Origin: Streptosporangium sp. NBC_01495
GTDB taxonomy: Bacteria > Actinomycetota > Actinomycetes > Streptosporangiales > Streptosporangiaceae
Assembly (NCBI RefSeq): GCF_036250735.1
Contig: NZ_CP109430.1
Coordinates: forward strand, 1,240,001 to 1,304,000
Length of the DNA: 64,000 bases
Direction: 5' to 3'
The notes below the pieces were generated by a model that was given only the letters and a program-made list of their open reading frames with translations, was not told the DNA's origin and made no database searches. Below, in pieces: positions 1-64,000 of the stretch. The translations under genes and the position numbers were made by a program. The number at the start of each line of letters is the position of its first letter. Position 1 is the stretch's first letter.

Positions 1-530
1 TCCACGAAGAGCTCCTTGGCGCCGCGCCGCAGGTGCCGTTCCCGCGACTCGCCGCCGAACCCCGGCGTGAACGGCATCCCCGGCCGTACGCCGTAGAAGG
101 TCGTGCCGATCTCGGCGGCGTCGGGCAGGAACACCTGGCCGAACTCCGCGGCGGCGGTCAGCACGCGGGCCAGCTCCGCCGGGCGGAGGGCGGGGAGGTC
201 GGCCTGGAGGGCGCCGACGGCGTCGCCGGGCGCCAGCCGCGCCGCCTCCAGGGCGCCGTGCCGCAGGGCGGCGTTCAGCCCCGCCTCCGGGTCGCCGACC
301 ACGTGCGCGCCGACCTCGCCGAGCGCCTCCGCGGCCACCGGGTCGCCCGTCACCACGACCACCCGCGCGACGAGCGCGCAGCTCAGCGCGGCCTCGACGG
401 TGTCGCAGGCGATCGCCACGGCCAGCGCGGCCCGGTGCGGGCCCGCCGCGGCCGACAGGCGGGTCTTGGCGGCGACGAGTGTCTTGACCGGGACGACGAG
501 GGTCCAGCCGGAGTTCTCCGAAGCAGACAT
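1..530 (-). CDS. cofC: CofC/FbiD-type phosphoenolpyruvate (2-phospholactate) guanylyltransferase, 3' end cut by window
   Basis: The protein transfers GMP from GTP to phosphoenolpyruvate or 2-phospholactate, the first committed step in making the side chain of cofactor F420. The visible N-terminal 176 residues begin MSASENSGWTLVVPVKTL and contain the nucleotidyltransferase pattern VPVK..AAKTRLS, then VVVVTGD around residues 65-71 and GALQADLPAL around residues 123-132, where an Asp would bind the metal. The ATG at 530 is the natural start because the conserved VPVK follows it by about 12 residues. The gene runs off the left edge, so its C-terminus is missing. It diverges from plsC, 79 bp away. 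Substrate choice (PEP in actinobacteria) is family knowledge, not visible here. Confidence 0.88.
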   Translation of the reverse strand, partial: MSASENSGWTLVVPVKTLVAAKTRLSAAAGPHRAALAVAIACDTVEAALSCALVARVVVVTGDPVAAEALGEVGAHVVGDPEAGLNAALRHGALEAARLAPGDAVGALQADLPALRPAELARVLTAAAEFGQVFLPDAAEIGTTFYGVRPGMPFTPGFGGESRERHLRRGAKELFV

Positions 531-609
531 AGCCTTAAGCATCCCGCCTCGACATCCCCCGCAGCCAACCGGGAGACTTGGGACGCATCCCGCTCAGATG
601 GAGGAGCCC

Positions 610-1332
610 ATGAGACGCCCCGGATGGCCTTCGCGATTCTGGGTCGCCTTCGCCGTCGTGATCGTCAAGCCGATCTCGTGGCTCCTGGTCAAGAAGGACT
701 GGCGTCGCAGCGACCGCCTTCCCAGGACGGGCGGGATCATCATGGTGACCAACCACCTGTCGTGGCTGGACCCCATCCTCGTCGCGCACTTTCTCTACAA
801 CCACGGCCGCTGGCCGGTGATCCTCGCCAAGTCGGGTCTGTTCTCGGTGCCGCTGGTCGGTCCTCTGGTGAGGGCGCTGCAGGCCATCCCGGTCTACCGG
901 GGGAGCACCGACGCGGCGCGCTCGCTGGAGGAGTCGCGGCGGCGGCTCGCCGCCGGGGCGTGCGTGATGTTCTACCCGGAGGGCACCTGCACCCGCGACC
1001 CGGACTTCTGGCCGATGGAGGGCAAGACCGGCGCGGCCAGGCTCGCGCTGGCCACCGGCGCGACGGTGATCCCCGTCGCCCACTGGGGAGCCCAGGAGAT
1101 CCTGCCGTACGGTGCCAAGAGGCCCCGCCTGCTGCCGCGCAAGACCTTCCACGTGCAGACGGGACCGCCGGTCGACCTGTCGAAGTACGCGGTGCGCGAG
1201 GGGGAGCCGCTCTCCGCCGACGTCCTGCGCGAGGCGACCGCCGACATCATGGCGGCGATCACGGCCCAGCTGGCCGAGATCCGCGGGGAGAAGGCACCCG
1301 AGACGCCGTTCAAGCGACCGTCCGACAACTGA
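610..1332 (+). CDS. plsC: 1-acyl-sn-glycerol-3-phosphate acyltransferase (PlsC family)
   Basis: A membrane-associated acyltransferase that would convert lysophosphatidic acid to phosphatidic acid in phospholipid synthesis. The 240-aa product has a hydrophobic segment near residues 10-26 and the family blocks NHLSWLD (residues 48-54, catalytic His and Asp) and FYPEGT (121-126), with a late VIPVAHWG block. The start at 610 is preferred because GGAGG lies 5 nt upstream; an in-frame ATG at 598 lacks a ribosome-binding site. The next gene, gpsA, makes glycerol-3-phosphate, the precursor, so the pair forms a phospholipid neighbourhood even though 280 bp with an insertion-sequence relic separates them. 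Confidence 0.9.
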   Translation: MRRPGWPSRFWVAFAVVIVKPISWLLVKKDWRRSDRLPRTGGIIMVTNHLSWLDPILVAHFLYNHGRWPVILAKSGLFSVPLVGPLVRALQAIPVYRGSTDAARSLEESRRRLAAGACVMFYPEGTCTRDPDFWPMEGKTGAARLALATGATVIPVAHWGAQEILPYGAKRPRLLPRKTFHVQTGPPVDLSKYAVREGEPLSADVLREATADIMAAITAQLAEIRGEKAPETPFKRPSDN

Positions 1333-1347
1333 CTTCGGCGTACGGTG

Positions 1348-1480
1348 TTGACATCCGCCCCTCCCCGAAGGGAGGGGATTCCCACGGTCGCCCGTGAGAG
1401 TTCCTGATTCACCGCCGGTCGCCCGCCAGGAGAAATCCCTTGAGGTCCTACCCCAGCTTTACAGGCGTCTCACCTCTCCG
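1348..1480 (-). mobile_element. orphan IS605-type right end / omegaRNA-like relic without tnpB
   Basis: Read on the minus strand this stretch matches, block by block, the 3' part of the intact TnpB element at 36.2-36.34 kb. It has ACGCCTGT then GTAGGACC (intact: ACGCCTGT, GTAAGACC), GAATCAGGAACTC (intact: GAAGCAGGAACCC), then GGAATCCCC, a stem-loop (CCCTCCC/GGGAGGG at 1358-1377) and a terminal GGATGTCAA (intact: GGACGTCAA). It therefore looks like the omegaRNA scaffold plus right end of an IS605/IS1341-family element whose tnpB and left end are gone. The sequence after the terminal TCAA runs into the 3' end of plsC. Whether it is transcribed is unknown. Confidence 0.6.
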
Positions 1481-1505
1481 CCATCCCGGCGGTGAGGACG
1501 CCGCA

Positions 1506-1524
1506 GGTCACCCTCGCGGTGACC
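1506..1524. repeat. perfect 7-bp hairpin upstream of gpsA
   Basis: GGTCACC and GGTGACC flank a CTCGC loop. No T-run follows, so it is either a weak terminator or a leader structure of gpsA. Function unassigned. Confidence 0.35.
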
Positions 1525-1612
1525 TGGTGACCGCCGTCGCCGAACCGTACGGCACCGCGCCGAGCCTTCTCCCTCGCCCCGAGGCGGGGGTTTCCACGCC
1601 CGAGGAGAACCG

Positions 1613-2623
1613 ATGACCAAGGCGGCTGTGTTCGGCACGGGCTCGTGGGGGACGACCTTCGGCATGATCCTCGCCGGGGCGGGCACCCGGACGACGCTGT
1701 GGGGCCGCAGGCCGGAGGTCGTCGAGGCGATCGACCGGCGGCACGAGAACCCCGACTACCTGCCGGGCGCGGTGCTGCCCGAGACGCTGCGCGCCACCAC
1801 CGACCCCGCCGAGGCCCTCGAGGGCGCCGACTTCGTGGTGCTCGCGGTGCCCTCCCAGACCCTGAGGGAGAACCTGACCCGCTGGAAGCCGCACCTGCCG
1901 CCCGACGCGGTGCTGGTCAGCCTGATGAAGGGCATCGAGCTGGGCACCACCAAGCGGATGAGCGAGGTGATCTGCGAGGTCGCCGAGGTGTCCCAGGAGC
2001 GGGTCGCGGTGGTGTCGGGCCCCAACCTGGCCGGTGAGATCGTCCGGGGCCAGCCGGCCGCCACCGTGGTCGCCTGCACCGACGAGCGGGCGATGGAGCG
2101 CCTCCAGGAGGCCTGCTACCTGCCACCCTGGTTCCGCCCGTACACCAACCCCGACGTCATCGGGGTCGAGCTCGGCGGGGCCGTCAAGAACGTGATCGCC
2201 CTGGCGGTCGGCATCTCTGCGGGGATGGGACTCGGCGACAACGTCGGGGCGATGCTGATGACGCGCGGGCTGGCCGAGATCTCCCGGCTGGGCATGGTGC
2301 TCGGCGCGGACCCGCACACCTTCGCGGGCCTCGCGGGCATGGGCGATCTGGTGGCGACCTGTACATCCCCATTGTCGCGGAACCGTACCTTCGGTGAGAA
2401 TCTGGGGCGGGGCATGACACTGGACGAGGTCATCGCCGCGACGAAACAGACCGCCGAGGGGGTCAAATCCTGCGAGTCGGTGCTCGAACTGGCCAGAAAA
2501 CACGACGTGGAGATGCCGATCACCGAGGTGGTGGTGGCCGTCGTCCACGACGCGATGCCCCCCAGCGAGGCCGGGGTGCTCCTGATGTCGCGGACTCCCA
2601 AGGCGGAACGGTACGGCCTGTGA
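1613..2623 (+). CDS. gpsA: NAD(P)H-dependent glycerol-3-phosphate dehydrogenase
   Basis: A cytoplasmic enzyme that reduces dihydroxyacetone phosphate to sn-glycerol-3-phosphate for phospholipid synthesis. The 336-aa product starts with the Rossmann motif GTGSWGTT (residues 8-15), contains SGPNLAGEI near residue 137 and GGAVKN near residue 190 with the catalytic Lys, followed by a C-terminal helical domain. Length is normal for the family. The ATG at 1613 has GAGGAGA 6 nt upstream. It precedes a PLP enzyme and ddl, as in other actinomycetes. Confidence 0.95.
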
Positions 2624-2639
2624 ACGGACAGCGTGGTCG

Positions 2640-3866
2640 ATGAACAGACGGATGCGCAGGCGCAAGGGCGAGAACACCCGGTCGGTGCACCTGCCCGCTC
2701 CCGAGACTCCCCGGCAGACCCCCCTCGGTCTTCCCGTGTGGCGCAGCTCCGCGTGGGGCTTCGGTGACTCCGCCGGGTACGCCGAGGTGTTCGACGAGAA
2801 GGGCCCCGGTTACGCGTACGGCCGGATCGACAACCCCACCACCGCGGCCTTCGCCTCGGCGGTGGCCTCCCTGGAGGGTGCCGCGGCGCCCGAGGACGTG
2901 GCGGGGCAGGCGTTCGCCTCGGGGATGGCCGCCGTCAACGCGGTCCTGATGACGTTCCTGCGCGCGGGCGCGCACATCGTGGCCCCCACCCCGCTGTACG
3001 GCGGGACCCACTCGCTGATCACGAACGTGCTGGCCAGGTTCGGGGTCGGCGCGGACTTCGTCGGCTACGGCGAACTCGCCAGGGTGCAGGCGGCGATCAA
3101 ACCCAACACGAAGATCATCTATGCGGAGACGCTGTCCAACCCCACCATGGCCGTCTCCGACATCCGGGGCCTCTACCGGATCGCCCGCGCCGCGGGGGCG
3201 CTGCTGGTGGTCGACTCCACCTTCGCCACCCCGATCGTGTGCCGCCCCCTCGAACACGGCGCCGACCTGGTGATCCACTCCGCGACCAAGTATCTCGGCG
3301 GCCACGACGACTGCGCCGGAGGCGTGGCGGTGGGCCGCCCCGACCTGATCGCCCAGCTGCGCGAGGTCCGGATCGACACCGGCGGCAGCCTCTCGCCCGA
3401 CGACGCGTTCCTGCTCCGCCGGGGGCTGGAGACCCTGCCGCTGCGGGTCCGCCGGATGTGCTCCACCGCGATGGTCTTCGCCGCCGCCGTGGCCAAGCAC
3501 CCCGCCGTACGCCGGGTCGACTACCCGGGGCTGCCGGGACACCCCGGCCACCAGCTCGCCAGGCACCTGTTCGACTCCGGCCCCGAGGGCACCAGGTACG
3601 GTGCCTGCGTGACGATCACCCCGCGCGGCGGCTACGGCGCGGGAGTGGCCCTGGCCGACGCCCTCAAGCTCGTCTCGATCGCCACCTCCGCCGGAGGGAC
3701 CCGTACCAAGGCCGCGCACGTGGCCTCGACCACCCACCGGCGGCTCGGTGAGGGGTCGGGGGTCGACGCGGCGGCGGTCAGGTTCTCCATCGGGCTGGAG
3801 GACGCCGAGGATCTCATCATGGATGTGACCAAGGCGCTCGACTCACTACCCGCATCGGGTAGGTAG
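2640..3866 (+). CDS. Cys/Met-metabolism PLP-dependent enzyme (cystathionine gamma-lyase/synthase family)
   Basis: A fold-type I pyridoxal-phosphate enzyme of the transsulfuration family, acting by gamma- or beta-elimination or replacement on cystathionine, methionine or homoserine esters. The 408-aa product shows YGRIDNPTT near residue 60, ASGMAAVNA near residue 99, YAETLSNPT near 161, and the Schiff-base Lys in HSATKYLGGH (Lys217). The first 20 residues are basic and unconserved. The start at 2640 lies 14 nt after gpsA and has no clear Shine-Dalgarno, so translation may be coupled or start slightly downstream. The exact reaction cannot be decided from sequence by eye. Confidence 0.82.
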   Translation: MNRRMRRRKGENTRSVHLPAPETPRQTPLGLPVWRSSAWGFGDSAGYAEVFDEKGPGYAYGRIDNPTTAAFASAVASLEGAAAPEDVAGQAFASGMAAVNAVLMTFLRAGAHIVAPTPLYGGTHSLITNVLARFGVGADFVGYGELARVQAAIKPNTKIIYAETLSNPTMAVSDIRGLYRIARAAGALLVVDSTFATPIVCRPLEHGADLVIHSATKYLGGHDDCAGGVAVGRPDLIAQLREVRIDTGGSLSPDDAFLLRRGLETLPLRVRRMCSTAMVFAAAVAKHPAVRRVDYPGLPGHPGHQLARHLFDSGPEGTRYGACVTITPRGGYGAGVALADALKLVSIATSAGGTRTKAAHVASTTHRRLGEGSGVDAAAVRFSIGLEDAEDLIMDVTKALDSLPASGR

Positions 3867-3916
3867 GCGCGTCTAACAGCCGGATTGCCCCCTAACAGGG
3901 GGTAGATTCGGTCATC

Positions 3917-5008
<1,092 letters not shown>

Positions 5009-5026
<18 letters not shown>

Positions 5027-5455
5027 GGCGCTCTTGATGGGTGCCGCGAGGTCGATCAGCACGTTCTGCGGGGTGTGCTCCCGCGCGATCGTCACCTCGA
5101 CGTAGGCCTCCCTGCCGATCGCCGTGAACAGCGTCGGCCTGGCCGGGTCGGCGTACCACGCCACCCCGTCGATCTCGGGCACCTGGTCGGTCGGTGACAT
5201 CCTCACCGGTCGCGGCACCCCGCAGCGCAGGGCGATGCGCGCCTCCCCCCACACGGCGACGTAGGGGGAGGCGGGGGTGGACTCCGTCCGGTCCGCGCCG
5301 TCGAGTTTCCGCGGGAGCCGCTCGGCGAGTGCCCGGCACGCGGCGGCGGCGGGCCCCTCGGGAGCCGGCGGCTCGACCCGGACGGCGCCGCCGCAGCCCA
5401 CCAGGATCAGCAGGGCGAGGACGCACCCCGCCCGGCGGGCGAACCGCAGTGGCAT
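5009..5455 (-). CDS. DUF3515-type lipoprotein
   Basis: A small secreted lipoprotein of unknown function, commonly found between ddl and thiL in actinomycetes. The start at 5455 gives a 148-aa protein with a basic n-region, a hydrophobic stretch CVLALLILVG and a lipobox LVGC (Cys at residue 23). The mature part includes CRALAERLP, WGEARIALRCG and VAWYAD blocks. The codons upstream of 5455 add residues ahead of the signal peptide and are judged non-coding. Its 3' end overlaps ddl in convergent orientation. Confidence 0.78.
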
Positions 5456-5541
5456 GTCATGTTCCAGACAATCGGGGGTGGGCTCGGGGCCCCGGATGTG
5501 GGGCCGGGCACCGACTCGGGTCACGGACCCAGGTTACGGAC

Positions 5542-5775
5542 TCAGATGTGCACGATGGGACACGTCAGCGTGCGCGTGATCCCCTCCACACCCTGGATCT
5601 GCGCCACCACGAGCTTCCCCAGCTCGTCGACGTTGCGGGCCTCGGCGCGCACGATCACGTCGTACGGCCCGGTGACGTCCTCGGCCTGCGTGACACCGGG
5701 GATGCCCGAGATCTCCGACGCCACGTTCGCGGCCTTGCCGACCTCGGTCTGGATAAGGATGTAGGCCTGCACCAT
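5542..5775 (-). CDS. stand-alone Lrp/AsnC ligand-binding (RAM) domain protein
   Basis: A 77-aa protein consisting only of the RAM/ACT-like effector domain of Lrp/AsnC regulators (MVQAYILIQTEVGKA, then GVTQAEDVTGPYDVIVR, ending LTCPIVHI). It lacks the helix-turn-helix domain, so it does not bind DNA itself. Such proteins form oligomers and may sense amino acids or modulate full-length Lrp proteins. The ATG at 5775 gives the full domain. It diverges from thiL, 51 bp away, and shares that promoter region. Confidence 0.88.
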   Translation of the reverse strand: MVQAYILIQTEVGKAANVASEISGIPGVTQAEDVTGPYDVIVRAEARNVDELGKLVVAQIQGVEGITRTLTCPIVHI

Positions 5776-5826
5776 AACGACCTCCCGGGCGATTGGATCA
5801 GTGCCGAAGGGCCACCGTACCCTGTG

Positions 5827-6783
5827 ATGAACGGGAGGTGTGTCATCACAGTCGGAGATCTCGGCGAATTCGGGGTTATTGCACGTATTGCCGGACGTTT
5901 GCCACAAGGTAGGACCGTGTTGCTCGGCCCCGGGGACGACGCCGCGGTGGTGAGCGCTCCCGACGGGCGGGTCGTCGTGACGACTGACCTGTTGATTGAG
6001 GGTAGGCACTTTCGCCGCGATTGGTCCAGTGGCTACGACATCGGCCGCAAGGCCGCGGCGCAGAATCTTTCCGACGTCGTGGCGATGGGGGCCGATCCCA
6101 CCGGTCTCGTGGTCGGTCTCGGATTGCCCGTCGACGCCGCCACCGGCTGGCTGGACGAGCTCACCGACGGCTTCCGCGACGAGTGTGATCTCGTCGGCGC
6201 CAGCGTGGTGGGTGGCGACATCACCCGCTGCGACCTCGTCGTGGTCGCCGTCACCGCTCTCGGCGACCTGGGCGGCCGGGCACCGGTCACCCGGTCGGGG
6301 GCCCGTCCCGGTGACGTGGTCGCCTTCGCGGGCCGCCTCGGGCACGCCGCCGCCGGGCTCGCGCTGCTCCGCGCGGGCCTGACCGGGCCGGTGGAGCTGA
6401 TCGACGCCCACCGCCGTCCGAGTCCCCCCTATGCGCGTGGCCCGGAGGCCGCCGCGCTCGGCGCGACCGCCATGCTCGACGTGAGCGACGGCCTGCTCCA
6501 GGATCTCGGCCACGTGGCGGTGGCGGCCGGGATCGCGCTCGTCCTCGACCCGGAGGCGTTCGCCGTCCCACCGGCGATGCGGGAGGCCGCCCGGCTGCTC
6601 GGCGTCGATCCGCTGGAGTGGGTTCTCTCCGGCGGCGAGGACCACGCGCTCGCCGCGACCTTCCCGGCCCACGTACGGCTCCCGGAGGGCTGGAACGTGG
6701 TGGGCCACGTCGTCGAGGGTGAAGGCGTGCAGGTCAAGGGCCTTTTGCTCGATCGCGGAGGCTGGGATCACTTCCGGGAGTGA
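5827..6783 (+). CDS. thiL: thiamine-monophosphate kinase
   Basis: Phosphorylates thiamine monophosphate to thiamine pyrophosphate in the cytoplasm, the last step of cofactor synthesis. The 318-aa product carries GPGDDAAVV (residues about 33-41, metal and nucleotide site), DLLIEGRHF, NLSDVVAMGA, GGDITR, MLDVSDGL and GGEDHAL, all AIR-synthase-superfamily landmarks of ThiL. Start at ATG 5827 gives the usual length. ThiD lies 1.4 kb downstream, so two thiamine genes are grouped around one unrelated membrane protein gene. Confidence 0.92.
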   Translation: MNGRCVITVGDLGEFGVIARIAGRLPQGRTVLLGPGDDAAVVSAPDGRVVVTTDLLIEGRHFRRDWSSGYDIGRKAAAQNLSDVVAMGADPTGLVVGLGLPVDAATGWLDELTDGFRDECDLVGASVVGGDITRCDLVVVAVTALGDLGGRAPVTRSGARPGDVVAFAGRLGHAAAGLALLRAGLTGPVELIDAHRRPSPPYARGPEAAALGATAMLDVSDGLLQDLGHVAVAAGIALVLDPEAFAVPPAMREAARLLGVDPLEWVLSGGEDHALAATFPAHVRLPEGWNVVGHVVEGEGVQVKGLLLDRGGWDHFRE

Positions 6784-6882
6784 TGCTTACCACTTCCTGC
6801 GACATCTGTGAAAATTGCGACAAACGGTTATCTAACTGGTATGAAGATGGGCGGTCGAGATTCCCTTCGAGAAAGGGGCCAT

Positions 6883-7965
6883 ATGGGCCGCCACGGGGCA
6901 AACGGGGAAGAGGCTTCCTCGAACCGGGGTAAACGCGGGCCGGAGTCCGCTCCGGGACCGGGTCGGGAGGACGAGCCGATCGGGCGCCGGCTTCGTCCCG
7001 AGGAGTCGGTGATCGCCGAGACCCGGACGGGTTTCCTGGGGTCGGGATGGACTTCGGAGTCCGAGCTGTCCGACACGTCCACGGCGTCCACCGCGTTCGA
7101 CCCGTGGCCCGAGGACGAGGAGAGGTCCGGCGGGCGCGTCAGGAAGACGTTGCTGGTCGTCGCCGCGGTGGCCGTGGTGCTCGGCGGGACCGTGGTCGGC
7201 GTCCGGGCCCTGGCCGGCTCCGAGAGCCCGGCCGACTGCCCGCCCGCCGGTTGCGTCGCGGCGGCGTCGAACCAGCCGGTGCCCGAGGCCGACGCCACCG
7301 GCCTCGCCGAGGAGCCCGCCGAGGAACCGGCGCCGGACGACGAGCCCTCGGAGGCGGGCGACGAGACACCGGAGCCGGGTGGCGAGAGGGCGAGGTCCAC
7401 GCCCGCCCCCGACCGCACCTCCACCCGCAGGGGAGGCGGGGTCACCTCCACCCCCCGGCCCACGCCGACGCGGAAGGCCACCCGCGCCCCGCTCACCGAC
7501 GAGCCGTCGCTCACCGACGAGTCCGCCGATGAGCCCACGTCCGATCCCACCCCCCAGCCTCTCGTCGTCAGTGACCGGACGCAGGCTCCCGCCGAGCTGC
7601 CCCTGAGCAGTGCCGGGCCCGATCCCGTGCCCAGCGAGACGACCTTCAGCGCGCCCCCGCCCGCCGGGGGCGCCGCGATCACGGTCGGCGCCGACGTCGT
7701 GCAGGACGGGTCGCGGAGCTACACCGTCGAGCTCGTGGTCGCCGCGAACGAGAACGTCGAGAACCTGAAGGTGAGCGTGCCGGTCAGCGGGGAGGTCTCC
7801 TCGGTGAGCGGGGCGGAATGGGAGCAGGTCGGCGACAACCTGGTGATCGAGTCGCCGGACGGCCTGGGAGCCGGTGAGGAGCTCGTCGTCACCTTCACCG
7901 CGCGCGGTGACGCGGAGATCCCGGCGAGCTGCCAGAGCGACCAGGGAGAGTGCTCCGTCGCCTGA
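6883..7965 (+). CDS. single-pass membrane protein with acidic/Pro-rich linker and beta-type extracellular domain
   Basis: Unrecognised protein of 360 aa. Residues 1-85 are cytoplasmic-looking and charged, residues 89-112 are a transmembrane segment ([18 protein letters not shown]), residues about 125-265 are a low-complexity linker rich in Glu, Pro, Thr and Asp, and the last 95 residues form a compact domain with a terminal Cys pair ([10 protein letters not shown]). That last part resembles carbohydrate-binding-type beta domains but is not assigned. Start at 6883 has GAAAGGGG 4 nt upstream; an upstream in-frame ATG at 6808 lacks one. It sits between thiL and thiD but has no evident thiamine role. 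Confidence 0.7.
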
Positions 7966-8191
7966 CCCGGAGTGTCGCCATGGCGGGCCTTCCGAACCGC
8001 CCAAGTCATCCCAGAGTGGCCAGAGACGGACTTTCGCCCCAAAACAGTGTCTGGGTGTCCCCCGAGTGGCGGGAGCCGGTGGAGGAGGCGTCTCGGCCTC
8101 CGGGAGCGGTGTTGGAAGGCCCGGCGTCCGGGGGCGGGGAAAGCCGGGGGAGCGCTTCGCGGGCCGGGGCGGGGCTGGTTGGATGAGGACC

Positions 8192-8992
8192 ATGACCGTT
8201 TCGACCCCCCCTCGTGTGCTGACCGTCGCCGGCTCCGACTCCGGAGGCGGCGCCGGCATCCAGGCCGATCTGAAGACCATGCTGGCCCTCGGTGTGCACG
8301 GCATGAGTGTGATCGCCGCGGTGACCGCACAGAACTCGGTGGGCGTGCAGGGCTACTGGGAGCTTCCCCCGGAGGCGGTACGGGCCCAGCTCGACTCGGT
8401 ACTCGGTGACATCGGGGCCCAGGCGGTCAAGACCGGCATGCTCGCCTCACCCGTGCTGGTGGAGACGGTGGCCGAGGTCCTGTCGAGGCTGGACGTGCCC
8501 GTCGTGGTCGATCCCGTCGGGGTCTCCAAGCACGGCGACGCGCTCCTGGCCCCAGAGGCCGTGGAGACGGTGAAGTCGCGCCTGCTGCCCACGGCCACGG
8601 TGGTCACCCCCAACCTCTGGGAGGTCCTGCAGCTCACCGGGGTGAAGGTCGAGGACGAGGCCGACCTGCGCCGGGCCGCCGACGCGGTCCTGGAACTCGG
8701 GCCCGGGTGGGCGCTCATCAAGGGCGGTCACCTGCCGGGTGCCCCGGTCGACCTGCTGACCGACGGCACGCGGGAGTTCCGCTTCACCGCCGAGCGCCAC
8801 GACAACCGGCACACCCACGGCACGGGCTGCACCCTGGCCTCCGCGATCGCCTCCCACCTCGCCCTCGGCGAGGACGTCCCGTCCGCGGTGGAGAAGGCGA
8901 AGGCGTACGTCACCGGCGCGATCGCGCACGGCTTCCCCCTGGGAGCGGGCATCGGCCCGGTGGACCACGCCTGGCGCCTGCGCGCCTCCTGA
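8192..8992 (+). CDS. thiD: hydroxymethylpyrimidine/phosphomethylpyrimidine kinase
   Basis: A ribokinase-fold enzyme that phosphorylates HMP and then HMP phosphate for thiamine synthesis. The product (266 aa) shows [18 protein letters not shown] near the N-terminus, [17 protein letters not shown] (here VGV replaces the common VMV), [14 protein letters not shown] and the anion-hole motif [14 protein letters not shown]. An in-frame ATG at 8183 would add three residues; neither start has a strong ribosome-binding site. Transcription likely ends at the hairpin 9186-9225. Confidence 0.9.
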
Positions 8993-8996
8993 CCGG

Positions 8997-9170
8997 GAGG
9001 GTCTCCTGGAGCGGGGCGGCTCTTGAAGCAGGAGGTCTCCTGAAGCGGGACGGCTCTCGAAGCGGGAGGTTTCCTGGAGCGGGGCGGTCTCTGAAGGGGT
9101 GGTCCCTGAAACGGGAGTCTCCCGAAGCGGGGCGGCTCCTGAGGCGGGACGGCCTCTGCGCGGGACGAAG
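8997..9170. repeat. degenerate tandem repeat downstream of thiD
   Basis: About eight imperfect copies of a 17-20 bp GA/GC-rich unit resembling TCCTGAAGCGGGACGGCT fill the space between the thiD stop and the terminator. Units vary in length, so no reading frame is preserved. Confidence 0.6.
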
Positions 9171-9185
9171 GCCCGTCGGGAACGG

Positions 9186-9225
9186 CGAAGCCCGCCGACC
9201 CCAACGAGTGGGACGGCGGGCTTCG
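9186..9225. terminator. convergent terminator between thiD and rpmB
   Basis: A perfect 12-bp inverted repeat, CGAAGCCCGCCG (9186-9197) and CGGCGGGCTTCG (9214-9225), with a 16-nt loop. It is placed to stop transcription from both convergent genes. No T-run, as is usual in high-GC actinomycetes. Confidence 0.75.
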
Positions 9226-9236
9226 CGAAGGTCTGG

Positions 9237-9422
9237 CTAGCGGGTGACCTTGCCGGCCTTGATGCAGGAGGTGCACACGTTCAGCCGCTTCGGCGTGCCG
9301 TTCACCACTGCGCGCACGGGCTGGATGTTCGGGTTCCAGCGGCGGCGGGTGCGGCGGTGCGAGTGGGAGACGTTGTTGCCGAAGGTCGGCTTCTTAGCGC
9401 AAACGTCGCAGACGGAAGCCAC
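9237..9422 (-). CDS. rpmB: 50S ribosomal protein L28
   Basis: Ribosomal large-subunit protein L28, 61 aa. It starts [32 protein letters not shown] and ends [14 protein letters not shown]. The CxxC pairs (C5/C8 and C50/C53) mark the zinc-binding, C-plus paralogue. Actinomycetes often have a zinc-free copy elsewhere under Zur control, but none is in this window. Confidence 0.96.
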
Positions 9423-9886
9423 GGTTCGCTCCTTATATCAGTCGAGAGGCTCGATCCGCCGCACTGGCGGCGGTCATCGGGCACGCCGGGACGACCGGCT
9501 GGCCACACGAGGATATCCGATGTCCGGCCCTGCACGCGAACGCGAGCCGCCGTGAACGGTCGAACGGGGATAATCTCCGGAGGCAACCGTAGCGCATTCC
9601 AGGACACGCCACGGCTGGTCTCCTCCGGAGAGCCGAGAACCGGGATCGGGGACGGAGGCGACGCGACCGGGATCGGCGGGGTGGTGAGGGCGCGGGGCCG
9701 TCGGAGCCCTCGGAGGCGGAGCCACCGGAGGCGGGCGGGTCGCGGAGCCGGAAGACGCCGGGTGCGCCGGGTCGTCAGATGCGTCAGGCGCGCCGGACGC
9801 GCCGGGGACGCGCCGATCATGGCCCGGGAGATGTCCCGGGCCGTTGTGGCCGTCCGGCGGGCGTGAGCAGGAGCAGGAGGGCAGGA
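9423..9886. other. 464-bp intergenic region between divergent rpmB and DAK2 gene
   Basis: The first 60-100 bp hold the AT-richer upstream region of rpmB. From about 9655 to 9870 the sequence is low-complexity GC-rich (repeats of CGGAGGCGG- and GCGCCGG-like words). No gene with a start, ribosome-binding site and plausible protein was found. Confidence 0.5.
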
Positions 9887-11473
9887 ATGCTGCAGGTTCT
9901 CGACCCGCTCGCGGTGCGCAGATGGTCGCGGCTGGCCGCCGAGACGCTGGGGAGGGCACGCGAGGAGATCGACGCGCTCAACGTCTTCCCCGTGCCCGAC
10001 GGTGACACCGGCACCAACCTGCACCTGACCATGCTCTCCGCCGCCGAGGCGCTCGACGGGCTGCCCGACGACGCCGGGGCCGAGGCCACCTGGCGGGCGT
10101 TCGCGCAGGGGGCGCTGCTCGGCGCCCGCGGGAACTCGGGAGTGATCGTCAGCCAGGCGCTGCGCGGTCTCGCCGAGGTGCTCAGGGAGGCCGAGGGACG
10201 CGGCGCCGACCTCGGGCGGGGCCTGGTCAGGGCCGCCGAGCTGGCCCGCGCCGCGGTGTCCAGACCGGTCGAGGGCACGATCCTGAGCGTCCTCACGGCC
10301 GTGGCCGCGGCGGCGCGCGACGGGAGGGAGGATCTCGCCTCGGTCGCGAGGAGGGCGGCGGGGGAGGCGCGCTCCGCGCTCCGCCGCACGACGGGGCAGC
10401 TCGACGTGCTGGCCCGCGGCGGGGTGGTCGACGCGGGCGGCGCGGGTCTGACGATCATTCTGGAGAGTCTCGCCGCCGTCGTCACCGACTCGTACACCGG
10501 GCGGGTGGACATCCCCGCCCCGGCCCACCGGGTCGTCCCGGAGACCGCCGTGGAGGCAGGGGAGGGCGGAGACGGTCCCGGATACGAGGTCATGTACCTG
10601 CTGGACGCCGGGGCCGAGGAGGTCGCCGCGCTGCGCGAGGAGCTCGACGCGCTCGGCGACTCGCTGGTGATCGTGGGCGGGGACGGCCTGTGGAACGTCC
10701 ACGTCCACGTGGACGACGCGGGAGCGGCGATCGAGGCGGCCATGAGGCTGGGTCGCCCCCACCGGATCAAGGTGACGTACCTGGTCGGCTCGGGCAGGAT
10801 CCACCCGGCCGCGCGGGGGCGGGGCGTGGTGGCGGTGGCCGCGGGGCCCGCGCTGGCGGCGGTGTTCGAGGAGGCGGGGGCCGTGGTCGTACGGCGCGAG
10901 CCCGGTTCGAGCCCGCCGCTGGCGGCGGTGCTCGCCGCCATCCGCGAGGCCGGATCCGAGGTCGTGGTCCTGCCCAACGACAGTGGGACGCGCGAGGTCG
11001 CGGCCGCCGCCGCGGAGATCGCCAGGGAGGAGGGCCTGGTGGTCGGCGTCCTCCCTACCAGGGCCTCGGTGCAGGGTCTGTCGGCGCTGGCCGTCCACGA
11101 CCCGCTGCGCCGCTTCGACGACGACGTGGTGGCCATGACCGAGGCCGCCGCGCACACCCGCCACGGGCACGTCTGGGTGGCCGACCGCGAGGTCATGACG
11201 AGCGCGGGCCTCACCGCGCCCGGCGACGTCCTGGGGGTGGTCGACGGTGACGCCGCGCTGATCGGCACGGACCTGGCGGCGACCGCGCTGGAGGTCGTAC
11301 GCCGCATGGTCTCCTCGAGCAGTGAGCTGGTGACCGTCCTGGAGGGCGCCAACGCCCCCGAGGGGCTCGCCCGCGCCGTACAGGACCATCTGGCCGAGAC
11401 CAGGCCGGACATCGAGGTGGTCAGGTACGAGGGCGGGCAGGGCGGCTACCCGCTGCTGATCGGGGTGGAATGA
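9887..11473 (+). CDS. DAK2-domain protein (fatty-acid-kinase FakA-like)
   Basis: A 528-aa cytoplasmic protein with an N-terminal DAK2 (dihydroxyacetone-kinase L-like) ATP-binding domain and a C-terminal FakA-like half. Landmarks are NVFPVPDGDTGTNLHLTM (residues about 28-45, metal-binding Asp residues), GARGNSGVIVSQ, and GVVDAGGAGL. In the Firmicutes family FakA phosphorylates fatty acids bound to a DegV-like FakB; the same role here is inferred. ATG 9887 has AGGAGGG upstream. It lies directly upstream of recG with 69 bp between, the usual actinobacterial arrangement. Confidence 0.82.
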   Translation: MLQVLDPLAVRRWSRLAAETLGRAREEIDALNVFPVPDGDTGTNLHLTMLSAAEALDGLPDDAGAEATWRAFAQGALLGARGNSGVIVSQALRGLAEVLREAEGRGADLGRGLVRAAELARAAVSRPVEGTILSVLTAVAAAARDGREDLASVARRAAGEARSALRRTTGQLDVLARGGVVDAGGAGLTIILESLAAVVTDSYTGRVDIPAPAHRVVPETAVEAGEGGDGPGYEVMYLLDAGAEEVAALREELDALGDSLVIVGGDGLWNVHVHVDDAGAAIEAAMRLGRPHRIKVTYLVGSGRIHPAARGRGVVAVAAGPALAAVFEEAGAVVVRREPGSSPPLAAVLAAIREAGSEVVVLPNDSGTREVAAAAAEIAREEGLVVGVLPTRASVQGLSALAVHDPLRRFDDDVVAMTEAAAHTRHGHVWVADREVMTSAGLTAPGDVLGVVDGDAALIGTDLAATALEVVRRMVSSSSELVTVLEGANAPEGLARAVQDHLAETRPDIEVVRYEGGQGGYPLLIGVE

Positions 11474-11542
11474 GGCGGCGCCGAGCGGCCGGGTAGGCCG
11501 TGGCGGATGAATTCTGTCGCCTGGGCACGGTAGAAAACGGGG

Positions 11543-13714
11543 GTGACGAGCTTCGACGAGCCGCTGGCGAAGGCGCTTGACCCCAAGACGGCCAAGTTGC
11601 TGGAGAGTGTTCTCGACCTGCGCACCGTCGGCGATCTGCTGCGGCACTACCCGCGGCGCTACGCCGAGCGGGGCGAGCTGACCGACCTCGACGACCTGCG
11701 GGTCGACGACCACGTCACCGTGGTGGGCGAGGTCACCAGGGCGATGCGCAGGCCGATGCGCAACAAGGGCGGCACCTGGCTGGAGGTCGAGGTCGTCGAC
11801 GCCCGGGGGAGCAAGATCTACCTGTCGTTCTTCGGCAAGACGTCCCACATCGCGGAGACGCGGCTGAAGCCGGGCAGGCGCGGCATGTTCGCCGGGAAGG
11901 TCGGCGCCTTCGGCCAGGGCGAGAAACGCAAGTGGCAGCTCTCCCATCCCGAGTTCGAGATGATCGAGGAGAGCGAGACGGGCGCCGAGGAGTTCGCCGC
12001 CGCGCTCGTGCCCATCTACCCGGCGGGCAGGGACGTGACGCCCTGGGCCATCCGCAGGGCGCTGGGCGTGGTCCTCGACACGATGGGGGAGCTCGACGAC
12101 TCGCTCCCCGCGGAGCTGCGCGCCCGGCACAGGCTTCCCGGCCTGTCGGAGGCGCTGCTGGCGATCCACCGGCCGCGTGACCACGCCGACGTGGCCAGGG
12201 CCCGCAAGCGGCTCAGGTTCGACGAGGCGTTCCTGCTCCAGGCGGTGCTGCTGCAGCGCCGGATGGTCGCGGCCTCCTGGCCGGCCACGCCCCGGCCCGC
12301 GATCTCCGGCGGGCTGCTCGCCGACTTCGACGGGCGGCTGCCGTTCGAGCTCACCGAGGGCCAGCGCGAGGTGGGCGAGGAGATCGCCGCGGACCTGGCC
12401 CTGTCCCACCCCATGCACCGGCTGCTCCAGGGCGAGGTCGGCGCGGGCAAGACCATCGTCGCGCTGCGGGCGATGCTCCAGGTGGTCGACGCCGGAGGGC
12501 AGGCGGTGCTGCTGGCCCCCACCGAGGTGCTCGCCCAGCAGCACCACCGGTCGATCTCGGCCATGCTCGGAGACCTGGCCACCGGCGGCATGTTCGGCGG
12601 CACCGCGGTCGCCCTGCTGACCGGCTCGCTGGGCGCCGCGGCCCGCCGCTCGGCCATGCTCGACGCGGCCTCGGGCGCGGCGGGCATCGTCGTCGGCACC
12701 CACGCGGTCCTGCAGGAGCGCGTCCAGTTCGCCGACCTCGGCCTGGTCGTGGTCGACGAGCAGCACCGGTTCGGCGTCGAGCAGCGCGACGCGCTCCGCG
12801 AGAAGGCCGGGGGCGGCCGCCCGCACGTGCTCGTCATGACCGCCACGCCCATCCCCCGCACCGTCGCCATGACGGTCTTCGGCGACCTCACGGTCTCCAC
12901 GCTCTCCCAGCTGCCCTCGGGCCGTGCCCCGATCACCACGCACGTGGTCCCCGCCGCGGAGAAGCCGCACTTCCTCGACCGGGCCTGGACGCGGCTGCGC
13001 GAGGAGATCGAGCTGGGCCGCCAGGCCTACGTCGTGTGCCCCCGCATCGGTGACCTGGAGGGCGACGAGGGCGACATGTCGAAGGCCGACGACGAGCGCA
13101 GGCCGCCGCTGGCGGTGCTCGACGTGGCGGAGACGCTCTCGCAGGGGCCGTTGCGCGGGCTCCGCACCGAGGTGCTCCACGGCAAGCTCCCGCCGGAGGA
13201 GAAGGAGGCGGTGATGAAGGCCTTCACCAGGGGAGAGATCGACGTGCTGGTGGCGACCACGGTCATCGAGGTCGGCGTCGACGTCCCCAACTCCTCGGTC
13301 ATGGTCATCATGGACGCCGACCGGTTCGGCGTCTCCCAGCTCCACCAGCTCCGCGGCCGGGTCGGGCGCGGCGGGCTGCCCGGACTGTGCCTGCTGGTGA
13401 CCGACTCCCCAGGAGGCACGCCCGCCAGGGCGCGGCTCGACGCCGTGGCGGCCACCCTGGACGGCTTCGAGCTGTCCCGTGTCGACCTGGAACAGCGCAG
13501 GGAGGGTGATGTGCTCGGTGTGGCCCAGTCGGGGCGCAGATCGTCGCTGAAGATGCTCAGGCTCCTCCGCGACGAGGACGTCATCCACGCCGCGCGCCTG
13601 GACGCCGAGGCCATGCTGGAGGCCGACCCTGAGCTGGCGGGCCATCCCGTGCTCCGCGCGGAGATCGACGGGCTCCTCGCGGACGAGCGCGCGGAATACC
13701 TGGAGAAGACCTGA
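11543..13714 (+). CDS. recG: ATP-dependent DNA helicase RecG
   Basis: Superfamily 2 helicase that remodels stalled replication forks and branched recombination intermediates. The 723-aa product has an N-terminal OB-fold wedge domain (VTVVGEVTRAMRRPMRNKGG), Walker A GEVGAGKT, Walker B DEQH (in VVVDEQHRFGVEQRDALREK), TATPIPRT (motif III), and QLRGRVGRG (motif VI), ending with the helical hook region. The start is GTG at 11543. Long open frames on the opposite strand across this gene are GC-bias artefacts. Confidence 0.95.
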   Translation: MTSFDEPLAKALDPKTAKLLESVLDLRTVGDLLRHYPRRYAERGELTDLDDLRVDDHVTVVGEVTRAMRRPMRNKGGTWLEVEVVDARGSKIYLSFFGKTSHIAETRLKPGRRGMFAGKVGAFGQGEKRKWQLSHPEFEMIEESETGAEEFAAALVPIYPAGRDVTPWAIRRALGVVLDTMGELDDSLPAELRARHRLPGLSEALLAIHRPRDHADVARARKRLRFDEAFLLQAVLLQRRMVAASWPATPRPAISGGLLADFDGRLPFELTEGQREVGEEIAADLALSHPMHRLLQGEVGAGKTIVALRAMLQVVDAGGQAVLLAPTEVLAQQHHRSISAMLGDLATGGMFGGTAVALLTGSLGAAARRSAMLDAASGAAGIVVGTHAVLQERVQFADLGLVVVDEQHRFGVEQRDALREKAGGGRPHVLVMTATPIPRTVAMTVFGDLTVSTLSQLPSGRAPITTHVVPAAEKPHFLDRAWTRLREEIELGRQAYVVCPRIGDLEGDEGDMSKADDERRPPLAVLDVAETLSQGPLRGLRTEVLHGKLPPEEKEAVMKAFTRGEIDVLVATTVIEVGVDVPNSSVMVIMDADRFGVSQLHQLRGRVGRGGLPGLCLLVTDSPGGTPARARLDAVAATLDGFELSRVDLEQRREGDVLGVAQSGRRSSLKMLRLLRDEDVIHAARLDAEAMLEADPELAGHPVLRAEIDGLLADERAEYLEKT

Positions 13715-13799
13715 TGGGGCGGGCGGCGAGGGGGCCGAGGGCTCCTCGGGGCAGGGGCGTCCACCGGCCGCGGGACGCCCGGCGGCGGGGTCGGCAGCG

Positions 13800-13976
13800 A
13801 TGCCGGCTGCGACGCCTGGCCCCGGTGTCCGACGGGATGCCCGGCCGTACGCCCGGTCGCGGTGTCCGGCGCGACGCCTGTCCGCGGCGTGGGGCGGGAT
13901 GCTCGGCCGGTACGCCCGGTCGCGGTGTCCGGCTGTGATGCCTGGCCGCGGTGCTCGGCCGGGATGCCGGCCCTGA
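13800..13976. repeat. about 63-bp imperfect tandem repeat downstream of recG
   Basis: The word TACGCCCGGTCGCGGTGTCC occurs at 13848 and again at 13911, a 63-bp period, with decayed copies on both sides. It begins about 90 bp after the recG stop and ends at a strong hairpin. Confidence 0.6.
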
Positions 13977-14026
13977 GGCCCAACTGCGGGGACGGCCTCC
14001 CCCCGAATGCCGTCCCCGCTTGGGCC
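13977..14026. terminator. long hairpin terminator after recG
   Basis: GGCCCAA plus GCGGGGACGGC pair with GCCGTCCCCGC plus TTGGGCC around a 12-nt loop, with one 2-nt bulge, an 18-bp stem. The following 290 bp up to rsmD contain a TTGACC hexamer near 14216 that could be part of the rsmD promoter, and nothing else supportable. Confidence 0.7.
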
Positions 14027-14319
14027 CACTCCCGGGTCAGGTGCCGAGAGCACCGGCGTGCGGAAGGGCTCACGATCACGCCGGTCGGCCTCCCCCTGGG
14101 TCACTTGGAGGCCGCAGGAATCATCATGCAAGGGACCGGCACCGGACGGAACGACCCTTACGCTTTCGTCGCCACTCCTTGCCCACTCTTGACCTAGATC
14201 ACCTACCAGGACCCTTTTGACCTGCGGTTATGTGATGCGTCGCGACACGCCGTGCTGCGTACGACGCCCCGGGGCGGGAGCGTGGACGGCGGCGGGAACG
14301 GCACTGAGAGGATGGCCGG

Positions 14320-14979
14320 GTGAGCCGAGTCATCGCGGGAAGCGCAGGAGGACGGCGGCTGGCCGTGCCGCCGGGGCGGGGAACCCGCCCCACCAGTGAC
14401 CGGGCCAGGGAGGGGATCTTCTCCACCGTGGGGTCGCTGATCGGCCCGCTGGAGGGGTGCCGGGTGCTCGACCTCTACGCGGGTTCGGGGGCGCTCGGGC
14501 TTGAGGCGCTCTCCCGGGGGGCCGGCCACGCGCTTCTCGTGGAGTCGGACGCCAGGGCGATCCGGACGATCAGGCAGAACGTCGCCTCACTGGGCCTGCC
14601 GGGGGCCGAGGTCGCCGCCGACAGGGTGGAGCGGCTGCTGGCCAGGGGTCCCGGAGGCGCTCGGGGCATCGGGAACGCCGGAAACGCCGGAAACGCCGAG
14701 CACCCCGGGGACGTTGAGCACCCTGGAGACGTTGAGCACGCCGGGAGGCCGTACGACCTCGTCCTCGCCGACCCGCCGTACGCGCTGGGCGCCGAGGAGG
14801 TGGAGGCGGTGCTCGGGCTGCTGCGCGACCGAGGCTGGCTGGCCGAGGACGCGCTGGTCGCGGTGGAGCGGGAGAGCAGGGGAAAGGATCTGGTCTGGCC
14901 TCCGGGGTACGAAGAGGAGAGGGTCCGTCGTTACGGCGAAGCGTCCGTTTGGTACGGTCGCGCCGCCGGGAATCCTTAG
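14320..14979 (+). CDS. rsmD: 16S rRNA (guanine966-N2)-methyltransferase RsmD
   Basis: A Rossmann-fold methyltransferase that uses SAM to methylate G966 of 16S rRNA. The 219-aa product (GTG start) has DLYAGSGALGLEALSRGA (SAM motif, residues about 50-67) and LADPPYAL (catalytic NPPY-like motif). Between these, residues about 115-145 are a low-complexity insertion (NAGNAGNAEHPGDVEHPGDVEHAG) encoded by tandem repeats, so the protein is about 25-30 residues longer than usual. It precedes coaD by 15 bp, the conserved rsmD-coaD pair. Confidence 0.92.
   Translation: MSRVIAGSAGGRRLAVPPGRGTRPTSDRAREGIFSTVGSLIGPLEGCRVLDLYAGSGALGLEALSRGAGHALLVESDARAIRTIRQNVASLGLPGAEVAADRVERLLARGPGGARGIGNAGNAGNAEHPGDVEHPGDVEHAGRPYDLVLADPPYALGAEEVEAVLGLLRDRGWLAEDALVAVERESRGKDLVWPPGYEEERVRRYGEASVWYGRAAGNP
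14672..14740 (+). repeat. in-frame tandem repeats inside rsmD
   Basis: Three copies of a 9-bp unit (GAAACGCCG-like, 14672-14698) are followed by two and a half copies of an 18-bp unit (AGCACCCCGGGGACGTTG-like, from 14699). Both periods are multiples of three, so the frame is kept. Confidence 0.85.
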
Positions 14980-14994
14980 AGCAGGGGGTCCACC

Positions 14995-15471
14995 TTGCGT
15001 CGCGTTGTCTGTCCGGGATCGTTCGATCCCGTCACGAACGGTCATCTGGACATCATCGGCCGGGCTTCCCGGCAGTACGACGAGGTCGTCGTAGCCGTAC
15101 TGATCAACATCGAGAAGAAGAGCCTCTTCACGGTGGAGGAGCGCATCCAGACCCTCCAGACGGTCACCAAGGAGTACGGGAACGTCCGCGTGGACAAGTT
15201 CCACGGCCTCCTGGTCGACTACTGCAGGCAACAGGAGATCCCCGCCATCGTGAAGGGGCTGCGCGCGGTCAGCGACTTCGACTACGAGCTCCAGATGGCG
15301 CAGCTCAACTACCGGATGTCCGGGGTGGAGACCCTGTTCATGGCCACGGGGCCAGAGGTCTCCTTCCTGTCGTCCAGCCGCATCAAGGAGATCGTCAAGT
15401 ACGGTGGGAACGTGGCCGGGCTGGTACCTGATCTTGTGCAGGAACTCCTGGTCGAACGGCTCAGGGGCTAG
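14995..15471 (+). CDS. coaD: phosphopantetheine adenylyltransferase
   Basis: Transfers AMP from ATP to 4'-phosphopantetheine, the penultimate step of coenzyme A synthesis. The 158-aa product begins RRVVCPGSFDPVTNGHLDII with the TxGH nucleotidyltransferase motif and ends with SSSRIKEIVKYGGNV. The start codon is TTG at 14995, preceded by GCAGGGGG; no ATG or GTG lies at a suitable distance. Confidence 0.96.
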   Translation: MRRVVCPGSFDPVTNGHLDIIGRASRQYDEVVVAVLINIEKKSLFTVEERIQTLQTVTKEYGNVRVDKFHGLLVDYCRQQEIPAIVKGLRAVSDFDYELQMAQLNYRMSGVETLFMATGPEVSFLSSSRIKEIVKYGGNVAGLVPDLVQELLVERLRG

Positions 15472-15519
15472 GCCCTGCTATTCTCTTATTTCGGCCTTGC
15501 ACGACGGCGATGATGCGCC

Positions 15520-16089
15520 ATGCCTAATGAGAGCGAAATGACTCAGCACCTTGACCCCCGAGCCCCATGGGTGATCTCGACCCATGACCTGGGGCGGCGA
15601 CCAGGGTCGATGCGCAGGATGAATCTCGCGCTCCCGGCACCGGCGGACATCGGCGTCGACATGATCGGCGTCCCCAAGGACGCCGACGTCGAGCTGGACA
15701 TCCGGCTTGAGGCGGTCATGGAGGGTGTGCTCGTCACGGGCACTGCGCAAGCCCCGCTGCGGGGGGAGTGCGCACGCTGCCTGGAACCGGTCACCTCGCT
15801 AACCGAGGTGGACTTCCAGGAGCTGTTCTTCTACTCGGCAGAGGATGCTGCCGAGAGTGACTCGCTTCTTGACGGCGAACTTCTCGACCTCGAACCCGTG
15901 TTTCGCGACGCGGTTGTGCTCACACTGCCGTTGAGCCCGGTCTGCGGTGAAGACTGCACCGGGCTCTGCGTGAAGTGCGGGGTCAGGCTGGCCGATGCCG
16001 AGCCTGGCCACAGCCACGAGGTGATCGACGCCCGCTGGGCAAAGCTGCAAGGTCTGGTTCCGGAACATAACAACGATCAGGAGAGCTGA
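15520..16089 (+). CDS. YceD/DUF177 family protein
   Basis: A 189-aa protein of the DUF177 family, associated with 23S rRNA accumulation and usually encoded directly before rpmF. It contains the typical [10 protein letters not shown] (CxxC) and later [13 protein letters not shown] cysteine clusters, then an acidic stretch. The gene ends 1 nt before the rpmF start codon, so the two are surely co-transcribed and probably translationally coupled. Confidence 0.88.
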
Positions 16090-16090
16090 C

Positions 16091-16270
16091 GTGGCTGTCC
16101 CCAAGCGCAAGATGTCGCGGAGCAATACTCGCTCCCGCAGGTCGCAGTGGAAGGCCGCCGCGGTTTCGCTCGTGAGCTGCCCCCAGTGCCGCTCGCCGAA
16201 GCGTCCGCACGTGGCGTGTCCGACCTGCGGCACTTACAACCGCCGTCAGGTGATCGAGCCCTCCGCCTGA
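16091..16270 (+). CDS. rpmF: 50S ribosomal protein L32
   Basis: Large-subunit ribosomal protein, 59 aa, starting with GTG at 16091 ([20 protein letters not shown]) and ending RRQVIEPSA. It has the zinc ribbon CPQC/CPTC in the second half. It follows the DUF177 gene by a single base and shares its Shine-Dalgarno-rich end (AGGAGAG at 16079-16085). Confidence 0.95.
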
Positions 16271-16290
16271 TCGCATTCTGACCGACGGAT

Positions 16291-16322
16291 GCCGGCCGGG
16301 TCCTTCACGGGCCCCGGTCGGC
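16291..16322 (+). terminator. hairpin after rpmF
   Basis: GCCGGCCGGG (16291-16300) and CCCGGTCGGC (16313-16322) pair with one mismatch around a 12-nt loop, 20 bp after the rpmF stop. Confidence 0.55.
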
Positions 16323-16484
16323 GTCACCGTCTGCACCCCCTGCGATGGCGGTCCGCCCGCGGCTGTGGTGGACGCCGGGGTTCGCGGTAGAACGCGTGCC
16401 CTCCCGGCGCCCACCACATCTTCGGGCATCTCACTCCTTCCTTCGCCATCGCGCATTCGCTGAGAGAACGTGCGAGGAGAAGCC

Positions 16485-17216
16485 GTGGGTACAAGCGTCA
16501 AGCCTGTCGCCGTCGAGTTCGTCAAGGAAGAGCTGGAGCGCCTCCTGCTGGTGCGCCTTGACGTCGCCATCCTGGAGCGGGCGCTGACGCACCGCTCCTA
16601 CGCGTACGAGAACGGCGGCCTGCCGACCAACGAGCGCCTGGAGTTCCTCGGCGACTCGGTGCTGGGCCTGGTCGTCACCGACACCCTCTACCGCAACCAC
16701 CCGGACCTGCCCGAGGGGCAACTGGCCAAGCTCAGGGCCGCGGTGGTCAACATGCGCGCCCTCGCCGACGTGGCCCGCTCGCTGGGCCTGGGCCGCTTCC
16801 TGCGGCTCGGCCGGGGCGAGGAGGGTACGGGGGGCCGCGACAAGTCCTCGATCCTCGCCGACACCCTTGAGGCGCTCATCGGCGCGGTCTACGTGAACAG
16901 GGGCCTGGACGAGGCGTTCCGCGTCGTCCACCTGCTCTTCGACCCCCTCATCACCCGCTCCGCCTCGCTCGGCGCCGGGCTCGACTGGAAGACCTCCCTG
17001 CAGGAGCTCACCGCGTCCGAGTCGCTCGGCGTGCCCGAATACCATGTCGAGGAGAGCGGTCCCGACCACGCCAAGTCCTTCACCGCGGTCGTCCGCGTCG
17101 GTGGCGAGGCGTACGGTTCGGGGTCGGGGCGCTCGAAGAAGGAAGCCGAGCAGCAGGCCGCCGAGGCCGCCTGGAACCGCATCCGCGAGGACCGCGAGCG
17201 GCGCGAGGCCAGCTGA
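16485..17216 (+). CDS. rnc: ribonuclease III
   Basis: Double-strand-specific endoribonuclease for rRNA processing and mRNA turnover. The 243-aa product has the catalytic signature [13 protein letters not shown] (residues about 45-57), a second acidic site at [11 protein letters not shown], and a C-terminal double-stranded RNA-binding domain ([12 protein letters not shown] to [14 protein letters not shown]). The GTG at 16485 is preferred since AGGAG lies 6 nt upstream; an in-frame GTG at 16470 would add five residues. Confidence 0.95.
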
Positions 17217-17426
17217 CCGGCTCACCCGGCGCCCGAAGAAGCAGGATCGAGCGGGACGGGCGGGACCGAACGGGGCCGCGAAGGGCTCGGGGCCAGCTAA
17301 TCTGCTGACCGGCCACTCGTCGCCCGAGCAGGATCGCGACAGGTGCGAATCCGGCCGCCCGCCACACGGGTCGCCTGGTTCAGCCCGAGTTCACCCATGT
17401 CGCACGAGTCGCCCGAGGAGAGACGC

Positions 17427-18293
17427 ATGCCGGAGCTGCCCGAGGTCGAGGTGGTACGCCGCGGTCTGGAGCGGTGGGTCTCCGGCCGGGTCGTCGCCCG
17501 CGCCGAGGTGCTCCACCCGAGGGCGATCAGGCGGCACGTCCCCGGCGCCGCGGAGTTCTCCGCCAGGCTGGAGGGCCGCACGGTCGGTCCCGCCGAGCGC
17601 AGGGGCAAATACCTCTGGCTGCCCCTGGACGGCTCCGACGCGATCCTGGCCCACCTCGGGATGAGCGGCCAGCTACTGGTCGTGGAGCCGGACTCGGCGC
17701 CGGAGAGGCATCTGCGCGTCCGGATCGGCTTCACCGACGGCGGTCCCGAGCTGCGCTTCGTCGACCAGCGGACCTTCGGCCACGTGCTGGTGACCGGCAT
17801 GACGCACGCCGGCGGCCGGGCGGTGCCCGAGCCGATCGCGCACATCGCGGCCGACCCGTTCGAGAGGCACTTCGACGACGACGGGTTCGCCCACCGGCTG
17901 CGCGCCCGGCAGACCGAGGTCAAGCGGGCTCTCCTGGACCAGTCGCTGATCAGCGGTGTCGGCAACATCTACGCCGACGAGGCCCTCTGGCGGGCCAGGC
18001 TGCACGGCGCCCGTCCCACCGCGACGCTGACCGGGCCGAAGGTGGCCGAGGTGCTGGCCGCCGCCCGGGAGGTGATGTCCGCGGCCCTGTCCGAGGGCGG
18101 CACATCCTTCGACAGTCTTTACGTGAACGTCAATGGGGAGAGCGGTTACTTCGACCGTTCCCTCGCGGTTTACGGTCGGCGCGACGAACCCTGCTCCCGG
18201 TGCGGCGCCCCGATCGTCCGCGAATCGTTCATGAACCGTTCCTCCTACAGTTGCCCCAGCTGCCAGCCCAGGCCGAGGGGGGTCACGGCGTGA
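17427..18293 (+). CDS. mutM: formamidopyrimidine-DNA glycosylase (Fpg/MutM)
   Basis: Base-excision repair glycosylase/AP lyase removing oxidised purines such as 8-oxoguanine. The 288-aa product begins [14 protein letters not shown]: Pro2 is the nucleophile and Glu3 the proton donor, which fixes the start at 17427 (GAGGAGAG 3-5 nt upstream). Near residue 55 is [10 protein letters not shown] with the catalytic Lys, later [17 protein letters not shown], and a C-terminal zinc finger CSRCGAP...CPSCQ. The stop overlaps the acylphosphatase GTG start (GTGA). Confidence 0.95.
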
Positions 18294-18565
18294 CGGACGT
18301 ACGGCTGACGGCCTGGGTCAGGGGCCGGGTGCAGGGCGTGGGTTTCCGCTGGTGGACGCGTGCCAGGGCGCTCGAACTCGGTCTGGACGGCTGGGCGCGC
18401 AACACCGAGGACGGCCGGGTCGAGGTGGTCGCGCAGGGCCCGGAGGAATCATGTGCGAGGCTGCTTGAACTGCTCGGGAGCGGGAACACGCCAGGTAAGG
18501 TCGACGGAGTCGTCGAGCGCTGGAGCGAGACCAAAGCTGATGTCGAGGGTTTTGTCGAGCGCTGA
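18290..18565 (+). CDS. acyP: acylphosphatase
   Basis: A 91-aa enzyme hydrolysing acyl phosphates. It contains [21 protein letters not shown] with the catalytic Arg and [13 protein letters not shown] with the catalytic Asn. It begins with GTG at 18290, overlapping the mutM stop by 4 nt (GTGA), so translation is coupled. Confidence 0.92.
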
Positions 18566-18756
18566 CCACTTCCCCAAACCGCCCAAAATAAGGTATAGTT
18601 GACCGTCGAGAGTGCCTACTGGTGCATCCACCCGGAGCGTTCAACTTGACCGCCTCCCTCACCGGTGCGACTCTTGATAAAGAACCACGCGCACCCCTCC
18701 CGCGGCAAAGAAGTGCGCGAACCAGTCTGGTCACTCAGCGTGGAGGACCCTTTACT

Positions 18757-18951
18757 ATGGCGAAGGCTCTACTCGGCCACGTCGGCGGTCCCGACCCTCG
18801 TATGGTCTCGGAAATGCGTCGCCTCCAGCAGCGCATCCGTGATCTCGAGGGAGAGCTCACCCGGCTCCAGGCCCAGAACGACGAACTCGCGGCTAGCACC
18901 CGCGATGAGGAGTTCAACCGTCTGCAGGATCGCGAGCCGGCCCTCACCTAA
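18757..18951 (+). CDS. conserved small actinobacterial coiled-coil protein
   Basis: A 64-aa protein, MAKALLGHVGGPDPRMVSEM followed by RRLQQRIRDLEGELTRLQAQNDEL, a clear coiled coil with leucines in heptad spacing, and an acidic tail. I recognise it as a small conserved actinobacterial hypothetical found near mutM and smc; no function is known to me. ATG 18757 is preceded by GGAGG about 10 nt upstream, and a terminator follows at 18980. Confidence 0.8.
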   Translation: MAKALLGHVGGPDPRMVSEMRRLQQRIRDLEGELTRLQAQNDELAASTRDEEFNRLQDREPALT

Positions 18952-18979
18952 CGGGGGCCGGGGCGGAACACACTGTCCA

Positions 18980-19004
18980 GGGACGCCTCGAGGGGCGTCC
19001 CTTG
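18980..19004 (+). terminator. rho-independent terminator after the coiled-coil gene
   Basis: GGGACGCC and GGCGTCCC pair around TCGAGG, followed by TTGT. Also positioned to end the convergent hydrolase transcript. Confidence 0.75.
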
Positions 19005-19039
19005 TCATATCGATACGTACGTCACACCCGTAACGTGCG

Positions 19040-19846
19040 TCATATATGTCGTGCCAGGAAGGCCAGCTGCTCGGGTAACACCCTGCGGCGGTAGGCCGTG
19101 TCCTGGCAGCCTTTGCTGATCCCTCCTTCGGCCGTGGCGCCCAGCGCCTTCAGGCCCTTCAGCATGGTCTGGGTCTGCCGGGCCCACGCGTCGCGCTCAC
19201 CGCACCCCAGCCAGACCGGGATGTCCACGAGCTCGCGCAGCGGCGCCTGTGCCGCGCTCACCGTCGGGGACGCCGCGACCACCGCCCCCACCTGCTCGGG
19301 GCCGAGCTCCGCGGCGAGTCTCAGCGCCCCGGCGCCGCCCGACGACCAGCCCATCAGCCCGATCTTCGTGGTGTCCATCCCGTTCGTGTTCAGGTACGGC
19401 AGCAGCGTGCCCGGGATGTCGGCGGAGGGCCAGTCGTCGATGGAGGCCACCGCGAAGCGCCCGCCGCCCGCGGCCAGGTAGCGGTCGACCGCGTAGACGT
19501 CGAACGGCGTGCGCGCGTCACCCGCGGCCCCGTGAAGCATGATCACCACGGGTAGCCCGTCCACGGCCCCCGGCGGCATTCCGACGATCACGCGCCGCCG
19601 GTCGACCCGGCTCCGCTGGAGCGTTCCAGGAGAGGTCGCCGGAGGCTCGGGGACCGCGCCGCAGACGATCTGGGCGTACGCGCCCCGGATGCCGTCGGGT
19701 CCGGCCGCCAGGGCGGCGCCGCCGAGGCCGAGCGCGGCCAGCCCGCCGCCCACGAGGAAGGCGCGCCGTCTGAGAAGACCCCTGCCGCCCGATGGGTGTG
19801 ATGGAGCTCCGCCCCCACCGCGTTCCGCGTCCATGCAGGGCACCAT
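19040..19846 (-). CDS. Tat-exported alpha/beta hydrolase (feruloyl/PHB-esterase-like)
   Basis: A 268-aa predicted secreted serine hydrolase. The N-terminus has a twin-arginine signal (LLRRRAFLVGGGLAALGLGG), then a hydrolase core with the oxyanion region VVIMLHGAAGD and nucleophile elbow GLMGWSSGG (GxSxG), and a late His-containing tail. The GTLLPYLNTNGMD and VAASPTVS segments resemble LpqC/polyhydroxybutyrate-depolymerase-type esterases. Start is ATG 19846 or 19834; neither has a Shine-Dalgarno, so a leaderless mRNA is possible. Substrate unknown. Confidence 0.75.
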   Translation of the reverse strand: MVPCMDAERGGGGAPSHPSGGRGLLRRRAFLVGGGLAALGLGGAALAAGPDGIRGAYAQIVCGAVPEPPATSPGTLQRSRVDRRRVIVGMPPGAVDGLPVVIMLHGAAGDARTPFDVYAVDRYLAAGGGRFAVASIDDWPSADIPGTLLPYLNTNGMDTTKIGLMGWSSGGAGALRLAAELGPEQVGAVVAASPTVSAAQAPLRELVDIPVWLGCGERDAWARQTQTMLKGLKALGATAEGGISKGCQDTAYRRRVLPEQLAFLARHI

Positions 19847-19997
19847 AGGCGGTGCGCGGGCGGGCGCGGGTGAAGAACGGTAGTCTTCCCGCGTGACTGA
19901 AGCCGTGGGCTGACAAGGGAAGACGCGTTCACCGGCGCCCGGGACGCGGCGCGTGACACGCCGGCCGGCGCGGCCGCGCCGTGGATGGGGGGTTTCG

Positions 19998-22900
19998 TTG
20001 TATCTCAAGACCCTTACCCTGCGCGGGTTCAAGTCCTTCGCCTCGGCCACCACGCTCCGGTTCGAGCCGGGCATCACCGCTGTCGTGGGTCCCAACGGAT
20101 CCGGCAAGTCCAACGTGGTCGACGCCCTGGCCTGGGTGATGGGCGAGCACAGCGCCAAGTCGCTGCGCGGCGGCAAGATGGAGGACGTCATCTTCGCCGG
20201 CACCTCCTCGCGGGCCCCGCTGGGACGCGCCGAGGTCACGCTGACCATCGACAACACCGACGGCATGCTCCCGATCGACTACACCGAGGTGACGATCAGC
20301 CGCCTGATGTTCCGGGCGGGCCAGAGCGAGTACGCCATCAACGGCGACACCTGCCGTCTGCTCGACATCCAGGAGCTCCTGTCCGACTCCGGCATCGGCC
20401 GCGAGATGCACGTCATCGTCGGGCAGGGCCAGCTCGACCAGGTGCTGCACGCGGGACCCGAGGAGCGCAGGGCGTTCATCGAGGAGGCCGCGGGCGTCCT
20501 GAAGCACCGCAAGCGCAAGGAGAAGGCGCTGCGGAAGCTCGACGCCATGCAGGCCAACATGACCCGGGTCCAGGACCTCACCACCGAGTTGCGCCGCCAG
20601 CTCAAACCGCTGGGCCGCCAGGCCGAGATCGCCCGCAAGGCCGCCGTCATCCAGGCCGACCTGCGTGACGCCAGGCTCCGGCTGCTCGCCGACGACGTGC
20701 TCACCCTGCGGACCACCCTGGAACGGGAGATGGCCGACGAGGAGGCCGTCCTCACCCGCCGCGCCGCGGTGGAGACGGAGCTGGAGCAGGGCCAGGTCGC
20801 CGAGTCCGAGCTGGAGGCCGCCGAGGCCGAGGCCCAGCCGCGCCTGGCCGCGGCCCAGGAGACGTTCTTCCGCCTCTCATCCCTGCGCGAGCGCCTCAGG
20901 GGCCTGGCCGGGCTCGCCGCCGAGCGGCACCGGCACGCCACCGACACCGCCGTGGAGCGGCGCGGGCGCGACCCCGAGGACTTCGAGCGCGAGGCCGAGG
21001 AGGTCCGCGAACAGGAGCGGGTCCTGGCCGAGCTGCTCGACGGAGAGCGGGAGTCGCTCGCCGGAGCGGTGGCCCGGCGCGCCGAGACCGAGGCCGCGCT
21101 CGCCGCCGAGGAGCGGCGGCTGGCCGCGGAGGCCAGGGCCGCCGCGGACCGGCGCGAGGGCCTGGCCAGGCTCAGGGGGCAGGCCGGGGCGGCGCGCAGC
21201 CGGGCGGGGGCCGCCGAGGAGGAGATCGGCAGGCTGCGGCGTTCGCTGGAGGAGGCCGAGCAGCGGGCCGAGGAGGCGCGGGCCGAGCACGAGGGTCAGG
21301 AGCGCGCCGAGCCGTCCGCCGACCCCGCCCTCGCCGAGGAGCTGGAGATCGCCCTGGAGACGGTCGAGCAGGCCAGGGAGTCCGTCGAGCTGGCCAGGGC
21401 CGGGGTCGAGGAGGCCAAGGCGGCCGTCGCGGGCCCGAGCTCCGCGCTCGGCGCGGCCAGGGCCGCCCTCGCCGCCGCCCGCAAGGCCGACCAGCAGGCG
21501 CAGCGCCAGGTGGCCGCTCTCGAGGCCAGGTTCGAGGCGTTGGAGATGGGCCTGGCCGGTGGTGCCGACGGCGCCGCCGCCCTGCTCGCCGCCGACCTGG
21601 CCGGGGTGCTCGGCCCGGTGGCGACCATGTTGTCCGTGCGGTCCGGTGCGGAGGTGGCCGTCGCCGCCGTGCTCGGGGCCGCGGCCGAGGCCGTCGCCGT
21701 CGAGTCGCTGCAGAGCGCCGCCGACGCCATCGAGTTCCTCAGGGGCCACGACGGCGGCCACGCCACCCTCGTCATCGCCTCCGGCGAGGCGGGGAAGGGC
21801 TCGCCGGGGCAGGTGCCGCTGGCCGGAGCCGAGTGGGCGATCGACCTGGTCACGGTCTCCGCCGAGCTGCGGGCCGCCGCCGCCCACCTGCTCGCGAACG
21901 TGCTGGTCGTGGACGACCTCGCGACGGCGAGGAAGGCGGTCGAGCAGCGCCCCGAACTGCGGGCCGTCACCCGGTCCGGTGACCTCCTGGGCGTTCACGC
22001 CGCCAGGGGCGGCTCCGCGGGCGGCACCTCCGCGCTTCAGATGCGAGCCGCCCTCGACGAGGCCGCCGCCGACCTGGCCGAAGCCAGGGTCGCCGCCGAG
22101 CTGGCGGGAACGGAGCTGGAGGAGACCGCCGAGGCCGAGGCGGAGGCGCAGCTCGCGGTCGAGACCGCCCAGGCGCGGGTCGCCGAGGCGCAGACGGGCG
22201 TGCAGAACGCGCAGGCCGGGGTCAACGCGGCGCAGGCCGCCCTGGACCGGGTCAGGGCCAGGCAGCGCGACGCGGACCAGAAGGTCGCCGCGGTGGCGAA
22301 GCGTCTCGCCCAGCTGGGCGCCGCCGCCAAGGCGGCCCGCGACGAGTGCGAGCGCCTGGCCAGGGGCGTACGGGCCGCCGAGGAGGCGCGCGACCGCGAC
22401 GCGGCCGGTCTCGCCGAGCTGGAGGAGCGGCTCGCCGCCGCCGTCGGCGCCGAGGAGCTGGAGACCGAGCCCACCACCGACCTCCGCGACGAGCTCGCCG
22501 AGATCTGCGCGACGGCCAGACAGGACGAGATGGAGGTCCGGCTCGCCGTACGGACGGCGGAGGAGCGGGTCAGGGGCATCGAGGGCAGGGCCGACGAGCT
22601 GACGCGCGCCGCCGAGCGTGAGCGCGAGGAGCGTTCCAGGGCGGCCGAGCGCCGCGAGTGGCGGCGCAGGCAGGCCAGGACGGCGCAGGCGGTCGTCCGG
22701 GGCGCCGAGCTGGCGCTGCGCGCGCTGGAGACCTCCCTGGGGGCCGCGGCCGGCGAGCGCGACGAGGCCGAGCTGGCGCGCGGGCAGATCGACGCCTCGC
22801 TCAAGGCCGTCAGGATCCGCGTCCGGGAACTCTCCGGAGAGCTGGACAAGCTGGTCAACCGGGCGCACGGCAGCGAGGTGGCCCGCACCGAGCAGCGGCT

Positions 22901-23684
22901 CCGCCTGGAGCAGCTGGAGGGGCGGGCGGTGGAGGAGTACGGCGTCGAGGCCGACACCCTCATCGCCGAGTACGGCCCCGGTGAGCCGGTCCCGACGGCC
23001 GACGGCGAGCCCGTCCCCTACGACCGCGACGAGCAGCTCAAGCGGGCCAGGGCGGCCGACCGCCAGATGGCCCAGCTCGGCAAGGTCAACCCGCTCGCGC
23101 TCGAGGAGTTCGCGGCGCTCGAGGAGCGGCACTCGTTCCTCACCTCTCAGCTGGAAGACCTCAAGAAGACCCGCCGAGACCTGCTGCTGGTGGTCAAGGA
23201 GGTCGACGACCGGGTCGAGCAGGTGTTCGGCGCAGCCTTCGCGGACGTGGCCCGCGAGTTCGAGACGATCTTCACGCGGGTGTTCCCCGGCGGCGAGGGC
23301 AGGCTGCTGCTCACCGACCCCGAGAACATGCTGACCACCGGCGTCGAGGTCGAGGCCCGGCCGCCGGGCAAGAAGGTCAAGCGGCTGTCGCTGCTGTCGG
23401 GCGGCGAGCGGTCGCTGACCGCGGTGGCGTTCCTCGTGTCCATCTTCAAGGCGCGCCCCTCGCCGTTCTACGTGATGGACGAGGTCGAGGCCGCGCTGGA
23501 CGACACCAACACCCAGCGCCTGCTGACCCTCTTCGAGGAGCTCCGGCAGACCTCGCAGATCATCATCATCACCCACCAGAAGCGCACGATGGAGATCGCC
23601 GACGCGCTGTACGGGGTGTCGATGCGCGGGGACGGCGTCACCCAGGTCATCAGCCAGCGTCTCAGGGAACACGAGTCCGTCTGA
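19998..23684 (+). CDS. smc: chromosome segregation protein SMC
   Basis: ATPase of the condensin complex (with ScpA/ScpB) that organises and segregates the chromosome. The 1,228-aa product begins with TTG at 19998 (MYLKTLTLRGFKSFASATTL), with GGGGGG 6 nt upstream. It has Walker A VVGPNGSGKSN (residues about 32-42), a first coiled-coil arm, a hinge near residues 520-650, a second arm, and the C-terminal signature LSGGERSLTAVAFL and Walker B YVMDEVEAALDD. The arms are extremely Ala/Glu/Arg rich, typical of high-GC SMC. The smc-ftsY order is conserved. Confidence 0.95.
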   Translation: MYLKTLTLRGFKSFASATTLRFEPGITAVVGPNGSGKSNVVDALAWVMGEHSAKSLRGGKMEDVIFAGTSSRAPLGRAEVTLTIDNTDGMLPIDYTEVTISRLMFRAGQSEYAINGDTCRLLDIQELLSDSGIGREMHVIVGQGQLDQVLHAGPEERRAFIEEAAGVLKHRKRKEKALRKLDAMQANMTRVQDLTTELRRQLKPLGRQAEIARKAAVIQADLRDARLRLLADDVLTLRTTLEREMADEEAVLTRRAAVETELEQGQVAESELEAAEAEAQPRLAAAQETFFRLSSLRERLRGLAGLAAERHRHATDTAVERRGRDPEDFEREAEEVREQERVLAELLDGERESLAGAVARRAETEAALAAEERRLAAEARAAADRREGLARLRGQAGAARSRAGAAEEEIGRLRRSLEEAEQRAEEARAEHEGQERAEPSADPALAEELEIALETVEQARESVELARAGVEEAKAAVAGPSSALGAARAALAAARKADQQAQRQVAALEARFEALEMGLAGGADGAAALLAADLAGVLGPVATMLSVRSGAEVAVAAVLGAAAEAVAVESLQSAADAIEFLRGHDGGHATLVIASGEAGKGSPGQVPLAGAEWAIDLVTVSAELRAAAAHLLANVLVVDDLATARKAVEQRPELRAVTRSGDLLGVHAARGGSAGGTSALQMRAALDEAAADLAEARVAAELAGTELEETAEAEAEAQLAVETAQARVAEAQTGVQNAQAGVNAAQAALDRVRARQRDADQKVAAVAKRLAQLGAAAKAARDECERLARGVRAAEEARDRDAAGLAELEERLAAAVGAEELETEPTTDLRDELAEICATARQDEMEVRLAVRTAEERVRGIEGRADELTRAAEREREERSRAAERREWRRRQARTAQAVVRGAELALRALETSLGAAAGERDEAELARGQIDASLKAVRIRVRELSGELDKLVNRAHGSEVARTEQRLRLEQLEGRAVEEYGVEADTLIAEYGPGEPVPTADGEPVPYDRDEQLKRARAADRQMAQLGKVNPLALEEFAALEERHSFLTSQLEDLKKTRRDLLLVVKEVDDRVEQVFGAAFADVAREFETIFTRVFPGGEGRLLLTDPENMLTTGVEVEARPPGKKVKRLSLLSGGERSLTAVAFLVSIFKARPSPFYVMDEVEAALDDTNTQRLLTLFEELRQTSQIIIITHQKRTMEIADALYGVSMRGDGVTQVISQRLREHESV

Positions 23685-23910
23685 ACCGTCGGGGGATCGG
23701 GGCTCCGAGTCGCTTTCGGGGGAAGCGGTTCTTCGGGGAGGCGGTGGGTGCGCGTTCGCGGGGTGTCTTGAGCCGTTCTCGGGGTGAGGTGAGGCGGCGG
23801 GGGAGCGCGATCGCGGGGGGTCGGGTGGTGACCGTCGGTGAAGGACCGCGGGCCCGTCCGGAGCACCGGGGTGTCGGAGCATCCCGGGGCGTCTGGAAAA
23901 CTGTGCTCTT

Positions 23911-25098
23911 GTGGAAGCCTATCTCGGCATAATCGCGATCATCGTCGTCATCGCCCTGTTGGCGGCGGGCGGCATGCTCCTGCTGTTCAGGTCCGGGGGC
24001 AGGACCGCGCCGCCGCGGGTCGAGCCGCCCGAGGCGCCGTCGATCCCCGAGGAGACGAAGGCCCCCGGCCGGGGTTCGGTCCTGGAGGACGACGCGACGA
24101 CCACCGTGCCGCCGCCGGCCAAGCCGGTCGAGCCCGCGGAGGTCACCGTCGTCGCGCCGGTGATCGAGGTTCCTCCGCCGTCCGCCGGACGGATGGTGCG
24201 GCTCCGCGCCCGGCTGGCCCGGTCGCAGAGCACGCTGGGCAAGGGGCTTTTGGAGCTGCTCTCCCGCGACCGTCTCGACGACGACGCCTGGGACGAGATC
24301 GAGGAGACCCTGATTACCGCCGACGTCGGCGTGACGCCGACCCGGGCGATGGTCGACGAGCTGCGTACCCGGGTGAAGGTGCTGGGCAGCCGGACGCCCC
24401 AGGAGGCGCGCGCCCTGCTCAGGGAGCAGTTGCTCGCCCAGATCGGCGTCGACATGGACCGCACCCTGCACGTCACGCCGCACGGCGAGCGCCCCGCGGT
24501 GGTCCTCGTGGTCGGCGTGAACGGCACCGGCAAGACCACCACCACCGGCAAGCTGGCGCGCGTCCTCATCGGTGACGGCGGCAAGGTCGTGCTGGGCGCC
24601 GCCGACACCTTCCGCGCCGCCGCCGCCGACCAGCTGCAGACCTGGGGAGACCGCGTCGGAGCCGCGGTCGTCCGCGGGCCCGAGGGCGGCGACCCCGCCT
24701 CGGTGGCCTTCGACGCCGTCGCCGAGGGCATCAGGGAGAAGGCCGACGTGGTGATCGTCGACACCGCCGGGCGGCTGCACACCAAGACCGGTCTGATGGA
24801 CGAGCTCGGCAAGGTCAAGCGCGTCATCGAGAAGAAGGCCACGGTCGACGAGGTCCTGCTCGTCCTCGACGCCACCACGGGTCAGAACGGCATGCGCCAG
24901 GCCCAGGTGTTCGCCGAGGTCGTCAACATCACCGGCATCGCCCTGACCAAGCTCGACGGCACCGCCAAGGGCGGCATCATCATCTCCGTCCAGCGCGAGC
25001 TGGGCGTCCCGGTCAAGCTGGTCGGCCTCGGCGAGGGGCCCGACGACCTGGCCCCGTTCGACCCCGAGGTCTTCGTGGACGCGCTCCTCGGAGACTGA
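23911..25098 (+). CDS. ftsY: signal recognition particle receptor FtsY
   Basis: SRP receptor GTPase that docks translating ribosomes at the membrane. The 395-aa product (GTG start) has an N-terminal transmembrane anchor (YLGIIAIIVVIALLAAGGMLLLF), a Pro/Glu-rich A domain, an N domain, and the G domain with GVNGTGKTTT (G1), DTFRAAAADQL, VDTAGR (G3) and TKLDG (G4), then GLGEGPDDLAPF. A 227-bp GC-rich spacer without a gene separates it from smc. Confidence 0.95.
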   Translation: MEAYLGIIAIIVVIALLAAGGMLLLFRSGGRTAPPRVEPPEAPSIPEETKAPGRGSVLEDDATTTVPPPAKPVEPAEVTVVAPVIEVPPPSAGRMVRLRARLARSQSTLGKGLLELLSRDRLDDDAWDEIEETLITADVGVTPTRAMVDELRTRVKVLGSRTPQEARALLREQLLAQIGVDMDRTLHVTPHGERPAVVLVVGVNGTGKTTTTGKLARVLIGDGGKVVLGAADTFRAAAADQLQTWGDRVGAAVVRGPEGGDPASVAFDAVAEGIREKADVVIVDTAGRLHTKTGLMDELGKVKRVIEKKATVDEVLLVLDATTGQNGMRQAQVFAEVVNITGIALTKLDGTAKGGIIISVQRELGVPVKLVGLGEGPDDLAPFDPEVFVDALLGD

Positions 25099-25194
25099 GT
25101 CCCCCGCCCTGCCCCGCCTCGCGCCGTCATCGGCTCGGGGCGTCGCGGGCGGTACGGGCAGGGGGGCCACCCCGGCGGCGCCCGGACCGCGTTC

Positions 25195-25378
25195 CGGTGC
25201 TCGGCCCGGTTCGGGACGGATGCTCGGATCGGTCTCGGACGTGTGCTCGGGTCGCTCCTGGATGTGTGCTTGGTCCGGTCTCGGATGTGTGCCCGGCCCA
25301 GTCCCGGATGTGTGCTTGGTCCGGTCTCGGACGTGCGCCCGGGTCGCTCCCGGACGTGTGCCCGGCCAGGTTCCGGGC
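25195..25378. repeat. 23-bp tandem repeat, eight copies, between ftsY and the siderophore ABC genes
   Basis: Eight consecutive 23-bp units begin at 25195, 25218, 25241, 25264, 25287, 25310, 25333 and 25356, each of the form GTGTGCNCGGNNCGGTCTCGGA with a partial ninth. The array stops 15 bp before the stop codon of the convergent ABC ATPase gene. Since 23 is not a multiple of three it cannot encode a repeated peptide. There are no unique spacers, so it is not CRISPR. Confidence 0.9.
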
Positions 25379-25392
25379 GGATGCGGGGCGGG

Positions 25393-26190
25393 TCAGTGCC
25401 GGGGCTGCTGGGACAGGGTGCCGATGGGGATGACCAGCGGGGTGCCGGCCACCGGGTCCTCGATGACCTTGGCGTCCAGTTCGAAGACCTCCGCCAGCAG
25501 GGCCTCGGTGAGCACCTCGGCCGGAGGCCCCGCGGCGACGACCCTGCCGTCCCGCATGGCCACCAGGCGGTCGGCGTAGCGGGCGGCGAGGTTCAGGTCG
25601 TGCAGGACCATCACCACGGTGCGGTCCAGCTCCCCGTGCAGCCTGCGTACCAGCTCCAGCACCTCGATCTGGTGGGCCAGGTCGAGGAAGGTCGTCGGCT
25701 CGTCGAGCAGCAGCAGGTCGGTGCCCTGGGCGAGGGCCATGGAGATCCACGCCCGCTGCCGCTGCCCGCCGGACAGCTCGTCCAGCGGACGGTCGCCCAG
25801 GTCGAGCAGGCCGGTCATGGCCAGGGCCTCGCCGACCGCGGACTCGTCGTCGGAGGACCACTGGCGGTACCAGGTCTGGTGCGGGTGCCGTCCCCTGGCG
25901 ACCAGATCGGCGACGGTGAGCCCCTCGGGCGCCGAGGGGGCCTGCGGCAGCACGCCCAGGATCCTGGCGACCTCCTTGGAGGGCATCTTGTCGATGCGCT
26001 TGCCGTCGAGCAGCACCTCGCCGCCCGACGGCTTGAGCAGCCGTCCCATGGCGCGCAGCAGGGTGGACTTGCCGCACCCGTTCGGCCCGATGATCGTGGT
26101 CACCGTCCCGGCCTCGATCCCGAGGTCGAGACCGTCGACGACGACGCGGTCTCCGTATCCCAGCCTGACGTCGACGGCTTGCAGTCTCAC
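25393..26190 (-). CDS. ferric-siderophore ABC transporter ATP-binding protein
   Basis: FepC/FecE-like ATPase energising iron-siderophore uptake. The 265-aa product has Walker A GPNGCGKST (near residue 35), LPQAPSAPEGLTV (Q-loop), signature LSGGQRQRAWISMALAQ, Walker B LLLLDEPTTFLDL and the H-loop VMVLHDLNLAARYAD. It starts with GTG at 26190, overlapping the permease stop by 4 nt. It is the last of three overlapping genes of the importer operon. Confidence 0.93.
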   Translation of the reverse strand: MRLQAVDVRLGYGDRVVVDGLDLGIEAGTVTTIIGPNGCGKSTLLRAMGRLLKPSGGEVLLDGKRIDKMPSKEVARILGVLPQAPSAPEGLTVADLVARGRHPHQTWYRQWSSDDESAVGEALAMTGLLDLGDRPLDELSGGQRQRAWISMALAQGTDLLLLDEPTTFLDLAHQIEVLELVRRLHGELDRTVVMVLHDLNLAARYADRLVAMRDGRVVAAGPPAEVLTEALLAEVFELDAKVIEDPVAGTPLVIPIGTLSQQPRH

Positions 26191-27275
26191 TGGCGGGCCT
26201 CTCTGCGTACGCGGATGAGGAGATAGATCAGGTAGGGGGCGCCGAGGACCGCGGTGACCACGCCCACCGGCAGCTCGGCCGGGGTGAACGCGACGCGGGC
26301 GACCAGGTCGGCGCCGGTGGTGAGGACCGCGCCCACGAGGGCCGAGACGACCAGCGGGGGCTGGGCCACCCCCGCCAGGCGCAGTGCGATCTGCGGGGCG
26401 GCCAGGGCGACGAACGCGATCGGCCCGGCCGAGGCGGTCGCCGTCGCCGCGAGCAGCACGGCCGCGAGGATCATCAGGCCCCTGGCGAGGTTCATCCGCA
26501 CGCCCAGGCCGGTCACGGTGTCGTCGCCGAAGCGCAGCGCGCCGAGTGAGCGGGTGCCGAGCAGCGTCGCGGGGACGAGGACGGCGAGCGCGATCGCGAC
26601 GGGCACCACGTGCTCCCAGCCCCGGCCGTGCAGCGAGCCGCTGATCCAGACCATGGCCCGGCTGCTGTCGTTGACGTCGCCGACGGTCAGCAGCCAGTAC
26701 TTGAGGTTGGTGCAGATCGCCGAGACCCCGATGCCGACCAGGACAAGCCGGTAGCCGTCCAGGCCGTTGCGCCAGGCCAGCAGGTAGACGGCGAGCGCGC
26801 CGGCCAGGCCGCCCAGCAGGGCCACGAGGGGGACGCCCACCTCGGCGAGGGCGCCGCTGGTGCCGCCCCAGGTGTTTCCGGCCGCCACGATGACCGCGAC
26901 CACGGTCACGCTGGCACCGGTGGTGACGCCCAGGATGTCGGGGCTGGCCAGTGGGTTGCGGGCGATGGCCTGGGTGATCGCCCCGGCCAGGGCGAGCGCC
27001 GCGCCGACGAGGGCGCCGGTCAGCGCGCGGGGGAGCCGGAGCTCCATGATCACGAAATGGTCGGGCCCGTCGCCGGTGATCGCGCGGAAGACGTCGAGGA
27101 CGCCCATCGGGATGTCGCCGAGGCGCATGCTGAGCGCCATGAACAGCACCGTCGCGGCCAGCAGGACCAGCGCCGCGGCGACGGAGCGCGGCCGGAGCGG
27201 CCAGGAGGCGGGGCCGACGCGCAGCGCCCGCCTCTCGGCGGGAGGCCCGGCGGGGGGCGCGGTGGAGGTGGTCAC
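26187..27275 (-). CDS. ferric-siderophore ABC transporter permease (FecCD family)
   Basis: Inner-membrane permease of the iron-siderophore importer, 362 aa with about nine transmembrane helices. It contains the family stretches LRLPRALTGALVGAALALAG, ARNPLASPDILGVTTGA and the coupling region PIAFVALAAPQIA. The start is GTG at 27275, overlapping the upstream permease stop (GTGA), and its own stop overlaps the ATPase start in the same way. Confidence 0.93.
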   Translation of the reverse strand: MTTSTAPPAGPPAERRALRVGPASWPLRPRSVAAALVLLAATVLFMALSMRLGDIPMGVLDVFRAITGDGPDHFVIMELRLPRALTGALVGAALALAGAITQAIARNPLASPDILGVTTGASVTVVAVIVAAGNTWGGTSGALAEVGVPLVALLGGLAGALAVYLLAWRNGLDGYRLVLVGIGVSAICTNLKYWLLTVGDVNDSSRAMVWISGSLHGRGWEHVVPVAIALAVLVPATLLGTRSLGALRFGDDTVTGLGVRMNLARGLMILAAVLLAATATASAGPIAFVALAAPQIALRLAGVAQPPLVVSALVGAVLTTGADLVARVAFTPAELPVGVVTAVLGAPYLIYLLIRVRREARQ

Positions 27276-28330
27276 AGCCGCACCGGCTTCCTGCGTCGTA
27301 CCAGAACGATGAAGAACGGCGCGCCGACGAGGGCGAGGACCACGCCCACCTCCAGCTCGCCGGGGAAGGCCACCACGCGGCCGATCACATCGGCGAGGAG
27401 CAGGGCGGCGGCGCCCGCCAGGCCCGAGTACGGCAGCAGCCAGCGGTGGTCGGGGCCCGAGAGCGGCCGGGTCAGGTGCGGCACGATCAGGCCGATGAAG
27501 GCCAGCGAACCGCAGACCGCCACGGAGGCGCCGCTGAGCAGGGTGATGGCGGCGATGCCGACGACACGGGTCAGGATGATGTTCTGGCCGAGCGCGCGGG
27601 CGACGTCCTCGCCCAGGGAGAGGGCGTTGAGGCCGGGGGCGTTGATCAGGGCCAGGATCAGGCCGGCGGCGATGAAGATGAAGGGGAGGACCTGCCAGGC
27701 CACGTCCGCGCCCCTGGCCGCGATGGAGCCCGACTGCCAGAAGCGGAAGACGTTCATGGCCTGCTCGTCCAGCAGGACCAGCGCCGAGGTGAGCCCGTAC
27801 AGGAACGCGCTGACCGCGGTGCCCGCGAGGGCGAGGGTCACCGGCGTGGGACCGCCCCTGCCGCCGGCCATGCCGAGGGCGAACACCCCCGCGCTGGCGA
27901 GGAGGGCCCCGGCGAGACCGAACCAGATGTAGCCGTACGGGCTGGTGACGCCCAGCACGATGATGCTGAGGACCATCGCGAACGCCGCCCCCTGGGTGAC
28001 GCCGAGCAGTCCGGGGTCGGCCAGCGGGTTGCGGGTGTGGCCCTGCATGAGGGCGCCCGCGACGCCGAGGGCGATCCCGGCCATGACGCCGATGGCGGTC
28101 CTGGGGATCCGCAGTGACCGGACGACGATGTCGTTCTCGGTGCCGGTGGGGCCGGTGAGCGCGTGCCAGACGTCGGCCGGAGGGACCGGTTTGGCGCCGA
28201 CCGCGAGGCTCAGCACGACCGTCACCACGAGGGCGGCGAGCAATCCGGCCAGGACGAAAAGGCGGCGCCGGTGGGTTTTTCTCAGACCCGCGCCGGGGGC
28301 GGGCCGTGAGACGGCCACCGCGTTGATCAC
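27272..28330 (-). CDS. ferric-siderophore ABC transporter permease (FecCD family)
   Basis: Second permease subunit, 352 aa, first gene of the importer operon. It shows SLRIPRTAIGVMAGIALGVAGALMQGHTRNPLADPGLLGVTQGA and SLAFIGLIVPHLTR, both hallmarks of FepD/FecCD proteins. The GTG start at 28330 has a perfect AGGAGG 6 nt upstream. It diverges from the receptor lipoprotein gene; the iron-box palindrome lies 41 bp upstream of its start. Confidence 0.93.
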   Translation of the reverse strand: MINAVAVSRPAPGAGLRKTHRRRLFVLAGLLAALVVTVVLSLAVGAKPVPPADVWHALTGPTGTENDIVVRSLRIPRTAIGVMAGIALGVAGALMQGHTRNPLADPGLLGVTQGAAFAMVLSIIVLGVTSPYGYIWFGLAGALLASAGVFALGMAGGRGGPTPVTLALAGTAVSAFLYGLTSALVLLDEQAMNVFRFWQSGSIAARGADVAWQVLPFIFIAAGLILALINAPGLNALSLGEDVARALGQNIILTRVVGIAAITLLSGASVAVCGSLAFIGLIVPHLTRPLSGPDHRWLLPYSGLAGAAALLLADVIGRVVAFPGELEVGVVLALVGAPFFIVLVRRRKPVRL

Positions 28331-28370
28331 CTGACCTCCTCTTTCTTGCTCGAACCGGTACGAGTATGCC

Positions 28371-28390
28371 AGCTTAGGTATGGCTAAGCT
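28371..28390. promoter_or_regulatory. DtxR/IdeR (DmdR)-type iron box between the divergent siderophore genes
   Basis: AGCTTAGGTATGGCTAAGCT: AGCTTAG and CTAAGCT form a perfect 7-bp inverted repeat with a 6-bp centre. It resembles the known actinobacterial iron-box consensus TTAGGTTAGGCTAACCTAA. It sits midway between the permease start (28330) and the receptor start (28425), so one Fe2+-dependent repressor could control both transcripts. Confidence 0.8.
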
Positions 28391-28424
28391 AAAAAGGGTT
28401 GGCCTTAACGTGGTGAAGGGATTC

Positions 28425-29450
28425 ATGAAGATGAGAGCGTTGCACGCCCTGGCCCTCGGGGTGGCGGGAGTGGTGCTGTCCGGCGGCCTCGCCGCCTGCG
28501 GCTCGACCACCTCCGGTACCGCCGGGGAGACCTCCGGCACCGCGGGCGCGTCCGCCGCTCCCGCGGTGAGCGACGCGGCGGCCTACCCCCGCACGGTGAA
28601 GCACGTCATGGGGGAGACCGAGATCCCGGCCCAGCCCAAGCGGGTCGTGGCCCTCGACCAGAGTTTCGTCGACGCGGTGCTGACCCTGGAGACCGACGTC
28701 GTGGGCTTCACCAGCTACCGGACGATGAAGGAGAAGCTTCCCGAGTATCTGGCCCCGGTCCTCGACCACGCCAAGGAGGCCACCTCGGTCGGCACCCTGG
28801 AGCAGCCGAGCCTGGAGCGGATCGTCGCGCTCAAGCCCGACCTGATCATCTCCGCCAAGATCCGCCACGAGGCGCTGTACGAGAAGCTGTCGCAGATCGC
28901 GCCGACGGTCTTCAGCGAGACCACCGGGGCCATCTGGAAGGACAACCTCAAGCTCGTAGGCGAGGCCCTGGGCAAGGAGGACCTCGCCGAGCAGAAGATC
29001 AAGGAGTACCAGGACCGCGCCGCCAAGATCGGCGAGTCCATCAAGGCCAAGGACGGCGAGCTGCCCACCGTCTCCGTCGCCCGTTTCGCGGGCGAGCCGA
29101 CCGTCCGCCTGTACGTGGAGAACTCCTACTCGGGCCTGGTGCTGAAGGACGTCGGCTTCACGCGCCCCGAGGACCAGCCGACCGTGACCGACACCATCAT
29201 GGTCCCGATCAGCCAGGAGAACATCTCCCAGCTGGACGCCGAGCACATCTTCGTCTCGGTCTACGAGGACCCGGCGGTCGAGCCGGTCAAGGAGAAGTTC
29301 GAGGCCAACCCGCTCTGGGGCAGGCTCAAGGGCGTCAAGCACGACGTCAGCGACACCACCTGGATGACCGCCGTCGGCATCCAGGGAGCGCACTCCATCC
29401 TCGACGACCTGGCGAAGTTCTTCGAGGTCGACCCGGCGAAGGCCGCCTGA
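28425..29450 (+). CDS. iron-siderophore substrate-binding lipoprotein
   Basis: Extracytoplasmic receptor of the importer, class III periplasmic-binding fold, 341 aa. It has a signal peptide with lipobox GLAACG (Cys near residue 25), a Ser/Thr/Gly/Ala linker, then RTVKHVMGETEIPAQPKRVVAL, GTLEQPSLERIVALKPDLII and a C-terminal lobe. ATG 28425 has GAAGGG 5 nt upstream. It is divergent from the permease genes and under the shared iron box. Siderophore identity is not predictable here. Confidence 0.92.
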   Translation: MKMRALHALALGVAGVVLSGGLAACGSTTSGTAGETSGTAGASAAPAVSDAAAYPRTVKHVMGETEIPAQPKRVVALDQSFVDAVLTLETDVVGFTSYRTMKEKLPEYLAPVLDHAKEATSVGTLEQPSLERIVALKPDLIISAKIRHEALYEKLSQIAPTVFSETTGAIWKDNLKLVGEALGKEDLAEQKIKEYQDRAAKIGESIKAKDGELPTVSVARFAGEPTVRLYVENSYSGLVLKDVGFTRPEDQPTVTDTIMVPISQENISQLDAEHIFVSVYEDPAVEPVKEKFEANPLWGRLKGVKHDVSDTTWMTAVGIQGAHSILDDLAKFFEVDPAKAA

Positions 29451-29487
29451 CCCCCCGCCCGGCGCCATGATCGACGGCGGGCCCGCG

Positions 29488-29516
29488 GGCCGCGGCGGGC
29501 GACGCCCGCCGCGGCC
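29488..29516 (+). terminator. terminator of the siderophore receptor gene
   Basis: A perfect 13-bp stem, GGCCGCGGCGGGC and GCCCGCCGCGGCC, with a GAC loop, 38 bp after the stop codon. Confidence 0.75.
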
Positions 29517-30075
29517 GGACCGCCGAGAGGTTTCACGGTCGTGCTTGGTGAGCCGATCCGGCCGTCTACCTGGCCGTACGGGAGGCTCTGCCGGGACGGT
29601 TGCGGGAAAGCGGGCGGGCGGGGGCGTCCGGGTGAACCGCAGGGGTGTGCCGACCCGTCTCTTAAGGAGAGATTAAGTTCCCAACGCGTGGGAAGCGGGG
29701 AGACGTGGAGATGGGTGTCGGAGTTTCTCAGGGTGCGGGCCTCAGCCCGGTGGTCGGACTCGGTCGTTCGGCGGCGGGTTTCCGGGCCGTGGCGATCGAC
29801 GTTTCTCGCCACCCCAAAGGGGCTGCTACCTGGGGTTATGTGATGATGGACACATCTTCGACTGAATCAAGGGAACGATGTTACGATACTGAGACTTGCC
29901 TGGCTGTAGAGCGTGTCGCACCCGCCGTTGGCGCAGCCACCGATCAATCCCCTGACCACGTAGAGCTTTTAACGGCCTCCTTACGAGGTGCCTGCGAGCA
30001 TCGAGTACGCCGTCAGAAGGAGCGCATCGTCTCTTCGCCGGGCGGCAATGGGGGGAAAAGCACGAGGGGGGTCCA
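29517..30075. other. 559-bp gene-free leader region upstream of the SigR-like gene
   Basis: No credible gene. It contains palindromes TTCCCAACGCGTGGGAA (around 29677-29693) and CCCCAAAGGGG (near 29812), and at about 29871 GGGAAC, then 18 nt, then CTT, a partial match to the SigR-type promoter GGGAAT-N18-GTT. It is long and less GC-rich than neighbouring coding DNA, consistent with a complex promoter or a long 5' leader. Confidence 0.45.
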
Positions 30076-30672
30076 ATGATCACGATGACGGAAGAGCAGC
30101 GCCAGGACTGGTTCGAGCGTGATGTCGTGCCGGTCACCAGCCAGCTCTACGCGTCCGCGATGCGTCTGACCCGTAACACCGCCGACGCCGAGGACCTGGT
30201 CCAGGAGACCGTCACCAAGGCCTTCACCTCGTACCACCAGTTTCGTGAGGGCACCAACCTCAAGGCGTGGCTGCACCGCATCCTGACCAACAACTTCATC
30301 AACGACTACCGCAAGAAGCAGCGCTCGCCCAAGCTCTCGGCCACCGAGGAGATCGAGGACTGGCAGCTCGCCGCCGCCGAGTCCCACATGTCCAGCGGTC
30401 TCAAGTCCGCCGAGACCGAGGCGCTGGAGCAGCTGCCCGACAGCGCGGTCATGAACGCCCTGCGCTCCCTGCCCGAGGACTTCCGGGTGGCCGTCTACCT
30501 GGCCGACGTCGAGGGCTTCGCCTACAAGGAGATCGCCGAGCGGATGGGCACCCCCATCGGCACGGTCATGTCCCGCCTCCACCGAGGCCGGCGCCAGCTC
30601 CGCACCATGCTTGAGGACTACGCCCGCGAGGAGGGTGGCCTCCGCCCGGCCGAGGAGGTCCAGGCCGCCTGA
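30076..30672 (+). CDS. SigR/SigH-like ECF RNA polymerase sigma factor
   Basis: A 198-aa ECF sigma factor closely resembling the thiol-oxidative-stress regulator SigR (SigH in mycobacteria). Sigma2 includes [24 protein letters not shown], then [24 protein letters not shown]. The linker [18 protein letters not shown] is a SigR hallmark, and sigma4 is [31 protein letters not shown] with [21 protein letters not shown] 30076 has GAGGGGGG upstream. Unlike sigR of Streptomyces, no RsrA-type zinc anti-sigma gene follows; the next gene is convergent. The regulator may be encoded elsewhere. Confidence 0.88.
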
Positions 30673-30701
30673 CGCCCTGCCCTCTCCCCGCCTTTCGGCT
30701 T

Positions 30702-30742
30702 CGCGTACGGCCCGCACCCGCTCCGGGTGCGGGCCGTACGCG
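30702..30742. terminator. strong bidirectional terminator after the SigR-like gene
   Basis: A perfect 19-bp stem (30702-30720 with 30724-30742, core GTACGGCCCGCACCC) and a 3-nt loop, between convergent genes. Confidence 0.88.
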
Positions 30743-30784
30743 TGTCCGGGGCCTCCGCGCATCCCGCGTATCGGCGGGGGACGG

Positions 30785-31723
30785 TCACTCCAGCGTCATG
30801 TGGAGCCTGACCCTCAGCTCCCCGTTCACGCCGCGCACCTGCACCAGGTCGCAGAGCTGGCGGCTGATCCAGAGCCCGTAGCCGCGCGGCGACCCGGGCT
30901 CGGGCGGGAGGTAGCCGGGCAGCGGGACGTCCAGGTCGCCGCCGCCGGAGTCGGCGATCTCGCACACGATCTCGCCGTCGGCCGCCCAGATGGTCGCCCG
31001 GCCGTGTCCCGCCCCGTGCTCCACGCTGTTGGCCGCCATCTCCGAGGCGCTCAGCACGAGTGAGGCGATCAGGTCGCGCCTCATGCCCGCCCGGCGCGCG
31101 TGGTCGGTGACGAGCGCGCGCAGCCGTCCCAGCTCCTCCAGGGTGAAGTCGGTGACCACCGCGGACGGCGGCGGGTCGGGGAGGGCGAGGTCGTCTCCCG
31201 GCAGTGCGAACCGCTCCGGGGAGACGTAGCGGTCGCTCCGCCGCAGACCGGCGCCGGTCAGCTCCGCGGGATGGGTGCGAAGGACGTGGTCGAGCGCGAG
31301 CGTCTCGTCGTACAGGCACCACAGGCTGACCGGGACTCCGGCGAAGGCGGCGTTGAGCACCGACTCGTAGCGGATCCACTCGCGGGCCTGCCGCTCGGTC
31401 CAGCCCGACCACACCGGCTCCCCGACGACCAGTGGCCGCTCCCGCTGCCGGACGTAGTCGTGGAAGGCGGCGAGGGTCCGCGTCGGGTGGGTGTACCACT
31501 CCTCGGCGAGGTGGCGGTCGATGAGGCGGGCGTCCGAGCCGAAGGCGTCACCGATCAGGTCGAGCCCGCGCTCGCCCGTGACGACCAGGATCCGCCGGCC
31601 CTCGCGGAGGGCGCCGGCGATCAGGGGCTGGAGGAGTCCCAGGAAGCCGGAATCGGATCCGTACGCGACAGCCGTGTGCGCGAACGGCCCGCCGGAGTCG
31701 AGGGACGCCCGCTCGGGCTGCAC
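30785..31723 (-). CDS. MEDS-domain / HATPase (RsbW-like) regulatory protein
   Basis: A 312-aa cytoplasmic protein with an N-terminal MEDS sensory domain (residues about 10-170; FAHTAVAYGSDSGFLGLLQPLI, then YVRQRERPLVVGEPVWSGW, SLWCLYDE) and a C-terminal GHKL ATPase domain with N-box SEMAANSVEHG and G-box PRGYGLWISRQLCDLV. This is the architecture of RsbA-like anti-sigma or serine-kinase regulators in actinomycetes. The GTG at 31723 is the longest reasonable start. RsbW-type kinases act on SigB-family factors, so pairing with the neighbouring ECF factor is not implied. Confidence 0.8.
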   Translation of the reverse strand: MQPERASLDSGGPFAHTAVAYGSDSGFLGLLQPLIAGALREGRRILVVTGERGLDLIGDAFGSDARLIDRHLAEEWYTHPTRTLAAFHDYVRQRERPLVVGEPVWSGWTERQAREWIRYESVLNAAFAGVPVSLWCLYDETLALDHVLRTHPAELTGAGLRRSDRYVSPERFALPGDDLALPDPPPSAVVTDFTLEELGRLRALVTDHARRAGMRRDLIASLVLSASEMAANSVEHGAGHGRATIWAADGEIVCEIADSGGGDLDVPLPGYLPPEPGSPRGYGLWISRQLCDLVQVRGVNGELRVRLHMTLE

Positions 31724-31782
31724 GGGGATGACCGTAACAAGCGTCCGGCCTCAACACAACAGAGTCAGTTCGCGACATCCGG

Positions 31783-32619
31783 TCAACCGGACGCGATCAG
31801 CGCGACCGCGGCGAGGGTGAAGCCGATCCCCACCACCTGCACCGTGTTGAGCCGTTCTCCCAGGAAGTGGCGGGCGAGCAGCAGGGTGCTCGCCGGGTAG
31901 AGCGAGACCAGGACGGCGACGAGGCTGAGCATCCCGCGCTGCTGGGCGAGCACGAAGAGCACGTTGGCGGCCATGTCGAGTATTCCGGCCGCGAAGATGA
32001 CGCGCAGCGTGCCGGGTCCGGGGCGCAGGGCGCGGCCGGTGGCCACGGCCAGCAGGGCGATGAAGGTGACCGAGATCAGGCGTGCCCCGAGCAGTGGCCA
32101 CATGCCGCCGTCCGCCGGAGCCTGGGCGATGATGACGAAGAACCCGCCGAAACCCGCGCCCGCGGCGAGCGAGGCCAGGATCGGGCCGTACCCCCGGCCG
32201 GTCCTCCCGTCCGAGGTGCCGCGGCTCACCATCAGGACCGCCAGCAGCGCGAGGATCACCCCGCCCAGCGCGACCGGCTCGGGGCGCTCCCCGACGGTCA
32301 GTCCGAACAGCACGGGCAGCGCCGCCGAGACGGTCGCGGTGATCGGCGCCACCACCGACATCACGCCGGTGGCCAGCGCCCGGTAGAACAGCACGACCCC
32401 CGCCGTGCCGCAGAGCCCGGAGACCGCGCCCCAGGCCAGGGCCGCGGGCGTGGGGGTCTCCGGCAGGAACGGCAGCAGAGCGACGATCAAGGCCAGCCCG
32501 GCGAGCTGGGAGAGGACCACCACCGCGAGCACCCGCGACCGGCGGGTGGCCAGACCGCCGAGGAAGTCCGCGGCGCCGTACACCAGCGCGCAGGTCGTCG
32601 CCAGCACCACAGCCGTCAC
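31783..32619 (-). CDS. EamA/DMT-family transporter
   Basis: A drug/metabolite-transporter-superfamily exporter, 278 aa with about ten hydrophobic helices and two EamA repeats; the second ends VAVLVSLYPASTLLLARHFLGERL, the usual C-terminal EamA signature. It starts with GTG at 32619 with GAGG 6 nt upstream. It is divergent from an XRE-cupin regulator, a common pairing in which the regulator controls the exporter. Confidence 0.85.
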   Translation of the reverse strand: MTAVVLATTCALVYGAADFLGGLATRRSRVLAVVVLSQLAGLALIVALLPFLPETPTPAALAWGAVSGLCGTAGVVLFYRALATGVMSVVAPITATVSAALPVLFGLTVGERPEPVALGGVILALLAVLMVSRGTSDGRTGRGYGPILASLAAGAGFGGFFVIIAQAPADGGMWPLLGARLISVTFIALLAVATGRALRPGPGTLRVIFAAGILDMAANVLFVLAQQRGMLSLVAVLVSLYPASTLLLARHFLGERLNTVQVVGIGFTLAAVALIASG

Positions 32620-32704
32620 ATTCCACCTCGGTTCAATAGACTGTACTGATAGAACAATATATGGAGTGCAATAAAGTGCAAAACGAGTTCACTACACTGA
32701 ACTC
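32620..32704. promoter_or_regulatory. divergent promoter/operator of the EamA and XRE-cupin genes
   Basis: This 85-bp region is strikingly AT-rich. For the minus strand, TTGCAC and TATTGT with a 16-bp spacer form a promoter candidate. GAGTTCA (32685-32691) and TGAACTC (32698-32704) form a perfect inverted repeat that ends one base before the regulator's ATG, and TACACT (32693-32698) lies at the -10 distance for a leaderless transcript. The palindrome is therefore a likely auto-operator. A second, 4-bp GTTC/GAAC pair spans about 32633-32656. Confidence 0.6.
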
Positions 32705-33283
32705 ATGGACCCAGAGACGATCACCGCCGCGGTCGCCAACAACGTGCGGGCCCAGCGGGCGCACCGGCAGATGACCCTCGACGAGCTCGCCGCGCGCTCG
32801 GGGGTGAGCCGGGGCATGCTCGTCCAGGTCGAGCAGGGCAGGACGAACCCGAGCATCAGCACGCTCACCCGCATCGCCGACGCGCTCGGGGTGACGGTCG
32901 CGCGGATGGTGGAGGTCTCCGACACGCCCGTGGTCCGGGTGGTCAGCGGCGCCGACGTCGTCACCTTCCCGCACGGCAGATCCAGCACCGCGCGCCTGCT
33001 GGTCGGCACCGACGCGCCCGCCATCCTGGAGCTGTGGGACTGGCGGCTGGCCCCGGGCGACCACCACGACGGCGACGCCCACCCCCCGGGCACGCGCGAG
33101 ATGCTGACCGTCCTCGAGGGACGGCTCACCCTCTCGGTGTACGGCAAGAGCCACGTCGCGGAGACGGGCGACGCGGTCGTGTTCAGCGCCGACCGCCCGC
33201 ACAGGTACGCCAACGAGGGGGACACGCCGCTGCGGTTCATGATGGTCGTGACCGAACCCCGGGAGACGCCCGACCGCTCCTGA
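32705..33283 (+). CDS. XRE-family transcriptional regulator with C-terminal cupin domain
   Basis: A 192-aa repressor-like protein. Residues 8-65 are a helix-turn-helix domain (MTLDELAARSGVSRGMLVQVEQGRTNPSISTLTRIADALGV) and residues about 110-185 a cupin (HPPGTREMLTVLEGRLTLSV, GDAVVFSADRPHRYANEGD) that probably binds a small ligand. The ATG directly follows a palindrome with no room for a Shine-Dalgarno, implying a leaderless mRNA. It likely regulates itself and the divergent EamA exporter. Confidence 0.88.
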   Translation: MDPETITAAVANNVRAQRAHRQMTLDELAARSGVSRGMLVQVEQGRTNPSISTLTRIADALGVTVARMVEVSDTPVVRVVSGADVVTFPHGRSSTARLLVGTDAPAILELWDWRLAPGDHHDGDAHPPGTREMLTVLEGRLTLSVYGKSHVAETGDAVVFSADRPHRYANEGDTPLRFMMVVTEPRETPDRS

Positions 33284-33731
33284 GGCCCCTGAGCGGGCGG
33301 GTGACCGACATCTCACCCGACTGTTTCCGGGGCCTTGAGTGGACGGGGGCGATACCCCGTCCGGATGTTCCCGAGATCTTGAGTGGACGGGGGCCGACAT
33401 CTCACCCGGCCCGTTTCCGAGGTGAACCGAGACACCCCGTCCAGCCCCTCCTGAGGCCCCCGAGCGGCTGCGTGCCCCACGACCTCGGTACATGTGGCCC
33501 GCCGACCGCTATGTATCGTCCGCCTGCCTTGGGAGCTTTAAAGCTCTAACTGGCCGCATCGGATGAGACATGGTCACCAGGGTGCGCATCTCACCGGATG
33601 TGGCATGAAGTGGCGCGTCGGTACGGACATCCGGCGGTCGATGTCCCATCCTGGTGGAATACCCGGTCATGATCTTGCGGGGGGACCCGGCCGGGCCGCT
33701 CGCCGTCCCCGCGGCGCTTTCGGGGGGAAGC
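33284..33731. other. 448-bp region with degenerate direct repeats and a palindrome
   Basis: CTTGAGTGGACGGGGG occurs at 33334 and 33378, and CCGACATCTCACCCG occurs at 33305 and 33394, showing an intergenic repeat of about 44 and 89 bp. A 14-bp perfect palindrome GAGCTTTAAAGCTC lies at 33533-33546, possibly an operator for the deacetylase gene. No gene is supported. Confidence 0.55.
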
Positions 33732-34685
33732 ATGCGGGTGTGGCGGGTGTGGCGGGTGTGGGTCGTGCCGGTGGCGTTGCTGTTCGCGCTCTGGGGGTGC
33801 ACCTCCCCGATCGCCCTGGTGGGATCGGTGGAACCGGCGACCGTGGCGTCCCCCCTCTTCGCGGGGCACGCCGGGTTCGAGAAACCCGCGGTGCCCGGCG
33901 GACCCGTACCCGCCGCGCCCGGGGCTCCTGCGGCGCCCGCCCCCACCCCTGCCCCCCTTCCCGTCCCCACCCCTACCGCCGTTCCCGGGCCCGGGCCCGG
34001 CGCGGGGCGGCCGCACTGGGCGTGGGACGATCTTCCCGTCTCTCCACGGGCGCGCCGGATCGACTGCGAGCGGATCAAGTGCGTGGCGCTCACCTTCGAC
34101 GACGGGCCGGGGGCTTACACCGGGCCACTGCTCGACATCCTCGCCAGGCACCGGGCCAGGGCGACGTTCTTCGTCGTCGGGCGCATGGTCTCCGAGGACG
34201 GCGGGAGCACCCTTCGCAGGATGGTGGCCGAGGGGCACGAGCTGGGCAACCACACCTGGGACCACCCGCAGCTGCCCGCGCTGTCGCAGGACGGGATCAG
34301 GGAGGAACTGGGCCGTACCCAGTGGCTCGTCAAGCAGGTGACCGGGATCACGATGATCCTCATGCGCCCGCCGTACGGGTTGACCGACTCCAGGGTCGCC
34401 GCCGAGAGCCGCCAGCTGGGGCTCGCGCAGATCATGTGGGACGTCGACACGCTCGACTGGCGCGACCAGGACCCCTCGCTCGTCGCCCAGCGCGCGACCG
34501 AGGCCGGGCCGGGCTCCATCGTGCTGATGCACGACATCCACGCCTCCACGGTCCAGGCCGTCCCCCGGATGCTGGACGACTTCGCCGCCAGGGGCTACAG
34601 GTTCGTGACGCTGTCCGAGCTGTACGGTGGGCGCCCCGCGCCGGGGAGGAAGCACTACGGCAGCCCGTGGCGCCTACGCCGCTGA
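33732..34685 (+). CDS. polysaccharide deacetylase (NodB-domain) lipoprotein
   Basis: A 317-aa cell-surface carbohydrate esterase family 4 protein, likely deacetylating peptidoglycan or another surface glycan. Start at 33732 (GGGGGGAAG upstream) gives a signal peptide and lipobox LWGC. A Pro/Ala linker follows, then the NodB domain with TFDDGP (catalytic base Asp and metal Asp), NHTWDHP (HxxxH metal ligands), RPPYG, DVDTLDW and VLMHDIH. All catalytic motifs are intact. Codons upstream of 33732 are open but unlikely to be used. Confidence 0.88.
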   Translation: MRVWRVWRVWVVPVALLFALWGCTSPIALVGSVEPATVASPLFAGHAGFEKPAVPGGPVPAAPGAPAAPAPTPAPLPVPTPTAVPGPGPGAGRPHWAWDDLPVSPRARRIDCERIKCVALTFDDGPGAYTGPLLDILARHRARATFFVVGRMVSEDGGSTLRRMVAEGHELGNHTWDHPQLPALSQDGIREELGRTQWLVKQVTGITMILMRPPYGLTDSRVAAESRQLGLAQIMWDVDTLDWRDQDPSLVAQRATEAGPGSIVLMHDIHASTVQAVPRMLDDFAARGYRFVTLSELYGGRPAPGRKHYGSPWRLRR

Positions 34686-34779
34686 CGGGGAGCCAGGCGG
34701 AGGGAGCGGTGGAAGGCCCGGCGGAAGAGGCGTGAACCTTCCGTGCCCGTTCCCCGACTGTCCGGGGCGAGGAGGCAGG

Positions 34780-34793
34780 GTGACCAGACTTAT
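34780..34793 (+). pseudogene. detached first codons of the interrupted ECF sigma gene
   Basis: GAGGAGG (34769-34775) precedes GTG at 34780, and four and two-thirds codons (MTRLI) run to the left junction TTAT. Joined to 36341 they continue in frame into the ECF sigma factor (MTRLIDELLVVRCGLGE). The TnpB element thus appears to separate the native start from the gene body. Confidence 0.7.
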
Positions 34794-34839
34794 CAGAGGG
34801 TGTAGGCCCCGTCCTTTAGGGCGGGGTAGGCCCGGCATG

Positions 34840-35052
34840 TCACAGGAAGTTGATCACTTCGAGTTCGTCTTGTCCTGGTCTGCGGATCAGTATGGTTCCG
34901 CCTTCGGTGCGGAGTTGCTCCAGGTAGGCGTACACCTGGAGTGCCCGGTTGACGGTGTCGGTCTTGGTGTCGCCGGTCAGTTCGGCGCCTTTGGCGAGGG
35001 CTTCCGCGCCGCGCTGGGTCAGGTTCACCGTCAGTCGCTCGAGAGGGCTCAT
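34840..35052 (-). CDS. ribbon-helix-helix-like small protein inside the TnpB element
   Basis: A 70-aa protein, MSPLERLTVNLTQRGAEALA then KGAELTGDTKTDTVNRALQVYAYLEQL, with the short N-terminal beta strand (RLTVNLT) and two helices of an RHH/MetJ-Arc DNA-binding fold. It is transcribed away from tnpB with 48 bp between start codons and lies inside the element's left end. It could repress the shared promoter or act as an antitoxin-like partner; no toxin gene is adjacent. ATG 35052 gives the compact domain. Confidence 0.65.
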   Translation of the reverse strand: MSPLERLTVNLTQRGAEALAKGAELTGDTKTDTVNRALQVYAYLEQLRTEGGTILIRRPGQDELEVINFL

Positions 35053-35100
35053 ACGCACATCGTACATACGCCACACGCATTCTTCGGTATCGTTGACCTC

Positions 35101-36294
35101 ATGCGGCTCAGGTACAACTTCCGCCTCCACCCGTCGCCGGGGCAGCGCCAAGCGCTGGCCAGAGCGTTCGGGTGCGCACGGACGGTGTACAACGACGGAC
35201 TGCGCATCAGGCAAGAAGCCCACGCGGGCGGCTTGCCGTACATCAAGGACACCGACCTGCAGAAGGCCGTGATCACGGCGGCGAAGAAGAGGCCGGACCG
35301 GGCATGGCTGGGTGAGGTGTCCTCGGTCGTGCTGGTGCAGGCGCTCGGCGACCTGCACGTGGCGTTCCGCACCTTCTTCGCCTCGGTCACCGGAAAACGT
35401 AAGGGCCGCAAGATCGCCGCGCCGCGATTTCGGTCCCGGAAGGATTCGCGGCAGGCGATCCGGCTGACCCGCAACGGGTTCTCGGTCCGCCCGAACGGGC
35501 GCCTGTACGTGGCCAAGGTCGGCGAGATCGAGGTGGTCTGGTCGCGGGAACTACCGTCTGAGCCGTCGTCGGTGACGGTGGTCAAGGACTCGGCGGGCCG
35601 CTACTTCGCGTCGTTCGTCGTCGAGACGGCGGACGAGGTGCTGCCGGAGACGGCCTCCGAGATCGGCGTCGATGTGGGTCTGACGCATTTCGCGATCACC
35701 TCGGACGGCCGAAAGGTCGCCAATCCGCGTATCCTGCGCCGCGCGGCCAAGAGACTCCGCAGGCTACAGAAGGCGCTGAGCCGAAAAGAGAAGGGGTCGG
35801 CGAACCGGGCCAAGGCCAAGCTCAAGGTCGCCAAGGCGCACGCCAGGGTGACCGACACGCGCCGCGACTTCGCCCACAAACTGTCCTCCACGTTGATCCG
35901 CGACAACCAAGCGGTCTATGTGGAGGATCTCGCCGTGTCGGGTTTGGCGCGCACGAAGCTGGCCAGGTCGGTGCACGATGCGGGTTGGTCGCAGTTCGTG
36001 AGCATGCTGGAGTACAAGGCGAGGCGGTATGGCCGCCACTTCGCCAAGATCGACCGCTGGTTTCCCTCTTCGAAGCTGTGCTCGGTGTGCGGGAGCATCG
36101 CCACCTCGATGCCGTTGAACGTCCGGTCGTGGATCTGCCCGTGCGGGGCGGTTCACGACCGGGATGTGAACGCGGCGATCAACATTCTGGCCGCCGGACG
36201 GGCGGACAGGTTAAACGCCTGTGGAGGCGATGTAAGACCACCGCTCGCGGTGGCGGACGCCCGCGAAGCAGGAACCCACCGGAGCGTCGCGTGA
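35101..36294 (+). CDS. tnpB: RNA-guided nuclease TnpB (IS605 OrfB family)
   Basis: A 397-aa transposon-encoded nuclease related to Cas12. In the family it uses an omegaRNA from the element's right end to cut DNA next to a transposon-adjacent motif. It begins MRLRYNFRLHPSPGQRQALARAFG; the RuvC acidic residues are in EIGVDVGLTHFA (Asp), VYVEDLAVSGL (Glu) and HDRDVNAAINI (Asp). A zinc ribbon CSVCG...CPCG lies before the last one. All catalytic residues are present and the frame is intact, so it may be active. The TGA overlaps a GTG that is in frame with the ECF sigma gene. Confidence 0.93.
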   Translation: MRLRYNFRLHPSPGQRQALARAFGCARTVYNDGLRIRQEAHAGGLPYIKDTDLQKAVITAAKKRPDRAWLGEVSSVVLVQALGDLHVAFRTFFASVTGKRKGRKIAAPRFRSRKDSRQAIRLTRNGFSVRPNGRLYVAKVGEIEVVWSRELPSEPSSVTVVKDSAGRYFASFVVETADEVLPETASEIGVDVGLTHFAITSDGRKVANPRILRRAAKRLRRLQKALSRKEKGSANRAKAKLKVAKAHARVTDTRRDFAHKLSSTLIRDNQAVYVEDLAVSGLARTKLARSVHDAGWSQFVSMLEYKARRYGRHFAKIDRWFPSSKLCSVCGSIATSMPLNVRSWICPCGAVHDRDVNAAINILAAGRADRLNACGGDVRPPLAVADAREAGTHRSVA

Positions 36295-36340
36295 GCGGCG
36301 CGGGAGGAATCCCCGGCCTTCAGGCCGAGGAGGACGTCAA
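36200..36340 (+). ncRNA. predicted omegaRNA of the TnpB element (scaffold part)
   Basis: By analogy with characterised TnpB systems the omegaRNA spans the 3' end of tnpB and the right end, with its guide immediately outside the element (36341-36360). Visible structure: CCACCG-CTCG-CGGTGG (36238-36253) and CGGCC-TTCA-GGCCG (36314-36327). The predicted guide begins TGACGAACTGCTGG, which lies next to TTAT in the reconstructed empty site. The 5' boundary is approximate. Confidence 0.6.
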
Positions 36341-36863
36341 TGACGAACTGCTGGTGGTCCGGTGCGGGCTCGGCGAGCGTGAGGCGTTCGCGGAGCTGGT
36401 GAGGGCCTGGCACGACCCGGTGTGGAACTACGTACGGCGCATGCTGGGGCCCTCGCGGGCCGACGACGTGGCCCAGGAGGTCTGGGTGGCCGTGGTGCGC
36501 GGGCTGCCGCACCTGAAGGAGCCGGGCAGGTTCGTGCCCTGGCTGTTCACGATCGCCAGGCGCGCGGTGGCCGACCGGCTCCGCGAGGAGTACGCCAGGC
36601 CCGAGATCCCGATGGAGGAGGAGCGGGCGTCCGCCGATCCCGGCGATTTCGCCGATGCCCTGGTGGACCGCGCCGACCTGTTCGCGGGCCTGGCGGAGCT
36701 GCCGGTCAGGGAGCGGGAGGTCCTCGTGCTGTTCTACCTGCAGGACCTCTCCCTGGAGGACTGCGCGCAGGTCTGCGCCGTCCCCGTCGGCACGGTCAAG
36801 TCACGCCTGTCCCGCGCGCGGCGCATGCTGCGCGAACAGCTCACGGAGAAGGGATACCGATGA
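36291..36863 (+). CDS. ECF RNA polymerase sigma factor, 5' end interrupted by the TnpB element
   Basis: An ECF sigma-70 factor with intact sigma2 (HDPVWNYVRRMLGPSRADDVAQEVWVAVVRGL, FVPWLFTIARRAVADRLREE) and sigma4 (LPVREREVLVLFYLQDLSLEDCAQVCAVPVGTVKSRLSRARRML). Native codons resume at 36341; the native start is at 34780 on the other side of the element. The frame stays open through the right end, and a GTG at 36291 overlaps the tnpB stop (GTGA) with GGAG 6 nt upstream, giving a 190-aa form with 17 foreign residues. Another in-frame GTG lies at 36354. Expression is therefore possible but uncertain. Its stop overlaps the next start (ATGA). Confidence 0.72.
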   Translation: MSGAGGIPGLQAEEDVNDELLVVRCGLGEREAFAELVRAWHDPVWNYVRRMLGPSRADDVAQEVWVAVVRGLPHLKEPGRFVPWLFTIARRAVADRLREEYARPEIPMEEERASADPGDFADALVDRADLFAGLAELPVREREVLVLFYLQDLSLEDCAQVCAVPVGTVKSRLSRARRMLREQLTEKGYR

Positions 36864-37312
36864 ACCCCGATGACATGATCGGCAGGCTGTCCGGCCCGCT
36901 GTCGCTGCGCCGCCGGATCGGCAACGTCGTGGCGCTGCTCGGCGGCCTGGGTGGGGCGCTGTTCACCGGCCTGCTGTGGGCCACGGAGCCCGTCCTGCCG
37001 GGCCGTACGCACCTGGCCTTCGGCGCGCTGGTCGCGCTCGGCCTGACCTGGGCAGGTTACGGGGCCTGGGCACTGACCCGGAGGACGCCGCTGTTCGCCC
37101 TCGACCGGGTGATCGCCGCCTGGCTGGCGGTGGCGGCGACGGCCCTGCTGACGGCGGGAACGGCCGCGGTCGCGGTCGCCAGGGACACCTGGGCGGGCAC
37201 GGCGGGGGTCACCGTCGCCGCGACGCTGGCCGTGCTCGCGGTGGCCGTCCTGCTCAGGGCCCGCGCCGATCGCGCCGCCCTGCTGCGGCGCAAGCGCGAG
37301 CTCGGCGGCTGA
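36860..37312 (+). CDS. four-helix membrane protein paired with the ECF sigma factor
   Basis: A 150-aa integral membrane protein of unknown function with four hydrophobic helices (VVALLGGLGGALFTGLLW, LAFGALVALGLTWAGYGAW, and two Ala-rich ones) and a basic C-terminus. It overlaps the sigma gene by 4 nt (ATGA), so the two are co-translated. Membrane partners of ECF factors often act as anti-sigma factors, but no zinc or ASD motif is visible. Its last 59 nt overlap the convergent glycosyltransferase gene. Confidence 0.7.
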   Translation: MNPDDMIGRLSGPLSLRRRIGNVVALLGGLGGALFTGLLWATEPVLPGRTHLAFGALVALGLTWAGYGAWALTRRTPLFALDRVIAAWLAVAATALLTAGTAAVAVARDTWAGTAGVTVAATLAVLAVAVLLRARADRAALLRRKRELGG

Positions 37313-38717
37313 GGCCCGCCACGGCCAGGGCCGCCGCGAGGCAGGCCATCGGGATCGAGGGCAGCACGTAACGGTGGTCGAAGTCCAGCGCGGCGATCGG
37401 GGCGAGGAGCAGGAAGACGGCCGCCGCCCACGGCAGCAGGGCCGGGCGTCGCCGTCCGGCGGCCCCGAGGGCGCCGAGCAGCAGGAGCGCGCCGATCAGC
37501 GGGCCGTGCAGGACACCGGGGTAGGAGTACGCGCCCAGGAGGCTCCCGTACGGCTCGACCGACGACATCCCCCGGATATCGCCGTCGTACTCGCGGCGCA
37601 CCTGGTCGATCAGCGGGAAGGCGGGCAGCGGCCAGGAGCCGACGGGGAACGTGAGGGCAGGAGAGACGCGCAGGGGGTGGCGGACCGGGGTCGGCGCAAA
37701 GGTGAGGGAGGCGTCGCGGGCGACCTCGCGGAGGTAGTCCAGCGGCTGGGCGGCGATGGCGCGCAGCGCGAAGGACCTGGCCAGGTCGTTGTGGGCGAAT
37801 CGGCCTCCCGGCAACCTGTTGAGCGAGGCTCCGGCCGCCCAGACGTACTCGGACGCGGCGTCGACGACGGTGCCGTTCGGGCACAGGACCGCCTCCCTCG
37901 CCGGTGGCCTGATCACCGAGCAGTCGGCGAACGTCATCGTGCGCGCCCACAGCGCTACGCCGTCGGAGCCGCTGAGCGCGAACCGCCCGTGGTGCTGCTG
38001 GTACCAGCCCGCGTAGGCCGCGAGCGGCAGCAGCCCGGCGACGGCCAGTGCCACCACCCGTCGCCGGCCCGCCCGCCGCAGGAGCAGGTGGAGCAGGACC
38101 AGCCCGAGCAGTGGCACCGCGACCGTACGGGTGAGCCCGGCCAGTGCCAGCAGCAGGCCCGCCACGGCGACCGCCCGCGCCGACGGCCTGGCCCGCCACA
38201 TCAGCACCGTCAGGGCGGCGGTGATGAGGAAGATGAGCTGGGTGTCGGAGAGTACGGCGTGTTCGAGCCTGAGGAAGGCGGGGTTGAACAGCACGGGCAG
38301 GGTCGCCAGGGTGGCTCCCCATCCGGGAAGCGAGTGGCGGCGCAGCACCAGATAGATCATCAGACCCGTGCCGAGGCCCATGGCGTGCTGGACGCCCGCG
38401 ACGAGCTCCACGCTGTGGAAGGGCAGCAGCAGCCGCAGCAGGAAGGGGTACCCGGCCGGGTGGAACGCGCCGGAGGGCTCCAGATGGACGGCCGTGTTCA
38501 GATAGGTGAAGGAGTCGTACCAGTAGAGCTGGGCGGTGTCGTAGCCGAGCATGACGAGGCCGCGGAGCCCCGCCGCCAGGATGATCACGACGGTGAACAG
38601 CCGGTGGCCGCCGAGAGCGTCGCGGAGGGCGTCGCGGAGGGCGCGGAGCCGGTCGCGTGGACCGCTCCTTTCGGGCGGGGCGGGCAGGGTCCGGGTCCCG
38701 CCGGGTGAGGTGAGCAT
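37254..38717 (-). CDS. GT-C-fold membrane glycosyltransferase (ArnT/PMT-like)
   Basis: A 487-aa polytopic protein with about eleven hydrophobic helices. After a basic N-terminus it has GYDTAQLYWYDSFTYLNTAVHLEPSGAFHPAGYPFLLRLLLP, the first extracellular loop with the acidic residue expected of lipid-linked-sugar transferases, and later FDHRYVLPSIP, which recalls the dolichol-phosphate-mannose-type family. It would transfer a sugar from a polyprenyl phosphate to an outer-surface acceptor. Start at 38717 is chosen over 38798 because GGGGGG lies about 8 nt upstream. Substrate unknown. Confidence 0.75.
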   Translation of the reverse strand: MLTSPGGTRTLPAPPERSGPRDRLRALRDALRDALGGHRLFTVVIILAAGLRGLVMLGYDTAQLYWYDSFTYLNTAVHLEPSGAFHPAGYPFLLRLLLPFHSVELVAGVQHAMGLGTGLMIYLVLRRHSLPGWGATLATLPVLFNPAFLRLEHAVLSDTQLIFLITAALTVLMWRARPSARAVAVAGLLLALAGLTRTVAVPLLGLVLLHLLLRRAGRRRVVALAVAGLLPLAAYAGWYQQHHGRFALSGSDGVALWARTMTFADCSVIRPPAREAVLCPNGTVVDAASEYVWAAGASLNRLPGGRFAHNDLARSFALRAIAAQPLDYLREVARDASLTFAPTPVRHPLRVSPALTFPVGSWPLPAFPLIDQVRREYDGDIRGMSSVEPYGSLLGAYSYPGVLHGPLIGALLLLGALGAAGRRRPALLPWAAAVFLLLAPIAALDFDHRYVLPSIPMACLAAALAVAGLSRRARACAAAGRRDRRGP

Positions 38718-38782
38718 GGATGATCCCCCGTTCCGAGGCCGGGAAGTTCCCGGCACGGTGGGAGCAGTCCAGCGATCAGCCG

Positions 38783-38811
38783 ATAACCTTGCCGTCACCG
38801 AAATCGGTTAT
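38783..38811. promoter_or_regulatory. operator-like inverted repeat between divergent glycosyltransferase and response-regulator genes
   Basis: ATAACC (38783-38788) and GGTTAT (38806-38811) form an inverted repeat, and the perfect palindrome ACCGAAATCGGT lies within its right half. It is a candidate binding site for the adjacent OmpR-type regulator. Confidence 0.4.
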
Positions 38812-38867
38812 GTCCGCGTTATGCCGTCTGTGGCACGCTGGCGCGATTCGGAGCCGGGGGAGGCGTC

Positions 38868-39524
38868 TTGCGGGTATTGGTCGTCGAGGACGAGCTGATG
38901 CTCGCCGACTCGATCGCGGAGGGTTTGCGCGGTGAGGCGCTCGCCGTCGACGTCGCCTACGACGGGGAGGCGGCGCTGGAACGACTTCGGCTCCACGACT
39001 ACGACGTGCTCGTCCTGGACCGGGACCTGCCGGGCGTACACGGTGACGACGTGTGCAAGACCGTGGTCGCCGACGGGGCCCTCGTGCGGATCATCATGCT
39101 CACCGCGGCGGGCGACGTGCGCTCACGGGTGGCGGGCCTGTCCCTCGGCGCCGACGACTACCTGCCCAAGCCGTTCGCGTTCGAGGAGCTGACGGCCCGC
39201 GTGCTCGCGCTGGGCCGCCGTGTGCGGCCCGCCGACCCGCCGCTGCTGGAGCGGGCGGGCATCAGCCTGGACCGGGCGCACCGGCAGGTGTTCCGCGGCG
39301 GGCGCTACGTGCCGCTCGCCCGTAAGGAGTTCGGCGTGCTGGCCGAGCTGCTGCGAGCCGGTGGGGCGGTGGTCTCCAGCGAGACGCTGCTGGAGAAGGT
39401 GTGGGACGAGCACACCGACCCGTTCACCAACACCGTGCGGACGACGATGATGAAGTTGCGCCGGAAGATCGGCGATCCGCCGGTCATCGAGACCGTCACG
39501 GGAGTGGGATACCGCATTCCATGA
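38868..39524 (+). CDS. OmpR/PhoB-family response regulator
   Basis: A 218-aa two-component regulator. The receiver domain has the acidic pair EDE (residues 7-9), phospho-acceptor Asp in DVLVLDRDLPG, and KPFAFEEL with the conserved Lys; the winged-helix C-terminus has LARKEFGVLAELL and TNTVRTTMMKLRRKI ending GVGYRIP. The start is TTG at 38868 with GGGGGAGG just upstream. The stop overlaps the kinase start (ATGA). Confidence 0.92.
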   Translation: MRVLVVEDELMLADSIAEGLRGEALAVDVAYDGEAALERLRLHDYDVLVLDRDLPGVHGDDVCKTVVADGALVRIIMLTAAGDVRSRVAGLSLGADDYLPKPFAFEELTARVLALGRRVRPADPPLLERAGISLDRAHRQVFRGGRYVPLARKEFGVLAELLRAGGAVVSSETLLEKVWDEHTDPFTNTVRTTMMKLRRKIGDPPVIETVTGVGYRIP

Positions 39525-40675
39525 AGATGAGCGTTCGTTTCCGGTTCGCCGTGGTCTGTGGCACGGTCTTCCTCTACCTCGGCGTCGTTCTGGTCGCGGG
39601 ACTCGCCTTCCTCGTACGGCAGAGCCTGGAGCCCCGCGACGGGTTGCGGCATCCCCAGTACATCCGGGTCGCGGGCTTCTACTACATGCCGCAATATCCC
39701 GAGTATCGGGTGGCGGAGCAGCGGGTCGCGCAGGTCAGGCGCATCTACCAGGCCGACACGATCAGCAACGTCCTCACCGTGGGTGGCTTCACGGTGCTCG
39801 TGGGTGCCGGGGTCGCGACGATGGTCGGCTGGCGGGCCGCGGGCTGGGCGCTCCGCCCCGTCAGATCGGTCACCGAGAGCGCGCGATACATCGCCCAGAG
39901 CCATGACCTCACCGGTCGCATCACCTACGCCGGACGAGACGACGAGGTCAAGGAGCTCGTCGACATCGTCGACACCATCGTCGGCCGCCTGGCCCGTTCC
40001 TTCGACGGCCAGCGGCGCTTCGTCGCCAACGCCTCCCACGAGCTGCGCACCCCGCTCACCATCAACCGCACCCTGGTGGACGTGGCGGTCAGGCGGCCCG
40101 ACGCGAGCGAGGACGTCAAGCGGCTCGGCGAGTCCCTGCTGCTGGTCAACACCCGGCACGAGAGGCTGATCGACGGCCTGCTCGCCCTGACAGAAGGCGA
40201 GCAGGCGGTCCTCGACCGCCGTCCCTTCGACCTGACCGACGTGGTCGAGCACGTGCTCGACCTGGCGGGCAAGGAGGCGGGAGAGCACGAGTTGACCATC
40301 CACCGGCTGCTGGACTCCGCGCCGACCGCCGGTGAACCGGTGCTGGTCGAGAGGCTCGTGCAGAACCTCGTGGAGAACGCGATCCGGCACAACCACGACG
40401 GCGGCCAGGTGTGGGTGACCACCCGGCAGCGCGCCGACCGGGTGGAGCTGGTGGTGGCGAACACCGGGTTGCCCGTACCGCACTACGAGATCGAGACGAT
40501 CTTCGAGCCGTTCCGGCGGCTCCACGGCGACCGGCTGCGCTCCGATCGCGGCAGCGGCCTGGGACTGTCGATCGTCCGGGTCGTCGCCGAGGCCCATGGC
40601 GGCAACGTGACCGCGGGCTCCCGGGAGGAGGGCGGCCTGACGATCACCGTCGAGCTGCCGCGCGAGAGTCTCTGA
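39521..40675 (+). CDS. HAMP-domain sensor histidine kinase
   Basis: A 384-aa membrane kinase partnered with the preceding regulator. Two transmembrane helices (residues about 8-32 and 85-106) flank a short extracellular sensor rich in Tyr (FYYMPQYPEYRV). A HAMP linker is followed by the H-box NASHELRTPLTINRTLVDVAV, N-box LVQNLVENAIRHN and G-box GSGLGLSIVRVVAEAHGG. The ATG at 39521 overlaps the regulator stop. The signal is unknown. Confidence 0.92.
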   Translation: MKMSVRFRFAVVCGTVFLYLGVVLVAGLAFLVRQSLEPRDGLRHPQYIRVAGFYYMPQYPEYRVAEQRVAQVRRIYQADTISNVLTVGGFTVLVGAGVATMVGWRAAGWALRPVRSVTESARYIAQSHDLTGRITYAGRDDEVKELVDIVDTIVGRLARSFDGQRRFVANASHELRTPLTINRTLVDVAVRRPDASEDVKRLGESLLLVNTRHERLIDGLLALTEGEQAVLDRRPFDLTDVVEHVLDLAGKEAGEHELTIHRLLDSAPTAGEPVLVERLVQNLVENAIRHNHDGGQVWVTTRQRADRVELVVANTGLPVPHYEIETIFEPFRRLHGDRLRSDRGSGLGLSIVRVVAEAHGGNVTAGSREEGGLTITVELPRESL

Positions 40676-40794
40676 CGCCCGGTCATCGGGTACCCGCCGG
40701 TATCGGGCGAGCCGGGTGCGCGGTTCGAGGGTGAGGCGGGCAGGCCGTTCCCTCGGCACGAGGGGTCCTCCCCGGGTTTCCCGGGCGGCCCGAT

Positions 40795-40832
40795 CCGGTA
40801 CGGCGCCGTCCCCCCGGGGGGAGCCGTACCGG
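40795..40832. terminator. bidirectional terminator between the kinase and sodC
   Basis: CCGGTACGGC (40795-40804) and GCCGTACCGG (40823-40832) form a perfect stem, with an inner CCCCCC/GGGGGG pairing. Confidence 0.85.
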
Positions 40833-40840
40833 AAGGGGCG

Positions 40841-40915
40841 TCAGGTGAGCAGCGTTACGAGCGCGGCGAAGGCCACCCACGCGAGCAGCAGGGCCAGGTG
40901 CATCCGGCCGGTCAT
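40841..40915 (-). CDS. possible 24-aa hydrophobic membrane peptide
   Basis: An ATG at 40915 opens MTGRMHLALLLAWVAFAALV plus TLLT and a stop at 40841, a single transmembrane-like helix after a short basic start. It sits between sodC and its terminator, so it would be transcribed with sodC. The ribosome-binding site is weak (GGCAGG about 12 nt upstream). Evidence is composition and position only; it could be chance. Confidence 0.35.
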   Translation of the reverse strand: MTGRMHLALLLAWVAFAALVTLLT

Positions 40916-40964
40916 GACCTGCCGGGATCCTGCCCCGCCGCTCTTGGAGGGCGGTTGGAGACCA

Positions 40965-41621
40965 CTAGTTCCTGGTGATCACACCGCAGGCGACGCGCCC
41001 GCCGGAGTCTCCCGCCTTGAGGGTCTCCGCGTCCGGGCCGGTGTCGCCGGTCGGGTCGCCCGGGTGGCTGTAGCGGTCGGGAACGTTGGAGTGGTTGTCC
41101 GGCAGGGCGTGGACGACGACGGAGCTGCCGTCGCTGTCGAAGAGCTGTCCCACCCGGAAGCGGTCGGTCACGACGGTCGCCTCACCGGTGCCGTCCTCGG
41201 CGACGAGAAGGTTGGGCAGGTCGCCGGAGTGCCCGCTGTGCGTGGCCGGGTGGATGGTGAAGTGCGCGCCCGCGCTGGCGAAGGGACTGCGGGTGACCGG
41301 GTCGATCGCCCTGGGGTCGCAGACGCCCTTCATGTGGATGTGGAAGCCGTGGTAGCCGGCGGGCAGGCCGCCGACGGTGATGGTGAGCCGGGACTTGTTG
41401 TACAGCCTGTGGTCGATACGCAGGAAGCCGACGCTCTTCCCGGCGGTGTCCTTGATGACGGCCTCGGCCGACGGCCAGGGCAACGGTGCGGGCTCCGACG
41501 TCCGTGACACCTGAGATGCCTGAGATGTCCGAGACATCGCCTGGGCGGCCGGGACGGTGCCGGCTCCGGCCGTCACCGTGCCGAGCGCGACGGCCAAGGC
41601 GAGACAGGTCCTGTGAAGCAT
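40965..41621 (-). CDS. sodC: secreted Cu/Zn superoxide dismutase
   Basis: Extracytoplasmic enzyme converting superoxide to oxygen and peroxide. The 218-aa product has a signal peptide (CLALAVALGTVTAGAGTVPAAQA), then GFHIHMKGVCD (copper His residues and disulfide Cys), GAHFTIHPATHSGHSGDLPNL (zinc/copper His), SVVVHALPDNHSNVP and RVACGVI with the second Cys. Start at 41621 is preceded by GGGG. All metal ligands appear to be present. Confidence 0.9.
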   Translation of the reverse strand: MLHRTCLALAVALGTVTAGAGTVPAAQAMSRTSQASQVSRTSEPAPLPWPSAEAVIKDTAGKSVGFLRIDHRLYNKSRLTITVGGLPAGYHGFHIHMKGVCDPRAIDPVTRSPFASAGAHFTIHPATHSGHSGDLPNLLVAEDGTGEATVVTDRFRVGQLFDSDGSSVVVHALPDNHSNVPDRYSHPGDPTGDTGPDAETLKAGDSGGRVACGVITRN

Positions 41622-41740
41622 GAGATATCCCCCGTACGAGTCCTGGGCTCCCCTGCCGTGACGCGGGGAGCGGCAGCACAGGGTTCCTACCTCAGGAGGG
41701 GGCGGGCACCGGGGGCACCACGCCGTCTCGCCGGGCAAAG

Positions 41741-41977
41741 TCGTGCCGTACCGAAGTCGTGCCTTATCGAAGTCGTGCCTTATCGAAGTCGTCCGGTGCG
41801 ATGCCGGACCGCACGAAATCATGCCGTACGAAGCCGACCCCGTACGAGGTCGCCTCTCACGCGGCGCGGGACCACGCGGAGTCGTGTCGTACGAGGTCGC
41901 CTGGACGCGGGACCGCGCGGAGTTGTGCCGTAGGAGGTCGCTTCGACGCGGGACCACGCGAGGTCATGCCGTACGAG
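41741..41977. repeat. two families of tandem repeats upstream of sodC
   Basis: Three 16-bp units TCGTGCCTTATCGAAG-like at 41741, 41757 and 41773 (the last two identical) are followed by units beginning GTCGCC at 41849 (47 bp), 41896 (41 bp) and 41937 (41 bp). They fill most of the 436-bp gap between the stop of typA and the start of sodC, and nothing else is recognisable in that gap. Confidence 0.8.
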
Positions 41978-42057
41978 GTCGTCTCCCGCGACGCCGGGCC
42001 GGACGAGACCGTCCCGCCGGGTGAGCCCGGCGGGACGGGGTGGAGCAGCGGTGAGGA

Positions 42058-43911
42058 TCAGTTGGTCCGCTTGGCGCGGGCGGTGGTCCGGGCACGGGTC
42101 GAGGCGTCGAGGACGACCTTGCGGATGCGCACGTTCTCCGGCGTGATCTCCACGCACTCGTCCTCGCGGATGAACTCCAGCGCCTGCTCCAGCGAGAGCT
42201 GGCGCGGCGGGATCAGCGTCTCCGTCGTGTCGCTCGTCGAGGAGCGCATGTTGGTGAGCTTCTTCTCCTTGGTGATGTTCACGTCCATGTCGTCGGCGCG
42301 TGAGTTCTCACCGACGATCATGCCCTCGTAGACCTCGGTGGTCGGCTGGACGAACAGGACGCCGCGCTCCTGCAGGTTCAGCATGGCGAACGGGGTCACC
42401 GGGCCCGACCGGTCGGCGACCAGCGAGCCGTTGTTGCGGGTGCGCAGCTCGCCGAACCACGGCTCGTAGTCCTCGAACACGTGGTTCACGATGCCGGTGC
42501 CGCGGGTCTCGGTCAGGAACTCGGTCCGGAAGCCGATCAGGCCGCGGGCCGGGACCACGAACTCCATGCGGATCCAGCCGGTGCCGTGGTTGGTCATGTG
42601 CTCCATGCGGCCCTTGCGGACGGCGAGCAGCTGGGTGATCGCCCCGAGGTATTCCTCCGGGCAGTCGATGGTCACCCGCTCGACCGGCTCGTGGACCTTG
42701 CCGTCGATGAGCTTGGTGACGACCTGCGGCTTGCCGACGGTCAGCTCGTAGCCCTCGCGGCGCATCTGCTCGACCAGGATGGCCAGCGCCAGCTCGCCAC
42801 GGCCCTGCACCTCCCACGCGTCGGGACGGTCGGTCGGCAGGACGCGCAGCGACACGTTGCCGACGAGCTCCTTGTCGAGCCGGTCCTTGACCATGCGGGC
42901 GGTGACCTTGGAACCCTTGACCCTGCCGACCATCGGCGAGGTGTTGGTGCCGACGGTCATGGAGATCGCGGGCTCGTCGACCGTGATGAGGGGCAGCGGG
43001 CGCGGGTCCTCGGGGTCGGCGAGGGTCTCGCCGATCATGATGTCCGGGATGCCGGCGATCGCGATGATGTCACCGGGCCCCGCCTCCTCGGCGGGCTTGC
43101 GCTCCAGCGCGTCGGTCATCAGCAGCTCGGTGATCTTCACCCGCTGGATGGTGCCGTCGGTGCGGCACCAGGCGACCTGCTGGCCCTTCTTGATGGTGCC
43201 CTGGTGGACGCGGCAGAGCGCGATCCGGCCCAGGTAGGACGAGGCGTCGAGGTTGGTGACGTGCGCCTGCAAAGGGGCTTCCGGGTCGTACACCGGGGCC
43301 GGGATCGTGCTCTTGATGACGTCGAACAGCGGCTCGAGGTCCTCGGAGTCCGGCATTCCGGCGTCCTCGGGACGGTTGAGCGAGGCGCGGCCGGCCTTGG
43401 CCGAGGCGTAGACGATCGGGAAGTCGATCTGGTCCTCGGTGGCGTCCAGGTCGATGAAGAGCTCGTAGACCTCGTCCACGACCTCCTTGATGCGGGCGTC
43501 GGGGCGGTCGACCTTGTTGATGCACAGGATGACCGGCATCTTCGCGGCGAACGCCTTGCGCAGCACGAACCGGGTCTGCGGCAGCGGCCCCTCGGAGGCG
43601 TCGACCAGCAGCACGACACCGTCGACCATGGACAGGCCCCGCTCGACCTCACCGCCGAAGTCGGCGTGGCCGGGGGTGTCGATGATGTTGAGCGTCATGC
43701 CACCGTGCTTGACGGCTGTGTTCTTCGCGAGAATGGTGATCCCCTTCTCGCGTTCGAGGTCGTTGGAGTCCATGACACGGTCATCCACGTCCTGGTTGAC
43801 GCGGAAGGCGCCCGACTGCCAGAGCATGGCATCCACGAGAGTGGTCTTGCCGTGGTCGACGTGCGCGATGATCGCGATGTTCCGCAGGTCGTCGCGGCTG
43901 TTCAAAGGCAT
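42058..43911 (-). CDS. typA: ribosome-associated GTPase TypA/BipA
   Basis: Translational GTPase of the EF-G family that binds ribosomes and supports 50S assembly and stress adaptation. The 617-aa product has [16 protein letters not shown] (G1), the switch region [22 protein letters not shown] (G3), NKVDRPDA (G4), then EF-G-like domains and the BipA-specific C-terminal domain ([29 protein letters not shown]). Length and motifs are typical. Confidence 0.95.
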
Positions 43912-44144
43912 GATGGAGTCTCACTCTGTGATCGTGGAGGCTGACCGCGGACTGTGCGGCCCTCCCATTTTAGTTGATCCGGACAATCGCTCTCACGTCT
44001 CCGGCATATGAAGTGCGCCAATTCACCCGCGGGACACCCTCCGGCCCCCCTGCCGGAGGCCATGACCGGTACCGCGGATCGGGGCCGCGCCCGGGGCGCA
44101 AGCGGGGCGCGACCGGGCATCCGGCACTCCCTAAGCTCGGATTC

Positions 44145-44930
44145 ATGCCTCTCGCACCGTCGCTTCCCGTAATGCTCAGAACTCGGGACAACCTGCGGAT
44201 AGACGCCGCCCACACCCCCTCGCGCGGCGCGGACGACCTCGGGATCGTCCTGGCCCACGGCTTCACCGGATCCCTCAGGGAACGCGCCACGCGCCGCATC
44301 GCCCATGTGCTCAGCGGATTCGGCGGGGTGGTGGCGTTCGACTTCAGGGGACACGGCCGTTCGGGAGGCCGGTCGACCGTGGGAGACCTGGAGATCTTCG
44401 ACGTGGAGGCGGCGGTACGGCACGCGCGGGCGATCGGCTACCGGAGGGTCGTGACCGTCGGGTTCTCCATGGGCGGGGCGGTCGCCGTACGGCACGCGGG
44501 GGTGCTGGGCGGCGTGGACGCGGTGGTGTCGGTGAGCGCGCCCGCCCGGTGGTACTACCGGGGGACCAGGCCGATGCGCCAGGTGCACTGGGCGATCGAG
44601 AGGCCGGTCGGGCGGCTGGCCGCGCGGCTGGGCAAGCGCACCCGGATCATGAAGGGGGTGTGGGACCCGCTGCCGCTGGCGCCGTACGAGGCGGCGGCGA
44701 AGATCTCCCCGGTGCCGCTCCTGGTCGTGCACGGCGACGCGGACCGGTTCTTCCCCCTCGACCACGCGTACCAGATCTACGAGGCCGCGAACGAGCCGAA
44801 GGAGCTGTGGATCGAGTCCGGCTTCGGCCACGCGGAGTCGGCGGCCACGCCGGATCTGGTCCGCCGCCTCGGGGGATGGGCCGCGGCCAGGTCCTGTCCC
44901 CCGGAAGCTGTCTATCCTCTTGAAGATTGA
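44145..44930 (+). CDS. alpha/beta hydrolase
   Basis: A 261-aa cytoplasmic serine hydrolase. It has VLAHGFTGS (oxyanion hole), [11 protein letters not shown], the nucleophile elbow VGFSMGGAVAVRHAG, VVHGDADRFFPLDHA (acid residue) and GFGHAES (catalytic His). ATG 44145 is chosen since the conserved core begins about 15 residues later; upstream codons are open but unlike protein. Substrate unknown. It is followed 53 bp later by pta. Confidence 0.82.
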   Translation: MPLAPSLPVMLRTRDNLRIDAAHTPSRGADDLGIVLAHGFTGSLRERATRRIAHVLSGFGGVVAFDFRGHGRSGGRSTVGDLEIFDVEAAVRHARAIGYRRVVTVGFSMGGAVAVRHAGVLGGVDAVVSVSAPARWYYRGTRPMRQVHWAIERPVGRLAARLGKRTRIMKGVWDPLPLAPYEAAAKISPVPLLVVHGDADRFFPLDHAYQIYEAANEPKELWIESGFGHAESAATPDLVRRLGGWAAARSCPPEAVYPLED

Positions 44931-44983
44931 CCATAGGGCGATGTCGATGTGACGGCGGCGGGCAGAGGCGAGGGACGGGACGC

Positions 44984-47029
44984 ATGCGAAGCATCTACGT
45001 TGCGGGTCTTGGGCGGGGAGACGGCAGGCAGATCGTCGAGCTCGGCCTGATGGAGCTGCTGACCGGGCGGGCCGACCGCACGGGGGTGTTCCGGCCGATC
45101 ACCGGTGGCGGCGAGGACCGGACCCTGGAGCTGCTCAAGGCCAGATACCGTCCCGCCGCCTCGGCGACGGGGGTGAGCGCCGAGGAGGCCGCGGAGATCT
45201 ACGCGGAGCGGGGCGCCGAGGAGCTCATCGGCCGCCTGGTGGCCCGCTTCCACACCCTGGAGCGCGAGTGCGACGCCCTGCTGGTGCTCGGCAGTTCCTT
45301 CGACACCGACGACCTGCCGCGCGAGCTCGCCTTCAACGCCCGCCTGGCCGCCGAGTTCGGCGCCCCGGTGATCGTGGTGGTGGGCGCGCACGGCGACGAC
45401 GCCGAGGAGATCGCGACGGAGATGCGTACCGGCCACCAGGTCTTCTCCGACCTGGGCTGCACGGTGCTCGCGGTGATCGCCAACCGGGTGCCCGAGGGCA
45501 CGGTCATCGAGTGCGACCTGCCGGTGCCCTGCTACGCCGTGCCCGAGCACCCGTCGCTGTCGGCGCCGACCGTCGGGCAGGTCATGCGGGCCGTGGACGC
45601 CGAGCTGATCCAGGGCGGGCAGGACGGCCTGCTGCGCGACGTGCTCGGGTTCGTGTTCGGCGGGGCCACGCTCCCGGTGTTCCTGGAGCACCTCGTCGAC
45701 GGCGCACTCGTGATCACGCCGGGCGACCGCGCGGACCTGCTGCTGGTCTCGCTGGCCGTCGAGGCGGCCGGTACGGCGAGACCCGCCGGGGTCGTCCTCA
45801 CGGTAGGGGAGAGGCCCAGCGAGGCCGTACGGGAGCTCACAGCCCGTCTGGCGCCCGGTGTGCCGGTGCTCGCGGCCAAGGAGGACAGCTTCACCGTGGC
45901 GACCACCCTGGCCGGGCTGGAGGGGCGGCTCACCGCCGACAACCCCCGCAAGATCGAGACGGCCCTCGGCCACTTCGAGGCCCACGTGGACGCGGCCGGT
46001 CTCGCCGACCGGATCGAGCTGACCCGCTCCGAGCGGGTCACCCCGATGATGTTCGAGCACACCCTGCTGGAGCGGGCGCGGGCCGACCGGCGGCACATCG
46101 TGCTGCCGGAGGGCGAGGAGGACCGCATCCTGCGGGCGGCCGACATCCTCCTGCGGCGCGGCATCGTCGACATCACCCTCCTGGGCAGGGAGGAGGTGGT
46201 GCGGCGGCGGATCGGCGACCTCGGCCTCGACCTGTCGGGCGTGACCGTCGCCGACCCGCTGACCTCGCCGCTGAGGGAGTCGTTCGCCGAGGAGTACGCC
46301 GCGCTGAGGGCGCACAAGGGCATGACCTCCGAGCTGGCCATGGAGGTGGTCGCCGACGTCAACTTCTTCGGCACGATGATGCTGCACCGGGGCCTGGTGC
46401 ACGGCATGGTCTCCGGGGCCGCGCACACCACGGCCGCCACGATCCTGCCCGCCTTCCAGATCGTGAAGACGGTTCCCGGCACCTCGATCGTCTCCTCGGT
46501 GTTCTTCATGTGCCTGGCCGACCGGGTGCTCGTCTACGGCGACTGCGCGATCAACCCCGACCCCGACGCCGAGATGCTCGCCGACATCGCGATCTCCTCG
46601 GCCCGTACGGCGAGGCGGTTCGGCGTCGAGCCGAGGATCGCGATGCTGTCCTACTCCACCGGCGAGTCGGGCAGCGGCGCCGACGTCGACAAGGTCCGCG
46701 CCGCCACCGCGCTGGTCGCCGAGCGGGCGCCCGATCTGCTGGTCGAGGGCCCCATCCAGTACGACGCGGCGGTGGACGCCAGGGTCGCCGCCGCCAAACT
46801 GCCCGGGTCGCGGGTCGCCGGCCGGGCGACCGTGCTGATCTTCCCGGACCTGAACACCGGAAACAACACCTACAAGGCCGTGCAGCGCTCGGCCGGCGCC
46901 GTCGCGATCGGGCCGGTCCTGCAGGGACTGCGAAGGCCGGTCAACGACCTGTCGCGCGGAGCCCTGGTCACCGACATCGTGAGCACCGTCGCCATCACCG
47001 CCGTACAGGCGCAGGAGGTCACCACATGA
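44984..47029 (+). CDS. pta: phosphate acetyltransferase
   Basis: Converts acetyl-CoA and phosphate to acetyl phosphate, the first half of the Pta-AckA acetate pathway. The 681-aa product is the long form: an N-terminal BioD-like P-loop-fold domain (IYVAGLGRGDGRQIVELG, without an intact Walker A), a DRTGG domain, and a C-terminal PTA catalytic domain (RRHIVLPEGEEDRILRAADILL, VSGAAHTTAATILPAFQIVKT, FPDLNTGNNTYKAVQRSAGA). It overlaps ackA by 4 nt (ATGA). Confidence 0.94.
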   Translation: MRSIYVAGLGRGDGRQIVELGLMELLTGRADRTGVFRPITGGGEDRTLELLKARYRPAASATGVSAEEAAEIYAERGAEELIGRLVARFHTLERECDALLVLGSSFDTDDLPRELAFNARLAAEFGAPVIVVVGAHGDDAEEIATEMRTGHQVFSDLGCTVLAVIANRVPEGTVIECDLPVPCYAVPEHPSLSAPTVGQVMRAVDAELIQGGQDGLLRDVLGFVFGGATLPVFLEHLVDGALVITPGDRADLLLVSLAVEAAGTARPAGVVLTVGERPSEAVRELTARLAPGVPVLAAKEDSFTVATTLAGLEGRLTADNPRKIETALGHFEAHVDAAGLADRIELTRSERVTPMMFEHTLLERARADRRHIVLPEGEEDRILRAADILLRRGIVDITLLGREEVVRRRIGDLGLDLSGVTVADPLTSPLRESFAEEYAALRAHKGMTSELAMEVVADVNFFGTMMLHRGLVHGMVSGAAHTTAATILPAFQIVKTVPGTSIVSSVFFMCLADRVLVYGDCAINPDPDAEMLADIAISSARTARRFGVEPRIAMLSYSTGESGSGADVDKVRAATALVAERAPDLLVEGPIQYDAAVDARVAAAKLPGSRVAGRATVLIFPDLNTGNNTYKAVQRSAGAVAIGPVLQGLRRPVNDLSRGALVTDIVSTVAITAVQAQEVTT

Positions 47030-48330
47030 GCGAGCGAGCCGCGCGGCCGACCGGGATCTCCGGCAGGGAGGGTGGTCGGAGCGGGGACGACGACCCGAGC
47101 CGGGACGGCGGCGCGAGCAGGGGCGGTGACCTGGGCGACCTGGACCGGGGGAGCGGCTCGGCCCGGGACGGGGAGCCGGGCCGAGGGGATCTTCCCAGCC
47201 GGGTGCTGGTACTCAACTCCGGGTCCTCCTCGGTGAAGTACCGACTCCTGTCCGGTGCCGAGCGGCTCGCCTCGGGAACGGTGGAGCGCATCGGCGAGCC
47301 GGGCTCCCCGGTCCCCGACCATCGAGCGGCACTGGAGGTCGTCGCCGACCGGCTGGCCGCCGACGGCCTGGGACTCGACTCCCCCGAGCTCACCGCGATC
47401 GGGCACCGGGTGGTGCACGGGGGCACGACCTTCACCCGGCCCACGCTGATCACCGACGAGGTGGTCAGGGGGATCGAGGCGCTCATCCCGCTCGCGCCCC
47501 TGCACAACCCCGCCAACCTGGCGGGCATCGAGGTCGCCCGGCGGCTCCGCCCCGACCTGCCGCAGGTCGCCGTCTTCGACACCGCCTTCCACGCCACGAT
47601 CCCCCAGGCCGCCTCGACGTACGCGATCGACCGCGAGGTGGCCGCGCGGCTGGGCGTGCGGCGCTACGGCTTCCACGGCACCTCACACGCGTACGTCTCC
47701 CGCCAGGCCGCCCTCCTCACGGGCGGGCCCGGGGCCAACGTGATCGTCCTGCACCTCGGCAACGGGGCCAGCGCCTCGGCGGTGTCCGCCGGGCGGTGCG
47801 TGGACACGTCCATGGGCATGACCCCGCTCGAAGGGCTCGTCATGGGGACCCGCAGCGGCGACCTGGACCCGGCGGTCGTCCTCTACCTGGCGCGTACGGG
47901 AGGCATGTCCCTCGACGAGGTCGACGCGCTGCTCAACCGCCGCAGCGGCATGCTCGGTCTCTGCGGCGACAACGACATGCGCGCGGTGACAGAGCGGGTG
48001 GCCGCGGGCGACCCCGACGCCGAGCTGGCCATGTCGGTCTACTGTCACCGGCTCCGCAAGTACGTCGGCGCCTACTACGCGGTCCTCGGCACGGTCGACG
48101 TCATCGCCTTCACCGGCGGTGTCGGGGAGAACTCCGCCCTGGTCAGGGAGCGGGCACTGGCCGGTCTCGGGGCGCTCGGCATCGCCGTCGACCCGGTGCG
48201 CAACGCGCGCGGCGACACGCTCATCTCCGCCGACGGCGGGGCCGTGCGGGTCGCGGTGATCCCCACGGACGAGGAGTTCGAGATCGCCCGGCAAACTCTC
48301 GCGGTCGTTTCCAGAACCGATCGCGGATAA
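47026..48330 (+). CDS. ackA: acetate kinase with low-complexity N-terminal extension
   Basis: Transfers phosphate between acetyl phosphate and ADP, giving ATP and acetate. The conserved enzyme begins at residue 60 (VLVLNSGSSSVKYRLL) and shows GHRVVHGG, FDTAFHATIPQAA, YGFHGTSHAYVS, HLGNGASASAV and FTGGVGENSA. The first 58 residues are Gly/Asp/Arg/Ser rich and unlike any AckA N-terminus. The ATG overlapping the pta stop would be used if translation is coupled; the in-frame GTG at 47203 would give a normal-length enzyme but has a poorly spaced Shine-Dalgarno. Confidence 0.92.
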   Translation: MSERAARPTGISGREGGRSGDDDPSRDGGASRGGDLGDLDRGSGSARDGEPGRGDLPSRVLVLNSGSSSVKYRLLSGAERLASGTVERIGEPGSPVPDHRAALEVVADRLAADGLGLDSPELTAIGHRVVHGGTTFTRPTLITDEVVRGIEALIPLAPLHNPANLAGIEVARRLRPDLPQVAVFDTAFHATIPQAASTYAIDREVAARLGVRRYGFHGTSHAYVSRQAALLTGGPGANVIVLHLGNGASASAVSAGRCVDTSMGMTPLEGLVMGTRSGDLDPAVVLYLARTGGMSLDEVDALLNRRSGMLGLCGDNDMRAVTERVAAGDPDAELAMSVYCHRLRKYVGAYYAVLGTVDVIAFTGGVGENSALVRERALAGLGALGIAVDPVRNARGDTLISADGGAVRVAVIPTDEEFEIARQTLAVVSRTDRG

Positions 48331-48440
48331 AACACGTCTACCACTGCAACGGATGGATGACATCCGCCGGGAGAAGTCCGCGGGACCCGAATCATCGCTC
48401 GGCGATCGTCGTGGGACATACTTCTTGTGATCGGATGGTC

Positions 48441-48514
48441 GCCCAGCGTCGCGGGGGTGCGCTGGGCGGCCGTCCGGCCGTGTGCCCGTACGGCTCGTCG
48501 CGAGCCGTACGGGC
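48441..48514. terminator. two consecutive hairpins after ackA
   Basis: GCCCAGCG/CGCTGGGC (48441-48467) is followed by a perfect 14-bp stem GCCCGTACGGCTCG/CGAGCCGTACGGGC with a 3-nt loop (48484-48514). They separate convergent ackA and the aldehyde dehydrogenase gene. Confidence 0.8.
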
Positions 48515-48575
48515 GCATCTGGACCTGACCTCGCGTGATCCCGCCGGACAGGCCGGGGGCCGGGCGCCGACCACG

Positions 48576-48665
48576 CACGGGGCGCCGTGTCCGTTGAGTC
48601 AGGCGTCGAGACGCGTGTTGCACGGGGCGCCGTGCCCGTTGAGCCGGGCGTCGAGACGCGCGTTC
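48576..48665. repeat. 45-bp direct tandem repeat, two copies
   Basis: Units start at 48576 and 48621 with CACGGGGCGCCGTG and share the block GGCGTCGAGACGCG. The array ends just before the aldehyde dehydrogenase stop codon; the rest of the 348-bp gap holds the hairpins above and no gene. Confidence 0.8.
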
Positions 48666-48678
48666 GAGGCCGGTCCTC

Positions 48679-50112
48679 TCAGCCCAGGCGGGCGATCGAC
48701 TTGTACTCCAGGTAGGCCGACAACCCCTCCGGGCCCAGCTCGCGGCCGAGGCCGCTGCCCTTGAAGCCGCCGAAGGGCGAACTCATCTCGATCATGTAGA
48801 GGTTGACGCCGTAGGAGCCGGTGCGAACCTGGCGGGCGACGTCCATGCCGTGCTCGGTGTCGGCGGTCCACACCGTCCCGGCCAGGCCGTAGTCACTGTC
48901 GTTGGCGATCCGGATCGCGTCCTGCTCGTCCTCGTACGGGATCACCGTCAGGACCGGCCCGAAGATCTCCTCGCGGGCGATGCGCATCTCGTTGGTGGCC
49001 CCCGCGAAGACGGTCGGGGCCACGTACCAGCCGCGGTCGTAGGGGCGATCCAGGCCGCCGACGACCGGCTTGGCGCCCTCGTCGATGCCGATTTTGATGT
49101 AGCCCTCGACCCGCTCCTGCTGCCGCTTGGCGACCAGCGGGCCGATGCCGGTCGCCGGGTCCGACGGGTCGCCGACCGGCATGGCCCGTACCATCGCCGA
49201 GACCGCGTCCACGACCTCGTCGTAGCGGTTGCGCGAGGCCAGGATGCGGGTCTGGGCGACGCAGGCCTGGCCGTTGTTCATCAGCGAGGCGATCGACAGG
49301 AAGCCCATCGCGGAGGGCAGGTCGCAGTCGTCCAGGATGATCGCCGCGGACTTGCCGCCCAGCTCCAGGGTGCACCGCTTGAGCTGCTCTCCGCAGATCG
49401 CCGCGATGCGGCGCCCGGCGGCGGTGGAGCCGGTGAAGGCGACCTTGTCCACGCCCGGGTGGGACACCAGGTGCTCACCCGCCTCGCGCCCGGCGGCGAC
49501 GATGTTGACGACGCCGTCGGGGATGCCCGCCTCCTTGACCATCTCGGCCAGCAGGTAGGAGTCGAGCGGGGTCTCGGGCGCGGGCTTGACCACGACCGTG
49601 CACCCCGCGACGAGGGCGGGGGCCAGCTTGATCATGATGACGAACTGCGGGACGTTCCACGGGACCACGGCGGCGACCACGCCCACCGGCTCGCGGCGGA
49701 CGGTCACGGTGCCGAACGTGCCGGGGCGCTCCTCCTCGACGGGGAAGGTCTTCCCCAGCTCGGCGTAGTACTGGAGCATGCCGAGCGGCTGCGGGGCCTG
49801 CGCCAGCTGGGAGAAGGTGATCGGGGAGCCCATCTCCAGGGTGATGAGCTCGGCCATCTCACCCTGACGGGCCGCGTAGATCTCGGCGAGCCTGCCGACG
49901 ACGGCCGCGCGCTCGGCCATCGTCATCCGGGGCCACGGGCCGTGGTCGAACGCCTGGCGGGCGGCGGCCACCGCCCGGTCCATATCGACGGGTGTACCGT
50001 CGGGGACCCGGCCGACGACCTCCTCGGTGTGAGGGGAGACGACGTCGATGATGCCGGTCCCGGCGGGGGCCACCCAGTCGCCTCCGATGAAGAGCGTGTC
50101 GTGCTGGCGCAT
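48679..50112 (-). CDS. NAD(P)-dependent aldehyde dehydrogenase
   Basis: A 477-aa aldehyde dehydrogenase oxidising an aldehyde to the acid. It shows VPWNVPQFVIMIKLAPALVAGCTVVVKPAPETP (cofactor binding), FTGSTAAGRRI, catalytic Glu in LELGGKSAAI, catalytic Cys in NNGQACVAQTRI, and EEIFGPVLTVIPY. Start at ATG 50112 (AGGAGG about 10 nt upstream) is preferred over upstream codons. Substrate not predictable; the nearest metabolic neighbours are pta and ackA. Confidence 0.9.
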   Translation of the reverse strand: MRQHDTLFIGGDWVAPAGTGIIDVVSPHTEEVVGRVPDGTPVDMDRAVAAARQAFDHGPWPRMTMAERAAVVGRLAEIYAARQGEMAELITLEMGSPITFSQLAQAPQPLGMLQYYAELGKTFPVEEERPGTFGTVTVRREPVGVVAAVVPWNVPQFVIMIKLAPALVAGCTVVVKPAPETPLDSYLLAEMVKEAGIPDGVVNIVAAGREAGEHLVSHPGVDKVAFTGSTAAGRRIAAICGEQLKRCTLELGGKSAAIILDDCDLPSAMGFLSIASLMNNGQACVAQTRILASRNRYDEVVDAVSAMVRAMPVGDPSDPATGIGPLVAKRQQERVEGYIKIGIDEGAKPVVGGLDRPYDRGWYVAPTVFAGATNEMRIAREEIFGPVLTVIPYEDEQDAIRIANDSDYGLAGTVWTADTEHGMDVARQVRTGSYGVNLYMIEMSSPFGGFKGSGLGRELGPEGLSAYLEYKSIARLG

Positions 50113-50455
50113 GATGTGTTGCCTCCTGGTGGGCGGGCCAGAGTCGCGATTCTCGGATGGTCTCATCCGCTGGGAGGGGCGCCACGCGCCCCGCCGCTGC
50201 TTGAGACCGAATCATGTTCTGTCGCTGATGACAAGGGTGGCCGGCGGCTTCGTCCCGTGGGCGGGGTGGTGCGTTCCGTGCGAGGATTCACCAGGGTGAC
50301 AGGAGTGACATGTCTTGCAATGCTTGTTTAAATCACCCTAAAGGGGCAGATCGCTCACCAATGGTGCGCGAGTTCCTTCGTTCCGGTGGCGAGCGTCAAG
50401 ATCGCCTTCTATAGTTTCGCTCCGTCTATGAGGGGGCTCCGGAGGTGAGCGAAGC
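50113..50455. other. 343-bp intergenic region between divergent aldehyde dehydrogenase and secreted-protein genes
   Basis: Contains an AT-rich patch (around 50305-50340, GTTTAAATCACCC) and a TATAGT hexamer at 50411-50416, 40 bp before the GTG start at 50456, which may be the -10 of that gene. No gene seen. Confidence 0.5.
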
Positions 50456-51367
50456 GTGAGGCCGACTCGCGCAGCCGCATTGGCTGTCGCACTCACCGTG
50501 ATGCTCCTGTCGCCGGCCGTCGCCGGGGCCACGCCCCTCCGGGTCGCCAAGCCCAACCCCGAGGCCGAGCTCAAGAAGCTCACCCGGGAGGCCGCCGCGA
50601 TCAACAAGAGTTACCGCGGCCAGGTGCAGAGCCTGGAGGAGACCCGGGTCCAGGCCAGCAAGGCCACCACCAACGCCAAGAGCCTCAGGCGCGCCCTGGC
50701 CAACGCCGAGACCGACGTCGTGCGCTTCGCCCAGACCGCCTACATGGGCGGCGCCCTCGACGACGGCAACCTGCTGAGCTTCCAGGGCAACGCCAACCTG
50801 GCCCTCGGCCAGGCCGCCACCATGTCCTACCTGGCCAGCCGCCGAGCCAGCCAGCTCAACCGGGTCAAGGACCTCATCAAGAAGGCCAAGACCGCGGAGA
50901 AGTCCGCCGACGCGAAGGTCGTCAAGCTCAAGAAGGACATCGCCGACCTCAAGAAGCAGCGGATCAGGATCGAGAGGCTCCTGGCCAAGTACGGTTTCCA
51001 GACCCCCTCGGGCAGCGGCGGCCTGACCCCCCGCACGGTCACCATGCGCAACCTCGTGCTGCAGAACTTCCCCATGCCGAACGGCTACGGCTGCCTGCGC
51101 CCCGGCGACCCCGGCGAGCACGGCAGCGGCCGGGCCTGCGACTTCATGATGAGCGGCGGCGGCGCCGTCCCCACGGAGGAGGCCATGGACCGCGGCAACC
51201 GCCTCGCCCAGTGGGCCATCGAGAACGGCAACCGCCTCGGGGTCATGTACATCATCTGGCAGCAGAGGTACTACGACGTCCGCACCGGCGCCGGCTGGAA
51301 GATGATGTCCAACCGAGGCGGCAACACCGCCAACCACATCGACCACGTCCACATCTCGATGTTCTGA
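50456..51367 (+). CDS. secreted coiled-coil protein with C-terminal ARB_07466-like domain
   Basis: A 303-aa exported protein. The GTG start has GGAGGTGA about 6 nt upstream; a signal peptide (AAALAVALTVMLLSPAVAGA) is followed by a long Lys/Ala coiled coil (residues about 35-185, e.g. AELKKLTREAAAINKSYRGQ) and a C-terminal domain with GYGCLRPGDPGEHGSGRACDFMMS and a terminal HIDHVHISMF. The last domain resembles M15/VanY-like metal-binding folds, so a cell-wall role is likely. Its last codons lie inside the 41-bp repeat that bounds the putative island. Confidence 0.8.
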   Translation: MRPTRAAALAVALTVMLLSPAVAGATPLRVAKPNPEAELKKLTREAAAINKSYRGQVQSLEETRVQASKATTNAKSLRRALANAETDVVRFAQTAYMGGALDDGNLLSFQGNANLALGQAATMSYLASRRASQLNRVKDLIKKAKTAEKSADAKVVKLKKDIADLKKQRIRIERLLAKYGFQTPSGSGGLTPRTVTMRNLVLQNFPMPNGYGCLRPGDPGEHGSGRACDFMMSGGGAVPTEEAMDRGNRLAQWAIENGNRLGVMYIIWQQRYYDVRTGAGWKMMSNRGGNTANHIDHVHISMF

Positions 51368-51425
51368 AAAGGATGCATATTGCATCTGATGTGACATCCG
51401 GATCAGATGTACAGGCGTTCTGGCA
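51353..51425 (+). repeat. left boundary repeat (attL-like)
   Basis: A 41-bp stretch (51353-51393) is perfectly repeated at 58702-58742, and the next 32 bp match at about 23 positions. It covers the last four codons and stop of the secreted coiled-coil gene, and contains the inverted repeat GATGCA-TAT-TGCATC and a CATCTGA/TCAGATG pair. Confidence 0.85.
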
Positions 51426-51471
51426 GTGAGCTTGGTCCGGTTGGGCTTGAACGTCCTCGAAAGCTAGGCGA

Positions 51472-52002
51472 TCAGTCCCACCACAACACGACGGCTAGAC
51501 CACGACGTGCAGCCTTGACGTAGAAGGCGAGCAACGCAGCAAAGTGCCGGAGCAGATATGCCTGCTGCTCCTCTATGCCTGGCAGCATCTCAACAGCCAC
51601 AGCTGACGCTTCAGCGCCGTGCGATGAGAGAGCGGCCACCATCACCGAGTCCATCTTTCGCAGCGCCAGAGCAACCGCGGCGACGCCAACAGGACTCAGG
51701 AAGGTAACCGGTTGTCCCCACACGGCGCCCGGGTGATCCCGGTAGTCGCTGTTCACTTCTCCGTCTCCGCTGAGCGCACGCCTCAATACGGCAAGAGCAT
51801 CGTCGGCACAGGTCAGAGCACAGACCCACAGCAGCGGCTCGGGAGCCCAATCCAAATCAAGGTGATCAGTCTGCGGAGCCACCTCAAAGGAACAGAGCCG
51901 CTCCAACTCATCGACCGACTGCTGGCAAGCCTCAAGTTGCGCTGCCGAGATCCTGGCAAGCTGCTGCGTCACGGCCACGATCGGCAGTCTGACAGCCCTC
52001 AC
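51472..52002 (-). CDS. DUF1877 (YfbM-like) family protein
   Basis: A 176-aa cytoplasmic protein resembling DUF1877: ISAAQLEACQQSVDELERL, then LDLDWAPEPLLWVCAL, WGQPVTFLSPVGVAAVALAL, and a C-terminal FYVKAARRGLAVVLWWD. No catalytic function is known for the family. GTG 52002 is the longest start; GTG 51978 (MAVTQQLARIS) fits the family better but neither has a good ribosome-binding site. It lies in the island and is less GC-biased than the core genes. Confidence 0.65.
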   Translation of the reverse strand: MRAVRLPIVAVTQQLARISAAQLEACQQSVDELERLCSFEVAPQTDHLDLDWAPEPLLWVCALTCADDALAVLRRALSGDGEVNSDYRDHPGAVWGQPVTFLSPVGVAAVALALRKMDSVMVAALSSHGAEASAVAVEMLPGIEEQQAYLLRHFAALLAFYVKAARRGLAVVLWWD

Positions 52003-52079
52003 TCCAAGATCGAAAGAAACTTATCTGTCCGTCTTTAAAGGCGATCCGCCTTCGGCGTCTCGCCGCGCGTCGGGCGGTC

Positions 52080-52118
52080 GCTGGCCGCGCTGCGGCTCTT
52101 CGGCCGGTCGCGGCCAGC
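52080..52118. repeat. stem-loop immediately 5' of the group II intron
   Basis: GCTGGCCGCG (52080-52089) and CGCGGCCAGC (52109-52118) form a perfect 10-bp stem; the intron's first base is at 52121, two bases later. Confidence 0.75.
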
Positions 52119-52814
52119 ACGTGCGACACGAGGTCGCTTGTTGCGAGTGGACTCGCAGATTGGAGGATCGACGTGTTGTCGATGGTGTAGTCCCGGGTCT
52201 GTGCTCTATGGCCCGTCCCCGCCTTGGCGGGCGTCGCTGGTAACGGCGGGGTCCGAAGCCCGAGGTAGAGCCCAAGGGCTCCCGATTCCATCCGGGGGTT
52301 ACAGGTGAGGGGAAGGCCGGACGGGTGAACGCGAGTGAATCCCTGAACGCTTCGTCACGCGAAGCCCCGGACGATGGAAGGCAGGACCGGGGTTGAGGGC
52401 TGGCCGTTGAAAAGCGGCAGGTGGCAACCGGTGGGTGCTGGCCGGTTGCGTGAGCACCACCGCCCCGGAGTAGAGGGGGCACCCAACCCGGCCGTATCTC
52501 GCGCAAGTGGAACGTGGAAACCCCGGCAGGGGTCCGCGCCGTCGAAGGTCGGTGGTGCGGTAGGCGACCCGTGAGGGAAGCCGATGCCCGGCCGGGACAA
52601 GGATGCCCAAGAAGCTAATGCCGGTGGCCGAAAGGCGACACGAAACCGCAGGTCGTTAAGCGGTGCACTCCTGTCGTGACCTGGGGATAAGTGGCCGGAT
52701 ACCGACACCGGCCAGGTGCCGGAACCCTCCATGGGGAGGGTGCTGACGTGGGCAGGTGAGCCGATGGACATCGTCGGCCATGAATCGCTGGAACCGAGGG
52801 ACAAGTTGGACGCC

Positions 52815-54641
52815 ATGACGAACACGCAGGTCACGCCCGGTGGCGCGGCCGGTGGCGTCGCGGTGAACGGACTCTCGGACACATCCTGGGAGAAGCTCAG
52901 CCCGGCACGGGGTGTCGGCCTGGGGCAGGCTCGGGAGAACGTACGGCGGCTCAGGCAGAGGATCTTCAAGGCGGCGCAGGCAGGGGACTCCAAGAGGGTC
53001 CGTAACTTGCAGAAGCTGATGCTGCGCAGTCACAGCAACACGCTGCTCAGCGTGGAGCGGGTGACGCAGATCAACGCTGGCCGCCGCACGGCCGGAGTCG
53101 ACGGTGAGGTGGCGCTCACCGATGAGGCCAGGACGGAACTGATCGCTCGCGTGCAGCGCGGGGCCAGGTCCTGGACGCCTCTGCCGGTGCGGCGGGTATA
53201 CATTCCGAAGGCCGGTACGACGATCAAGAGACGGCCGCTCGGCATTCCGGTGATCTTCGATCGGGTGTTGCAGGCCCGGGTGAAGAACGCGCTGGAGGCC
53301 GAGTGGGAGGCCCGGTTCGAGGCCCGCTCGTATGGGTTTCGGCCGGGCCGCGGCTGTCACGACGCGATCGAGGCCATCTTCAACGCGCTGAGCGGCAAGA
53401 ACGCCAAGCGGTTGTGGGTCTTGGACGCGGATCTGAGCGCGGCGTTCGACCGCATCGATCACACCCAGCTCCTGATGGCCCTGGACTCCTTCCCCGCCCG
53501 GGCAATGGTCGAGGGTTGGCTGAAGGCCGGGGTGATCGAAGCGGGTAGCGGGTTTGCTCCCACCCCAGAAGGCAGCCCGCAAGGCGGGGTGATCAGCCCC
53601 GTGTTGATGAACGTCGCCCTGCACGGGCTGGAGGAGGCCGCCGGAGTCCGCTACTACGCTCACGGCTCAGAGGCGGGCTGGACCGTGGACGGGACCCCGG
53701 TGTTATGCCGATACGCCGACGACTTCGTCGTGGCCTGCCACAGCCAGGAACAGGCCATCAAGGTCAAGGCGCAGCTTTCCCAGTGGCTGGGCGTCCGGGG
53801 ACTGGCCCTGAACGAGGACAAGACGAGAATCGTCCACGCCTCGCACGGGTTCGATTTCCTCGGGTTCACCATCCGCCGCTACCCCAACGGGAAGCTGATC
53901 ATCAAACCCAGTGCGGACGCCGTCCGACGGATCCGCCGCCGACTACGCGAGGAGTTCCACGCGATGCGCGGCGCTTCGGCATCGGCGCTGATCTGGAAGC
54001 TCAATCCGATCATCTCCGGATGGGCCTCCTACTATCGGACGGCGGTCTCCAGCGCCGCGTTCAGTGCGTTGGACGGCTACGTGTGGAAGCTGGCCTACAA
54101 GTGGGCCATCCGCCGTCACCGCACCAAATCGAGGAAGTGGGTCGCCGCCCGCTACTTCGGCCGGTTCCACCCCGCCCGAGGCGACATGTGGGTGTTCGGT
54201 GACCGCGACAGTGGCGCCTACCTGCAGAAATTCGCCTGGACCAAGATAGTCCGGCACCAGTTGGTCACCGCCAAGGCATCACCCGATGACCCCGCGCTGA
54301 CCGACTACTGGGCCAGACGGCGACGCAGATACCAGCCCCCGCTCAGCGACCACATCGTGCGCCTGCTCCGCAAACAAGACGCGCGTTGCCCGCTCTGCGG
54401 GGACCATCTCCTGCACGCCGATCACGAACCAGCGCACCCACACGAGTGGGAGCAATGGCATCGAACCGTCCGCAAGGCGATCACCAAGCACGCCCTGGAG
54501 ATCACCGACACCGGACGGGCCGGCACGCCGGACAGGGACCGGATCCGCCTCATACACACCCACTGCCGCCGCCGGCTCCCATCCGGCGCAGGCAGTCAAC
54601 CAGCACTTCTGCCCGCCACGCCGCCCTCGCGGCTTGCTTGA
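52815..54641 (+). CDS. ltrA: group II intron reverse transcriptase/maturase with HNH endonuclease domain
   Basis: A 608-aa intron-encoded protein that helps splicing and copies the intron into DNA targets. It has RT0-RT7 (e.g. PLGIPVIFDRVLQARVKNALE, YGFRPGRGCHDAIEAI, DLSAAFDRIDH, GSPQGGVISPVLMN, catalytic YADDF), a maturase/thumb region (FDFLGFTIRRYPNGKLIIKPS, INPIISGWASYYR-like LNPIISGWASYYRTAV), and a C-terminal HNH domain (CPLCGDHLLHADHEPAHP). ATG 52815 is the family-like start; ATG 52764 has a better Shine-Dalgarno and would add 17 residues. The stop overlaps domain V by two bases. Confidence 0.92.
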   Translation: MTNTQVTPGGAAGGVAVNGLSDTSWEKLSPARGVGLGQARENVRRLRQRIFKAAQAGDSKRVRNLQKLMLRSHSNTLLSVERVTQINAGRRTAGVDGEVALTDEARTELIARVQRGARSWTPLPVRRVYIPKAGTTIKRRPLGIPVIFDRVLQARVKNALEAEWEARFEARSYGFRPGRGCHDAIEAIFNALSGKNAKRLWVLDADLSAAFDRIDHTQLLMALDSFPARAMVEGWLKAGVIEAGSGFAPTPEGSPQGGVISPVLMNVALHGLEEAAGVRYYAHGSEAGWTVDGTPVLCRYADDFVVACHSQEQAIKVKAQLSQWLGVRGLALNEDKTRIVHASHGFDFLGFTIRRYPNGKLIIKPSADAVRRIRRRLREEFHAMRGASASALIWKLNPIISGWASYYRTAVSSAAFSALDGYVWKLAYKWAIRRHRTKSRKWVAARYFGRFHPARGDMWVFGDRDSGAYLQKFAWTKIVRHQLVTAKASPDDPALTDYWARRRRRYQPPLSDHIVRLLRKQDARCPLCGDHLLHADHEPAHPHEWEQWHRTVRKAITKHALEITDTGRAGTPDRDRIRLIHTHCRRRLPSGAGSQPALLPATPPSRLA

Positions 54642-54715
54642 GCCGTGTGCGGGGACGACCCGCACGCACGGTTCTGAGGGGGCCCTGGTGCAGCAATGCG
54701 CCGGGGCTACCCGAC
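54640..54715 (+). ncRNA. domains V and VI of the group II intron
   Basis: Domain V is a 34-35-nt hairpin with the AGC catalytic triad; domain VI (54679-54715) carries the bulged A expected to attack the 5' splice site. Confidence 0.8.
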
Positions 54716-55014
54716 CGCCCACGCGCCAGTGATCACCAGGCGGCAGACCTTATGAGCCGAGAAAGCTCTGCATCGACGTTGTCGTGGTGGCTGCTGTGAC
54801 GATCGCTCACTTCGGCGCGAGCCGTAGCAGGTCGGGGCGATCGACTGCCGCGGACCGACTTCGTCGGCCCTTGCCATCGGATGACGCAGGGTAGATCAAA
54901 GTTGACGCTTTGCGCGTGTTGGCTGGGGTTTGGCGGTTAGAGTCGGTCATGGCGAGGAGTGCTGTGGGCACGCCGCCGGGGGCGCCGTTTCGCCTGGGGA
55001 GAGGCCGGACGGGT
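54716..55014. other. 299-bp region between intron and NLR module
   Basis: 3' exon flank of the intron plus the upstream region of the effector gene. TTGACG near 54901 is a possible -35 element without a good -10. In-frame starts at 54910 and 54949 would lengthen the effector gene but lack ribosome-binding sites. Confidence 0.4.
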
Positions 55015-55464
55015 ATGAGCGGGGATCTGGTGAACCTGGCCCATGAGATGTCGCCGTATGTCACGGCGGCGATCGGCGCTTACGGCGGCGCGGTGCTGGC
55101 CAGGGCCAACGAGGAGGCCGCCGACGCCACGGTCGGATGGGGGCGTACGCTGCTGCAGCGCATCTTCGGGGTAACCACCACCGAAGAGGAGATGCCCGAA
55201 GCGGTGACCGAGCTGGCCGCCGACCCGGACGATCCCGATCTGCAGGCGATGTTGCGGGTGCAGATCGGCAAGCTCCTGAAGGCCGATCCAGACCTGGCCG
55301 CACAGGTGCGGACCTTGCTGGAGCAGGCAAATGCGGCCACCGGCCGCACCCACATCACCACGGTCACCGCGTCGGGAGAGAGGTCGACGGCGGCCGGAGG
55401 TAACATCACTGGCCCGTCCACCAAAGGCGATCACTCTCCCATCACCCATCTCCGCCTGATATGA
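55015..55464 (+). CDS. putative NLR-partner effector with C-terminal amyloid-signalling-like motif
   Basis: A 149-aa protein of unrecognised family. Residues 1-50 include a hydrophobic helix (MSPYVTAAIGAYGGAVLARA) and a second amphipathic helix (TVGWGRTLLQRIFG); residues 60-105 are acidic and helical (LAADPDDPDLQAMLRVQIGK). Residues 117-143 hold VTASGERS, AAGGNITGPSTKGD and SPI, nearly identical to residues 14-40 of the next protein. A small helical, possibly membrane-active domain ending in a motif shared with an adjacent NLR is the layout of bacterial amyloid-signalling (BASS/Bell-type) effectors. Start 55015 is chosen for family-like content. It overlaps the NLR gene by 4 nt (ATGA). Confidence 0.62.
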   Translation: MSGDLVNLAHEMSPYVTAAIGAYGGAVLARANEEAADATVGWGRTLLQRIFGVTTTEEEMPEAVTELAADPDDPDLQAMLRVQIGKLLKADPDLAAQVRTLLEQANAATGRTHITTVTASGERSTAAGGNITGPSTKGDHSPITHLRLI

Positions 55465-55580
55465 GCAGCACTCCATCAGAACAAGAACCACCGTCTACGG
55501 TCACCGCATCGGGGGAGAGAGCAACGGCGGCCGGAGGTAACATCACTGGCCCGTCCACCAAAGGCGATTACTCTCCGATC
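55360..55580 (+). repeat. 84-bp direct repeat encoding the shared motif (55360-55443 and 55497-55580)
   Basis: The 3' end of the effector gene and the 5' end of the NLR gene carry near-identical 84-bp copies, 137 bp apart start to start, including a long perfect block covering GGCGGCCGGAGGTAACATCA and its continuation. Differences are few and mostly silent. Confidence 0.92.
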
Positions 55581-57908
55581 TACGCGCCCCGTCTGGAGCC
55601 GGGCAGTTTGCTGCCTGCCTGGCAGGTACGGGTATCGCCCCGCGAGCTGGTGCGCCGAGTGGAGGCGCCCCGAGCGTGGCACTTCATCGGCCGCGAGCAG
55701 GAGCTGGAACAGCTGCGGGAAATGCTGACCGGCGAGGGAGCGTCGATGGTGGTGCGCCAGGTGGTGTACGGCATGGGCGGGGTGGGCAAGTCCGAGCTGG
55801 TCCGCCAGTACGCCCACATCTACCGGGACCGCTACCCGGTGGCATGGTGGATTACCGCCGACTCTCCGCGAAGCCTGCAGCAGGGCCTGGCCGCTCTGGC
55901 CACGGCGCTGCACCCGCCGGTCGGGCTGGTCGGCGATGCCGAGCAGGCGGCGACCTGGGCGTTGGACTGGCTGCAGGCCCATCCCGGCTGGCTGGTGGTG
56001 CTGGACAATGTCGAAGATCCCGACCACGTGCGGTCCTGTTTGGATCGGTTGTCGGTCGGCCATCTGGTGGTCACTACCCGGCGGGATGTCTACTGGCAGG
56101 GCCTGACCTCTCTGCCCCTGCCGGTGCTGGACAGCACACCCGCATTGGATCTGATGCGCGCGATCATCGGGCAGTCTCAGCCACCTGGCCCTGCCCAGAC
56201 GGCCGATTTGGAGACCATCGCGGCCGAGCTGGGGTATCTGCCGCTGGCGCTGGAGCAGGCGGCGGCCTACATGCACCAGCAACGCTGCAGTCCCGCCCGC
56301 TATCTGCGGCAGTTGCGTGAGGAGCCCGCGCGGACGCACACGCGGTTCCCGCACGGCGGCGAGGCCGAGCGAATCATGGCCCGGCTGTGGCACCACCACT
56401 TAACAGCGCTGCAAGACCATGACCGCCGTACCGGCCTGGCCAGTGAACACCTGTTGTGGGTGCTGGCCTGCTACGCCCCCAGTGACATCCCCCGCCCCCT
56501 GCTCGGCTCCCTCTCATCCGGCGATGACCGGGATGAGGCTGCAGAAAGTGGTGAGCAGGGGTGGGACGAGGCGTTGGGGGTGCTGGCCTCCTACAGCATG
56601 ATCACCCGCTCCGGGGTGGACGAGGCCGAGACGATCAACATGCACCGGCTGTTCCAATCCGTGATCCGCCATGGCCTGGACTACGACGACCCCCGCCAGC
56701 AGGCCGCCCGCCACTCCGCCCTGACCTGGATGAAACAGGCGCTACCGTCCGATCCGGAATCCAACGTCAGCGGCTGGCCTGCCTGGCGTGATCTGATGCC
56801 CCACATCGACGCACTGGCCTCCTGCCACCGGCACGGAAGCGAACCGCCGGAACTCGGCTCCATCCTCAACCAGGCCACCATCTTTGTCTGGACGCAGGGC
56901 CAGCATCAACGCGTCCACGATCTCGCCAACCGGGCGCTGACCATCGCCGTGGCCGCCTACGGCCCCGACCACCCCGGCGTCGCCGTTCGACTGGGTAACC
57001 TCGCGGCCAGCTTCCGTGATCTGGGGCGGCCGGGTGAGGCGGTGCCATTGGTTGAACGGGCACTGGCCATCGCCGTGGCCGCCTATGGCCCCGACCACCC
57101 CACCATCGCCACCTGGCTGGGTAACCTCGCGGCCAACTTCCATGATCTGGGGCGGCCGGGTGAGGCGGTGCCGCTGGAACAGCGGGCGCTGGCCATCATT
57201 GAGGCCGCCTACGGCCCCGACCACCCCGACGTCGCCGTTCGACTGAGTAACCTCGCGGCCAACTTCCATGATCTGGGGCGGCCGGGTGAGGCGGTGCCGC
57301 TGGAACAGCGGGCGCTGGCCATCATTGAGGCCGCCTACGGCCCCGACCACCCCACCATCGCCGCTTTGCTGAGTAACCTCGCGGCCAACTTCCGTGCTTT
57401 GGGACGGCCGGGTGAGGCGGTGCCGCTGGAACAGCGGGCGCTAGCCATCATTGAGGCCGCCTACGGCCCCGACCACCCCACCATCGCCGCTTTGCTGGGT
57501 AACCTCGCGGCCAGCTTCCGTGCTTTGGGGCGGCCGGGTGAGGCGGTGCCGCTGGAACAGCGGGCGCTGGCCATCACCGTGGCCGCCTACGGCCCCGACC
57601 GCCCCACCATCGCCGCTTTGCTGGGTAACCTCGCCAGCAGCTTCCGTGATCTGGGGCGGCCGGGTGAGGCGGTGCCATTGGTTGAACGGGCGCTGGCCAT
57701 CGCCGTGGCCGCCTATGGCCCCGACCACCCCACCATCGCTACTTTGCTGGGTAACCTCGCGGCCAGCTTCCATGCTTTGGGGCGGCCGGGTGAGGCGGTG
57801 CCATTGCTTGAACGGGCACTGGCCATCACCGAGACCGCCTATGGCCCCGACCACCCCGACGTCGACGTCTTGCGGGGTGCTCTGTCCTATGTGCGACATG
57901 CCAGGTAG
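55461..57908 (+). CDS. NLR-type STAND NTPase: N-terminal shared motif, NB-ARC, TPR repeats
   Basis: An 815-aa signalling ATPase. Residues 14-40 repeat the effector motif (ASGERATAAGGNITGPST). The NB-ARC domain (about 70-420) has FIGREQELEQL, P-loop GMGGVGKS (104-111), Walker B LVVLDNV (178-184), sensor VVTTRR (203-208), GLPL-like LGYLPLALEQAAAY and MHD-like INMHRLF near residue 394. Residues 494-805 are about eight near-identical 42-residue tetratricopeptide repeats (YGPDHPTIAALLGNLAA...LGRPGEAVPL). In this class TPRs sense a ligand, NB-ARC oligomerises, and the N-terminal motif would template the effector's motif. The target and ligand are unknown; an antiphage role is inferred. Confidence 0.88.
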   Translation: MSSTPSEQEPPSTVTASGERATAAGGNITGPSTKGDYSPIYAPRLEPGSLLPAWQVRVSPRELVRRVEAPRAWHFIGREQELEQLREMLTGEGASMVVRQVVYGMGGVGKSELVRQYAHIYRDRYPVAWWITADSPRSLQQGLAALATALHPPVGLVGDAEQAATWALDWLQAHPGWLVVLDNVEDPDHVRSCLDRLSVGHLVVTTRRDVYWQGLTSLPLPVLDSTPALDLMRAIIGQSQPPGPAQTADLETIAAELGYLPLALEQAAAYMHQQRCSPARYLRQLREEPARTHTRFPHGGEAERIMARLWHHHLTALQDHDRRTGLASEHLLWVLACYAPSDIPRPLLGSLSSGDDRDEAAESGEQGWDEALGVLASYSMITRSGVDEAETINMHRLFQSVIRHGLDYDDPRQQAARHSALTWMKQALPSDPESNVSGWPAWRDLMPHIDALASCHRHGSEPPELGSILNQATIFVWTQGQHQRVHDLANRALTIAVAAYGPDHPGVAVRLGNLAASFRDLGRPGEAVPLVERALAIAVAAYGPDHPTIATWLGNLAANFHDLGRPGEAVPLEQRALAIIEAAYGPDHPDVAVRLSNLAANFHDLGRPGEAVPLEQRALAIIEAAYGPDHPTIAALLSNLAANFRALGRPGEAVPLEQRALAIIEAAYGPDHPTIAALLGNLAASFRALGRPGEAVPLEQRALAITVAAYGPDRPTIAALLGNLASSFRDLGRPGEAVPLVERALAIAVAAYGPDHPTIATLLGNLAASFHALGRPGEAVPLLERALAITETAYGPDHPDVDVLRGALSYVRHAR
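56940..57860 (+). repeat. 126-bp tandem repeats encoding the TPR array
   Basis: Units begin near 56940, 57066, 57192, 57318, 57444, 57570, 57696 and 57822 (last one partial). Some neighbours, such as those at 57192 and 57318, are almost identical, suggesting recent duplication or gene conversion. Confidence 0.92.
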
Positions 57909-58029
57909 CTCCATCTTTCTGGAGCATGTACGGAATGATCAAGAAATGTTGATCATTCCGCGTGCTGTATCACCAGGTCAAAGTGGCAACATCGCCAAAT
58001 GGCAATCGCTCTCCTAAAGCGGGTGTCTT

Positions 58030-58413
58030 TTAAAACGGCCAGACGAGCCTAAAGAGGATTCCGCGAGAGGAGAGATGACCGTTCATCATGTCGCTTAGAT
58101 CATCCTCGGTGAGTTTGAGAGTGAAGGCGCTGCCCTCCTGCGATAGATCCCAGCCGCGGTCAAGGGCTCTCTGTATGGTCGCCGCCACGAGAGCCGGCCG
58201 TACGGTCATCGTTCGCTCCCCAAGCCAGGCATCCGGTCGGGAGCAGGGAAGCTCCACCAGAAGAACCCGTCCCCGTCCCTCAGCCAGCTCCACCGCGTAG
58301 GTCAGCGGACCCCAGCTGTTTCCCTGGGAATACGTGGGCTTGTGGCGGATCCGCCAGCGATAGGCGGTGCCGTCGACGCTGATCGGCCTGGAGCCCTTCT
58401 TGGGGATCGCCAC
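58030..58413 (-). CDS. conserved actinobacterial hypothetical protein
   Basis: A 127-aa cytoplasmic protein of unknown function: VDGTAYRWRIRHKPTYSQGN, then WGPLTYAVELAEG, LVELPCSRPDAWLG and VAATIQRALDRGWDLSQEGS. I recognise the pattern as a widespread actinobacterial hypothetical often near regulatory or mobile regions. GTG 58413 is chosen because AGGAGG lies 8 nt upstream. It lies at the right end of the island, convergent with the NLR gene. Confidence 0.65.
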   Translation of the reverse strand: MAIPKKGSRPISVDGTAYRWRIRHKPTYSQGNSWGPLTYAVELAEGRGRVLLVELPCSRPDAWLGERTMTVRPALVAATIQRALDRGWDLSQEGSAFTLKLTEDDLSDMMNGHLSSRGILFRLVWPF

Positions 58414-58575
58414 GGAACCGGCCTCCTGCCCTGTTTTGTCCCTGCTCCGTAAGAGCACCGGAGACAGCGACAGGTGATGCGAGATGCTCGCCAGCGTAGC
58501 CATCGTTCACTCTCATGATCGAGTGGTTTTCGCACAGCCGGACCCGGCGGTGGCGGCCCTCCAGATCTAGGAGCG

Positions 58576-58596
58576 CAGGGCACATCCAGGGCACAT
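58576..58596. repeat. 10-bp direct repeats, possible integrase arm sites
   Basis: CAGGGCACAT occurs at 58576-58585 and 58587-58596, one base apart, about 110 bp inside the right boundary repeat. Short tandem sites like this near an att site recall arm-type sites of tyrosine integrases; this is suggestive only. The gene-free stretch 58414-58701 around it shows nothing else certain. Confidence 0.4.
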
Positions 58597-58701
58597 GGGC
58601 GCGAGAAGCAGCGCGAAACGACGAGAACCAGCGAACGTCAAAAGCCCAGCTCAGAAGGCCTCCTAGGAGATCACCGCAGGTCGGTCGTCATGGCGGATCA
58701 G

Positions 58702-58774
58702 ATCTCGATGTTCTGAAAAGGATGCATATTGCATCTGATGTGGCACCTGCATCAGACGCATAGGTGTTCTGGCG
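58702..58774 (+). repeat. right boundary repeat (attR-like)
   Basis: Second copy of the 41-bp repeat (58702-58742) with a diverged 32-bp continuation. Here the preceding DNA is unrelated to the secreted coiled-coil gene, so only its last codons are duplicated. The following 220 bp to the next gene hold no recognised feature. Confidence 0.85.
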
Positions 58775-58995
58775 GGTGGTGTGCGGCCGGTGAGGGGACC
58801 GGCGTGACCTTGCCAACGGCTCCCACAACCGTCAGGAGTGATCCTCTGGGACTCCGTCAGCCGCTTGGTGAAGCGGTGCACGTGATCGGGCCTGTGGCGC
58901 CTTCGGCCAGGTGTCCGGTGTACGCGCTGATTTTGTGGGTCGCCATTACGGTGTGTCCCACGCGATGACCTGTCGGGCCCTACGAGTTCACCCAT

Positions 58996-60018
58996 TCAGA
59001 ACTTGACGAATCCGTACAGCGCGAGATGGTTCGACTTCGTGCTGCCTACTGTGTGGCCGATGCTCGACGGTTGCACGGTGCCCTCGATGAACAGGTAGTC
59101 GATCTTTCTGGAGCCGGAGGTCGCCTTCGTTCCGTAACCGGTCATGCCGAAACCGCCGAGCGTTGTCGGGGCGATGCCCGTGCGATTGGCGTCGATCCCG
59201 ATCACGCGGATCGTTGATGCGTTCATCAGGCTCGTGGCGTCCGCGCCGATATGGATGCCGGATTTCGCGATGCCCGCGGAGCCCGCACCCGCGCAGGCGT
59301 TCGCCCCGTTCTGTTCCGGGAGGTGCATGGTCGCGGCGAACACCGGTGTTCCCGTCGCCTTGATGGTGAACTTCGCGGCGATGGCGCTGGTGCGCTTCCA
59401 CTTGTGTTCATTGGCGCTGCTCGCGTCGTTGCTCGGTGGCTTGTACAGCGTGCACCCGGCCCCGTCGCGGTAGGACGTTCCGGGCTTCAGCCAGCCCGCG
59501 CTCCAGTATTTCGAGATGTTGCCCGCCGCGAGGCTCAGCGTTCTGGTGTTGTAGAGGATCCCGTTGGTCTGCTTCTTCTTCAGGTCGCCGAGCGATTGCT
59601 GGCTGCAATTGTGCGTGCCGCCCCACACCTCGGGGTCGTCCCAGGCCACGATCGCCTTGTAGGTGCCCGCCGGATAGTCGAACTTGGCCGAGAGTTGATC
59701 GGCGTACGCCGTGGCCTGTCCGGTGCCACGTACCTGTTGCACGATCAGGAGGTCGGGTGCCTGCACGTCTGAGGTGCCGGTTTTACCGTTGTCGTCGACC
59801 AGCATCGATGTGAGGTGGTCCGGGCCCGAGATCCGGGTGCACGAGCCGTCGGTGTTGTTCCTGACCAGATTCTCGATGTTGTTGTTGTAGACCCGTAAGA
59901 CGCGATCTGCCGTGGTCGTGGGCGCTTCGTGCGCCTGCGCGGCCGAGGGAGCGGCTGTGGTGAGCGCGGCGGCCGTCACCAGCGCTATCGCACCAATAGA
60001 TCGATGATCGAATGACAT
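58996..60018 (-). CDS. secreted endonuclease/exonuclease/phosphatase-fold protein with altered metal-site residues
   Basis: A 340-aa exported protein with a signal peptide (IALVTAAALTTAAPSAAQA) and an EEP-fold domain: VYNNNIENL near the N-terminus, PDLLIVQQVRG, KKKQTNGILYNTRTL, AATMHLPE, VIGIDANRTG, RKIDYLFIEG and KSNHLALYGFV. In canonical members the second motif is QE and the last is SDH; here they read QQ and SNH, so the metal-binding Glu and an active-site Asp are replaced. It may be a divergent subfamily or inactive. It lies just outside the island. Confidence 0.75.
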   Translation of the reverse strand: MSFDHRSIGAIALVTAAALTTAAPSAAQAHEAPTTTADRVLRVYNNNIENLVRNNTDGSCTRISGPDHLTSMLVDDNGKTGTSDVQAPDLLIVQQVRGTGQATAYADQLSAKFDYPAGTYKAIVAWDDPEVWGGTHNCSQQSLGDLKKKQTNGILYNTRTLSLAAGNISKYWSAGWLKPGTSYRDGAGCTLYKPPSNDASSANEHKWKRTSAIAAKFTIKATGTPVFAATMHLPEQNGANACAGAGSAGIAKSGIHIGADATSLMNASTIRVIGIDANRTGIAPTTLGGFGMTGYGTKATSGSRKIDYLFIEGTVQPSSIGHTVGSTKSNHLALYGFVKF

Positions 60019-60193
60019 TGCCGCAGACTACCGATTCTCCCGGGTTCGTGATGGGTTAATGAGGCGAGCGCGACAGGTAGCGGACGGTGGTCTCGCCCTC
60101 ACACGAGGAGACGCTGCGGCGAATAGGTACGGCCATGCATGTTCGTGGAAAGAGGAATTCGGTGAAGCGCTGATTATGGCGGTGGCGGCGCTC

Positions 60194-60820
60194 TCAGGAA
60201 TGGCGGGGCCGGCCGGGTCCGCGAAGGCGGTGCCGACCCCGGAGGTCCGTACGTTTTCCTCCGCCCAGGCCGGTCAGGAGGTCGGTAACACGGATGGTGG
60301 CGCCGTGCTCCGGGCCATAGAGTTTGGTGAGGTCTTCGCACAGGCTCGTGAGCGTCGCTCGGGCCCTGTCTGCGGCGCCGACGCTGATTTCCAGTTCGCC
60401 GATCTGGCGGCGCAACTCCAAAAGTCGCGCGTCATCCTCGGGGAAGCGGCTTCCCTCATCCGCCGGCAGCTCACGCATGATGTGCAGCGCGAGCCCGGGA
60501 TCACCGGCGTGAACATGGCAGGTCGCCTCCTGCAGCCTGCACTGGGACACCCGTTCGTAATCGGGCTCCGGGTGCAGGAGAAGGTCGTCGGCGATCTGCC
60601 GGAACTCCTGGGCCGCGCGACGGTAGTCCTGGCCCATGAGCAGGATGTCCGCGAGCTGCCCGCGCAGATCGATCACTTCCGTGTCGGCGATGCCGAGCTG
60701 CCGGCTCGCCGCCACGGCGATCCCCGCGAGCATTCCTGCCGCATCGCCGTAACGCGACTTTCTGACCAGTGACACCGCCTGCCTGCGGGCACGCCCGATG
60801 TCACCGCGGCTGAAATGGTT
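60194..60820 (-). pseudogene. C-terminal TPR fragment of a kinase-type regulatory protein
   Basis: The frame encodes RRQAVSLVRKSRYGDAAGML, DLRGQLADILLMGQDYRRAAQEFRQIADDL, VSQCRLQEATCHVHAGDPGLALHIM and LRRQIGELEISVGAADRARATLTSLC plus LTKLYGPEHGATIRV. This resembles the C-terminal tetratricopeptide part of actinobacterial serine/threonine kinases. No kinase domain precedes it; the upstream frame runs into the transposase fragment. It is therefore judged a truncated remnant, though a short stand-alone TPR protein cannot be excluded. Confidence 0.55.
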
Positions 60821-60856
60821 TTGATGTGGATTCTTGTGCCACTCGTTGAGAGGAGA

Positions 60857-60970
60857 GTGGCATGGGACGGCGTGGGCTATCCATCGGCTTTCCGGCGCAA
60901 GGTGCTGGATCTCATTGAGGCAGGCCACATGATCACCGGCCCGTCCGTCACCCGCCAGATCCGGAGGTGA
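60857..60970 (+). pseudogene. IS3-family transposase OrfA N-terminal fragment
   Basis: From GTG 60857 the frame reads AWDGVGYPSAFRRKVLDLIEAGHM before an unrelated tail and stop. YP..FRRKVLDLIEAG is the start of IS3/IS911-type OrfA helix-turn-helix proteins. The usual M(G)RR start is in another frame at 60861, implying a 1-nt shift. Only about 30 residues remain, between a TPR fragment and the DUF4132 gene. Confidence 0.5.
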
Positions 60971-61002
60971 CTCTGTCGGTGGCATCCGGCAGGATCTCCC
61001 GC

Positions 61003-63258
61003 ATGCAGCTTTCCCCTCAAGCGCAGCACCTGCTGGATCTGATGACCGGAGCCGGGAAGGACCATGGTGAGTGGCCCGACGCCTCTCAGACGAGCGCGGT
61101 CGAGCTGGGCACGCTGATCCCTGTGGCCTACCGGGTCGGGAAACAGGCCGGAGGCGCGATGAAGGGCCGGTTCTCGACCGAGGATCAGGCCAAGCAGCGG
61201 CAACCGCTGTTCACGCCCGAGGCATGCGCCGACATGTTCGACGCGCTGGTCGAGAGATTACAGACCCGGAAATGGGCGGACCTGTGCGTCGGGATCGGTG
61301 CGCTGGTGCGGTGCCCGGCGGGAGCGCCGTTGGAGCGGCTGGCCGATCCCGCCCGCACGCTGGTCGGCTTCCTGCTGCGCGAGAACCGGCTGGACAACCC
61401 CTTCCCCCTGCTGGCGGCGGCCGGGCTCGCGGGGCTGGACACGGAGGTGGCCGCCAGGCTCACCGAGAGGCGGGGGCCGATCGCGGTCGCCGAGGTGGAA
61501 CTGCTGCTCGGCTGGGATGTCGAGCGCCGGGCGCTGTACGCCGAGTCAGTGCAGGAGCGGTCCTACAACTCCTCGCCGCCGCTACCCGACGTCTGGGAAC
61601 GGCTCGGCGGCCTGCCCGACTGTCTGGCCTTCGCCCAGGCGACCCTGGAGGCGGCCGAGGCCCGCGTCGCAGCGATCCATGCCGGACAGATCCCCTATCA
61701 GGCGGACAAGGCGTTCGAAGACGGGGAGAAGGAGACCATCGGCCGGGCCGTACGGCTGGCGCTCTTCCGGGACGAGCCCTGGCTGCCCGAGCTGCTGCGG
61801 CGGCTCCTGCGCGGGGTCTCGGTGGCACCCACCCAGGCCAGGACACTGCCCTCACAGGGCGTGCTGTTCGAGATCGCCCGAGCGGTGGAGGACCACCCCA
61901 CCCCGGAGGCCATCTCGGCGCTGCGAGCCGCCCGTGAGGCGACCAGGCACGCGGGGGTGCCCAAACAGCTGGACCGCATGCTCAAGCGGATCGAGCCCGC
62001 CCTGGCCAACCGGATGGAGGTGGCCTTCCGGCTGCCCGACGGGCGGGTACGCCAGGCGGTGGGCGAGCACACGGCGGTGATCTCGACCGAGGGCGAGGTC
62101 GAGCTGTCGTGGTGGCACGGGGACAAGAGACTCAAGTCCGTCCCAGCGGCGGTCAGACGCGAGCACGCGGACGAGGTCAAGCGGCTGCGGGGGCTGGCCA
62201 AGCAGGTTCGGCAGCAGCAGGCGACCTTGGTCAGAGCGCTGGAGGCCGGATACGCGAGCGAGAGCGCGCCGCCGTACCGGCGGTTGGCAGGGCAGCCGCT
62301 CACCGAGCGGCTGATCTGGGAGTTCGAGATCTCCCCTGGTGTGTGGCGGAGCGAGCTGGGGCTGGGCCTGCCGGACACGCCGGTGCGGCTGTGGCATCCG
62401 GCCCGCGCGTCGCTGGAGGAGGTGATCGCCTGGCGGGAGGTCGTGCAGGAGAAGGAGCTGCGGCAGCCGTTCAAGCAGGCGTTCCGTGAGGTGTATCTGC
62501 TCACGCCCGCCGAGGAGGCGACCGAGATCTACTCCAACAGGTTCGCCGGGCACGTGGTCGACTACCGAAAGTTGTACGCGCTGTTCAAGCAGCGGGGCTG
62601 GCACGCCGACTACATGGGGCCCTGGGATGGCGGTCGTTCCGGAGAGGCGCGACGTGTGCTGACCGGTGGACGATGGCGGGCGGAGCTCCACCACGAGTAC
62701 CTCTCGTACGACGAGGGGTACGCGGTCACCGATCAGGTCCGCTTCCACCGGCTCACGGAGGGCGAGTGGCACCCGGCGCCGCTGACCGAGGTGCCGCGGC
62801 TGGTGTTCAGCGAGGCGATGCGAGACGTGGACCTGTTCGTCGCGGTCACCTCGATCGCGACCGATCCCGAATGGGCCGACCGTGGGCCGGATCGGCTGCG
62901 GGACTACTGGCGGACGGGTTCGTTCGGGCCGCTGCCACCGTCCGCCGAGGTGCGCCGGGACGCGCTGTCCCGGCTGATCGGCCGCACGACCATCGCCGGC
63001 CGGTGCACGTTGACCGGCCGTTTCCTGGTGGTCCGGGGCGACCTGCGCACCTACAAGATCCACCTCGGCTCGGGCAACATCCTCATGGAGCCCAACGACG
63101 CCTACCTCTGCATCGTCCCTCGGGGCGGCGGCGACCAGCTCTTCCTGCCTTTCGAGGAGGACGGCGGGATGCTGTCGATCATCCTGTCCAAGGCGTTCCT
63201 GCTGGCCGCCGACACCGCCATCACCGATCCGTCCATCACCCACCAGCTCCGCAACTGA
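61003..63258 (+). CDS. DUF4132 (MolR-type) domain protein
   Basis: A 751-aa protein without recognised catalytic motifs. The C-terminal half matches the DUF4132 pattern: FKQAFREVYLLTPAEEATEIYSNRFAGHVVDYRKLYALFKQRGW, GDLRTYKIHLGSGNILMEPN and FLPFEEDGGMLSIILSKAFLL. Full-length family members are often longer, sometimes with a WGR domain. Here the start lies close to an IS3 fragment, so the N-terminus may have been lost. ATG 61003 has AGGA upstream; GTG 60967 is an alternative. Function unknown. Confidence 0.75.
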   Translation: MQLSPQAQHLLDLMTGAGKDHGEWPDASQTSAVELGTLIPVAYRVGKQAGGAMKGRFSTEDQAKQRQPLFTPEACADMFDALVERLQTRKWADLCVGIGALVRCPAGAPLERLADPARTLVGFLLRENRLDNPFPLLAAAGLAGLDTEVAARLTERRGPIAVAEVELLLGWDVERRALYAESVQERSYNSSPPLPDVWERLGGLPDCLAFAQATLEAAEARVAAIHAGQIPYQADKAFEDGEKETIGRAVRLALFRDEPWLPELLRRLLRGVSVAPTQARTLPSQGVLFEIARAVEDHPTPEAISALRAAREATRHAGVPKQLDRMLKRIEPALANRMEVAFRLPDGRVRQAVGEHTAVISTEGEVELSWWHGDKRLKSVPAAVRREHADEVKRLRGLAKQVRQQQATLVRALEAGYASESAPPYRRLAGQPLTERLIWEFEISPGVWRSELGLGLPDTPVRLWHPARASLEEVIAWREVVQEKELRQPFKQAFREVYLLTPAEEATEIYSNRFAGHVVDYRKLYALFKQRGWHADYMGPWDGGRSGEARRVLTGGRWRAELHHEYLSYDEGYAVTDQVRFHRLTEGEWHPAPLTEVPRLVFSEAMRDVDLFVAVTSIATDPEWADRGPDRLRDYWRTGSFGPLPPSAEVRRDALSRLIGRTTIAGRCTLTGRFLVVRGDLRTYKIHLGSGNILMEPNDAYLCIVPRGGGDQLFLPFEEDGGMLSIILSKAFLLAADTAITDPSITHQLRN

Positions 63259-63400
63259 CCCGACCATGGGCCGAGGCGGCGTGTGCGGCAGTCTGCCCAG
63301 GATCACGGCGACTCATCGACGACCGCTTTTCTACAGTCCCCCGGCCCCGGCCCCGGGTGGGAATCGGGGTCGGGGTCAGGGGCGGGAAACCCGAGGGTGG

Positions 63401-64000
63401 CTAACGCTCCTCGGCCAATCCCAGGTACATCAACTCCGGCATCCTGGGGTGGAACGCGATGGAGGGAACCTTGTCGTACGAGTTGTGGGCCACGGTGACC
63501 TTCCTCCGGCGGGAGTCGTACCGGTAGATGTCGGTGCCGTACGCCTGGAACGAGGTTCCGAACACGAAGTAGACGACGTTGGGGTTGGTCGGGTGGGCGG
63601 CCATCACCGGCCCGTTGACGATGGTGACCTCGTTGGTCTGGTCCACGACGGGGGTGAAGTTCCGGCCGCCGTCGGTCGACCGGTAGATGTGTCGGCCGCC
63701 GGACGGTGCGCCCGCGTCCATCTCCGCGGTGTCCAGGCCCATCGCGTACACGACGTTCGGCGCGGCCGGAGAAATCGTGACGCTGAACGCGCTGATCTTG
63801 CCACCCTTCTCGCTCAGCCCGGAGGACGCGATCCACGAGCGTCCACCGTCGAAGGTGACGTGGGCGCCGGTCCCCATGCCGCCCACCACCACATGATCGA
63901 TGTTGGACGGGTCGAACGCCGCGGTGTAGAAGGCGTTCAGCGGCCCGGAGGGTACTCCGATGGGCTTCCAGCTGCGCCCGCCGTCGTTCGAGTCGTAGAG
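63401..64000 (-). CDS. Asp-box (BNR/sialidase-like) beta-propeller protein, N-terminal part outside window
   Basis: The visible C-terminal 199 residues hold three Asp-box repeats: SNDGGRSW, TFDGGRSW and STDGGRNF, spaced as blades of a beta-propeller, with FDPSNIDHVVVGG and SPAAPNVVYAMG blade strands. Such secreted propellers include sialidase-like and dispase-autolysis-inducing-type proteins. The 5' end lies beyond position 64000, so signal peptide and enzymatic domain cannot be judged. Confidence 0.72.
   Translation of the reverse strand, partial: LYDSNDGGRSWKPIGVPSGPLNAFYTAAFDPSNIDHVVVGGMGTGAHVTFDGGRSWIASSGLSEKGGKISAFSVTISPAAPNVVYAMGLDTAEMDAGAPSGGRHIYRSTDGGRNFTPVVDQTNEVTIVNGPVMAAHPTNPNVVYFVFGTSFQAYGTDIYRYDSRRRKVTVAHNSYDKVPSIAFHPRMPELMYLGLAEER

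Follow-up and report, generated by a model that had tools for sequence, protein, structure and literature searches.

The window analyzed here, a 64,000-nt stretch of the Streptosporangium sp. NBC_01495 genome, contains a complete IS605-type element without tnpA at positions 34785 to 36340 of the forward strand (1556 bp; left end CAGACTTATC..., right end ...GACGTCAA), followed by the intact body of an ECF sigma factor gene (36342 to 36863, forward strand, stop codon 36861 to 36863) that begins at native codon 3. The junctions of the element were fixed by the empty sites of orthologous loci together with an equal-length sister copy (L002, G000:C1:2946416-2947971). Within the element, tnpB (35101 to 36294, forward strand, ATG at 35101) encodes an RNA-guided endonuclease, whose sequence matches Pfam OrfB_IS605 and Cas12f1-like_TNB and NCBIfam guided_TnpB above cut-off, matches the solved TnpB chains 8bf8, 8ex9, and 8exa, and keeps the RuvC D/E/D motifs (IGVDVG, VEDLAV, and HDRDVNA). 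With Pfam Sigma70 region 2 and region 4 found in the sigma body, both gene identities given in the preliminary description were borne out. The sigma gene shares an ATGA overlap with a partner gene (36860 to 37312, forward strand), which appears by eye to encode a membrane protein and found no match in family searches against Pfam and NCBIfam.

The element shows the features of the IS200/IS605 type, with subterminal hairpins at both ends (the left-end hairpin, CCCCGTCCTTTAGGGCGGGG, was recognized by eye), a short fixed target, no target duplication, and a guided_TnpB-family TnpB with RuvC motifs. No Y1 transposase TnpA is encoded within 34785 to 36340, and the element was therefore filed under the tnpB-only (IS1341-like) class. 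It resembles other IS1341-like elements in its intact RuvC motifs, its hairpin ends, a 3' omegaRNA scaffold that extends into the flank, the lack of a target duplication, and a short adjoining target serving, here by prediction, as the TAM. It differs from them in its target, GTGAC, and in carrying an extra small ORF of 70 amino acids (34843 to 35052, reverse strand), divergent from tnpB. By eye this ORF is ribbon-helix-helix-like, and Pfam and NCBIfam searches returned no family match for it; it is 100% identical at the amino acid level in the sister copy and also adjoins a tnpB of 74% identity in another genus (L176). It is possibly an element-borne regulator. A tnpA-like ORF, recognized by eye, adjoins another tnpB copy in the same genome (L009). 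An Rfam scan of 33500 to 38500 yielded only HgcC, a chance match at 17.6 bits where the cut-off is 50, and a scan of 34600 to 36900 for consensus promoters and terminators found none.

Upstream of the element lie the parts that the sigma body lacks. An ECF-type promoter, GTGAACC-N16-CGACTGT (34732 to 34761, forward strand), is conserved upstream of the orthologues, and it is followed by a Shine-Dalgarno (SD) sequence, GAGGAGG (34769 to 34775), and a start, GTG-AC (34780 to 34784), both recognized from orthologue empty sites (L013 to L016). The native start GTG-AC is at the same time the transposon target GTGAC. Between this stranded GTG-AC and TGACGAACTGCTG lie the 1556 bp of the element. The comparison set comprised 31 sigma orthologues from the genus and family, and the gene is uninterrupted in all of them. 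Nearly all start with (A/G)TG-A(C/G)(C/T/G), codon 2 being GCA or GCC in two; the Asp-Glu-Leu-Leu codons come next in most, and an SD and a conserved promoter close to GTGAACC-N15-17-CGACTGT precede the genes. Five congeners have an in-frame stop 5 to 6 codons upstream of the sigma start, leaving no room for an alternative start there. When the flanks of the element are joined, the result, GGGTGAC|TGACGAACTG, matches the gene start in L015, as well as that in L013 with one downstream change; joining GTGAC to TGACGAA thus restores the empty site. A promoter, SD, and GTG-AC on the left, a gene body on the right, and empty sites in relatives together lead to the conclusion that the element split the sigma gene inside codon 2. 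It inserted after GTGAC (GTG-AC|T-GAC-GAA), stranding the promoter, SD, and start. Among the related loci, L084 (Streptosporangium minutum) has its right end and flank in common with L047 (G008, same genus group).

In actinobacteria, ECF sigma factors are found in autoregulated operons. The locus resembles such operons in having, in relatives, a GTGAACC/CGACTGT promoter directly upstream and in pairing the sigma gene with a small membrane partner. The promoter pattern occurs once in the 11.1 Mb genome (2 contigs), at the stranded site, and likewise once in each of seven other congeners, with the reversed control giving zero occurrences. Unlike in autoregulated ECF operons, promoter and gene are here 1.56 kb of transposon apart, and any autoregulation is putative.

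The interrupted gene has not visibly decayed. The sigma body contains no stop and no frameshift, with one private change in 84 near-invariant columns, and a three-point distance estimate puts dN/dS on the window branch at about 0.42-0.47, not clearly unlike that of its neighbours. No relaxation of the sigma body was detected by the private-change test. Such an undecayed body would fit a recent insertion or continued expression alike. In two congeners (G002 and G013), the sigma promoter and start are kept and the body is lost, apparently through independent events, and a close orthologue is missing in 10 of 16 congeners; the sigma gene is therefore dispensable in the genus. In the G002 locus (L201, G002:C12:73791-73820), the sigma start reads, after a deletion, into the last part of the partner gene; the second body-less locus is L206 (G013:C1:619355-619384).

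At the right side of the element, the tnpB stop codon (TGA, 36292 to 36294) overlaps a GTG (36291 to 36293), forming GTGA at 36291 to 36294. The sequence 5' of this GTG is CACCGGAGCGTCGC, in which GGAG (36281 to 36284) stands at a distance of 6 nt. The preliminary description had reported this overlap with its upstream GGAG, and had placed the GTG in frame with the sigma gene through the whole right end; the sequence itself confirms the former and direct translation the latter. The frame runs from GTG 36291 without a stop over 17 codons (VSGAGGIPGLQAEEDVN, 36291 to 36341, forward strand) to the sigma codon GAC at 36342 and stays open to 36863. The pair thus has the overlapping stop and start, with the downstream gene in frame, of a termination-reinitiation pair. 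The 17-residue leader would probably be flexible. Near the junction, GTG 36291 and GTG 36354 are the sole remaining canonical starts in the sigma frame, and any full-length sigma protein must therefore begin inside the element.

The same GTGA has a second role. It forms the loop of a hairpin, GCGTCGC-GTGA-GCGGCGC (36284 to 36301, forward strand), which was obtained by minimum-free-energy folding and whose loop holds both the tnpB stop and GTG 36291. A terminal right-end hairpin, CCCCGGCC-TTCA-GGCCGAGG (36309 to 36330, forward strand), marks the 3' end of the omegaRNA scaffold. In an alignment of the right ends of 19 related elements, 8 of the 14 pairs in these two hairpins show changes on both sides, compared with a shuffled mean of 2.9 and none of 500 shuffles reaching 8; when the alignment was slid by one to three columns, at most 3 pairs changed on both sides. 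The shuffle ignores relatedness, whereas the slid control retains it. Covariation is stronger in the terminal hairpin (6/9 pairs) than in the GTGA hairpin (2/5 pairs).

In 12 further elements, inserted at unrelated loci, the matching position also reads GTGA or ATGA. As related elements elsewhere carry the GTGA as a covarying hairpin loop, the overlap arises from the omegaRNA hairpin as a side effect and travels as element cargo; on the evidence of this family alignment, it is evidently not a coupling or adaptation specific to the sigma gene. The distance from the RTGA start to the element end ranges from 50 to 55 nt across elements and covers all three phases, and a fixed frame into the flank is therefore not maintained. 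At least 100 open codons extend from RTGA into the flank in 8 of 14 RTGA-bearing elements, showing that openness is cheap in GC-rich DNA. Given a gene on the same strand, a frame match such as that with sigma is expected about one time in three, and the openness of the leader frame speaks only weakly for anything beyond chance. The earlier proposal that the insertion rewired the sigma factor accordingly divides: the insertion did part the sigma gene from the promoter, SD, and start that belong to it (all 31 orthologues being uninterrupted), but a GTGA made for sigma is not supported, as it is a family omegaRNA hairpin loop at the right end of elements that differ in phase.

Two further starts, one at each junction of the element, bear on what ribosomes might do there. 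The element right end, GTCAA, closes at 36340, and the junction with the flank forms an ATG at 36340, which opens a 20-codon out-of-frame ORF (36340 to 36402, forward strand; stop TGA at 36400). This ATG follows a near-ideal SD, GAGGAGG (36327 to 36333), that is better than the GGAG of GTG 36291, making the ORF a possible decoy. The conserved element end GAGGACGTCAA can create such an ATG wherever the flank starts with TG. On the left side, the stranded sigma start opens a frame of 504 amino acids that crosses the left end and continues into tnpB (34780 to 36294, forward strand); this frame is open in the sister copy too.

The sister copy has 97.3% identity to the window element (42 differences), with no difference in the last 46 bases, and its neighbour gene is unrelated to sigma. 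GTGAC precedes all four left ends available, those of both intact copies and of the truncated copies L076 and L077, and is therefore the target and the probable TAM. The joined flanks of the sister copy give a 127-residue ORF with a GTG at the insertion point; in the relatives L195 and L196 a GTG stands at the corresponding position, and no clear SD was seen before the GTG of the sister copy. Both intact copies thus combine the GTG-AC of an apparent gene start, a left frame into tnpB, and on the right a gene frame matched to GTG 36291 or to the corresponding GTG. As an actinobacterial gene start (GTG-AC), GTGAC is plausible. The window holds 165 occurrences of it, 6 of which come through a crude filter for possible gene starts, and the placement of both intact copies at starts is therefore unusual. 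The start-codon match in both copies exceeds the expected few percent, about 3-4% by the crude count, with n = 2 and a pattern noticed post hoc, and is a lead rather than a result. That the subtype is suited to landing on gene starts, through its GTGAC target, its left frame into tnpB, and its right GTGA restart, appears quite improbable; both intact copies fit this idea, but the right-end phase varies in the wider family, two truncated copies (L076 and L077) are both intergenic, and the basis is two insertions. Were it true, one insertion rule would provide host-promoter expression of TnpB as well as survival of the interrupted gene.

The truncated left ends lie at G000:C1:552748-552838 (L076, between apparent ksgA and ispE by eye), G000:C1:6280215-6280302 (L077, between divergent genes), and G000:C1:3566870-3567040 (L075), and 299 family genomes, searched for this left end, gave no further full copy outside this genome. 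A related element (L048, G012:C1:1264293-1264434) ends 3 nt before the ATG of a long frame, and its right end may sit directly 5' of a gene start. In another copy, L069 (G000:C1:1812939-1813124), an ATGA restart is in frame with the interior of a gene that looks RidA-type by eye.

What the insertion has meant for sigma production can be read in several ways. One reading, a plain knock-out without useful sigma and with a body heading to decay, falls only slightly short of an even chance. The removal of the native start, the loss of the body in G002 and G013, and the junction SD leading to an out-of-frame ATG all argue for it, while the intact, unrelaxed ORF and the presence of an in-frame restart argue against it. 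That restart carries the rewiring raised in the earlier proposal; taken as functional, a leader-bearing sigma made by termination-reinitiation at GTG 36291 would be the working form and tnpB the first cistron of the sigma operon. Such functional rewiring seems rather unlikely to us. It would agree with the in-frame GTGA and its GGAG at 6 nt, with the conserved sigma body, with the native promoter still intact upstream of the element, and with ATGA/GTGA overlaps being a known coupling route (PMC6728339, PMC10666635); set against these are the origin of the GTGA as a family hairpin loop, possible interference from the hairpin and from omegaRNA processing, the better SD serving the out-of-frame ATG 36340, and the dispensability of the sigma gene in the genus. 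The further proposal, that a single stretch would serve at once as scaffold of the omegaRNA, as end of the transposon, and as coding sequence, is supported for any full-length sigma protein.

Initiation at the internal GTG 36354 would give a sigma without its N-terminal DELL. This codon is in frame, but it has no SD (CAATGACGAACTGCTG lies upstream), and starting there would delete residues conserved in nearly all orthologues, so we regard its use as improbable. A last reading would have TnpB turned, by exaptation, into an RNA-guided partner for sigma. TldR proteins are TnpB relatives turned transcription factors, described as TnpB-derived and RNA-guided (PMC13418256), and the locus resembles them in that a TnpB lineage adjoins a transcription-related gene. 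The adjacency of tnpB and sigma is the one feature at the locus in favour; unlike in TldR, the catalytic motifs are retained in the window TnpB, the linkage goes back to a single insertion found in 0/31 orthologues, and the sister copy adjoins an unrelated gene. The reading as an RNA-guided transcription factor was rejected for its lack of conserved linkage and its intact active-site motifs, and any exaptation of this kind is extremely improbable.

Very probably, then, the element split a dispensable ECF gene and brought the GTGA along as its own cargo, any rewiring being incidental. Two observations count against this reading, namely the undecayed sigma body and the position of both intact copies at an apparent GTG start with both frames matched. 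We infer that transcripts begun at the stranded promoter, at a tnpB promoter, or at both would pass through tnpB into the sigma body, and that the stranded GTG 34780 may yield a 504-residue TnpB fusion. Of the ribosomes that terminate at the hairpin, some may start again at GTG 36291, producing a sigma with a 17-residue leader. As termination-reinitiation at ATGA/GTGA overlaps is documented (PMC6728339, PMC10666635), low-level production of the leader-sigma is plausible, and detectable translation from GTG 36291 can be entertained, with the balance tilting somewhat against it. The arrangement is like the documented pairs in its -4 overlap and SD-like GGAG at 6 nt; unlike them, its overlap lies in an omegaRNA hairpin loop and its downstream cistron was joined by transposition. 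The overlap is also not conserved for the tnpB-sigma pair, which occurs in none of the 31 orthologous loci, the RTGA being conserved with the element instead. Two competing processes would reduce the level of leader-sigma: (i) the junction ATG 36340 would draw ribosomes into its 20-codon out-of-frame ORF, and (ii) omegaRNA processing would act on the same transcript. AmaTnpB cleaves its own mRNA 5' of the omegaRNA (PMC10278001), and if the TnpB of the window acts likewise, the sigma body would be severed from the translating tnpB. The open papers searched describe no such restart of an interrupted gene by a TnpB element. If the leader-sigma is made, the peptide to expect is IPGLQAEEDVNDELL.

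The element and the event are both of known kinds, and it is the position that is interesting. Here a TnpB element has cut an apparently autoregulated sigma gene in two right at the start codon, a clean case from nature whose empty site can be read from relatives. The locus also shows that the tnpB stop can occupy an omegaRNA hairpin loop, giving rise to by-product GTGA/ATGA overlaps that can pass for operon coupling. Should the restart be used, a single RNA would serve as omegaRNA, tnpB mRNA, and sigma mRNA, and processing by TnpB would sever its own downstream cistron.
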